Source: Candidatus Daviesbacteria bacterium (GTDB taxonomy: Bacteria; Patescibacteriota; Microgenomatia; Daviesbacterales; UBA10151). From it: a DNA stretch of 36,038 bases. The notes under the pieces were generated by a model. That model did not search any database, was not told the DNA's origin, and saw nothing but the letters and a program-made list of their open reading frames with translations. The position numbers were made by a program, and so were the translations under genes. The stretch's first letter is position 1; each line of letters begins with the position of its first letter. The stretch covers positions 1 through 36,038 of the forward strand of contig JACPEX010000022.1 of the NCBI GenBank assembly GCA_016183265.1, read 5' to 3'. Below, piece after piece: positions 1 to 36,038 of this stretch.

Positions 1-1
1 A

Positions 2-214
2 GGACTGGAAGAGATAAAAACTGAAGGTGAATTTAATCCTGCTTTGCAGGAGGCTGTTGACACCAGGGCGGGCGATGATAATATAATTTTGGTAGTAGTC
101 AGGAAAGGTTATACTTTAAATGGTAAAATATTAAGGCCGGCTCAAGTGGTGGTTGGGAAATCAGAATCAAGAATTATGAATCAAGAATCAAGGGAGGAAG
201 AGGAGAAAATATGA
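2..214 (+). CDS. grpE: GrpE nucleotide exchange factor, C-terminal fragment
   Basis: The last 70 codons of a gene that begins before the window. The residues match the conserved C-terminal beta domain of GrpE: a GLEEI stretch, then GEFNPALQEAV, then KGYTLNGKILRPAQVVV, the part that docks on the DnaK nucleotide-binding domain to release ADP. The conserved domain ends near base 160. A tail of about 17 residues follows ([17 protein letters not shown]), encoded by a 14-nt direct repeat plus an acidic end, and looks like a recent addition. The TGA stop overlaps the next start codon (ATGA at 211-214), so translation is probably coupled. The position before dnaK-dnaJ is the usual one for grpE. Confidence 0.9.
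   Translation, partial: GLEEIKTEGEFNPALQEAVDTRAGDDNIILVVVRKGYTLNGKILRPAQVVVGKSESRIMNQESREEEEKI
164..191 (+). repeat. 14-nt direct repeat in the grpE 3' end
   Basis: The unit GAATCAAGAAT occurs at 164-174 and again at 178-188, a 14-nt period. It lies after the conserved GrpE domain and is translated as a non-conserved tail. Because 14 is not a multiple of 3, the two copies are read in different frames. Confidence 0.6.
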
Positions 215-405
215 CAGCAGAAAATAAACCAAGTTTTAAAACAGGAGCTGTTGAACTTGTCAAAGCTTTGGGTTTATTAGCACAGATGGCTTTAGATCCT
301 AGAACAGATGTGGCTTTTATGAGGCAGTGGAATACTTCTCCTGATAAACCAGAAACATTTGCAGGCAAAATTAGAAAGACATTGAGTATTATAAGGAGTA
401 AATAA
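211..405 (+). CDS. 64-aa hypothetical protein between grpE and dnaK
   Basis: Family not recognised. The ATG overlaps the grpE stop (ATGA) and a strong purine-rich ribosome-binding site (GAGGAG) lies a few bases upstream. The stop is 4 nt before dnaK, so the gene sits tightly inside a chaperone operon, which supports it being real. The protein is basic and soluble in appearance, with no membrane segment. It has a hydrophobic helix-like stretch ([15 protein letters not shown], about residues 14-28) and a C-terminal basic helix ([12 protein letters not shown]). It could be a small chaperone-associated or regulatory protein, but nothing in the sequence assigns a function. Confidence 0.7.
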
Positions 406-409
406 TAAT

Positions 410-2305
410 ATGGCAAAGATTGTGGGAATTGATTTAGGGACAACTAATAGTGCAGTAGCAGTGATGGAGGGCGGAAAGCCCAAAGTCATTCACAGCGCTG
501 AAGGAGAAAACATTATCCCTTCGGTGGTTAACCCGATTAAAAACATTGTGGGGAGAGTGGCCAAAAGACAGGCAATTGTTAACCCCAAAGAAACTATTTT
601 TTCCATTAAAAGATTAATGGGCCGCAAATTCAAGGACCCGGAAGTTCAGAGGGATATTAAGTGGCTTCCCTACACTATTAAAGAAGGCCGGGAAGGCATG
701 GCGGTGGTGGAAGTAGAAGGCCATGACTATACCCCGCAGGAAATTTCTGCCCAGATTTTACAAAAGATCAAAGCTGATGCCGAATCCTACTTGGGTGAAA
801 AAGTCACCGATGCTGTTATTACTGTTCCCGCATATTTCGATGATGCCCAAAGGCAGGCTACCAAACAAGCCGGAGAAATTGCCGGGTTAAATGTCCAAAG
901 GATTATTAATGAGCCGACTGCCGCAGCGCTAGCTTATGGCTTGGATAAATCCCATGCCCATACCATTGCTGTTTACGACTTAGGCGGAGGCACTTTTGAT
1001 ATTTCTGTTTTGGAATTAGGTGACGGAGTAATCGAGGTTAAATCTACCAACGGTGATACTCACTTGGGTGGGGATGATTTTGACCAGGTAATTTTGGACT
1101 GGCTGGCAGAAGAATTTAAAAAAGAACAAGGGATTGACCTAAAGGGTGACAGGCAGGCTTTGCAGAGGCTCCGTGATGCAGCTGAAAAAGCTAAAATCGA
1201 GTTGTCTTCGACCCAGGAAGCCTCAATTTCTATTCCGTTTGTGACGGCTGATTCTTCCGGCCCCAAGCATTTGGAGATGAAGCTGTCGCGGGCCAAACTT
1301 GAAGCGATGGTTAAACCATTGATTGATAAAACCTTTGAGGCGGTAAAAGCAGCCATCAAAGATGCTAAGCTGGAGGCATCTAAAATAGATGAGGTGGTTT
1401 TGGTTGGAGGCATGACCAGGATGCCCTCGGTACAAAAAGCGGTTCAGGACTTCTTTGGTAAAGAGCCTCATAAAGGCATTAACCCGGATGAGGTGGTGGC
1501 AGTGGGTGCAGCCATTCAGGGCGGAGTCTTGGGCGGGGAAGTCAAAGACGTGCTTTTGTTAGATGTGACTCCCTTAACTTTGGGTATAGAAACTTTGGGC
1601 GGAGTCAGAACTCCCCTTATTTCCAGAAATACCACGATTCCTACTTCAAAAAGTGAGACTTTTTCAACAGCAGCTGATAACCAGCCGGCTGTGGAGATTA
1701 ATGTTTTGCAGGGCGAGCGGGAAATGGCAGCAGATAATAAAACCCTGGGGAAATTTACTCTCGACGGGATTCCGCCGGCTCCCCGCGGCGTGCCGCAAAT
1801 TGAGGTGACTTTTGATATTGATGCCAACGGCATTTTAAATGTGACAGCGCACGATAAAGCCACCGGCAAAAAGCAAAATATCACTATCACCGGTTCAACA
1901 GGCCTTTCCAAAGAAGAAGTGGAAAAGATGACTAAAGAGGCTGAAGCCCATGCGGATGAAGATAAAAAGAGGAAGGAAGGGATTGAGATTAAAAATCAGG
2001 CAGATACGCTGGTTTATACGGCAGAAAAGTCTTTGAAAGATGCCGGGGATAAAGTATCGGCTGAGGTAAGGACTGATGTTGAACAAAAATTAAATGATCT
2101 GAAGGGTGTTATCCAAACAGCATCACCGGAAGATTTAAAGCCCAAAATGGAAGCATTGTCAGAATCACTGCAAAAAATAGGCGAGGCAATGTACAAAGAA
2201 CAGCCGTCAGCTGACAGCTCTCAGCCTTCAGCCACGCAGGAAGAACCAAAGAAAGAAGAGGCGGTAGAGGGAGAAGTGGTTGAAGAAAATGGAAAGAAAG
2301 AATAA
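410..2305 (+). CDS. dnaK: Molecular chaperone DnaK (Hsp70)
   Basis: ATP-dependent Hsp70 chaperone of 631 aa, the normal length. The nucleotide-binding domain shows the phosphate-1 motif DLGTTNS (residues 8-14), the [11 protein letters not shown] segment, the phosphate-2 motif [10 protein letters not shown] (near 190) and the adenosine motif VGGMTRMP (near 330). The substrate-binding domain follows with [17 protein letters not shown] and INVLQGERE, then the helical lid and a charged, probably disordered tail. The TTNSAV form, without the extra insert seen in E. coli DnaK, resembles Gram-positive DnaK. AAGGAG at 393-398 is a good ribosome-binding site. The tail (residues about 597-608) includes a TCAGC-type repeat containing the palindrome GTCAGCTGAC. 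It acts with the GrpE and DnaJ encoded on either side. Confidence 0.98.
2201..2232 (+). repeat. CAGC-rich short repeat in the dnaK C-terminal tail
   Basis: TCAGC recurs four times in 32 nt, with the perfect 10-nt palindrome GTCAGCTGAC at 2206-2215. It is translated as a Ser/Ala/Pro/Gln stretch in the variable tail after the DnaK lid. Confidence 0.5.
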
Positions 2306-2308
2306 TGG

Positions 2309-3253
2309 ATGGCGACAAAAAGAGATTATTACGAAATTTTAGGTGTTTCTAAGAGTGCCTCTGATGCAGATATTAAATCAGCCTACCGCAAATTGGCTAG
2401 GCAGCACCATCCTGATATAGATAAATCAGCAGGGGCTGATGTGAGGTTTAAAGAAATAGGAGAAGCCTATCAGGTTTTATCGGATCCGCAGAAGAAACAG
2501 GCTTATGATCAATTTGGTCACGCTGCTTTTGACCCTTCGACTCCCTTCGGTCGCTCAGGGCAAGCAGGTGGTGGATTTAATCCTTTTGGTGGCGGTGGAC
2601 ACTGGCAAACATATTCTAATGCCCAGTTTGATTTTGGCGGATTTGAAGATCCCTTTGAATTGTTTGAACAAATTTTTGGCGGCGGTTCCCCTTTTGGACA
2701 AGTCTTTAGAAGGCGCCCGACTTACCAATTAAATTTATCCTTTGATGAGGCAATTCATGGGGAGACTAAAGAGGTGGAAGTAGAATCAAGAAATGCCCAT
2801 GGGCAACTGCAAAGAAAAAGGATGAAAATTAAGGTGCCGGCCGGGGTAGATAACGGCACTAAAATGAGGTTTGGTCCGCCAGATGGCGGATTGGATATTG
2901 TGTTTAATGTCGGAAGAAGCGCCGAGTTTTTAAGGGAAGGGGCAGATATTTTCTCGGAAATTACTGTCAATATTCCGCAGTTGGTTTTAGGGGACATATT
3001 TGAGGTGGATACTACCCAAGGTAGGGTAAAAGTGAAAGTGCCCCACGGCACCCAACCCGGGTCTCTGGTCAAACTAAAAGGTAAAGGCGCTCCCCGTTTA
3101 AATGACGGCTCGCCTCGCTTCGCGGGCGGAGCGGGCTACGGAGACCACTATGTCAGGGTAAATCTGGATGTTCCCCAAAACCCCTCAAAACAGGAGAAAC
3201 AGCTTTATGAAGAATTAAAAAACCTCTCTGCCAAGAAAAAAGGCTGGTTTTAA
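2309..3253 (+). CDS. dnaJ: DnaJ/CbpA-type J-domain co-chaperone, no zinc finger
   Basis: Hsp40 co-chaperone that stimulates DnaK ATPase and delivers substrates. The J domain (residues 1-70) has the HPD motif at 34-36 and ends in [11 protein letters not shown] Gly/Phe-rich linker follows (about 72-130), then the C-terminal beta-sandwich domains ([46 protein letters not shown]). No CxxCxGxG repeats are present, so it is a class B (CbpA-like) protein of 314 aa rather than a classical 370-380 aa DnaJ. It starts 3 nt after dnaK. Two palindromic elements are translated inside it: [11 protein letters not shown] in the Gly/Phe linker, and a G/C-rich one around [12 protein letters not shown] in the C-terminal domain. 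Confidence 0.95.
2530..2565 (+). repeat. In-frame palindromic element (DPST..SGQ type) in dnaJ
   Basis: Ends with the same borders as the copy in pnp at 13389-13414: TGACCCTTCGAC on the left and GCTCAGGGCAAGCA on the right. The middle is longer here (TCCCTTCGGTC), giving imperfect dyad symmetry. It is read in frame as [12 protein letters not shown] in the flexible Gly/Phe linker. Confidence 0.7.
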
Positions 3254-3254
3254 T

Positions 3255-4943
3255 TTAGAATAATCCGACAATTTGGCCGTTGTCATCAAGGTCTACTTTT
3301 TCACCGGCCGGAATTGACGGTAGTCCGGGCATGGTCCGCATTTCGCCCAGTAATGGATACAAAAATCCGGCGCCGGCAGAAAGTCTGACATCCCGGATCG
3401 GCACAGTAAAGCCTTTAGGTCGACCCTTTAAAGTCTTGTCATGGGATAAAGATTCATGAGTTTTAGCCATACAAATAGGTAAATCGGCATAACCCATGTC
3501 CGTATACATCCTGATGGCTTTCTCTGCAGCAGGCAGATAGGTCACCCCGTCTGCCCCATAAATCTTTTTAGCAATGATCTCTATTTTTTCTTTAATGGGA
3601 ATATTCAGCGGATATAAAAATTTAAAATTACTCTTTTTCCCGCAAGCTTTCACAACTGCTTCCGCCATTTCTTTGCCGCCTGCCCCGCCTTTTTGGTGAA
3701 TATCAGAAGTGACTGACGATTCTGCTCCGGCTGCAAGAGACAAATCTTTGACGAGTCTAATTTCAGCATCAGTATCAGTGCTAAAGCGGTTAATGGCCAC
3801 TACAACCGGTATGCCAAATATCCGCATATTTTCAATTTGTTTGGCCAAATTTTCTACCCCTTCTTTAACTGCTTGCAAATTTTCTTCAGTTAGTCCTGGA
3901 TCCAAAGGCTTGCCAGCCACTACCTTAAAGCGGCCGCTATGCATTTTTAAAGCCCGGATGGTGGCCACAATCACTGCAGCATCAGGTTTTAACCCGCTGA
4001 CCCGGCATTTAATATTCATAAACTTTTCTGCCCCCAAATCAGCCCCAAAACCGCTTTCTGTGACTACATAATCAGCCAATTTTAAGGCAATGGTATCGGA
4101 TAAAATAGAGTTGTTGCCATGGGCAATGTTGGCAAACGGGCCGCAATGGACAAAAGCCGGAGTATTTTCCAGTGTCTGCATTAAATTCGGTTTGATAGCA
4201 TCTTTCAAAAGTACGGTCATGGCTCCGGCTACTTTTAAATCTTCGGCAGTGATAGGCTTGCCGTCATAGGTTGTGCCGATAACTATTTTACCCAGGCGTT
4301 TTCGTAAATCCTTTAAGCTAGTTGTTAAAGCCAAAATGGCCATCACTTCTGAGGCTACTGTAATGTCGAATCCGGTTTCCCGGGGGATGCCGTCTTTACC
4401 TAAACCAATAATGATGTTTCTTAAAGCCCGATCACTTACATCAACTACCCGACGGAAAGTGACTGTTTGGGGATTAATCCCTAATTTATTTTCATGAAAA
4501 ATATGATTATCAATGAAAGCCGCCAAAAGATTATGAGCAAGCCCGATCGCATGTACGTCCCCTGTCAGGTGTAAATTAAAATCCTCCATGGGGATAATTT
4601 GCGAATATCCGCCGCCGGCTGCGCCGCCTTTAATGCCAAAGACAGGACCAAGTGATGGTTGTCTGATGCAGATAATGGCTTTTTTGCCGATTTTGGAAAG
4701 CGCTTGTCCCAAGCCGACGGTAGTCGTGGTTTTACCTTCCCCTAAAGGGGTGGGGGTAATGGCAGTTACATCAATATACTTGCCGTTAGGCCGATTTTTT
4801 AACCTTTTTAAAGTATCTAAAGAAACTTTGGCTTTATAATTGCCATATAATTCAATCTCCTCTTCTTTTAAGCCAATTTCTGAGGCAATCTTAGAAATTG
4901 GCTTTAATTTGGCTGCTTGGGCGATTTTTAGATCACTTAACAT
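3255..4943 (-). CDS. fhs: Formate--tetrahydrofolate ligase
   Basis: Makes 10-formyl-tetrahydrofolate from formate, THF and ATP, feeding one-carbon units to purine and formyl-Met-tRNA synthesis. It is 562 aa from the chosen start, close to the usual length of about 556. Visible family features are the nucleotide-binding loop [13 protein letters not shown] (residues 63-75), [37 protein letters not shown] and EKFMNIKCR. The reading frame extends 20 codons further upstream, but those codons overlap the upstream gene. [16 protein letters not shown] matches the family N-terminus, so the ATG at 4943 is preferred, although no Shine-Dalgarno is visible. It is convergent with dnaJ, with stops 1 nt apart. 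No folD or other folate gene is adjacent. Confidence 0.96.
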
Positions 4944-4951
4944 GTTAATTG

Positions 4952-5341
4952 TTAAACACTGATGCCTTGTTTCCTTAATTCTGTTGCTTTTTGCTGCGAG
5001 CAATCTTCACAGCGAAATTCCGGAGTTTTGGTATTTAGTCTATCGTAATTATCAGCCTTGGCTAATCGGTATCCGCGGCTGACTTTATCACAATCAGCGC
5101 AAGTAGCATTCTCCAGGACTTCCCATTGGGAATCTAAGGTTTTGGAGGTGAAAATAAACTTATCTACCCAGAAAAATATCAATCCGCCGATTAAGTTGGC
5201 TACAGTTGAGCCGATCCAATCTTCGGTTGTGCCAAATATGGAGGGAGAATGTTTAAAATAAGCTACTACGGGAGCTAGAATAGGTGTGCTTAATTGCCAT
5301 CTGACTAAATATAAAAAATACCTTTTGAAATTTATATTCAT
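4952..5341 (-). CDS. Small membrane protein with C-terminal zinc ribbon, unknown function
   Basis: A 129-aa protein whose named family I do not recognise. Two hydrophobic segments lie at about residues 8-28 and 43-64, ending in a WVDKFIF motif. A soluble tail follows with two CxxC pairs (C81/C84 and C111/C114), which looks like a zinc ribbon. Its stop is 8 nt before the fhs start, so it is probably co-transcribed with fhs. It is divergent from nusA. A role linked to one-carbon metabolism is only a guess from position. Confidence 0.8.
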
Positions 5342-5368
5342 GAAAAATCACATTATCATAGTTTGATC

Positions 5369-5398
5369 TTGACTTCAATTTAGTAAAAGAGTTAAAAT
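5369..5398 (+). promoter_or_regulatory. Sigma-A-type promoter of nusA
   Basis: TTGACT (5369-5374), 18-nt spacer, TAAAAT (5393-5398). Predicted transcription starts near 5405, giving a leader of about 54 nt before nusA. It lies in the divergent gap between nusA and the minus-strand membrane-protein gene, whose own weaker promoter must overlap it on the other strand. Confidence 0.6.
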
Positions 5399-5427
5399 GC
5401 AACTGGTTAATATTCCAAAAGGACCTG

Positions 5428-5452
5428 AAGGTGGGCTAGTCCCACCTTTTTT
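5428..5452 (+). terminator. Intrinsic-terminator-like hairpin in the nusA leader (possible attenuator)
   Basis: AAGGTGGG (5428-5435), loop CTAGT, CCCACCTT (5441-5448), continuing into a run of six T (5447-5452). The T run ends 6 nt before the nusA ATG. No plus-strand gene lies upstream and the T run is only on this strand, so the only transcript it can end is that of nusA itself. Weak alternative pairing ACC/GGT (5423-5432) could compete with the left arm. NusA is known to promote pausing and intrinsic termination, so feedback attenuation is a reasonable inference. Confidence 0.7.
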
Positions 5453-5458
5453 AAAATT

Positions 5459-6787
5459 ATGGCACAAGCAAGAACTGAATTTGCAGCTGCATTAAATCAA
5501 ATCGCTTCTGAAAAAGGGGTGGATGTCAGTGTGGTTTTAGAGGCAATTAAGGCTGCTGCTTTGGCTGCTTATAAAAAAGATTTGATGTTAAGAAACCAAC
5601 CAATCCCTGAAGATTTTGAAGAATTTACCTCAGAAGTTAACTCCGCTTCCGGTGAAATTTCCATTTTTCATGGCAAAGATAACGTGACACCCCCTGGTTT
5701 TGCCAGGATTGCTGCTTCAATTGCCAAGCAGGTAATCATGCAAAGGCTTAATGAGGCAGAAAGAAGCACTATTTTGGCAGAATATGAAAGTAAAATCGGA
5801 ACTGTTATCTCCGGCAGTATTCAAAGACAAGAGGGAAATACCTTTTTTGTAGATTTAGGCCGTGCCGAAGGGGTATTGCTACCCTCGGAGCAGGTTCATA
5901 CGGAAATGTATCATCAAAACCAGCGTTTAAAGTTCTTAGTTAAAGAAATCCGGGAAGGCGGCAGGGGATCTGAAGTGCTGGTTTCCAGGGCAGATCCAAA
6001 TTTAGTAAAAGCCCTTTTTGCCCTTGAGGTGCCGGAAATTCAATCAGGAGCTGTTGAAATTAAAATAATTGCCAGGGAGGCAGGATCAAGGACAAAAATT
6101 GCCGCTTTTTCTTCTGAAGATGGAGTTGATCCAGTGGGAAGTTTGGTTGGACAAAAAGGTGTAAGAGTTCAGGCGGTAATCAGTGAATTAGGCGAGGAAA
6201 AGATTGATATCATAAGTTATTCTGATGATCCGGCCAGGTTTATTGCTCAAGCTTTATCTCCGGCTAAAGATATTCAAGTCAGGTTAAATGAAAAAGACAA
6301 AATAGCCACAGTGACAGTGCCGCAAAGCCAATTATCTTTGGCAATCGGAAAAGGCGGGCAAAATGTCAGGTTAGCTGCAAAACTTACCGGCTGGAAAATA
6401 GATATTGTGGGAGCAGAGGAGCCTGAGGTAACTAGCGCAGAAGAGGAAAAGGCCGAGGCCACTGATCCGGATAAAACCATTGGTGAGGCAGTTGCTGAGG
6501 CAGTTGAAGAAAATATTACAGAAGCTATGCAGGATGAGTCAAAGGGGGGAGAGTTGCAAGAAGAACCAATAGTTGATGATCCGCAAGCTGCTGCTGATGC
6601 AGAGGCAGATATCGAAGAAGAAGACCAAAAGTCCGGTGAGACCGAAAAAGAAAAATTAAATGAAGAACAAGGTTCGATGGCAGAAACTCCCAAAGAGGAA
6701 CGTGGGGATACAATTGGAGACCGCGACCCATTAGAAGAAGAAAAAGCGCCTGCGCAAGAAGCAGATCAAGGGAAAAGTAGTAAGTAG
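5459..6787 (+). CDS. nusA: Transcription termination/antitermination factor NusA
   Basis: RNA-polymerase-binding factor for pausing, termination and antitermination, 442 aa. Order: N-terminal RNAP-binding domain (residues 1 to about 115, with VVLEAIKAAALAAYKKD), S1 domain (about 118-185, GSIQRQEGNTFFVDLGRAEG), KH1 (about 190-255, with GVDPVGSLVGQKGVRV) and KH2 (about 260-315, LSLAIGKGGQNVRLAAKLTG). After KH2 comes a tail of about 125 residues that is very acidic (Glu/Asp/Ala-rich) and probably disordered. No E. coli-like AR repeats are seen. No Shine-Dalgarno lies between the leader hairpin and the ATG, so initiation and attenuation may be connected. infB follows, as in most bacteria, but rimP is not upstream. 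Confidence 0.97.
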   Translation: MAQARTEFAAALNQIASEKGVDVSVVLEAIKAAALAAYKKDLMLRNQPIPEDFEEFTSEVNSASGEISIFHGKDNVTPPGFARIAASIAKQVIMQRLNEAERSTILAEYESKIGTVISGSIQRQEGNTFFVDLGRAEGVLLPSEQVHTEMYHQNQRLKFLVKEIREGGRGSEVLVSRADPNLVKALFALEVPEIQSGAVEIKIIAREAGSRTKIAAFSSEDGVDPVGSLVGQKGVRVQAVISELGEEKIDIISYSDDPARFIAQALSPAKDIQVRLNEKDKIATVTVPQSQLSLAIGKGGQNVRLAAKLTGWKIDIVGAEEPEVTSAEEEKAEATDPDKTIGEAVAEAVEENITEAMQDESKGGELQEEPIVDDPQAAADAEADIEEEDQKSGETEKEKLNEEQGSMAETPKEERGDTIGDRDPLEEEKAPAQEADQGKSSK

Positions 6788-6845
6788 TATGTATTAAGGG
6801 TATGAAAATATTTTTAACTTCCATAATACTTAATACATAATACTA
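6785..6845 (+). repeat. Imperfect inverted repeat between nusA and infB
   Basis: TAGTATGTATTAAG (6785-6798) pairs with CTTAATACATAATACTA (6829-6845) apart from a 3-nt bulge. A short inner pairing TATG/CATA lies inside. There is no T run after it, so it is not an intrinsic terminator. It begins at the nusA stop codon and ends about 20 nt before the infB ribosome-binding site. Confidence 0.7.
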
Positions 6846-6884
6846 GTCCCTAAAGTTAATAACAGAAGGAGTAAAAGTATTAGT

Positions 6885-8333
6885 ATGAGTGAAATTAGCA
6901 GACCGCCAATAGTAACTATATTAGGCCATGTTGATCACGGCAAAACCACTCTGTTGGATTTTATCCGTAAATCTGCCGTTGCTGCAAAAGAACACGGCGG
7001 AATTACCCAGCATATCGGAGCTTATCAGGTTGCTCACGATAATAAATTAATAACTTTTATTGATACCCCCGGACATGCTGCTTTTGAAAAAATGAGGTCC
7101 AGGGGCGCAAATGTAGCCGACATTGCCATTCTGGTAGCCGCCATTGACGACGGTTTAATGCCGCAGACCATTGAGGCGATTAAACACATTCAAGCTGCCA
7201 AAGTTCCTACTATCGTGGCTATTAACAAAATTGATCTGCCGGGGATTGATAAAAATGTCCAACTTCTAAAAATAAAAAAACAATTATCAGACCAAAAAAT
7301 TAACTTGGAGGAATATGGTGGCGATGTGCCGGTGATCCCTTTGTCTGCCAAAACAGGCGAAGGGGTGGATAAGCTTTTGGAAATGATTCTTCTGGTCTCA
7401 GAAATGCATGAATTAAAAGGTGACCCGGCACTATCTGCAGCAGGTGTAGTGATTGAGGCAAATTTAGATAAATTTAAAGGGTCGGTGGCAACGGTTTTGG
7501 TTAGAAATGGGACCCTGAAAAGGGGAGATGCGATTGCAATTGGTGGAGTAACAGGAAAAGTCAGGGGGCTATTTGATTACAACGGCAAACCGGTTGATAT
7601 GGCCGGGCCTTCAACGCCGGTCGAAGTTTTGGGTTTGGAAGCAGTGCCTCAAGTTGGAGCTGTTTTGGGTGAATTGCCGGAAGTTAAGCAGGCAGAAGCA
7701 ATTATTTCGCTTGTAGACAGGCTTAAAGCAGGGGATACAAAAACTCTCAAAGTGATTATTAAAGCAGACAAGCAGGGGTCATTGGAAGCAATTGAGACTT
7801 CTTTGCTTAAGTTTAACGGGGAGAAAAAAATAATTGATTTTATTTTTTCAGGAACGGGGGATATCGGAGAAGAAAATATAAAATTGGCAGCGACTGTTGG
7901 AGCAATTGTAATTGGATTTAATGTTAAAGTGGCCTCTGGAGCTCAAAAACTGGCTGAAAATGAACACGTTTTAATCCGCAATTACAATATTATTTACGAA
8001 CTGCTGGAAGATGTTGAGGAGGTGGTTAATACACTCCTCGAAGTAGGTCAGTTGGAAGAAGTTTTAGGTAAGGCTAATATTATTGCGGAATTTCCTCATG
8101 GCAAACTCGAAAAAATTGCCGGCTGCAGGATGACAGAAGGCACAATTGCCAAAGGGCAAAAGATTAGAGTGGTCCGCGAAGGGGTATTAGTCGGTGAAAC
8201 GAAACTTAAATCTCTTAAAAAAGTTAAAGAGGAAGTAAATAAAGTAGAAAAAGGAAACGACTGCGGCATGCTCTTTGACCCAATTGTAGATTTCCAAATC
8301 GGTGACACCGTCGAATCCTTCAGGGTAATTTGA
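6885..8333 (+). CDS. infB: Translation initiation factor IF-2, compact form
   Basis: GTPase that places formyl-Met-tRNA on the 30S subunit and drives subunit joining. It is 482 aa because the long N-terminal region of typical bacterial IF-2 is missing: the G domain starts almost at once (GHVDHGKT at 14-21, DTPGH near 60, NKID near 113, SAKTGEG near 150). Domain II follows (VIEANLDKFKGSVATVLVRNGTLKRGD in two parts), then domain III and the fMet-tRNA-binding C2 domain (GCRMTEGTIAKGQKIRVVREG region). AAGGAG at 6866-6871 lies 13 nt before the ATG, rather far but the best site. It ends in TGA at 8331. Confidence 0.97.
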   Translation: MSEISRPPIVTILGHVDHGKTTLLDFIRKSAVAAKEHGGITQHIGAYQVAHDNKLITFIDTPGHAAFEKMRSRGANVADIAILVAAIDDGLMPQTIEAIKHIQAAKVPTIVAINKIDLPGIDKNVQLLKIKKQLSDQKINLEEYGGDVPVIPLSAKTGEGVDKLLEMILLVSEMHELKGDPALSAAGVVIEANLDKFKGSVATVLVRNGTLKRGDAIAIGGVTGKVRGLFDYNGKPVDMAGPSTPVEVLGLEAVPQVGAVLGELPEVKQAEAIISLVDRLKAGDTKTLKVIIKADKQGSLEAIETSLLKFNGEKKIIDFIFSGTGDIGEENIKLAATVGAIVIGFNVKVASGAQKLAENEHVLIRNYNIIYELLEDVEEVVNTLLEVGQLEEVLGKANIIAEFPHGKLEKIAGCRMTEGTIAKGQKIRVVREGVLVGETKLKSLKKVKEEVNKVEKGNDCGMLFDPIVDFQIGDTVESFRVI

Positions 8334-8360
8334 TTGACAAGTATTTACGGAGGAAATAAT

Positions 8361-8645
8361 ATGAGCAAAAAGAAATTACTAACCCCGGATTTTAAAAGTA
8401 TAGAAGAAATGGCAAGTTTTTGGGATACCCATGATTCTGAGGATTATCAATGGGAGACAGTCAAAGATGTTAAATTTTCTAAAAACTTAAAATCTGTTTT
8501 TAATTTTAAAAAGGTAGTACCAATAAGACTTGATAATGGAACTATCAATGCTGTTGAAAAAGTTGCCAGCGCAAAAGGGATTGGCACATCAACCGCTGCC
8601 AGGATGCTGATCCGTGAACGATTGGCCGAACTAAATATAATCTAA
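8361..8645 (+). CDS. CopG-family (BrnA-like) antitoxin, no partner toxin
   Basis: A 94-aa protein. The N-terminal half, with FKSIEEMASFWDTHDSEDY, matches the motif of the CopG-type antitoxin family (EEMAxFWDTHD). The C-terminal half reads as a ribbon-helix-helix DNA-binding domain (VPIRLDNGTINAVEKVASAKG, then SSTAARMLIRERL-like helix). The frame is open back to 8334 (TTG), but the ATG at 8361 has GGAGG 7 nt upstream and is preferred. It follows infB by 27 nt. No BrnT-like toxin gene lies next to it, so it may be an orphan regulator. Confidence 0.8.
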   Translation: MSKKKLLTPDFKSIEEMASFWDTHDSEDYQWETVKDVKFSKNLKSVFNFKKVVPIRLDNGTINAVEKVASAKGIGTSTAARMLIRERLAELNII

Positions 8646-8653
8646 TACTGTGC

Positions 8654-8682
8654 TTGCAATTATGGGATACTCGTGATAAAAT
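8654..8682 (+). promoter_or_regulatory. Promoter of the degenerate DHH gene
   Basis: TTGCAA (8654-8659), 17-nt spacer, TAAAAT (8677-8682) with TG at 8674-8675. The predicted start of transcription, about 7 nt on, falls on the GTG start codon at 8689, so the mRNA would be leaderless. Confidence 0.55.
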
Positions 8683-8688
8683 CTGGCT

Positions 8689-9702
8689 GTGAAATACGAC
8701 GGACAAATTAGTGAGCTTAAAAATCTTCTGCCAAATGCCAAAAGCATTCTTATTGCTATTCCGGCCGGAGCTGATATTGATAAATTATCTGCCGGGCTGG
8801 CTTTATTTTTAACTCTTGAAGCTGCCGGCAAGCAAGTCAGCATTGTTTCTGATGATAATATTTTAGTTTCCCAGTCACATCTTTTTGGGGTAGATCATAT
8901 CCAAAAAACCCTGCCTTCTACAGATGGCGGTAATTTAACTTTAACTTTGGAAGGTGTAGCTGCCTCAGACGGGACAGTACCGGCTTTAGAAAAATTGGAT
9001 TGGTTCGCTGAAAACAATAACTTAAATTTGGTTTTCCATGTTTTACCGGGCCAAATTTTTCAACCAGGTAGGATTGTCCCTCATTACCAGGGGTCAGGTT
9101 TTGACCTTATCTTTGTTGCAGGGGCAGCTAATTTAAATGCTTTAGGCAATGTTTATTCTCAAAACCAAAACGCTTTTTCCGGCGCCCACATTATTAATAT
9201 TGATACCCAAACTGCCAACACCAGTTTTGGCCAAACTAATGTTTTAGATGCTGCTGCTTCTTCGGTTTGCGAGGTTATCACTAATTTAATTACTGATTTA
9301 GGTTATAATTTAGATACAGATACTGCCAGCAATTTGTTAGCCGGTATGTTTGATGCTACAAGTAACTTATCGGATCCAAAAGTGACTGCTGATACTTATA
9401 TGGCTGTTGCCAATTGTCTGCGGGTAGGGGGCAAGAAACCTTCGGTTGGATCAGCAAATACAGCAACACCGGTTATTAAGAGCGCTCCTCAAAATGTGAT
9501 TGCTAAGTCTCAGCCAACTTATGACTGGAATGCGGTGGCAGCTGCCATTGGCCAACAAGTAACCCCACAGGTAGTTACTAATGCAGCGGATAACAATCAA
9601 CCTTCACCGGAAGAACAACCGGCTGCAGAAGGGGTAATTTCTGAGACAGTTGAACCTGAATGGTTGACCCCCAAAATCTTCAAAGGCACATCATTAGGTT
9701 GA
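8689..9702 (+). CDS. DHH-family (NrnA-like) protein with lost catalytic motifs
   Basis: A 337-aa protein with the layout of NrnA/DHH phosphoesterases: LSAGLALFLTLEAAGKQVSIVS (in two parts, residues 33-54), SHLFGVDHI (63-71), FDLIFVAGAANLNALG (138-153), IINIDTQTANTSFG (168-181), then AASSVCEVITNLI and LLAGMFDAT. In active members the motifs are D-x-D near residue 30, a DTG-type aspartate, and IDHH. Here these read GADID, AGAAN and IDTQ, so most metal ligands are missing. The C-terminal quarter is low-complexity and lacks a clear DHHA1 domain. NrnA-like genes often lie downstream of infB and rbfA, so the location fits descent from that gene. The start is GTG with no Shine-Dalgarno. A binding or structural role is inferred; phosphoesterase activity is unlikely. 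Confidence 0.75.
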   Translation: MKYDGQISELKNLLPNAKSILIAIPAGADIDKLSAGLALFLTLEAAGKQVSIVSDDNILVSQSHLFGVDHIQKTLPSTDGGNLTLTLEGVAASDGTVPALEKLDWFAENNNLNLVFHVLPGQIFQPGRIVPHYQGSGFDLIFVAGAANLNALGNVYSQNQNAFSGAHIINIDTQTANTSFGQTNVLDAAASSVCEVITNLITDLGYNLDTDTASNLLAGMFDATSNLSDPKVTADTYMAVANCLRVGGKKPSVGSANTATPVIKSAPQNVIAKSQPTYDWNAVAAAIGQQVTPQVVTNAADNNQPSPEEQPAAEGVISETVEPEWLTPKIFKGTSLG

Positions 9703-9727
9703 CATGCAACTTATAGTATGATAAAAT
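9699..9727 (+). promoter_or_regulatory. Promoter of the ParB-like gene
   Basis: Consensus TTGACA (9699-9704), 17-nt spacer, TAAAAT (9722-9727). The -35 box overlaps the TGA stop of the upstream gene. The predicted start near 9734 leaves only a few bases before the ATG at 9738. Confidence 0.7.
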
Positions 9728-9737
9728 TTTGCAGCAT

Positions 9738-10931
9738 ATGAATTATCGGGAAATTGAACGGGTAGAATTGAAGATTCCTCTTAGAGAGATCACTCATGAT
9801 GTTCCAGTGGACAAAGCGCATGTTCAAACATTGGCGGAATCAATCAGAAAATCAGGACAACTATCCCCATTATTAGTGTGGACGCAAGGTAACCAAATAA
9901 TTGATGGTTTCCACCGCACAGAGGCTTTAAGATCAGTCGGGACGGATGTAGCTTTATGTAATTTGATTGAATGTTCGACAGAAGAATTTAGAGATGCGCG
10001 CATCACTTCGGCAGTCATGCATAAAGGTGTAAGTTTTGCAAGAATTGTAATGTGGGGACGTGAAGCATTTGATGCTACCCCTTGGTCTGCACGTATGGGG
10101 GGGGCAGAAGCATTTCATTTGGATCGGTCTATCCAACGCCCGCAAGGCTATAGAAGAGCATTGCGATTAGGTTTTGCACATGATGAATTACAAGAACTTT
10201 TGGGGTGGGTAAAGCAAAAGTCTTTGATATGGGGATTAAAACCAGAACAAATTGCCAACATACTTGATTTGGCCGATATAACTTCGCCTTCCTTGGTTCC
10301 TTTAGTTGGACCACGCCACCAGGCGAGAGAAGAAGTTTTAACAAGACCTATGCTGCGTTCAATTGTAAGTCAAATTCCTGATCATTCAGTCCAAGAAGCA
10401 CTGGCACAAAAAGCTATAGCAGAAAAGCTAAATGAGGCAGAGGTTAAGAGGCTTGTATTTACTTATGCTAATACTCAATCTCGAGAAAAAAGGCAATCTT
10501 TACTCTCGACCTCTTGGCTAGAAATAGAAAAACCAACTCCAAAATTAATAATCGTATCGGAAGAGGATCGTAAGAGAGTTGAAGAAGATAGGAGAAAGGC
10601 AAGCGAAAGATTTAGAATAGATATGATGGCGAGTATGTTGCTAGATGTTGCTAGAAATTTACCAGAGCTACCAATAGATAGTCATCCCCATCTTAGACCT
10701 ACAGTAGATAAATCGATTAGTCAATTGTTAGTAAGTATCTCACGCTACCAACAGAAAGATGTGAATCTTATTACTGAGCTAGAGGCTCAGATTGAGCAGC
10801 TGACTGCAGAGAATCGGGACTTGAAAAAAGAGAATGAATTATTAAACAGAAATCTCACAGCTTTAAGGAGTGCAATGGGTATGGCTCGCAAACTTTCAGA
10901 TGATGAATCGAAATTAAGGAGAGATAATTAA
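9738..10931 (+). CDS. ParB/sulfiredoxin-fold nuclease-like protein with C-terminal coiled coil
   Basis: A 397-aa protein from the ATG at 9738; a TTG at 9729 would add 3 residues but lies at the promoter. The first about 95 residues fit the ParB N-terminal fold: KIPLREITHDVP, VDKAHVQTLAESIRKSGQLSPLLVW, then IIDGFHRTEALRSVG, where DGFHR takes the place of the GERR box of chromosomal ParB. The middle is helical (LKPEQIANILDLADI may be helix-turn-helix-like). A coiled coil of about 35 residues (ELEAQIEQLTAENRDLKKEN region) lies near the C-terminus. No parA is adjacent, so a DNA-binding or regulatory role is more likely than chromosome partition. It has its own near-consensus promoter and is convergent with a toxin-antitoxin pair, which suggests an accessory gene. 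Confidence 0.75.
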   Translation: MNYREIERVELKIPLREITHDVPVDKAHVQTLAESIRKSGQLSPLLVWTQGNQIIDGFHRTEALRSVGTDVALCNLIECSTEEFRDARITSAVMHKGVSFARIVMWGREAFDATPWSARMGGAEAFHLDRSIQRPQGYRRALRLGFAHDELQELLGWVKQKSLIWGLKPEQIANILDLADITSPSLVPLVGPRHQAREEVLTRPMLRSIVSQIPDHSVQEALAQKAIAEKLNEAEVKRLVFTYANTQSREKRQSLLSTSWLEIEKPTPKLIIVSEEDRKRVEEDRRKASERFRIDMMASMLLDVARNLPELPIDSHPHLRPTVDKSISQLLVSISRYQQKDVNLITELEAQIEQLTAENRDLKKENELLNRNLTALRSAMGMARKLSDDESKLRRDN

Positions 10932-11296
10932 TTCCCTTCTTCGGTAAGTGTTGTTAATTTTCCGAATAGAGACTTTTTGGTGGATTTGTTTAATAGGGCA
11001 GTTAATTTTTTATCAGCTTGCTCAGGTAATAAACTGGGAGAAACTCCAATAATCCCAGATTTTGTATCATTTGCCATCAAAGGAACAAAATCTTTGACAT
11101 TGTAAGTAACTACAACCCGTTTTTCTTTTTGGGCCAGCTTGTAGACTTTAATATCAGACAAACTAGCCAGATTCAAATCTTTGGTGAGATGTTTAATATC
11201 ATGCCTTTTGTTTAGATTAGGGAAGTATGAACGGACTGGAAAATTCTCATCAAGCAGTAGCTTGTGTTTGTAGAATCTTTTGGCTGATTTTGTCAT
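10928..11296 (-). CDS. DUF5615/PIN-like putative toxin
   Basis: A 122-aa protein with the PIN-like DUF5615 pattern: KLLLDENFPVRSYF near the N-terminus (residues 12-25), RVVVTYNVKDFVPL in the middle (60-73), and GIIGVSPSL after it. Proteins of this family are encoded next to DUF433 antitoxins and are thought to be toxin RNases. The upstream gene here is a DUF433 protein and overlaps by 47 nt. The 3' end overlaps the stop of the ParB-like gene on the other strand by 4 nt. The acidic residues expected of PIN (D16, E17, D69) are present. The basic N-terminal extension before the first beta strand is unusual. Confidence 0.8.
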   Translation of the reverse strand: MTKSAKRFYKHKLLLDENFPVRSYFPNLNKRHDIKHLTKDLNLASLSDIKVYKLAQKEKRVVVTYNVKDFVPLMANDTKSGIIGVSPSLLPEQADKKLTALLNKSTKKSLFGKLTTLTEEGN

Positions 11297-11495
11297 TTGC
11301 CAATTTTACCAGCTCATCCATCGCGCCCTCAAATTTATCCCGTCCAACCCAGGGGTACATTTTCTCTATCTTATTTAAAGCATAACCTTGTTTTAGAAGG
11401 GATAAAATTACCTCAATAGGCACCCTTGTGCCCGCAATACAAGGTGCTCCACCCATAGTATCACGTTTAGATGTAATGTACCGATACTTTTTCAT
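11250..11495 (-). CDS. DUF433 putative antitoxin
   Basis: An 81-aa protein. The signature GGAPCIAGTRVPIEVILSLL (residues 15-34) and the helix-turn-helix-like KQGYALNKIEKMYPWV mark it as a DUF433 protein, the usual antitoxin and autorepressor partner of DUF5615 toxins. It is the first gene of the pair and overlaps the toxin start. An extended -10 box TGCTATGCT lies 6 nt upstream of its ATG (plus-strand 11502-11510), so this mRNA is probably leaderless. It is divergent from rpsO. Confidence 0.85.
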   Translation of the reverse strand: MKKYRYITSKRDTMGGAPCIAGTRVPIEVILSLLKQGYALNKIEKMYPWVGRDKFEGAMDELVKLANDKISQKILQTQATA

Positions 11496-11515
11496 GTTAT
11501 TAGCATAGCATAAAT

Positions 11516-11544
11516 TTGCATATTTTTAAAGACTCTGTTACAAT
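11516..11544 (+). promoter_or_regulatory. Promoter of rpsO
   Basis: TTGCAT (11516-11521), 17-nt spacer, TACAAT (11539-11544) with an extended -10 TG at 11536-11537. Transcription should start near 11551, giving a leader of about 48 nt that contains a hairpin. Confidence 0.65.
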
Positions 11545-11556
11545 ACCGAAATTAAA

Positions 11557-11585
11557 GAGCAACGTCTTGGCACCGAGGTTGTCTC
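11557..11585 (+). promoter_or_regulatory. Hairpin in the rpsO leader
   Basis: GAGCAAC (11557-11563), bulge GT, CTTG, loop GCAC, CGAG, GTTG, bulged T, CTC (11583-11585). It fills most of the predicted leader and ends just before the AAAGGA ribosome-binding site (11588-11593). S15 is known to repress its own mRNA through leader structure in other bacteria, so the same is plausible here. Confidence 0.5.
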
Positions 11586-11598
11586 AGAAAGGATTACG

Positions 11599-11868
11599 AT
11601 GCCACTTGATCAGAAAGTTAAGCAAAAGATTATTAAGGAATTTGCCACCAAGTCCGGTGATACAGGTTCTCCTGAAGTGCAGGTTGCGCTTTTAACCGAA
11701 CAAGTTAAAAACTTAACCGATCATCTAAAAGAACATACGCATGATATCCACTCCAGACGCGGGCTTTTATCAATGGTTAATAAAAGAAGAAGATTATTGC
11801 AATATTTGTTTAAAAAAGATAATGAAAGATATACAGTAGTGATTGAAAAATTAGGTTTAAGCAAGTAA
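11599..11868 (+). CDS. rpsO: 30S ribosomal protein S15
   Basis: S15 binds 16S rRNA early in assembly of the 30S platform. The 89-aa length is standard and the conserved features are present: [21 protein letters not shown] (in part), [19 protein letters not shown], and [15 protein letters not shown] lies 5 nt upstream of the ATG, a clear ribosome-binding site, unlike many genes here. pnp follows 104 nt later, the classical rpsO-pnp order, but pnp also has its own -10 box. Confidence 0.98.
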
Positions 11869-11871
11869 TTG

Positions 11872-11880
11872 TGGTATAAT
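11872..11880 (+). promoter_or_regulatory. Extended -10 promoter of pnp
   Basis: TGGTATAAT with a perfect TATAAT at 11875-11880, directly after the rpsO stop. No convincing -35 box at proper spacing. Transcription should start near 11887, a few bases before the long leader hairpin. Confidence 0.6.
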
Positions 11881-11890
11881 TGAAAGGTAA

Positions 11891-11961
11891 AGAGAAGTTT
11901 GGGGATTGAAAAGAAATAATTAAAAATTTTAATTGTTTCTTCCGCAGTTTCCAAACTCTCT
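11891..11961 (+). promoter_or_regulatory. Long two-part hairpin in the pnp leader
   Basis: Outer stem: AGAGA-A-GTTTGG (11891-11902, one bulged A) with CCAAACTCTCT (11951-11961). Inner stem: AAGAAATAATTAAA (from 11911) with the complementary arm ending at 11941, about 13 pairs and one G-U. The pnp GTG start is 11 nt downstream. No T run follows, so it is not a terminator. It is in the same place as the RNase III/PNPase-controlled leader hairpin of E. coli pnp. Confidence 0.65.
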
Positions 11962-11972
11962 CAAAATTTATA

Positions 11973-14378
11973 GTGAAAAAAGTAATAACTAAAGAAATTG
12001 ACCTTAATGGTCGCAAATTAAAGTTAGAAACAGGCAAGATGGCTTTACAAGCTGATGCTTCTGTGGTTGTCTCGTGGGGAGAAACAGTGATTTTAGCCAC
12101 TGTGGCTACCCAACCTTTAGCTGAAGATATTGGCTATTTCCCCTTGTCTGTTGAATATGTAGAAAAACACTATGCCGGAGGCAGAATTTCTTCTTCCAGG
12201 TTTATTAAAAGAGAAAGCAAGCCTACAGATGAGGCAGTATTAACCGGCAGGTTAATTGACCGCTCGATCCGTCCCCTGTTTCCCAAGGAATTTAAGAAAA
12301 ATGAAGTCCAGGTTATATTAAGTGTTTTATCAATTGACCAAGCCAATGACCCCGATGTAATTGGTTTAATAGGAGCCTCAGCTGCTTTGTCTATCTCATC
12401 TGTGCCCTGGAACGGGCCAATCGCCGGTGTCAGGATAGGGGAAAAAGATGGCCAATTAATCGTTAATCCGCTTATGAGCGAGATGGGACAGATGAATATG
12501 GATTTGTTAGTAGCCTCTGGTCGCGAAAAAGTGGTCATGATAGAAACCGGAGCCAAGCAAGTTGATGAGAAACAGGTTTTTGAAGGAATTAAGGAAGCCC
12601 ATACAACTTCGCAGCAGATCATTGCTTTGATTGAAGATTTTACTAAAGAAGCTGGTAAGGAAAAGCAAGTTATTTCCCATTTAGAGGAAGAAATAGAGGA
12701 AGCTTTAGTAACTGAAGTTACCAAAATAACCAAAGAAAGAATTGAGGCTGCCCTTTTTGACAACGAACATCCATGGCATGAAGCAACCGGTGATCAGATT
12801 AAAAAAGAATTGGCACTGCAGTATGCCGAAACCTTAACCCCGCAAATTATCTCCGGTATTTTTGATAAAGTCGCCAAAGAGATTTTACATGAAACAGTTT
12901 TACAAAAAGGCAAAAGAGTTGATGGCCGTGCTATGGATGAGATCAGGACACTTGATATGGAGGTTGGCCTTTTGCCCAGGACTCATGGCAGCGCTTTATT
13001 TAACAGAGGGGATACACAAGTCCTTTCTATTGTAACCTTGGGCGCTCCTTCATTGAAACAAACTCTGGATGGGATGGAAGGGGAAAGGGAAAAGAAGTTT
13101 ATGCATCATTACAATATGGGCATTAACCCGTTTTCAGTAGGCGAAGTTAAAAGGTTAGGAGCTCCGAACAGGCGTGATATTGGCCATGGGGCATTGGCTG
13201 AAAAAGCTTTAGTAGCAATTATTCCTTCGGAAGATCAATTCCCATATGCTATCAGGGTTGTTTCTGAAGTTATGGCAGCTAACGCTTCCACCTCAATGGC
13301 TTCTGTTTGCGCTTCAACCCTATCTTTATTAAATGCAGGAGTGCCTTTAATAGAGCCGGTTGCAGGAATTGCTTTAGGGTTATTTTCTGACCCTTCGACA
13401 GGCTCAGGGCAAGCAAAATTCCAAGTGGTGACTGATATGCGGGCAGTAGAAGATTTTTATGGCGAGATGGATTTTAAAGTGGCAGGGACTAAAAACGGGA
13501 TAACTGCCATACAGATGGATACTAAGCTTACCGGATTATCTTTTGAGATTATTGAGGCGGCTTTGCAAATGGGCAAAAAAGCCCGTTTAGAAATTTTAGA
13601 AAAGATGGCTCAAGTTGCCCCAACTGCCGGTCCGTTGTCCCCTTATGCCCCCCGGGTTACCACATTACATATTAAACCGGAAGAGATCGGATTGCTGATC
13701 GGGCCGGGTGGTAAAAATATTAACGGTATTATCGGCAGGACCGGTGCGCAGATTGATATTGAAGATGATGGGACAGTGATGGTTTCGGGTACTGATCCGG
13801 AGGGAGTAAAGAAAGCGATTGCTGAAATTGAAGGGATGTTTAAAACTGTTAACGTAGGAGAAGAATTTATGGGTAAAGTTGTCAGGCTTACCCCTTTTGG
13901 TGCTTTTGTGGAGATTGCGCCGGGTAAAGACGGGTTGGTGCATATTTCCCAGATGGCACCGGGCCATGTAGAAAGGGCAGAAGATATTGTACAAGAAGGA
14001 CAAGAGGTTAAAGTGCGGGTAACTGATGTGACGCCTGACGGTAAAGTCGGACTATCAATGCTTTTTGGGGCAGATATTAAACCGGAGTCTGAAGGCAGGC
14101 CTGCCCGCTATGCTTCGCGAAGCGAGGCAGGCGGGCCAACTGGTGGCTTTAGGCCTCGTGAGGGTGGATTCAGGCCGCGGTCTTCTTATGGAGACAGGCC
14201 GCCTAGGTTTGGTGGGGGCGAAAGGCGTCCGTTTGGAGGAGAAAGACGAAGCCCTGCACCATACGGTGCGGGGCGAAGCAGTGGTGGATTTAATAGAGGT
14301 GGGCCAAGGCGTAGTTCAGGCGGATTTGACCGGGGTGGCGGACGGGATCGCGGCAGCCGCGGCGGATTTAATCGTTAA
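11973..14378 (+). CDS. pnp: Polyribonucleotide nucleotidyltransferase (PNPase)
   Basis: Phosphorolytic 3'-to-5' exoribonuclease, 801 aa with a GTG start. First RNase PH-like domain (about 1-225), helical domain, second catalytic RNase PH domain (about 310-550, with FMHHYNMGINPFSVGE-type core and GEMDFKVAGT), KH domain (about 563-625, GPGGKNINGIIGRTGAQIDIE in part), S1 domain (about 630-700, GKVVRLTPFGAFVEIAPGKDG in part). An Arg/Gly-rich tail of about 95 residues follows (RSSGGF, GGERR and FNRGG repeats), probably RNA-binding. Two palindromic elements are translated inside: DPSTGSGQA at about 473-481, in a loop of the second PH domain, and a G/C-rich one at about 709-720 at the start of the tail. 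It probably works with the RNase J encoded at 16263. Confidence 0.97.
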   Translation: MKKVITKEIDLNGRKLKLETGKMALQADASVVVSWGETVILATVATQPLAEDIGYFPLSVEYVEKHYAGGRISSSRFIKRESKPTDEAVLTGRLIDRSIRPLFPKEFKKNEVQVILSVLSIDQANDPDVIGLIGASAALSISSVPWNGPIAGVRIGEKDGQLIVNPLMSEMGQMNMDLLVASGREKVVMIETGAKQVDEKQVFEGIKEAHTTSQQIIALIEDFTKEAGKEKQVISHLEEEIEEALVTEVTKITKERIEAALFDNEHPWHEATGDQIKKELALQYAETLTPQIISGIFDKVAKEILHETVLQKGKRVDGRAMDEIRTLDMEVGLLPRTHGSALFNRGDTQVLSIVTLGAPSLKQTLDGMEGEREKKFMHHYNMGINPFSVGEVKRLGAPNRRDIGHGALAEKALVAIIPSEDQFPYAIRVVSEVMAANASTSMASVCASTLSLLNAGVPLIEPVAGIALGLFSDPSTGSGQAKFQVVTDMRAVEDFYGEMDFKVAGTKNGITAIQMDTKLTGLSFEIIEAALQMGKKARLEILEKMAQVAPTAGPLSPYAPRVTTLHIKPEEIGLLIGPGGKNINGIIGRTGAQIDIEDDGTVMVSGTDPEGVKKAIAEIEGMFKTVNVGEEFMGKVVRLTPFGAFVEIAPGKDGLVHISQMAPGHVERAEDIVQEGQEVKVRVTDVTPDGKVGLSMLFGADIKPESEGRPARYASRSEAGGPTGGFRPREGGFRPRSSYGDRPPRFGGGERRPFGGERRSPAPYGAGRSSGGFNRGGPRRSSGGFDRGGGRDRGSRGGFNR
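13389..13414 (+). repeat. In-frame palindromic element (DPST..SGQ type) in pnp
   Basis: TGACCCTTCGAC, AG, GCTCAGGGCAAGC. It has the same left and right borders as the dnaJ copy at 2530-2565, with a shorter middle. It is read in frame as DPSTGSGQA and lengthens a surface loop just before the conserved VVTDM segment. Confidence 0.7.
14098..14135 (+). repeat. G/C-rich palindromic element in the pnp tail
   Basis: CCTGCC (14100-14105) pairs with GGCAGG (14126-14131) around the perfect 12-nt palindrome GCTTCGCGAAGC (14112-14123). It is translated as part of the Arg/Gly-rich tail (RPARYASRSEAGG). A close relative ends the window inside rpsL (36006-36037). Confidence 0.7.
14251..14274 (+). repeat. 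10-bp perfect hairpin inside the pnp tail
   Basis: GCCCTGCACC (14251-14260), loop ATAC, GGTGCGGGGC (14265-14274), with one G-U pair. It is translated as SPAPYGAGR. It may be a third kind of coding palindrome in this gene. Confidence 0.6.
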
Positions 14379-14592
14379 ATTAATTCTTTTATTCCTCAGT
14401 TTTTCAAAAAATATTTTACGGATTTAGTTTTCAATTAGGCTCAGAATTTATTCAAAATCCGCAGGTGTCAATATAAATCCACCCCAAGGGTGGATATGAG
14501 TGGACACGATGAAAAACTTACCAAGCTATATAAGAAAGCTACTAAAGAATCAGACATAATTTACAACAGCCAGATTTTTTGAGATAATGAAT
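14379..14592. other. Non-coding gap after pnp
   Basis: About 214 nt between pnp and the next promoter. It contains one dispersed repeat (14454-14509) and AT-rich sequence. A 28-codon open frame (14496-14582) starts inside the repeat but lacks a ribosome-binding site. No tRNA and no convincing terminator with a T run are seen. Confidence 0.6.
14454..14509 (+). repeat. Dispersed intergenic repeat, copy 1
   Basis: Shares with 22127-22167 an exact 20-nt block AAAATCCGCAGGTGTCAATA and, 5 nt later, an exact 16-nt block CCACCCCAAGGGTGGA. In this copy ATCCACCC/GGGTGGAT form an 8-bp stem with loop CAA, and GTGTC (14465-14469) can pair with GACAC (14503-14507) as an outer stem. Confidence 0.8.
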
Positions 14593-14601
14593 TGATATAC
14601 T
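14593..14601 (+). promoter_or_regulatory. Extended -10 promoter of the PsbP-like gene
   Basis: TGATATACT, with TATACT at 14596-14601. The ATG at 14609 is at the predicted transcription start, so the mRNA is probably leaderless. Confidence 0.5.
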
Positions 14602-14608
14602 CAAACTA

Positions 14609-15160
14609 ATGAAGCAAAAAGGTTTTACACTAATTTTGGTTATAATCGGAATCTTGGTCTTAGCTGCAGTAGCCGGTGGAGCATATTATTTTGGAAAATC
14701 CCAAATTTCTCAACCAACTATTACTCCTGCTTCTAGTCCTGATGAAACTGCCAACTGGAAAACATATACAAATACCGAATATGGTTATTTGGTAAGATAC
14801 CCTTCTCTTCTTGATCAGAACGAAATTAAAGATAATGATACTTATCTTAATCTAGTTAATTTTAGAGAGTCCGGTCAAAATGGTGGTTGGTTTAGTATAA
14901 CAGTTAGAAATTCTACCCTTGAAGACGAAATAAAATACCAGAAAAGTCAGATAGAAGGACATGTACTGGTAAAATTAGCAAGAGAAACAAAGGTAATCAT
15001 AGAGGGTTTCCCTGGAGTTTTATTGGAATATACCCCTGATCAACCGAATAATGGAAGTACAACACGTTTTGTTATAGTAAATAATAGAAAGCACTCATTT
15101 ATTATTAGCGGAAAACCGCAAATTTTAGACCAAATCCTTTCTACCTTTAGATTCGACTAA
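14609..15160 (+). CDS. Membrane-anchored PsbP-like domain protein
   Basis: A 183-aa protein. The N-terminus KQKGFTLILVIIGILVLAA is a single membrane anchor that resembles a type IV pilin/pseudopilin leader (basic residues, G-F-T-L) but lacks the Glu at position +5 of true pilins. A Pro/Ser/Thr linker follows (about 33-46). The exposed domain begins WKTYTNTEYGYLVRYP, the usual opening of PsbP/MOG1-like domains common in CPR surface proteins. No lipobox Cys. No pilus genes lie nearby, so the exact function is unknown. It stands alone with its own promoter. Confidence 0.75.
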   Translation: MKQKGFTLILVIIGILVLAAVAGGAYYFGKSQISQPTITPASSPDETANWKTYTNTEYGYLVRYPSLLDQNEIKDNDTYLNLVNFRESGQNGGWFSITVRNSTLEDEIKYQKSQIEGHVLVKLARETKVIIEGFPGVLLEYTPDQPNNGSTTRFVIVNNRKHSFIISGKPQILDQILSTFRFD

Positions 15161-15202
15161 CGCTCACTACAAGTAAATTTACGCAATAATTACAATTTCC
15201 TA

Positions 15203-15232
15203 TTGGGAAAAATAAGGGATTTAATGTAAAAT
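15203..15232 (+). promoter_or_regulatory. Promoter of the Lon-like/RNase J genes
   Basis: TTGGGA (15203-15208), 18-nt spacer, TAAAAT (15227-15232). The ATG at 15244 is about 5 nt after the predicted start of transcription; no Shine-Dalgarno lies between. Confidence 0.5.
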
Positions 15233-15243
15233 AGGAAACATAA

Positions 15244-16266
15244 ATGGATTCTGCCCGAGCGATAGTTGAAGAATTAAAAATCAAGGTTACCCAAGCAAGT
15301 CTGCCAAAAGAGGTTGAAGAAAAACTTTTAAACCTGCTAAAGTTTACCGGATCTGGTACGGAATTAGATGGTTTGGTAAATTATATTAATTTTGTAATTT
15401 CCCTGCCTTTTGGAAAATATGCCCAGGATATTTTGGACTTAAACCGGGCCGAACAAATTTTGGACAAAAACCATTATGGTTTGCAATCTGTTAAAGACAG
15501 AATTTTAGAGTATTTATCGGTTTTAATTTTGCACCAGCAAACCAGACATATCAATATCTTTCGTGCTCCAATTGTAGCTTTTATTGGTCTAGTGGGAACC
15601 GGTAAGACTTCTTTGGCCTATTCTATTGCCGAAAGTTTAGGCAGGCCATTAACTAGAATTCCGTTTGGGGGTTTGGGAGATCCGGCAACGTTACGTGGAT
15701 CATCCCGGGTCCGTCCGGATGCAGAACCTGGCCAAATTATCAAAGCTATTCAATCTGCCAAAGTTTCCAATCCAGTAATATTACTGGATGAAATAGACAG
15801 GGTAGCAGAGCAGCATAGGGTAGATATTATGGGAGTGTTAGTAGAACTTTTAGACCCGGCCCAAAACCAGACATTTTTAGATCATTTCCTGGATTTCCCT
15901 TATGACTTATCACAGGTTTTATTTATTGCAACAGCCAATAATACCGGTAATATTGCCACCGCTGTTTTGGACCGACTTGAGCCGATTATGATGCCTTCTT
16001 ATTCAGATGAGGAAAAATTAGTGATTGGCAAAAATTATTTATTGCCAAAAGCTATGGGAGAAGCAGGAATAGGTAAGGATACTTTGGTGGTGGATGAGGC
16101 AGCTTGGCCGCAAATTTTACGGCCATTAGGTTTTGATTCAGGAATCAGGTCATTATCTAGATCTTTGCAAGCAGTTTGTAGAAAAGTTGCCAGAAAAAAA
16201 GTAGAAGGGGAAGCAGGGCCATTTAGAATTACTACTGAGAATCTAGGAGAATATTTAGCCGGATGA
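15244..16266 (+). CDS. Lon-type AAA+ ATPase without protease domain
   Basis: A 340-aa protein matching the AAA+ core of Lon: INFVISLPFGKYAQDILDL (in part; Lon has a LPWG motif here), NRAEQILDKNHYGLQSVKDRILEYL, Walker A GLVGTGKT (115-122), Walker B VILLDEID (178-185), a DR arginine-finger segment LDRLEP (242-247), and the sensor-2 segment GIRSLSRSL with R302. Typical Lon is about 780 aa. The N-terminal substrate-binding domain is cut to about 50 residues, and the Ser-Lys protease domain is absent: the frame stops at 16264, where RNase J begins (ATGA overlap). No frameshifted remnant can exist downstream because RNase J occupies that DNA. It is therefore an intact stand-alone ATPase, probably an unfoldase or remodeler, translationally coupled to RNase J. 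Confidence 0.85.
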   Translation: MDSARAIVEELKIKVTQASLPKEVEEKLLNLLKFTGSGTELDGLVNYINFVISLPFGKYAQDILDLNRAEQILDKNHYGLQSVKDRILEYLSVLILHQQTRHINIFRAPIVAFIGLVGTGKTSLAYSIAESLGRPLTRIPFGGLGDPATLRGSSRVRPDAEPGQIIKAIQSAKVSNPVILLDEIDRVAEQHRVDIMGVLVELLDPAQNQTFLDHFLDFPYDLSQVLFIATANNTGNIATAVLDRLEPIMMPSYSDEEKLVIGKNYLLPKAMGEAGIGKDTLVVDEAAWPQILRPLGFDSGIRSLSRSLQAVCRKVARKKVEGEAGPFRITTENLGEYLAG

Positions 16267-17957
16267 AATCATTTAAACCGACGTTTATACCACAACTTAA
16301 TCAAAAACAACCGCTCAGGATTATTCCCTTGGGTGGTGTTGGTGACGTCACTAAGAATATGTATGTTTATGAAACTGATCAGGATATTATTATAATTGAT
16401 TGCGGAGTCGGATTTCCGGATGAAGCTATGCCTGGGGTGGATTTAGTTATTCCGGATATTTCTTATCTAAAGGATAAGATAAATAAGATTAGAGGGATAA
16501 TTATTACCCATGGCCATGAAGATCATACCGGTGGCCTGCCTTATATCTGGCCGGAACTGCAGGTTCCTATTTATACCCAAAGATTAACTGCCGGGTTTAT
16601 CCGGGCTAAATTTACCGAGCATAATCTACCTAAAGACCAGATCAAAGAATTAAAAATTGACCAAACTTTAGATTTAGGCAGTTTTAAGCTTTCTTTTTAC
16701 CAGGTTTCCCATTCGGTTCCTGATTCAACAGGTATTGTAATTAGAACACCACAAGGGATAATTATCCATCAGGCAGATTTTAAGATTGACTGGACACCGG
16801 TTTCAGGCCAAGTGACTGATGTAGGAAAAGTGGCTCAACTTGGCAAAGAAGGAGTATTACTGCTTTTAATTGATTGTTTACGGGTTGATAAACCGGGTTT
16901 TAATAAATCGGAAAAATCAATTGAAGATTCGTTTGAAAAAGCAGCCTTAGAAACAAAGGGGAAACTTTTAATTACGATGACTTCCTCAAATGTGTCCCGT
17001 ATGCAGCAGGCAATTAATGTGGCGCAAAAAACCGGTAGAAAAGTGGCTATAGTCGGCCGGTCTTTTGAAAATAATTTTCAGGTAGCAAGAGACTTAGGTT
17101 ACTTATCTGTGCCGCCAGGTATAGTAGTTGCTTCTGATGCAATCTCTTCATTTCCTGCCGGTAAATTATTATTATTAATTGCCGGCGCCCAGGGTCAATC
17201 TGATTCATCGCTTGCCAGGGCAGCCAATGGTGAACATAAGCAAGTTAAATTAAGCAGCGGTGATAGCGTAGTATTTTCAGCTGACCCGATTCCTTCCACT
17301 GAATCAGCCCAAAACGCTTTAATTGACGCTTTATCAAGGTTGGGTTTAAATGTTTATTATTCTGCTGTCGCTTCGGACTTGCATGTAAGCGGGCACGCCG
17401 CCGTAGAGGAGTTACGGCTTATGGTTAATTTAATCAAGCCGCAATTTCTATTTCCGATAGGTGGCAGTTTTAGGCATATGGAATCTTTTTCTCAGATGGC
17501 TCAAGAGATGGGATATGATAAAAAACAAGTTTTGAATATAGAAAATGGGGATGTCCTGGAGGTAAAAAATGAGGAAATAAAATTAATTACCAGAGTAGAA
17601 GTGCAAAATGTCTATGTGGATGGGTTAGGAATTGGAGATGTAGGGCATATAGTGTTGCGGGACCGGCAAAAAATGAGCGAAGAAGGAATAGTAGTTGTGG
17701 TAGTATCAGTAGATATTCATACAGGCCAGCTGGTATCTGAGGTAGACATTATCTCTAGGGGGTTTGTTTTTGAAGAAATGGCCCGCGATCTTTTAGAAGA
17801 AGCAAAAGAGATTATCCGGCAAGCGCTACAAAAGCATATCCACAAAGGGACAGATTGGAGATTCATTCGGAAAATGATTGAGGATTCACTGGAAAAATTC
17901 TTATATCAGGCAACTAAAAGGAGGCCGTTAATATTGCCTGTAGTGGTGGAGGTTTAA
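16263..17957 (+). CDS. rnj: Ribonuclease J
   Basis: Metallo-beta-lactamase/beta-CASP ribonuclease with 5'-to-3' exo- and endonuclease activity in mRNA decay and rRNA processing; 564 aa, the normal size. Visible: RIIPLGGVGDVTKNMYVYE near the N-terminus (residues 19-37), the metal-binding motif THGHEDHTGG (about 81-90), HSVPDSTG, IHQADFKID, the beta-CASP segment with VAIVGRSFENNF, and ASDLHVSGHA. The C-terminal domain (about 450-564) is present. The ATG overlaps the stop of the Lon-like gene. ftsK follows after 27 nt with its own promoter. Confidence 0.97.
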   Translation: MKSFKPTFIPQLNQKQPLRIIPLGGVGDVTKNMYVYETDQDIIIIDCGVGFPDEAMPGVDLVIPDISYLKDKINKIRGIIITHGHEDHTGGLPYIWPELQVPIYTQRLTAGFIRAKFTEHNLPKDQIKELKIDQTLDLGSFKLSFYQVSHSVPDSTGIVIRTPQGIIIHQADFKIDWTPVSGQVTDVGKVAQLGKEGVLLLLIDCLRVDKPGFNKSEKSIEDSFEKAALETKGKLLITMTSSNVSRMQQAINVAQKTGRKVAIVGRSFENNFQVARDLGYLSVPPGIVVASDAISSFPAGKLLLLIAGAQGQSDSSLARAANGEHKQVKLSSGDSVVFSADPIPSTESAQNALIDALSRLGLNVYYSAVASDLHVSGHAAVEELRLMVNLIKPQFLFPIGGSFRHMESFSQMAQEMGYDKKQVLNIENGDVLEVKNEEIKLITRVEVQNVYVDGLGIGDVGHIVLRDRQKMSEEGIVVVVVSVDIHTGQLVSEVDIISRGFVFEEMARDLLEEAKEIIRQALQKHIHKGTDWRFIRKMIEDSLEKFLYQATKRRPLILPVVVEV

Positions 17958-17969
17958 CCCATAGTCTTG

Positions 17970-17978
17970 TGGTATAAT
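17970..17978 (+). promoter_or_regulatory. Extended -10 promoter of ftsK
   Basis: TGGTATAAT, a perfect extended -10 with TATAAT at 17973-17978. The ftsK ATG at 17985 falls exactly at the predicted transcription start. The nine-base box is identical to the one before pnp and ruvX. Confidence 0.65.
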
Positions 17979-17984
17979 TATTAT

Positions 17985-20078
17985 ATGTCCAGACGTCGTT
18001 CTATTTATAAATTACCAAAATTTAGATTAAAACATAAAACCATAACTGCTATTGGTACGCTAATAGCTTTTAGTTTAGCTGTGTTGTCCGGAGTTTCTCT
18101 TTTCACTAATTCACAAGCTTTAGAGTTTTGGAAGAACTTTCTGGAGGAATATTTGGGGGTAATGAAAATTGCCTCACCTATCATCTTTTTGCTTTCCGGA
18201 TTGGTCTTAACAAAAGCCAAATGGAAACTTGCGCAAACTAATGTACTTTTAGGATTTTTACTTCTAGTTTTGTCAGTCTCATCTTTAATTGCGGCAGTCA
18301 AACTGGAAAAAGGCGGTTTAATTGGACAGACTCTATGGTTGCAACTTTCATCTTTTGTCACACCAGTAGGTTCTGCAGCTTTGCTCCTGCTAGTTTTTCT
18401 GGTAGGCTTGGTGGTTTTATTTAATACCTCGCTTCAGCAAATTCTCGGGATCTTTGTTTGGGTTTTTAATGCTGTGCAAGCAGTTTTAAAACCGCTGTTT
18501 AACCGTCACCGGACTTTTGAAGCCAAGCACATTCCAATTAAAGTTTCCGGAGTTGATGAACGACCTATAATCAAGCCTCAAGTACAGCAGCAAAAAAGTC
18601 CAGTTATTGCCGATGTTTTGGTGCAAAATGTAGCCGGACAAAGTAAGGTTTGGAAATATCCGCCTGCCTCGCTTTTATCAGATAAAGTTGGTTCTGCAGC
18701 TGACCGGGGAGATGTGAAAAAGAGCGCAGCTATTATCGAGAAGACTCTAGATTCATTTGGTATCCAGGCTGATGTGGCAGAGGTTAATGGCGGTCCGGCC
18801 GTGACCCAATATGCTTTAAGGATTTCAGCTGGAACCAAGATTTCTAAAATTGCTAACTTGCAACACGATATAGCTTTAGCTCTGGCTACCCCGACAGGCA
18901 CTGTCAGGATTGAAGCTCCAATCCCTGGTAAATCTTTAGTAGGTATTGAAGTGCCCAATCATACATTAGAGATTGTCGGATTAAAGCATGTTTTATCATC
19001 CGAGGAGATGGTACGCCATAAATCAAAGTTGGCTGTGGCTTTGGGGCGCGATACCTCATCTAAATCAATGATTGTAGATTTAGACAAAATGCCGCACTGT
19101 TTGATTGCCGGTACAACCGGGTCAGGAAAATCAATTTTGCTTAATTCGTTTATCACCTCTCTGCTTTTTAGGAATTCCCCTGATGAACTTAAATTAATCT
19201 TGATTGATCCGAAAAGAGTGGAGCTGACAAACTATAATGGTATCCCTCATCTTTTAACACCAGTGATAACCGAACCGGAGAAAATTTTATCCTCGTTAAA
19301 ATGGGCTATGGCAGAAATGGATAGGCGTTATAAATTATTCCAATCAGTTGGCGTAAGAAATATAACTGGTTATAACGAGATGTCAGGTTTTCAGGCACTG
19401 CCTTATATTGTGATTATTATTGATGAACTGGCGGATCTAATGATGTTTGCGCCGGTTGAAATAGAGGATGCCATTACCAGGATTGCCCAATTAGCTCGGG
19501 CTACAGGAATACATTTAGTAGTAGCGACCCAAAGGCCTTCAGTTGATGTGATCACCGGTTTAATTAAAGCCAATATCCCTTGTAGGATTGCTTTTAATGT
19601 ATCTTCAATGATTGATTCAAGGGTTATTCTGGATGGCCCCGGGGCAGAGAAGTTGTTGGGGCGTGGAGATATGCTGTTTTTACCGCCCGATGCTTCAAAG
19701 CCGATGCGTATTCAAGGGGTATTTGTGCAGGATGCAGAAATTAATAATTTAATTAAATATCTTAAATCAACCGGTATTGCCCCGGAGTATACAACAGAGG
19801 TGACAGAAATGCCTCTAGGCAGATGGGGTGGTAAGGGCGGAAATGGTTCGGATAAAGATGAACTATTTGAAGAAGCAGTGAGAACTATTTGTCAATATGA
19901 TCGGGCTTCAGCCTCGCTTTTGCAAAGAAGGTTGAAAGTAGGTTATGCCCGGGCTGCCAGAATTTTAGATGAGCTGGAAGCAGCCGGGATTGTCGGGCTT
20001 GGTGAAGGCAGTAAGCCCCGGGACGTTTTAGTCAGAAATGCTGACGAATACTTTACCGCCCAACAAACAAGTTCTTAG
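17985..20078 (+). CDS. ftsK: DNA translocase FtsK/SpoIIIE
   Basis: Septum-located DNA pump that clears chromosomes at division; 697 aa. Four hydrophobic segments lie in the first about 165 residues (for example TAIGTLIAFSLAVLSGVSLF, in part), then a short linker, the alpha domain, and the motor with Walker A AGTTGSGKS (near 374), the DPKRVEL segment and Walker B IVIIIDELADLMM (near 475). The C-terminal gamma winged helix is complete (EEAVRTICQYDRASASLLQR in part, GYARAARILDELEAAGIVG). The frame is open to a TTG at 17967, but those codons are the promoter itself, so the ATG at 17985 is preferred. It is followed by tsaC after 2 nt. Confidence 0.97.
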   Translation: MSRRRSIYKLPKFRLKHKTITAIGTLIAFSLAVLSGVSLFTNSQALEFWKNFLEEYLGVMKIASPIIFLLSGLVLTKAKWKLAQTNVLLGFLLLVLSVSSLIAAVKLEKGGLIGQTLWLQLSSFVTPVGSAALLLLVFLVGLVVLFNTSLQQILGIFVWVFNAVQAVLKPLFNRHRTFEAKHIPIKVSGVDERPIIKPQVQQQKSPVIADVLVQNVAGQSKVWKYPPASLLSDKVGSAADRGDVKKSAAIIEKTLDSFGIQADVAEVNGGPAVTQYALRISAGTKISKIANLQHDIALALATPTGTVRIEAPIPGKSLVGIEVPNHTLEIVGLKHVLSSEEMVRHKSKLAVALGRDTSSKSMIVDLDKMPHCLIAGTTGSGKSILLNSFITSLLFRNSPDELKLILIDPKRVELTNYNGIPHLLTPVITEPEKILSSLKWAMAEMDRRYKLFQSVGVRNITGYNEMSGFQALPYIVIIIDELADLMMFAPVEIEDAITRIAQLARATGIHLVVATQRPSVDVITGLIKANIPCRIAFNVSSMIDSRVILDGPGAEKLLGRGDMLFLPPDASKPMRIQGVFVQDAEINNLIKYLKSTGIAPEYTTEVTEMPLGRWGGKGGNGSDKDELFEEAVRTICQYDRASASLLQRRLKVGYARAARILDELEAAGIVGLGEGSKPRDVLVRNADEYFTAQQTSS

Positions 20079-20080
20079 CA

Positions 20081-20671
20081 ATGAAAGCTCTTGATCTGAC
20101 TTTTAAGGATGAAAATCAAATTATTAAGCTTCTAAAGAATGGCAAAATTGGCGCATTGCCGACTGATACAATCTACGGATTAGTAGGATCAGCTTTAAAC
20201 CCAAAGACTATTGAGGAAATTTATTCCTTGCGTAAGAGGGATACTGCTAAGCCAATGATTATTTTAATCTCTTCTCTGGATGACTTGAAGAAATTCAATA
20301 TTATTTTAACAAAAGAACAGACTAAATTTCTAAAGAAGGTCTGGCCTAATCCGGTTAGTGTAATTTTGCCATGTCCTCTGGAAAAATTCATCTACTTACA
20401 TAGAGACAAAAAGAGTTTAGCTTTTAGGTTGCCTAAAGATAAAAATCTTCTAAAGATTTTAAAAGAAGTTGGGCCTTTGGTGGCACCTAGTGCTAATTTT
20501 GAAAAAAGGAAACCTGCTGAAACCATTACTGAGGCAAAAAAATATTTTGAAGGTAAGGTCGCTTTTTATGTAGATGAAGGAAAATTAAAGTCAAAACCCT
20601 CAACAGTTATTAGATTATACGAAGATGGCACACAAATAGTGTTAAGAGAAGGCAGTTTTAGGGGCAGTTAG
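20081..20671 (+). CDS. tsaC: Threonylcarbamoyl-AMP synthase (TsaC/Sua5 family)
   Basis: Makes threonylcarbamoyl-AMP from threonine, bicarbonate and ATP, the first step to t6A37 of ANN-decoding tRNAs. It is 196 aa, a TsaC-size protein without the Sua5 C-terminal domain. Seen: GKIGALPTDTIYGLVGSALN (residues 21-40), the KRD..KPM segment (52-59), VAPSANFEKRKPA near 136-148, and STVIRL near the end. It starts 2 nt after ftsK, so it is the last gene of that operon. Its last 30 nt overlap the minus-strand unknown gene. Confidence 0.95.
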   Translation: MKALDLTFKDENQIIKLLKNGKIGALPTDTIYGLVGSALNPKTIEEIYSLRKRDTAKPMIILISSLDDLKKFNIILTKEQTKFLKKVWPNPVSVILPCPLEKFIYLHRDKKSLAFRLPKDKNLLKILKEVGPLVAPSANFEKRKPAETITEAKKYFEGKVAFYVDEGKLKSKPSTVIRLYEDGTQIVLREGSFRGS

Positions 20672-21100
20672 CTGTTCAAGGATCTGGTCGATAGGCAGCA
20701 TAGTTTCTTTAAACCTTTTTTCTTCCGCTTCCTTTCTTTTTCTTTCCAATTGGTCATCCGCGGCAGCTTTGAAATTTCTAAATTGGTCATCGGATAAATG
20801 GATATAAGCCAGGATAATTTTTTCTGTGCACTGGCCGCTGATATGCTTTAAGTTATTAAATAAAATGATATAAAAATCTTTACCTGAGTCGGGTTGTTTG
20901 CTGTGGCTGACCTCTACTTCGTAATCGTTAAGATCCAGACGGTAATGGTTTTGTAAGGAGGACGGGTCAAATTTGGCAAGGTCAGTTTGCATTACTATCA
21001 ATTTATCTGATTTAATCAACTCGACCAGTTGGATGATATAATGATTAGCCTTTCTCGGATCACCGCTAGGCGGCGGAAGTTGGATAGATTGGTTGGACAT
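20642..21100 (-). CDS. 152-aa hypothetical protein
   Basis: Family not recognised. A soluble, mixed alpha/beta protein: N-terminal GDPRKANHYIIQLVELIKSDKLIVMQTDL region, a central FYIILFNNLKHISGQCTEKI strand region, and a charged coiled-coil-like helix (about 112-135, DQLERKRKEAEEKRFKET). No membrane segment or metal motif. It is supported by a promoter on its strand, TTGACA-17-TAATAT, ending 7 nt before the ATG. Its 3' end overlaps tsaC by 30 nt, tail to tail. It is divergent from rodZ. Confidence 0.75.
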   Translation of the reverse strand: MSNQSIQLPPPSGDPRKANHYIIQLVELIKSDKLIVMQTDLAKFDPSSLQNHYRLDLNDYEVEVSHSKQPDSGKDFYIILFNNLKHISGQCTEKIILAYIHLSDDQFRNFKAAADDQLERKRKEAEEKRFKETMLPIDQILEQLTAPKTAFS

Positions 21101-21107
21101 TAGTTGT

Positions 21108-21136
21108 ATATTAAGAACTTGTAGCCTTTATGTCAA
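21108..21136 (-). promoter_or_regulatory. Promoter of the 152-aa gene
   Basis: On the minus strand TTGACA (plus 21131-21136), 17-nt spacer, TAATAT (plus 21108-21113). The ATG at 21100 is 7 nt past the -10 box, leaderless-type. The -35 box overlaps that of the divergent rodZ promoter, so the two may compete for polymerase. Confidence 0.6.
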
Positions 21137-21155
21137 TCAGCCATTTTGGTAAAAT
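21127..21155 (+). promoter_or_regulatory. Promoter of rodZ
   Basis: TTTATG (21127-21132), 17-nt spacer, TAAAAT (21150-21155) with extended TG (21147-21148). The ATG at 21165 lies 9 nt past the -10 box. Confidence 0.5.
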
Positions 21156-21164
21156 CTGTATCAG

Positions 21165-21803
21165 ATGAGAACAGTTGGACAAGTTTTAAAAGAAGAAAGA
21201 GAAAAAAAAATTTATACCCTGGATGAAATTGAAAAAGCTACCAAAATCCGTAAGGAATTGCTGGAGGCTTTAGAAGCAGGGCAATATCTTAAACTTCCCC
21301 CACCTACTTTTGTGCAGGGGTTTATCAAAAATTATGGCAAGTTTTTGGGGTTAAATACGGAAAAACTTTTGGCAATTTTCAGAAGGGAATTTTCTGAAAA
21401 AGTGCACCCCCCTAGGATTCTAGACTCTTTTACTAACCCAGTTGATAAAAAAGGATTTAGGATGACTCCGGCCAGGGCTTTAGGCAGCTTAATTTTAGGA
21501 TTAATTATTATCTTCTTTGTCTACCTTTGGATTGAGTATAGGTTCTTAGTGGGAGGACCCTTTCTAGAAGTTTCGCAACCTGTTAATCAATATAATGCTA
21601 CTTCTTCCGCAATCGAAGTGATAGGGAGGACTGATCCGGAAGCAAAAGTTAGTATTAATAATCAAGAAATCGGGGTAGATGTGACCGGCAAATTCTCCCA
21701 AGAAATTAAGCTGTCTGGTAATATTAATACAATTGAAATTAGAGCCATCTCAAAAAATGGCAAGATGACCAAGGTTGAAAGAACAGTTTTCCTCAAGATA
21801 TGA
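21165..21803 (+). CDS. rodZ: RodZ-like cell-shape protein (HTH, membrane segment, beta domain)
   Basis: A 212-aa protein. An N-terminal Cro/RodZ-type helix-turn-helix (residues 1-75: GQVLKEEREKKIYTLDEIEK, PPPTFVQGFIKNYGKFLGL) is followed by a linker, one transmembrane helix (about 105-124) and an outside beta domain (VIGRTDPEAKVSINNQEIGV in part). In RodZ the HTH binds MreB in the cytoplasm and helps elongate rod cells. No mreB is in this window, so RodZ is the best name for the domain order and a direct MreB link is inferred. The outer domain looks like an Ig-type fold seen in many CPR surface proteins. Confidence 0.85.
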   Translation: MRTVGQVLKEEREKKIYTLDEIEKATKIRKELLEALEAGQYLKLPPPTFVQGFIKNYGKFLGLNTEKLLAIFRREFSEKVHPPRILDSFTNPVDKKGFRMTPARALGSLILGLIIIFFVYLWIEYRFLVGGPFLEVSQPVNQYNATSSAIEVIGRTDPEAKVSINNQEIGVDVTGKFSQEIKLSGNINTIEIRAISKNGKMTKVERTVFLKI

Positions 21804-21817
21804 TATATTAAGAACCC

Positions 21818-22108
21818 ATGGATTTTTTACAAATTGCCTTAATATTTTTAATACTTTTATTATCAATTTTTTTAGCAATTACCGGAATCCAGGTATTTTT
21901 TATTTTAAGGGATTTAAAGAAGGCTTTGGATAAATTTAATAATATTTTACGGACTGGTGAAAATATAGCAGAAGATGTTGAAAGGCCGGTTGCAGCGGCC
22001 AGTAATCTGGCAACCAGTGCCGGAGCGGCTGCAGTTTCAGGCGCTGCCAAAATTTTAGGCAGACTTATCAAACCCAAACCAAAGCGTTTCTACAAAAAGG
22101 TTTTATGA
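21818..22108 (+). CDS. Small membrane protein, unknown function
   Basis: A 96-aa protein with one N-terminal transmembrane helix (about residues 4-30), then an amphipathic helix (ILRDLKKALDKFNNIL), an Ala-rich helix and a very basic end (KPKPKRFYKKVL). The layout resembles small DUF948-like membrane proteins, but I do not assign a family. It starts 14 nt after rodZ, so the two are probably co-transcribed. Confidence 0.75.
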   Translation: MDFLQIALIFLILLLSIFLAITGIQVFFILRDLKKALDKFNNILRTGENIAEDVERPVAAASNLATSAGAAAVSGAAKILGRLIKPKPKRFYKKVL

Positions 22109-22126
22109 TGAGCTTAAGGTTATCTA

Positions 22127-22167
22127 AAAATCCGCAGGTGTCAATACGAACCCACCCCAAGGGTGGA
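22127..22167 (+). repeat. Dispersed intergenic repeat, copy 2
   Basis: The 41-nt core matches copy 1 at 14454-14494: exact AAAATCCGCAGGTGTCAATA, a 5-nt variable stretch, then exact CCACCCCAAGGGTGGA. The CCACCC/GGGTGG stem is kept. This copy ends 23 nt before the alaS start codon and the outer stem of copy 1 is not conserved. Confidence 0.8.
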
Positions 22168-22190
22168 CATAAATGCAAGAATAAAATAAT

Positions 22191-23852
22191 ATGGATTCCA
22201 AACAAATTAGAGAGAAATATATAAAGTTTTTTGTTGAGCGGGGGCATAAGGTGATTGCGGCGGCGAAGCTTGTGCCGGAGAATGATTCGTCAACACTTTT
22301 TACCTCTTCCGGTATGCAGCCATTAGTCCCCTATCTTTTGGGCCAAGCTCACCCAAGCGGGAAAAGATTAGTTGATAGTCAACCCAGCTTTAGGGCGGAA
22401 GACATAGAAGAAGTTGGGGATAGCCGGCATACCACCTATTTTGAAATGTTAGGCAACTGGTCACTTGGCGACTACTTTAAAAAAGAACAACTGCCTTGGA
22501 TCTGGGAATTCTTAACTCAAGAATTAAAATTACCTAAAGAAAAATTATATGTAACTGTTTTTGAAGGCGGAAATGGAGTCCCGAAAGATATAGAATCTTT
22601 TGAGATCTGGAAAAGTTTGGGGGTTTTGGAGGAGCATATTCTCTTTCATGGAGTTTCTGAAAATTGGTGGTCCAGATCGGGTGCCCCCGACAAGATGCCG
22701 GCAGGGGAAATTGGAGGTCCTGATTCTGAGGTCTTCTATGATTTTGGCAACAATAATTTATTGGAAATCGGCAACTCTGTTTTTATTGAGTACCAAAAGC
22801 AGGATGATGGATCTTTAAAAGAATTAGCCCAAAAAAATGTGGATTTTGGAGGGGGGCTGGAAAGGATAACTGCGGCAGTAGTTAGTTCTCCAGATGTTTT
22901 CCAGACTGATATTTATGAACCGTTACTTAAAAAAATTGAGGAAGTTACAGGAGTAAAATATGCCGACGGTAAAGATAAAATGCAGGTTATTGCAGATCAT
23001 TTGAGAGCTGCTGAGGCTTTGATTGCCGATGGAGTAATTCCTTCAAATAAGTTGCAAGGTTATGTCTTAAGAAGACTTCTCCGACGTTCTGCTGTAAAGT
23101 TGCATTTACTGAATCCCAAGGCTGATTTAAGTTCAATCGCATCTGAGAAAATAGTTAAAGACGAGATAGAAAAGTTCGGTAAAACATTGGATCGCGGACT
23201 TAAAGAAATTGAAAAAATAAACCAAATTGACGGGAAAGCGGCTTTTGATCTGTACCAGACTTTTGGGTTTCCTTATGAAGTTACAGAAGAATTGTTCAGG
23301 CAAAAGGGGCAGGAAATTAATAGGGAGCAATTTAGAGAGGAATTTGAAAAACACAAAGAGCTTTCCCGGACTGCATCTTCAGGCATGTTCAAAGGCGGGT
23401 TGGCCGACCAATCTGAAATTGTTACCAAATACCATACTGCCACCCATCTGTTGCATCAGGCTTTGCGGGATGTTTTGGGGTCGCAGGTTTTTCAAAAAGG
23501 GTCTAATATTACCTCAGAGCGCTTAAGGTTTGATTTTTCCTTTGATCGGAAAATGACTGATGAAGAGATTAAGCAAGTAGAAGATCTTGTTAATAAAAAA
23601 ATAGCAGAAGATTTAAAAGTCGAGCGGAAAATAGTTTCTTTAGAAGAGGCAAAAAAAATGGGAGCAATCGGTCTTTTTTATGAAAAATACAAGGATAAAG
23701 TAATGGTTTATGCAATCGGTAATTACTCTAAAGAAATTTGCGGTGGACCGCATGTTAGCCGTACAGGTGTTATTGGCAGGATTAAAATTACTAAAGAAGA
23801 GGCTATCTCATCAGGGATCCGTAGAATTAGGGCGCAAATTGTATTAAAATAA
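22191..23852 (+). CDS. alaS: Alanyl-tRNA synthetase, compact form
   Basis: Charges tRNA-Ala; 553 aa against about 875 in E. coli. The class II catalytic domain is complete: LFTSSGMQPLVPYLLG, the motif-2 region SQPSFRAEDIEEVGDSRHTT with YFEMLGNWSLGDYF after it, and motif 3 GGGLERI. The tRNA-recognition domain follows (LRRLLRRSAV, then DLYQTFGFPYEVTEELF). The editing core is present with HTATH (415-419) and C517/H521 in ICGGPH. The usual beta-barrel before HTATH is reduced to a short linker (MFKGGLADQSE) and the C-terminal C-Ala domain is missing; the frame stops 5 nt before the next gene. The short form appears intact, not a pseudogene. Confidence 0.96.
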   Translation: MDSKQIREKYIKFFVERGHKVIAAAKLVPENDSSTLFTSSGMQPLVPYLLGQAHPSGKRLVDSQPSFRAEDIEEVGDSRHTTYFEMLGNWSLGDYFKKEQLPWIWEFLTQELKLPKEKLYVTVFEGGNGVPKDIESFEIWKSLGVLEEHILFHGVSENWWSRSGAPDKMPAGEIGGPDSEVFYDFGNNNLLEIGNSVFIEYQKQDDGSLKELAQKNVDFGGGLERITAAVVSSPDVFQTDIYEPLLKKIEEVTGVKYADGKDKMQVIADHLRAAEALIADGVIPSNKLQGYVLRRLLRRSAVKLHLLNPKADLSSIASEKIVKDEIEKFGKTLDRGLKEIEKINQIDGKAAFDLYQTFGFPYEVTEELFRQKGQEINREQFREEFEKHKELSRTASSGMFKGGLADQSEIVTKYHTATHLLHQALRDVLGSQVFQKGSNITSERLRFDFSFDRKMTDEEIKQVEDLVNKKIAEDLKVERKIVSLEEAKKMGAIGLFYEKYKDKVMVYAIGNYSKEICGGPHVSRTGVIGRIKITKEEAISSGIRRIRAQIVLK

Positions 23853-23857
23853 TTTGT

Positions 23858-26032
23858 ATGAGCTTCCTTAAAAATTTAACTGCCTTTTTACCCTTTCGGA
23901 AAAAGGAAGAACAATTAGAATATTTTTTTGCAGTAAATATTGGCGTAGAGAAAATCACAGCAGCGCTTTGGACTATAGAAAATAAAGACTTAAAAATTTT
24001 AGATATAACCACGGAAGATTATTCGTTAAACGATGAAATTACTACTGTTGTAGATAAACTTTTGGATCAAGTTTTGGGTTTGAAAGAAATTGAGCCACAA
24101 AAAATTCTTTTTGGCGTGCCTGACTCTTGGATTCTGGATGATAATTTAAAAGATGAATATTTAAAAATATTGCGCAATTTAGTTAAGGAATTGGAACTTA
24201 CTCCGATGGCTTATGTGGCTTCAAGTCATGCCTTAGTCCACTTTCTAGAAAAGCAGGGAGGTATTCCTCCTACTGCGATACTAATTGGTTTTGAGAAAAT
24301 GCATATAACAGTAACAGTAGTAAGGGCAGGCAAGATTGATGGAGTGAAAGTTATCAAGCGCGGAGAAAATTCTGGTTCAGACATAGAAAAAACCTTGTTG
24401 ACATTTACTGATGTTGAAACTTTGCCTTCTAAAATTTTAATTTATGGTAAGCAAACAACTGAACAAAAATCCCAGTTACTATCCTTTTCTTGGATGACTA
24501 AACTTTCTTTCCTGCATTTTCCTAAAATAGAGACTTTAGATGATGATTTGGAAATTAGGAGTGTGTGTTTAGCAGGAGGATCAGAAATAAATAGCAATGT
24601 AGTGCTTGCTGATCATCCGATGAAAAAACAGGCAGAGCGGATAAGTATTTTGGAGAGTTCAGACAGCTCAGAAGAAAAGCTAGAGGAGCAGGAAGTCTCT
24701 GAGGCTCCTGTTGAAAAAGCCGACCTTGGTTTTGTAGTGGGCGATATTGAAGAGCAAGCAAAACCGGAAGAGGCTACGTTAGCTACTCCTGAGGAACATA
24801 ATTTAGAAATTGATGATTTTGAAACTGATGTTGCGTCTCCTGCTGAATTGTCAAAAGAAAAACTCGGCAAAAAATTTAACCCTAAAAGATTTTTGCTTAA
24901 AGGTAATTTTACAACTCTGGTTATTTTATTTGGAATCATTGCCGGACTAATTTTGTTTGCTGGTGCTTATGCCTTTTTGCCTAAGGCACAAATTAAAGTA
25001 TTTGTTGAGCCAAAGGTTTTGGAAAAAGATGCAGAAGTGATAGCTGATCCCTCCATAAAAACTGTTGATGAGAATGCCAAAATTATTCCTGGCCAAATTG
25101 TAGAAGTAGAAGTGTCTGGTACCGCGAAGGATAACGCTACAGGCAAAAAACAGATAGGTGATCCAGCTAAAGGGACAGTGGTAATTAGAAATAAGACAGA
25201 TGGGGCGATTATTTTATCAAAAGGTACTACTCTGACAGGCAATAATCAAAAATTCACTCTGGATATGTCAGTTACTATTGCGTCCCGTTCGGCGGATGAT
25301 GGAACCTGGGGTAAGGCAAATGGTATAGTAACTGCATTTAGTATTGGTGCTGATGGAAATATTTCTTCAGGGACAGATGTGGCAGTATCCAGTTACACAG
25401 CAGACAAGATCGTGGCCAAGTCTGAAGGCAATTTCTCAGGCGGCACATCAAAGGATGTAAATGTGATATCAAATGATGACACTCAAAGGTTGTTGGCTAA
25501 ATTATCCTCAGATTTAAGGCAGCAAGCACAACAAAAATTACAAGAAAAATATCCTAACAAGAAACTATTACAAGAGGCTTTATTGGAAAATATAATCAAG
25601 AAAAATTATAACAAAAATATTAATGATCAGGCTGGTGAATTTTCCTTAACTATGACTGCTAATTATAAAGGGACTGCTTTTGATGATGCAGATCTTCGGT
25701 TAATTGTTTCTAAACTGGTGACTACCCAAGTACCTGATGGTTTCCGACTTGACCTGTCTGATACTGAAACCCAAGCTGATGTTTCCAAACTAGAAAAGAA
25801 TGGCAAGTTAATATTTTTAGCAAAATTTAAAGCCAAATTGATGCCAAAGATTGATACTGCTAAGATAATAGATCAAATTAAATTCAAAACTCCTATGGAG
25901 GCAATGAATCTTTTGAAGGGAATGGATAATGTGTTAGGTTCAGAAATTAATATCACCCCGCGTTTACCAAAACCGTTAGAACGTTTACCCTTTTTCGGGA
26001 AAAATATCAAAGTTGAAGTAGGGTTGAAATAA
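23858..26032 (+). CDS. Actin-like (PilM-like) ATPase, membrane and baseplate-J-like fusion protein
   Basis: A 724-aa multi-domain protein. Residues about 20-245 look like an actin/PilM-type ATPase fold: FFAVNIGVEKITAALW (phosphate-1 position), AILIGFEKMHITVTVVRAGK (phosphate-2 position), VCLAGGSEINSNV (adenosine position). The usual acidic residues are mostly changed (NIG for DIG), so ATP binding is uncertain. Residues 246-335 form an acidic linker. One transmembrane helix lies at about 350-370 (LVILFGIIAGLILFAGAYAF). The outside part (372-724) has the SGTAKDNATGKKQIGDPAKG and VVIRNKTDGAIILSKGTTLT pattern that in CPR proteins is often labelled baseplate J-like. It is 5 nt after alaS and the stop shares a base with the sortase start, so it is probably coupled to it. 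A surface-assembly role is inferred. Confidence 0.75.
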   Translation: MSFLKNLTAFLPFRKKEEQLEYFFAVNIGVEKITAALWTIENKDLKILDITTEDYSLNDEITTVVDKLLDQVLGLKEIEPQKILFGVPDSWILDDNLKDEYLKILRNLVKELELTPMAYVASSHALVHFLEKQGGIPPTAILIGFEKMHITVTVVRAGKIDGVKVIKRGENSGSDIEKTLLTFTDVETLPSKILIYGKQTTEQKSQLLSFSWMTKLSFLHFPKIETLDDDLEIRSVCLAGGSEINSNVVLADHPMKKQAERISILESSDSSEEKLEEQEVSEAPVEKADLGFVVGDIEEQAKPEEATLATPEEHNLEIDDFETDVASPAELSKEKLGKKFNPKRFLLKGNFTTLVILFGIIAGLILFAGAYAFLPKAQIKVFVEPKVLEKDAEVIADPSIKTVDENAKIIPGQIVEVEVSGTAKDNATGKKQIGDPAKGTVVIRNKTDGAIILSKGTTLTGNNQKFTLDMSVTIASRSADDGTWGKANGIVTAFSIGADGNISSGTDVAVSSYTADKIVAKSEGNFSGGTSKDVNVISNDDTQRLLAKLSSDLRQQAQQKLQEKYPNKKLLQEALLENIIKKNYNKNINDQAGEFSLTMTANYKGTAFDDADLRLIVSKLVTTQVPDGFRLDLSDTETQADVSKLEKNGKLIFLAKFKAKLMPKIDTAKIIDQIKFKTPMEAMNLLKGMDNVLGSEINITPRLPKPLERLPFFGKNIKVEVGLK

Positions 26033-26670
26033 TGGTCGTTTCCAAGCTTATACCAATTGGGTTTTTAGCAATCGGAATTTTCATCCTGATGCAGGTGATT
26101 TTACCAATAGTCTCATTTCAAGTTTGGTCACTTGGACAAAAATACCAAAATCAAATTCTAATCAGTCCGAAAAAATCAAATGGACAAATTTTAGGAATTT
26201 CGGTTCAAAGCAAGGATAGCTTTCCGGCCTTTGTTTCTTCCTTAAAACGGGAATCCAAGCCTAATTATGATCAATTTAATTTATCTATTCCCAGACTTAA
26301 GATGGAAAGCGGTTCTGTTCTTGTTGACAGTAATGATTTAGATAAAAGTATGGTTCATCTGCCCGGATCAGCGCTGCCGGGCGAGAAAGGCAATGTATTT
26401 ATTTCCGGTCATTCTGCATTCGGTAGATTTATTCCAGGTCAAAATGCTCCTTTTGCTAAACTTTTGGATTTAAAGAAAAATGACGAAATTATTGTCGAAG
26501 CAGGGGGTAGTAAATTTATCTATAAGGTAGTAGGAATAAAAGTAGTTAATCCGAGTGATTTATCTGTGATCCTTCCGCCGGATGAGCAAGGAAGGTATAT
26601 CTCTTTGATGACTTGTGTGCCACCCGGATTAAATCTTAAAAGGCTTGTTGTTTTAGGGAAGATGGTATAA
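26032..26670 (+). CDS. Sortase family transpeptidase
   Basis: A 212-aa membrane-bound cysteine transpeptidase. One N-terminal transmembrane helix (about 6-28), then the sortase beta barrel with the catalytic His in FISGHSAFGR (H127), the catalytic Cys in SLMTCVPPG (C195) and Arg in LNLKRLVV (R204). All three active-site residues are present. The single N-terminal anchor and TC-x-P pattern resemble class D/E sortases. The start overlaps the stop of the preceding fusion protein by one base (TAATG). No LPxTG-like sorting signal is seen in the window, so the substrate is unknown; the preceding protein is the obvious first candidate for a partner. Confidence 0.92.
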   Translation: MVVSKLIPIGFLAIGIFILMQVILPIVSFQVWSLGQKYQNQILISPKKSNGQILGISVQSKDSFPAFVSSLKRESKPNYDQFNLSIPRLKMESGSVLVDSNDLDKSMVHLPGSALPGEKGNVFISGHSAFGRFIPGQNAPFAKLLDLKKNDEIIVEAGGSKFIYKVVGIKVVNPSDLSVILPPDEQGRYISLMTCVPPGLNLKRLVVLGKMV

Positions 26671-26671
26671 T
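26663..26671 (+). promoter_or_regulatory. Extended -10 promoter of ruvX
   Basis: TGGTATAAT, TATAAT at 26666-26671. It overlaps the end of the sortase gene. The GTG start of ruvX at 26679 is 7 nt later, at the predicted transcription start. A TTGTTG 15 nt upstream is only a weak -35. Confidence 0.6.
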
Positions 26672-26678
26672 TTTTGGA

Positions 26679-27056
26679 GTGAAATATCTAGGGATAGACT
26701 TCGGTTTAAAAAGGATCGGGCTAGCAATTTCAGAAGGTAAGTTTGCTTCTCCCTGGCAGATTATAGAAATTAAGAATTTTTCTGATGTGGTGGAAAAAAT
26801 TTCCAAAATCATCATGGAGGAAAATTTCCAAAAAATAGTAGTGGGTTTACCGGAGGGCAAGATGGAGAGAAATGTGACTGGATTTGTTAATGCTTTAAAA
26901 AAAAGAGGGTTTGAGGTGGAAACTGCTGATGAAACTTTGTCCAGTCAAAAAGCTTTAGAAGTTATGATTGAAAAAGGTATTCCGCAAAAAAAACGCCGTT
27001 TTCAAGACGATTACTCTGCAGCAGAAATTCTACAAAATTATTTAGATAAACAATGA
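26679..27056 (+). CDS. ruvX: RuvX/YqgF family Holliday-junction resolvase-like nuclease
   Basis: A 125-aa RNase H-fold protein linked to 16S rRNA 5'-end maturation and DNA recombination in other bacteria. It has YLGIDFGLKRIGLAIS (D7), IVVGLPEGKMERN with the expected Glu, VETADETLSSQKA, and DDYSAAEILQNYL with the last acidic residue near 110. The GTG start fits a leaderless mRNA. mltG follows with a 4-nt overlap (ATGA), the common ruvX-mltG pairing. Confidence 0.93.
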   Translation: MKYLGIDFGLKRIGLAISEGKFASPWQIIEIKNFSDVVEKISKIIMEENFQKIVVGLPEGKMERNVTGFVNALKKRGFEVETADETLSSQKALEVMIEKGIPQKKRRFQDDYSAAEILQNYLDKQ

Positions 27057-28009
27057 AGAAGCTTATAACCATTATAATCGTTATAATAATTATAATTTTT
27101 ATAGCTAATGGTTGGTGGAATAGCCAATTAGCCGGTGTCTCTTCAGACGAATCTACGAAAGTATTTGTAATCGCTAAAGGAGCTGGAGTTTCAGAAATTG
27201 CAAAGAATTTAAAAGAGGCAAATTTAATTAAGTCTGAACTAGTTTTTAAATTCTATGTTAAACAAAATAATTTAACTAATAAGCTTCAAGCTGGCTCATA
27301 TAAACTGTCTCCTGCTATGTCTACGCAGGAGATTTTAAAAGCTTTGCAATCGGGCAGCGAAGATCTTTGGATAACTTTGCCGGAAGGATGGCGGGTAGAG
27401 GAAATGGCAGAGGAGATAAATTCGAAATTCGAAATTCGAAATTCGAATTTTTTGGCGGCAGCCAAAGAAGGGTATATGTTCCCTGATACTTATCTTTTTC
27501 CAAAGGAAGCAACTGTAGGATATATTATAGATACTCTGAGAAAAACTTTTGATAGTCGCTTCGCTGATGAGCTGCGATCGAAAATCCGCTCCCAAGGATT
27601 GGCTGAAGATCAAGGTGTAATTTTGGCATCAATTGTGGAAAGGGAGGCCAGGTCTGATAAAGCTCGGGAAATGGTAGCTTCAATACTTTTAAAAAGATTT
27701 AAAATCGGTATGGCTTTAAATGCTGATGCCACAGTCCAGTATGCTTTGGGTTTTCAAAAAAGTGAAAATAGCTGGTGGAAAAGACATCTAAGTTTTGATG
27801 ATTTAAAGATTGACTCGCCATATAATACTTATACTCATGCCGGTTTACCCCCAAAGCCGATTAGCAATCCTGGACTGTCGTCGTTAAAAGCAGTGGCCAA
27901 TGCCGACTCAAGTATCCCGTATCTGTATTATTATCATGATTCTAAGGGTATTTCCCATTTTGCCAAAACTTTAGAAGAGCATAATCAAAATGTTGCCAAT
28001 TACCCTTGA
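27053..28009 (+). CDS. mltG: Endolytic transglycosylase MltG (YceG family)
   Basis: Cuts nascent peptidoglycan to end glycan chains; 318 aa. One N-terminal membrane helix (about 3-22), a LysM-like region (VFVIAKGAGVSEIAKNLKEA), then TLPEGWRVEEMAEEI and the catalytic domain with YMFPDTYLFPK, ASIVEREARSDK (catalytic Glu near 198), LNADATVQYALG, SPYNTYTHAGLPPKPISNPG and a YYHDSKGISHFAKTLEEHN end. Between EEI and the catalytic region a run of four 7-nt units is translated as NSKFEIRNSNF, an insertion not expected in the family. The start overlaps the ruvX stop. Confidence 0.95.
   Translation: MKKLITIIIVIIIIIFIANGWWNSQLAGVSSDESTKVFVIAKGAGVSEIAKNLKEANLIKSELVFKFYVKQNNLTNKLQAGSYKLSPAMSTQEILKALQSGSEDLWITLPEGWRVEEMAEEINSKFEIRNSNFLAAAKEGYMFPDTYLFPKEATVGYIIDTLRKTFDSRFADELRSKIRSQGLAEDQGVILASIVEREARSDKAREMVASILLKRFKIGMALNADATVQYALGFQKSENSWWKRHLSFDDLKIDSPYNTYTHAGLPPKPISNPGLSSLKAVANADSSIPYLYYYHDSKGISHFAKTLEEHNQNVANYP
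27421..27448 (+). repeat. Heptanucleotide tandem repeat in mltG
   Basis: Three TTCGAAA units and a final TTCGAAT, each with the palindrome TTCGAA at its core. The 7-nt period means successive copies are read in different frames; three copies give 21 nt and seven codons. The product (NSKFEIRNSNF) sits between two conserved MltG segments and the frame stays open. Confidence 0.85.
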
Positions 28010-28010
28010 T

Positions 28011-28376
28011 ATGTATAGATTTTGGGGGAAAGTTAGGAAACATAATCAAAGAGGGAAAAAGTTAGGTTTTCCTACGGCTAATGTAAACCTGTCTAAAAAA
28101 ATTCCGGAAGGAATATATATCTCTAAAACTACAATTAAAAATCAGCAGTATTTCTCATTAACTTTTATTGGTACTGCCAAGACTTTTAATGAAAAAAAAT
28201 TTCAGGCAGAAACTTACATATTAGATTTCAATCGGAATATTTATAACCAATGGGTTTCAGTGAATCTGATTAAGAAAATTAGGGATAACCGGAAATTTAG
28301 TTCTGCTGAAGAATTAATAGAGCAAATGAAGCAGGATGAACAAGAAGCCAGAAAATATTTACCCCTTGACGAGTGA
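28011..28376 (+). CDS. ribF: Riboflavin kinase (RibF C-terminal domain alone)
   Basis: Phosphorylates riboflavin to FMN. It is a 121-aa single domain from ATG 28011 (an ATG at 27990 would add 7 residues and overlap mltG). Family features: FWGKVRKHNQRGKKLGFPTANV (in two parts), with the PTAN nucleotide/Mg site, an ETYILDF strand with the likely catalytic Glu, and KFSSAEELIEQMKQDEQEA. The N-terminal FAD-synthetase domain of normal bifunctional RibF is missing, and no adenylyltransferase gene is nearby, so FAD synthesis must come from elsewhere or from salvage. The family's YGK and R-x-E positions read YNQ and RDN here. Confidence 0.88.
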   Translation: MYRFWGKVRKHNQRGKKLGFPTANVNLSKKIPEGIYISKTTIKNQQYFSLTFIGTAKTFNEKKFQAETYILDFNRNIYNQWVSVNLIKKIRDNRKFSSAEELIEQMKQDEQEARKYLPLDE

Positions 28377-28394
28377 TACAATCCGTGGTAAATT
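28366..28394 (+). promoter_or_regulatory. Promoter region of rpoB
   Basis: TTGACG (28366-28371), 17-nt spacer, TAAATT (28389-28394). A second possible extended -10, TGATACAAT with TACAAT at 28377-28382, lies inside the spacer. Both start within the 3' end of the riboflavin kinase gene. The leader before rpoB would be about 73-85 nt and contains the palindrome CGTACGGGTACG (28422-28433). Confidence 0.5.
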
Positions 28395-28473
28395 AAGGGT
28401 AATTGAATATAAAAATGAAGGCGTACGGGTACGTATGCTTTCTTTTGTTGATTCTGTCCAAGGCCATCTACTA

Positions 28474-31400
28474 ATGTCAGTATCATCTAGTACAAAAGAA
28501 AACAACCGTAAATATTTTAGTAAAGCACCTTTTTTAGTGCCTCAGCTTAATCTAATTCAAATTCAACTGGATTCATATAACTGGTTTTTAAAAACCGGAA
28601 TTAAAGAAGTCCTTGAAGAAATCTCTCCTGTTGAAGACTTCACAGGCAAAAATTGGACCCTAGAGTTAGGATCTTTTTATTTTGCTAAGCCCAAGTATTC
28701 TCCGAAAGAAGCCTCTGAAAAGGGAGTTACTTATGATGCCCCGCTTAAGATTGAAGCAATATTGACTAATAAGCAAACCGGCCAAAGATATAAACAAGAT
28801 GTATTTTTAGGCGATACACCACAAATGTCTGCTAAAGGGACTTTTATTGTAAATGGAGTGGAGCGGGTAATTATTAATCAACTAGTCCGATCACCCGGGG
28901 TATTTTTCCAAGCTACAGATGACCCAATTACCGGAAAAAGGCTTTTTTCGGCAGAAATTCGTCCTTACCGGGGTTCATGGTTAGAATTTTCCATTAGCCG
29001 CGGAGGAGTTCTAACTGCGAAGATCGATAGAAGAAGAAAGTTTGCTGCAACCACTTTCCTTCGAGCCTTGGGTTTTTCTGAAAATGAAACAATTATTGAA
29101 CAATTTGAAGATGTTGATAAAGGAGAAGAAAAATTAATTGATACTACACTGGCTAAAGACCCAACCAGTAATACTGATGAAGCTCTTTTAGAAATTTTTA
29201 GAAAAATGCGCCCTGGCGATCCGGTTGTTTTAGAAAATGCGAAAGTCTTACTCGATGGAATGTTTTTCAATTCCCGCCGTTACAATTTAAGCAAGGTTGG
29301 CAGGTATAAAATTAACAAGAGACTGAAGTTAGATTTACCAAACAGTCAAGAAAATTGGGTTTTGACAAAAGAGGATGTGATCGCTACTTTGAAATATCTA
29401 ATTAAGTTGCATCATGGCGAGGGAAAATTGGATGATATAGATCATCTGGCAAACAGGCGTGTCAGATGCGCTGGCGAACTTGTTCAACAAAATGCCTTCA
29501 GGATCGGAGTTTTAAGACTGGAACGGATTATTAAAGAAAGAATGAGTCTGACGGCTGTTGATCAGGAAGTTTCACCGGCTGCTCTGATTAATGCCAAACC
29601 AGTTATTGCTGCCATTAATGAATTTTTCCGTTCTTCTCAACTTTCTTCTATTTTGGATCAAGTTAATCCATTATCTGAATTAGATCATTTAAGAAGACTT
29701 TCTGTTATGGGGGTAGGCGGTATTACCAGAGACAGAGCTAGTTTTTCCGTTCGCGATATCAATCATTCTCAATATGGCAGAATTGATCCGATCCGTTCAC
29801 CCGAGGGACAAAATATCGGCCTGGTAACTTATCTGGCCCTTTATGCCCGGATCAATGAATATGGATTTTTGGAAACACCATATAGAAAAGTAGTGATGCA
29901 GCGGGGTAAACCTAAGGTAACTGATGAAATTACCTATTTCACTGCTGATGATGAAGAAGGCTACTATATCACTGAAGCTACAGTTAGAATTGATGAGAAA
30001 GGGTACATTTTGGATGAAAGAGTGCCGACCCGTTTCCAAGGAACCTTTTTTGAAGGGTTAAGTAAAGATGTGTCCTTAATTGATATTTCGCCCCAACAAG
30101 TTGTGGGCACCAGTGCTGCATTAATTCCGTTTTTAGCAAACGATGATGCTAATAGAGCCCTAATGGGTACACAGATGCAATGTCAGGCAGTACCTCTTCT
30201 TAAACCAGCAGCTCCTTTAGTAGGAACAGGCATGGAGCAGGTGGTAGCTGAAAATATGGGTAGAATTGTTCGGGCGCCGGAGGATGGCACTGTTGAATAT
30301 GCAGATGGCAAAAAGTTGATTCTTAAAACTAAACAAGATGAAATTCGTTACGAAGTTCAAAAATTTATCCACTCACCCCAGGGTACTTGCTATTCGCAAA
30401 GACCGATAGTAAATAGCGGGACTAAAGTCAAAAAAGGAGATTTATTAATCGATGGAGCAGCTTGCGAGAATGGCGAACTGGCACTAGGACAAAATTTGTT
30501 AATTGCTTATATGAGCTTTGAGGGATTGGGGTATGAAGACGCGATTGTCATTTCAGACCGCTTAGTTAAAGAAGATGCGTTGACGTCAATCCATATCGAG
30601 GAATATGAAGTTGATGTTGTAGAGACTAAACTTGGACCGGAAGAGTTAACAAATGATATTCCTAATGTATCTGAAGAGGCCCTTATCAACCTGGATGAAA
30701 AAGGTATCGTTAGGATTGGCGCGGAGGTAGTACCAAATGATATTTTGGTTGGCAAGGTTCAACCTAAAGGCGAAACTGAACTGACTGCGGAAGAGAGATT
30801 GCTGCGAGCTATTTTTGGCGAGAAGGCAAAAGAAGTTCGGGATACCTCACTACGAGTGCCTCATGGAGAAAGAGGAACAGTGATCGGGGTGCAAATACTT
30901 TCCCGGGATGCGGGAGACGAATTAGATACAGGAACTTTAATGAGGATTAAGGTTAAGGTGGCGCAGATGAGGAAAGTAACCGAAGGAGATAAACTTGCCG
31001 GACGCCATGGCAATAAAGGTGTGATTTCTCGGATTATCCCTGTGGCTGATATGCCACATCTTGCCGACGGAACACCGATTGATATCATTATTTCTCCTTT
31101 ATCGGTTTTATCCAGAATGAATTTGGGGCAACTTTTGGAAACTCACTGGGGTTTTGCCGCAGCTTGCTTGGGTTATAAAATAGCAGCGCCTGTTTTCGAG
31201 AAAATCCCCGAAGAAAAATTAATTGAAGAACTTAAAAAGGCTGGAATGTCAGTTGATGGTAAGGTGCAGCTTTTTGACGGAAGAACCGGCGAGGCGTTTG
31301 GAAACACTATCGTAGTAGGTAGGAATTATATTCTCAAATTAATTCACATGGTGGAGGAGAAAATTCACGCTCGCTCTACCGGCCCTTACTCTTTGGTTAC

Positions 31401-31833
31401 TCAACAGCCGTTGGGCGGAAAAGCCCAAATGGGGGGACAACGTTTAGGAGAAATGGAAGTCTGGGCTCTTGAAGCATATGGCGCTGCTAATATTTTACAA
31501 GAGATGTTGACTATTAAATCAGATGATGTAGTAGGAAGGGCTAAGGCTTTTGAGGCGATTGTTAAGGGTATTGACATACCTCAGGCTTTAATCCCTGAAT
31601 CATTTAAAGTCTTAGTTAAAGAATTACAAGCATTAGGGTTATCGGTTGAAACAATTGGGGCTAAAGTTGCTCAAATATTAGAGGTTGAGGAGAAGGAAGA
31701 AATTAAACAAGAGGTAGCAGAGCTGACCGAGGTTTTAGAAATGCAACCAGCTGGAAATACAGAAGAATTGGAATCACCTACAAGTTCTTTTGAGGTAGTT
31801 GATGCCAGTTTACTGAAAAAGGAGGGTGGATGA
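28474..31833 (+). CDS. rpoB: DNA-directed RNA polymerase subunit beta
   Basis: Catalytic-core subunit, 1119 aa from the chosen start. The frame is open to an ATG at 28336 and has another ATG at 28435, but 28336 lies inside the preceding gene and upstream of the promoter. The conserved N-terminus begins at RKYFSKAPFLVPQLNLIQIQ, so 28474 fits best, without a good Shine-Dalgarno. Landmarks: VRSPGVFF, the rifampicin-pocket region FFRSSQLSSILDQVNPLSEL followed by HLRRLSVMG, NIGLV, EDAIVISDRL, GRHGNKGVIS, and GGKAQMGGQRLGEMEVWALE. The pocket residues matching E. coli Q513, D516, H526 and S531 are wild type, while the usual IETPEGPN segment reads IRSPEGQN. The C-terminus adds an acidic tail. Confidence 0.96.
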   Translation: MSVSSSTKENNRKYFSKAPFLVPQLNLIQIQLDSYNWFLKTGIKEVLEEISPVEDFTGKNWTLELGSFYFAKPKYSPKEASEKGVTYDAPLKIEAILTNKQTGQRYKQDVFLGDTPQMSAKGTFIVNGVERVIINQLVRSPGVFFQATDDPITGKRLFSAEIRPYRGSWLEFSISRGGVLTAKIDRRRKFAATTFLRALGFSENETIIEQFEDVDKGEEKLIDTTLAKDPTSNTDEALLEIFRKMRPGDPVVLENAKVLLDGMFFNSRRYNLSKVGRYKINKRLKLDLPNSQENWVLTKEDVIATLKYLIKLHHGEGKLDDIDHLANRRVRCAGELVQQNAFRIGVLRLERIIKERMSLTAVDQEVSPAALINAKPVIAAINEFFRSSQLSSILDQVNPLSELDHLRRLSVMGVGGITRDRASFSVRDINHSQYGRIDPIRSPEGQNIGLVTYLALYARINEYGFLETPYRKVVMQRGKPKVTDEITYFTADDEEGYYITEATVRIDEKGYILDERVPTRFQGTFFEGLSKDVSLIDISPQQVVGTSAALIPFLANDDANRALMGTQMQCQAVPLLKPAAPLVGTGMEQVVAENMGRIVRAPEDGTVEYADGKKLILKTKQDEIRYEVQKFIHSPQGTCYSQRPIVNSGTKVKKGDLLIDGAACENGELALGQNLLIAYMSFEGLGYEDAIVISDRLVKEDALTSIHIEEYEVDVVETKLGPEELTNDIPNVSEEALINLDEKGIVRIGAEVVPNDILVGKVQPKGETELTAEERLLRAIFGEKAKEVRDTSLRVPHGERGTVIGVQILSRDAGDELDTGTLMRIKVKVAQMRKVTEGDKLAGRHGNKGVISRIIPVADMPHLADGTPIDIIISPLSVLSRMNLGQLLETHWGFAAACLGYKIAAPVFEKIPEEKLIEELKKAGMSVDGKVQLFDGRTGEAFGNTIVVGRNYILKLIHMVEEKIHARSTGPYSLVTQQPLGGKAQMGGQRLGEMEVWALEAYGAANILQEMLTIKSDDVVGRAKAFEAIVKGIDIPQALIPESFKVLVKELQALGLSVETIGAKVAQILEVEEKEEIKQEVAELTEVLEMQPAGNTEELESPTSSFEVVDASLLKKEGG

Positions 31834-34800
31834 ACGATCTGTTAGATTTTGAATCACTTAAATTAACAGTTGCTTCTCCGGAACAGATAAAAAGCTGTTC
31901 CTTTGGTGAGGTGACTAAGCCGGAAACTATTAATTATAGAACCTTAAAAGCAGAAAAAGACGGTCTATTTTCCGAAAATATTTTTGGCCCGACCAAAGAT
32001 TATGAATGTTACTGTGGTAAATATAAAAGGATCAGATATAGAGGGGTAATTTGTGATAAGTGCGGGGTGGAGGTAACTCAATCAAAGGTGAGGCGCGAAA
32101 GGATGGGACATATTAATTTGGCATCACCGGTAGCTCATTCCTGGTTTGTTAAAGGTGCCCCTTCCAAGCTGTCTTTAATTTTAGATATATCCCCAAAAGA
32201 TCTAGAGGCAGTAATTTATTTTGCTTCGTATCTAGTAACCAGTGTTGATCCAGGCGGCAAAACATCAGCCCTGCAAAAATTGGATAAAGATTTAGCAGAG
32301 AAAATTAAAATTTCAAAAGAAAACTTAGAAAAAAATGTCGGTGTATTGGAAAACAGTTTGAAAAAAGCGGTAGCCGTTTTAAAAAAGAAGACCGATAAAG
32401 AAAAATTCGAGCTGGAAAGTCAAGAACTGGAATTAAAGGTTAAGGCTGAGATACAAAAATTAAGGGATAATTTAGTAGCAGAAGCAGGTACTTTAGAAGG
32501 GATATTTAAGGCCGTATCAGATCTAGTTAAAAACGTGGTGAACTTGAAGCTATTGTCAGAAGAGGAATATTTTAAGCTAGCTGAATATGGAGTTTCTGAT
32601 TTTTTGGGGGTAGACATGGGGGCAGAAGCTCTTTTGGAGGTTTTACAAAAATTAGATTTAGACAAATTGTCTGCCAGTTTGCGAGAAGAAATAAGGAAAT
32701 CTACCGGACAAAAACATATCAAAGCCACCAAGAGACTTCGAGTCATTGAAGGGATGCGTGCTTCAGGTATATCACCTGTTTGGTTGATACTACGGGTACT
32801 ACCGGTTTTACCGCCGGATCTTCGGCCGATGGTGCAACTACCGGGCGGCCGGTTTGCAACTTCGGATTTAAATGATCTTTACAGAAGAGTGATTAATAGA
32901 AATAACCGTTTAAACAGATTAATTAATTTGGGCGCGCCGGGAATAATTTTACGAAATGAAAAAAGAATGCTGCAGGAAGCAGTAGACAGCTTGATTGATT
33001 CATCATCCCGGACTTCCAGAAGAGGCGGGCCGGCTGTTACCCATATTTTACGATCACTCTCAGATATGTTGCGCGGTAAGCAAGGCAGGTTTAGACAGAA
33101 TTTGTTAGGCAAGAGAGTAGATTATTCTGGGAGATCCGTGATAGTTGTTGGACCGAAACTTAAACTTAATGAGGTAGGATTGCCAAAGGAAATGGCTCTG
33201 GAAATGTTTAAACCATTTGTTTTGCGGGAGATGATTGCGCGAGGTTTAGCTTCGAATGTAAAGGGAGCCAAAAACGTCTTAGAACTAAGACCGTCTGAGG
33301 TTTGGGATATTTTGGAAGAAATTGTCACCGGGCATCCAATTTTGATCAATCGAGCTCCAACTTTGCATAGACTGGGTATTCAAGCGTTTTTTCCGATATT
33401 GGTTGACGGTAACGCAATTGCTATCCATCCTTGTATCTGCGCCGGATTTAATGCAGATTTTGACGGAGATCAAATGGCAATTCATGTGCCGCTTTCTGCC
33501 AAGGCTCAAGAAGAAGCCAAAAATTTAATGACTGCTAAAGAAAATATTTTTGGCCCAGCTAATGCCCAACCAATTACTGTACCCAATCGTGAAATGGCTT
33601 TGGGGTGTTATTATTTGACTGTGTTGGAAGATACCCAAGAAGGGAAAGAACTAAAGTTTTTTGCTTTGCCGGAGGATGCATTAAGGACTTATAGTTTGAG
33701 TAAAGTTGGTATTAAAGAGAAAATTCAAGTTAAAATTAACGGCGAGATAATTGAGACATCTGTAGGAAGAATCTTCTTTAATCAAGTATTGCCGGAGCAA
33801 ATGAGGTTTATGAATTCGGTGATTAAAGGATTTACCATTCGGGATATTATTTTGGGGGCTATGGAAACACTTAGCAAAGAACAAGTGACAGAGTTAATAG
33901 ATAATATTAAAGGTATCGGTTTCTGGGGCGCCACAATTGCAGGTATTTCTATTTCAATTTTTGACGCCAAGATTGTGCCTGATAAAGAGAAATACTTAGA
34001 TGCAGCCGTAAAAGAAATCGAAACAATTGAAAAAAATGCCGTCAAAGGGTTGATTACTCCTCAAGAGAAAACGCAGCTTAGTCAGATGGTATGGATTAAA
34101 ACAACAGAAGAACTGGCTAACGCTACATGGGAATATTTGGGTACTAAAAACCCGATTAGGATGATGGTGGAAGCCGGAGCACGGGGCTCAAGAGATCAGG
34201 CAAAACAACTTTCCGCCATGCGTGGGTTATCAACCGATCCAACCGGTAAAATTGTGGAATTGCCAACCAAGTCAAATTACAGACAAGGTTTATCAGTATT
34301 TGAATACTTTACATCCGCCCGGGGAGCCAGAAAAGGCGTGGCAGATAAAGCATTAAAGACGGCAGACGCCGGGTATTTAACCCGTAGGTTGGTAGATGTG
34401 GCCCATGATGTAATTATTAGAATGGATGATTGTGAGACTGATGCGGCACTTGAATATGAGGTAACGAAGAATAGTTTTAATACTGCTAGAGAGAAATTCC
34501 TGGGCAGAATGGCCGCAGAAAATATTCTAGAGCCTAAAACCAGAAAGATACTCATCAAAAAGGGTACTTTCCTTACAGAAGAGTCAGTAACTAAATTGCT
34601 AAAAGCAGGAGTGGTGAAAGTAGCTGCCCGTTCTCCTTTAAGTTGTGAAGCACGTTATGGAATTTGTAGTAATTGCTATGGTTTTGATCTGACTACTAGA
34701 GCAAAAGTGAAAATTGGTACTCCTGTCGGAGTTGTAGCCGCCCAGGCAATCGGTGAACCGGGAACACAACTGACCATGCGTACTTTTCATACCGGAGGAA

Positions 34801-35522
34801 TTGTCGGATTGGATATCACCCAAGGGCTTCCGCGGGTTGAAGAATTATTTGAGGTAAGAACTCCTAAAGTTGCATCTCCAATGTCTGAGGTTGCCGGTAA
34901 GGTGGCGATTTTGGAAACAGAAATGGGTATAAGAGTGAAAGTTAGAACCACACAAAAGCCACATGAAGAAAGAGAATATGTTATTCCGGCCACAGCTAGC
35001 CTTTTGGTTGAAGAAGGACAGCTGATTGATGCAGGTACCATCCTGGCTTCAGGTCATATTGATGTTAAAGAGGTTTTGCGGATTCAAGGTTTGCAAATGG
35101 CGCAGCGCTATATAGTAGATGAAGTAAGGTCTGTTTATGAGTCCCAAGGTGTGCCGATTAACGAGAAGCACTTCGAAGTAATTGTTAGAAAAATGTCGGA
35201 CAAAGTTAGGGTAGAATCTCAAGGCGATACTAATCTATTGCCCGGTGAAATCGTTGATAAGCTCCGTTTCGAGCAAGAAAATAAACGGGTTTTAGCAGGT
35301 GGGGGTGAACCGGCTACGGCAGAAGTGATTATTTTGGGTATTACCAGGGCTTCATTGCAAACAGAAAGCTTTTTGTCTGCTGCCTCTTTCCAGGAAACTA
35401 CCTCAATCCTTTCAGATGCGGCTATATCCGGTAAGGAAGATAAGCTGATTGGCTTGAAAGAAAATGTTATAATTGGCCGGCTGATTCCAACCAGTTATGA
35501 AAGAGCCAAAATCGAATCATGA
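31830..35522 (+). CDS. rpoC: DNA-directed RNA polymerase subunit beta'
   Basis: Catalytic-core subunit, 1230 aa. The ATG overlaps the rpoB stop (ATGA) with GGAGG just upstream. Zinc ribbon with four Cys (CYCGKYKRIRYRGVICDKCG, near 60-80), a long charged clamp coiled-coil region (about 150-290), LPVLPPDLRP, the Mg-binding NADFDGDQMAIHVP (near 540), the bridge-helix/trigger region GARGSRDQAKQLSAMRGLSTDP, and the second zinc site CEARYGICSNCYG with an upstream Cys in MDDC. The C-terminal dock (FEVIVRKMSDKV, GEIVDKLRFEQEN) is complete. No inteins or large inserts are seen apart from the clamp region. Confidence 0.98.
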   Translation: MNDLLDFESLKLTVASPEQIKSCSFGEVTKPETINYRTLKAEKDGLFSENIFGPTKDYECYCGKYKRIRYRGVICDKCGVEVTQSKVRRERMGHINLASPVAHSWFVKGAPSKLSLILDISPKDLEAVIYFASYLVTSVDPGGKTSALQKLDKDLAEKIKISKENLEKNVGVLENSLKKAVAVLKKKTDKEKFELESQELELKVKAEIQKLRDNLVAEAGTLEGIFKAVSDLVKNVVNLKLLSEEEYFKLAEYGVSDFLGVDMGAEALLEVLQKLDLDKLSASLREEIRKSTGQKHIKATKRLRVIEGMRASGISPVWLILRVLPVLPPDLRPMVQLPGGRFATSDLNDLYRRVINRNNRLNRLINLGAPGIILRNEKRMLQEAVDSLIDSSSRTSRRGGPAVTHILRSLSDMLRGKQGRFRQNLLGKRVDYSGRSVIVVGPKLKLNEVGLPKEMALEMFKPFVLREMIARGLASNVKGAKNVLELRPSEVWDILEEIVTGHPILINRAPTLHRLGIQAFFPILVDGNAIAIHPCICAGFNADFDGDQMAIHVPLSAKAQEEAKNLMTAKENIFGPANAQPITVPNREMALGCYYLTVLEDTQEGKELKFFALPEDALRTYSLSKVGIKEKIQVKINGEIIETSVGRIFFNQVLPEQMRFMNSVIKGFTIRDIILGAMETLSKEQVTELIDNIKGIGFWGATIAGISISIFDAKIVPDKEKYLDAAVKEIETIEKNAVKGLITPQEKTQLSQMVWIKTTEELANATWEYLGTKNPIRMMVEAGARGSRDQAKQLSAMRGLSTDPTGKIVELPTKSNYRQGLSVFEYFTSARGARKGVADKALKTADAGYLTRRLVDVAHDVIIRMDDCETDAALEYEVTKNSFNTAREKFLGRMAAENILEPKTRKILIKKGTFLTEESVTKLLKAGVVKVAARSPLSCEARYGICSNCYGFDLTTRAKVKIGTPVGVVAAQAIGEPGTQLTMRTFHTGGIVGLDITQGLPRVEELFEVRTPKVASPMSEVAGKVAILETEMGIRVKVRTTQKPHEEREYVIPATASLLVEEGQLIDAGTILASGHIDVKEVLRIQGLQMAQRYIVDEVRSVYESQGVPINEKHFEVIVRKMSDKVRVESQGDTNLLPGEIVDKLRFEQENKRVLAGGGEPATAEVIILGITRASLQTESFLSAASFQETTSILSDAAISGKEDKLIGLKENVIIGRLIPTSYERAKIES

Positions 35523-35528
35523 TCGCTT

Positions 35529-35567
35529 TTAGTATAACAATTATAAAAATTATAATAATTATACTAA
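35529..35567 (+). repeat. AT-rich inverted repeat between rpoC and rpsL
   Basis: TTAGTATAA (35529-35537) is the exact complement of TTATACTAA (35559-35567), with a further TTAT/ATAA pairing inside. A TATAAT at 35551-35556 in the loop could be the -10 box of rpsL. No T run follows, so it is not a standard terminator. A weak ribosome-binding site (AAAGG) lies just after. Confidence 0.55.
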
Positions 35568-35588
35568 GAAAGGCGGGATTTCAGAAAT

Positions 35589-36038
35589 ATGCCAACAATT
35601 AACCAATTAGTGCGAAGAGGCCGGAAAAAGATGGCCAGAAAAATTAAAGCTACTGCATTGCGGCGTGGTTTTAATGCCAAGGATCGCAAGTATACCCAGG
35701 ATTTTAACCCGCAAAAGCGGGGGGTGGTGACTTTGGTTAAAACTATGACCCCGAAAAAACCAAATTCAGCTTTAAGGAAAGTGGCCAGGGTCAGGCTTTC
35801 AAATAGGACTGAAGTAACAGCATATATTCAAGGTGAAGGCCATTCGTTAGCTGAGCATGGTATAGTTCTGGTAAGGGGTGGCAGGGTCAAAGATTTGCCG
35901 GGTGTGAAATACCATTTAGTCCGGGGCAAATATGATTTAGCCGGGGTGGTAAACAGAAAACGCGGCAGATCCAGGTATGGTACAAAGAAAGGCGGAGGAG
36001 GGCCACCTGCCCGCAATGCTAGCGCAAGCGTAGCAGGC
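35589..36038 (+). CDS. rpsL: 30S ribosomal protein S12 (3' end cut by window)
   Basis: Decoding-centre protein. The 150 codons seen start [14 protein letters not shown] and include [50 protein letters not shown] and [15 protein letters not shown]. The lysines matching streptomycin positions K42 and K87 of E. coli are wild type. Compared with E. coli and Thermus S12, about 13 extra residues lie before PQKRG ([18 protein letters not shown] region). After RSRYGTKK, where S12 normally ends within a few residues, the frame continues as [16 protein letters not shown], encoded by a palindromic element like that in the pnp tail. The true stop is beyond the window. Confidence 0.96.
36006..36037 (+). 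repeat. Palindromic element in the rpsL tail
   Basis: CCTGC (36006-36010) pairs with GCAGG (36033-36037), and TGCTA (36017-36021) with TAGCA (36031-36035), around GCGCAAGC. It starts CCTGCCCGC-ATGC like the pnp-tail element (CCTGCCCGCTATGC) and is translated as [11 protein letters not shown]. It may continue past the window end. Confidence 0.65.

Follow-up and report, generated by a model that had tools for sequence, protein, structure and literature searches.

A question raised by the locus described here is why a cell would join an actin-like cytoplasmic half and a phage-like outside half in one protein and place a sortase gene directly behind it. The locus lies in a stretch of 36,038 nucleotides from Candidatus Daviesbacteria (hereafter the window), for which the original prediction was of a PilM/actin-like ATPase fused to a membrane helix and baseplate-J-like repeats and coupled to a sortase, perhaps as an undescribed system for attachment to hosts. 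Both open reading frames were found where that prediction placed them, sharing one base (Table 1). Our preferred interpretation, with a probability of roughly one half, is that the product may be a trans-membrane envelope scaffold analogous to GspL or to the PilM-PilN complex and provided, in the class of the window, with a dedicated sortase.

Anatomy of the fused protein

The longer reading frame encodes a single polypeptide that comprises an actin-fold domain, an acidic linker, one helix, and an outside domain. As a single sequence, this protein gives no meaningful match to Pfam, NCBIfam, or PHROGs, yet 133 of 138 relatives have homologues, most of which are single full-length chains. In an AlphaFold2 model built with 82 homologues, the pLDDT exceeds 90 for nearly all of residues 20-250 and 351-724, the linker is disordered at 256-349, and the helix occupies 351-373.

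Table 1. Features of the locus, with positions in the window.
Feature	Position	Strand	Remarks
RodZ-like protein (HTH_25 + Glucodextran_B)	21165..21803	+	conserved upstream
alaS	22191..23852	+	conserved upstream neighbour
Fused gene, 724 aa	23858..26032	+	pseudo-actin, linker, membrane helix, J-type outside domain
Reduced actin-fold (ASKHA) domain, residues 20-250	23915..24607	+	lacks phosphate-1/-2 motifs, 1C, 2B
Acidic cytoplasmic linker, residues 251-350	24608..24907	+	disordered, pLDDT about 40
GFVVGDI linear motif in linker, residues 291-297	24728..24748	+	conserved; candidate docking motif
Single membrane helix, residues 351-373	24908..24976	+	positive-inside; N in, C out
Outside domain, residues 374-724	24977..26029	+	AlphaFold2
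Baseplate-J-type beta barrel, about residues 430-530	25145..25447	+	profile and fold matches
Sortase, 212 aa	26032..26670	+	N-terminal membrane helix; catalytic H127, C195, R204; Pfam PF04203, E 4.6e-22
ruvX	26679..27056	+	conserved downstream neighbour
mltG (YceG-like lytic transglycosylase)	27053..28009	+	conserved downstream neighbour

The actin-like fold expected of the N-terminal half is borne out by Foldseek, which matched the AlphaFold2 model to actin-fold proteins in the PDB (Ppx/GppA, EutJ, YeaZ, PilM, and FtsA) and placed it in the actin-fold superfamily (ASKHA), with target-normalised TM scores of 0.54 for EutJ and 0.48 for PilM. The idea of an ATPase fared differently. Using simple patterns on the alignment, the phosphate-1 motif (P1, DxGTxxxK) was found to be kept in 25/31 outgroup actins versus 0/29 fused rows, the phosphate-2 motif (P2, DIGGGTT) in 20/31 versus 0/29, and the adenosine motif in 26/31 versus 9/29; the fused rows also lack the 1C and 2B inserts. 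Since both phosphate motifs are gone from all 29 fused rows, the label "ATPase" appears, on these sequence grounds, to be unsupported and is not retained.

Nor does the protein appear to be PilM. The window protein gives no match to FtsA (PF14450) and none to PilM (PF11104, PilM_2) at E values up to 1, and the unfused partner found elsewhere in the phylum (see below) scores better as FtsA than as PilM; of "PilM/actin-like", then, only the second term stands. These results bear on a reading in which the fused protein belongs to a type IV pilus or a type II-like secretion platform, where it would take the place of PilM and PilN. Its actin-fold domain does match PilM structures, and GspL has an identical order of parts. 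However, an intact PilM-PilN-PilO-pilin operon is present on another contig of the genome (C39, L204), PF11104 picks out other genes in this genome, including the PilM of that operon, rather than the fused one, and there are no pilus genes at the locus in the relatives examined. A pilus or secretion role is, therefore, already disfavoured and looks very improbable.

The J-like fold proposed for the outside is likewise confirmed by structure prediction. Modelled alone, the outside part has a mean pLDDT of 95.3, and Foldseek matches it to the baseplate J proteins of phi812, Mu, diffocin, and others, as well as to the barrel of GlxA, although the close superpositions span only about 100 residues. 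Profile matches of the barrel point the same way (diffocin CD1371, E 2.8e-6; GlxA, 2.1e-4; phage Mu gp47, 0.002). Of 61 members, 44 match the Pfam Baseplate_J model when the threshold is loose (E up to 0.1), the best of them at 3.9e-8; the window sequence alone gives no such match. Because the structural and profile matches are limited to one barrel of some 100 residues, the outside domain is, as judged from profiles and models, a single J barrel and then an alpha/beta part: the J-like domain of the original prediction is upheld and its repeats are not. Phage and plasmid records were searched as well and yielded no direct match by sequence.

The linker contains a GF-x(3,4)-D[VIL] motif in 62 of 82 cases versus 0.5% of shuffled linkers, a figure fitted to the same sequences because the pattern was relaxed after the alignment had been seen (the stricter first pattern matched 16/82). 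Of 47 unfused J proteins, 6 have a similar motif in the cytoplasmic tail. AlphaFold2 left the motif undocked on the actin domain, with a pLDDT of about 40. The cytoplasmic tail of PilN is a docking peptide for PilM and, by analogy, the GF motif may be a candidate docking peptide too.

The unfused pair and the history of the fusion

When 287 sampled genomes of Patescibacteria were searched by profile, 276 proved to have a J-type membrane gene. Outside the class of the window, it stands as a gene of its own, with a product of about 420-640 aa in the loci read. Of 40 outgroup loci, 31 have an FtsA-family actin gene immediately upstream of it, the usual order being alaS, actin, J, ruvX, mltG. The proposal that a normally separate membrane partner has here been fused is directly shown, because the unfused genes adjoin one another in the rest of the phylum. 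In the other 9 outgroup loci, no actin was recognised upstream of the J gene, whose product may need no such partner there.

Two further observations were made on the unfused loci. In several outgroup families (L145, L151, L153, and L161), the gene between alaS and J encodes not an actin but a protein of 267-389 aa, which in three of the four resembles, by eye, glucose-6-phosphate isomerase. The N-terminal 60-80 aa of the unfused J proteins (e.g., L139:4605-4850) form a conserved cytoplasmic domain (EITSVIDKIK...VNLRLL...IVTADKIGRNLA) that has no Pfam match and is not recognised in the fused form.

The four outgroup actins tested all exceed the FtsA cut-off of Pfam (53-64 bits versus 31.8; E 1e-14 to 1e-17). 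Most sampled genomes have a stronger FtsA match elsewhere, and the J-adjoining actin is, therefore, an extra paralogue. The genome of the window itself gives no SHS2_FTSA match; its assembly is 84% complete, and its FtsA may simply be absent from it.

Within the class, the actin and J genes are still separate in two families (L079, L087, L088, L216, L217, and L219), and L218 has a split J gene whose upstream neighbour is unrecognised by profile. In the three unfused in-class rows aligned, P1 and P2 are both missing (0/3 each), yet these rows still align over 1C; one in-class unfused actin partner gives an SHS2_FTSA match and keeps its 1C (SHS2) domain. The comparison suggests that the ATP motifs were lost first, with fusion and trimming following. 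In a tree of J domains, obtained by a quick search without bootstrap and with a root that is not firm, the fused rows form one clade (SH-aLRT 96) containing one long-branch outgroup row, and the unfused in-class rows form a separate clade (SH-aLRT 98). This tree fits a single fusion, which would mean that the actin-J fusion arose essentially once. The anatomy of the fused protein and this history are the parts of the account in which we have high confidence. The class-wide loss of the ATP motifs, whether before or with the fusion, offers a clean example of an actin turned into a passive scaffold.

Could the fused protein then be a divisome factor, that is, a second FtsA-like membrane tether that connects FtsZ or FtsK to the wall and docks via its GFxxxD motif or its actin core? 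The scores of the unfused partner above the FtsA cut-off, the SHS2_FTSA match in the in-class partner, and the ftsK and rodZ-like genes just upstream are in its favour. FtsA uses its 1C (SHS2) domain for divisome contacts, and it is this domain that the fused form has lost; moreover, the stronger, separate FtsA of most sampled genomes would leave only a paralogue for this task. A divisome role, hence, seems unlikely to us.

The sortase and its neighbourhood

The start codon of the sortase overlaps the stop codon of the fused gene by one base (TAA/ATG in TAATG). Its His/Cys/Arg triad is invariant in all 78 neighbouring sortases; the best class models are those for C and E, at 63 bits versus a cut-off of 160. 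In agreement with the expectation that the two genes are conserved as neighbours, 74 of the 82 fused loci with room for one have a sortase no more than 2.5 kb downstream, and all but three of these sortases (71) start within -41 to +45 bases. Among the exceptions, L049 and L075 are artefacts of start choice or of a contig end, and in L073, the sortase is about 3.7 kb away. In a sub-lineage of the window's own family (L023 and L025), a 494-aa reading frame replaces the sortase downstream of the fused gene. No sortase follows the J gene in any of the 40 outgroup loci or in the in-class L079, L087, and L088, and three other loci that seemed split with a sortase proved to contain fused genes broken by a contig end or by masked sequence. 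With both folds predicted and the gene pair kept together, the core of the original prediction stands.

One sortase family (fam000526) was reported to be near-ubiquitous in Microgenomates (PMC6744442); the sortase of the window, whose class is probably Microgenomates to judge from gene content and from that report, probably belongs to it, and the main text of that report does not mention the fused actin-J neighbour. The genome contains two further sortases. The second (L215, G000:C28:24500-30500, 2189-3520) is preceded by a gene for a penicillin-binding-like protein and directly followed by one for a 232-aa protein with a classic LPETG signal and a membrane tail, and the third (L214, G000:C27:13000-17000) lies upstream of a PEGA-like protein and mreB. 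A search of the genome with an LPxTG-type DNA pattern gave 40 matches versus 26 for the reversed pattern; when the 40 were checked for a C-terminal membrane tail, a single convincing protein was found, beside the other sortase on contig C28. Within the window, there is no sortase-signal protein of the LPxTG-type pattern tested.

In many members of the class, ftsK and rodZ lie upstream and mltG downstream of the fused gene. In the outgroup locus L139, mreB-mreC-mreD-pbp2-like genes directly follow mltG, and mreB is nearby in three more loci. The neighbourhood may nevertheless be uninformative as to function, because alaS-ruvX-mltG is an old housekeeping gene order.

An attachment or appendage system is the remaining alternative: the J-like outside domain would bind a host or build the base of a filament, with the sortase assisting. 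J barrels do build phage baseplates, a sortase is coupled to the fused gene, and cultivated Patescibacteria are episymbionts (PMC12206443, PMC11665869). However, a host receptor would be expected to be patchy or variable, and this gene is near-universal in the phylum and fixed in place among housekeeping genes for the cell wall and division; moreover, there is no pilin, fibre, or sortase-signal gene nearby, phage tail genes are missing from the window and from the neighbourhoods of the relatives, and the phage and plasmid records contain no sequence match. The near-universality of the J gene speaks for a core function in the envelope rather than one tied to particular hosts, and attachment to hosts, which had made the locus appear interesting, looks distinctly unlikely.

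A putative cytoplasm-to-wall coupler and its known counterparts

The envelope scaffold thus remains the preferred interpretation. It starts from what would be a single-origin fusion of an FtsA-family actin-like protein with a one-helix J-barrel membrane protein, a pair widespread in Patescibacteria. The product may act as a permanent coupler between cytoplasm and wall, as GspL or the PilM-PilN complex would: its pseudo-actin core would self-associate or, possibly through the GFxxxD motif, bind envelope machinery in the cytoplasm, its helix would span the membrane, its outside domain would assemble in the wall zone, and the co-translated sortase would anchor surface proteins there. Before fusion, the coupling would have been under the control of ATP binding by the separate actin partner, and it would have become constitutive afterwards. 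In a bolder version, which we offer only tentatively, the Patescibacteria would have in common an undescribed trans-envelope machine that consists of an FtsA-family actin and a J-like membrane protein; in one class, this machine would have become a single protein, free of nucleotide, by which a dedicated sortase is positioned. The result would be a CPR-specific envelope-assembly system.

The locus provides a testable candidate for cytoplasm-wall coupling in minimal cells; from the natural occurrence of separate and fused forms, it is predicted that an FtsA-like actin and a J-like membrane protein interact directly. In the literature searched, the coverage of which was partial, no description of the actin-J pair or fusion was found, even though the J-type gene is present in nearly all the genomes sampled. 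Within that literature, the claim that the system is undescribed holds for the pair, and the attachment role once attributed to it has no specific support.

Several known systems resemble the protein in part. With the baseplate J/gp47 proteins (phage Mu, phi812, diffocin CD1371), it shares a single homologous beta barrel, about 100 residues long; here, however, the barrel belongs to a membrane-anchored cellular protein without tail genes, and the rest of the outside domain matches poorly. The same barrel (Pfam PF21110) is found in GlxA of Streptomyces, where the PDB profile match lies, but the fused protein has no oxidase domain. The unfused outgroup partner is an FtsA-family actin with mostly intact ATP motifs, although it is distinct from the stronger FtsA match of the same genomes, and the fused form has neither the ATP motifs nor the 1C domain. 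Like PilM-PilN, the system pairs an actin-fold protein with a one-helix membrane partner that has a cytoplasmic tail, from adjacent genes when unfused; unlike it, the tail has no INLLP, the locus has alaS, sortase, ruvX, and mltG instead of pilN and pilO, the genome has its own PilM-PilN-PilO, and the unfused partner scores higher as FtsA. In GspL, PilM and PilN are joined in one chain (PMC4471445, PMC3815138). GspL differs in its outside domain, which is small and ferredoxin-like rather than a J-type barrel with an alpha/beta part, and no T2SS secretion genes surround the fused gene; the likeness is that a cytoplasmic atypical actin-fold domain, one membrane helix, and an outside domain are united in a single protein. 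The kind of machine is already known, and the combination of actin, J barrel, and sortase is, as far as could be checked, new.
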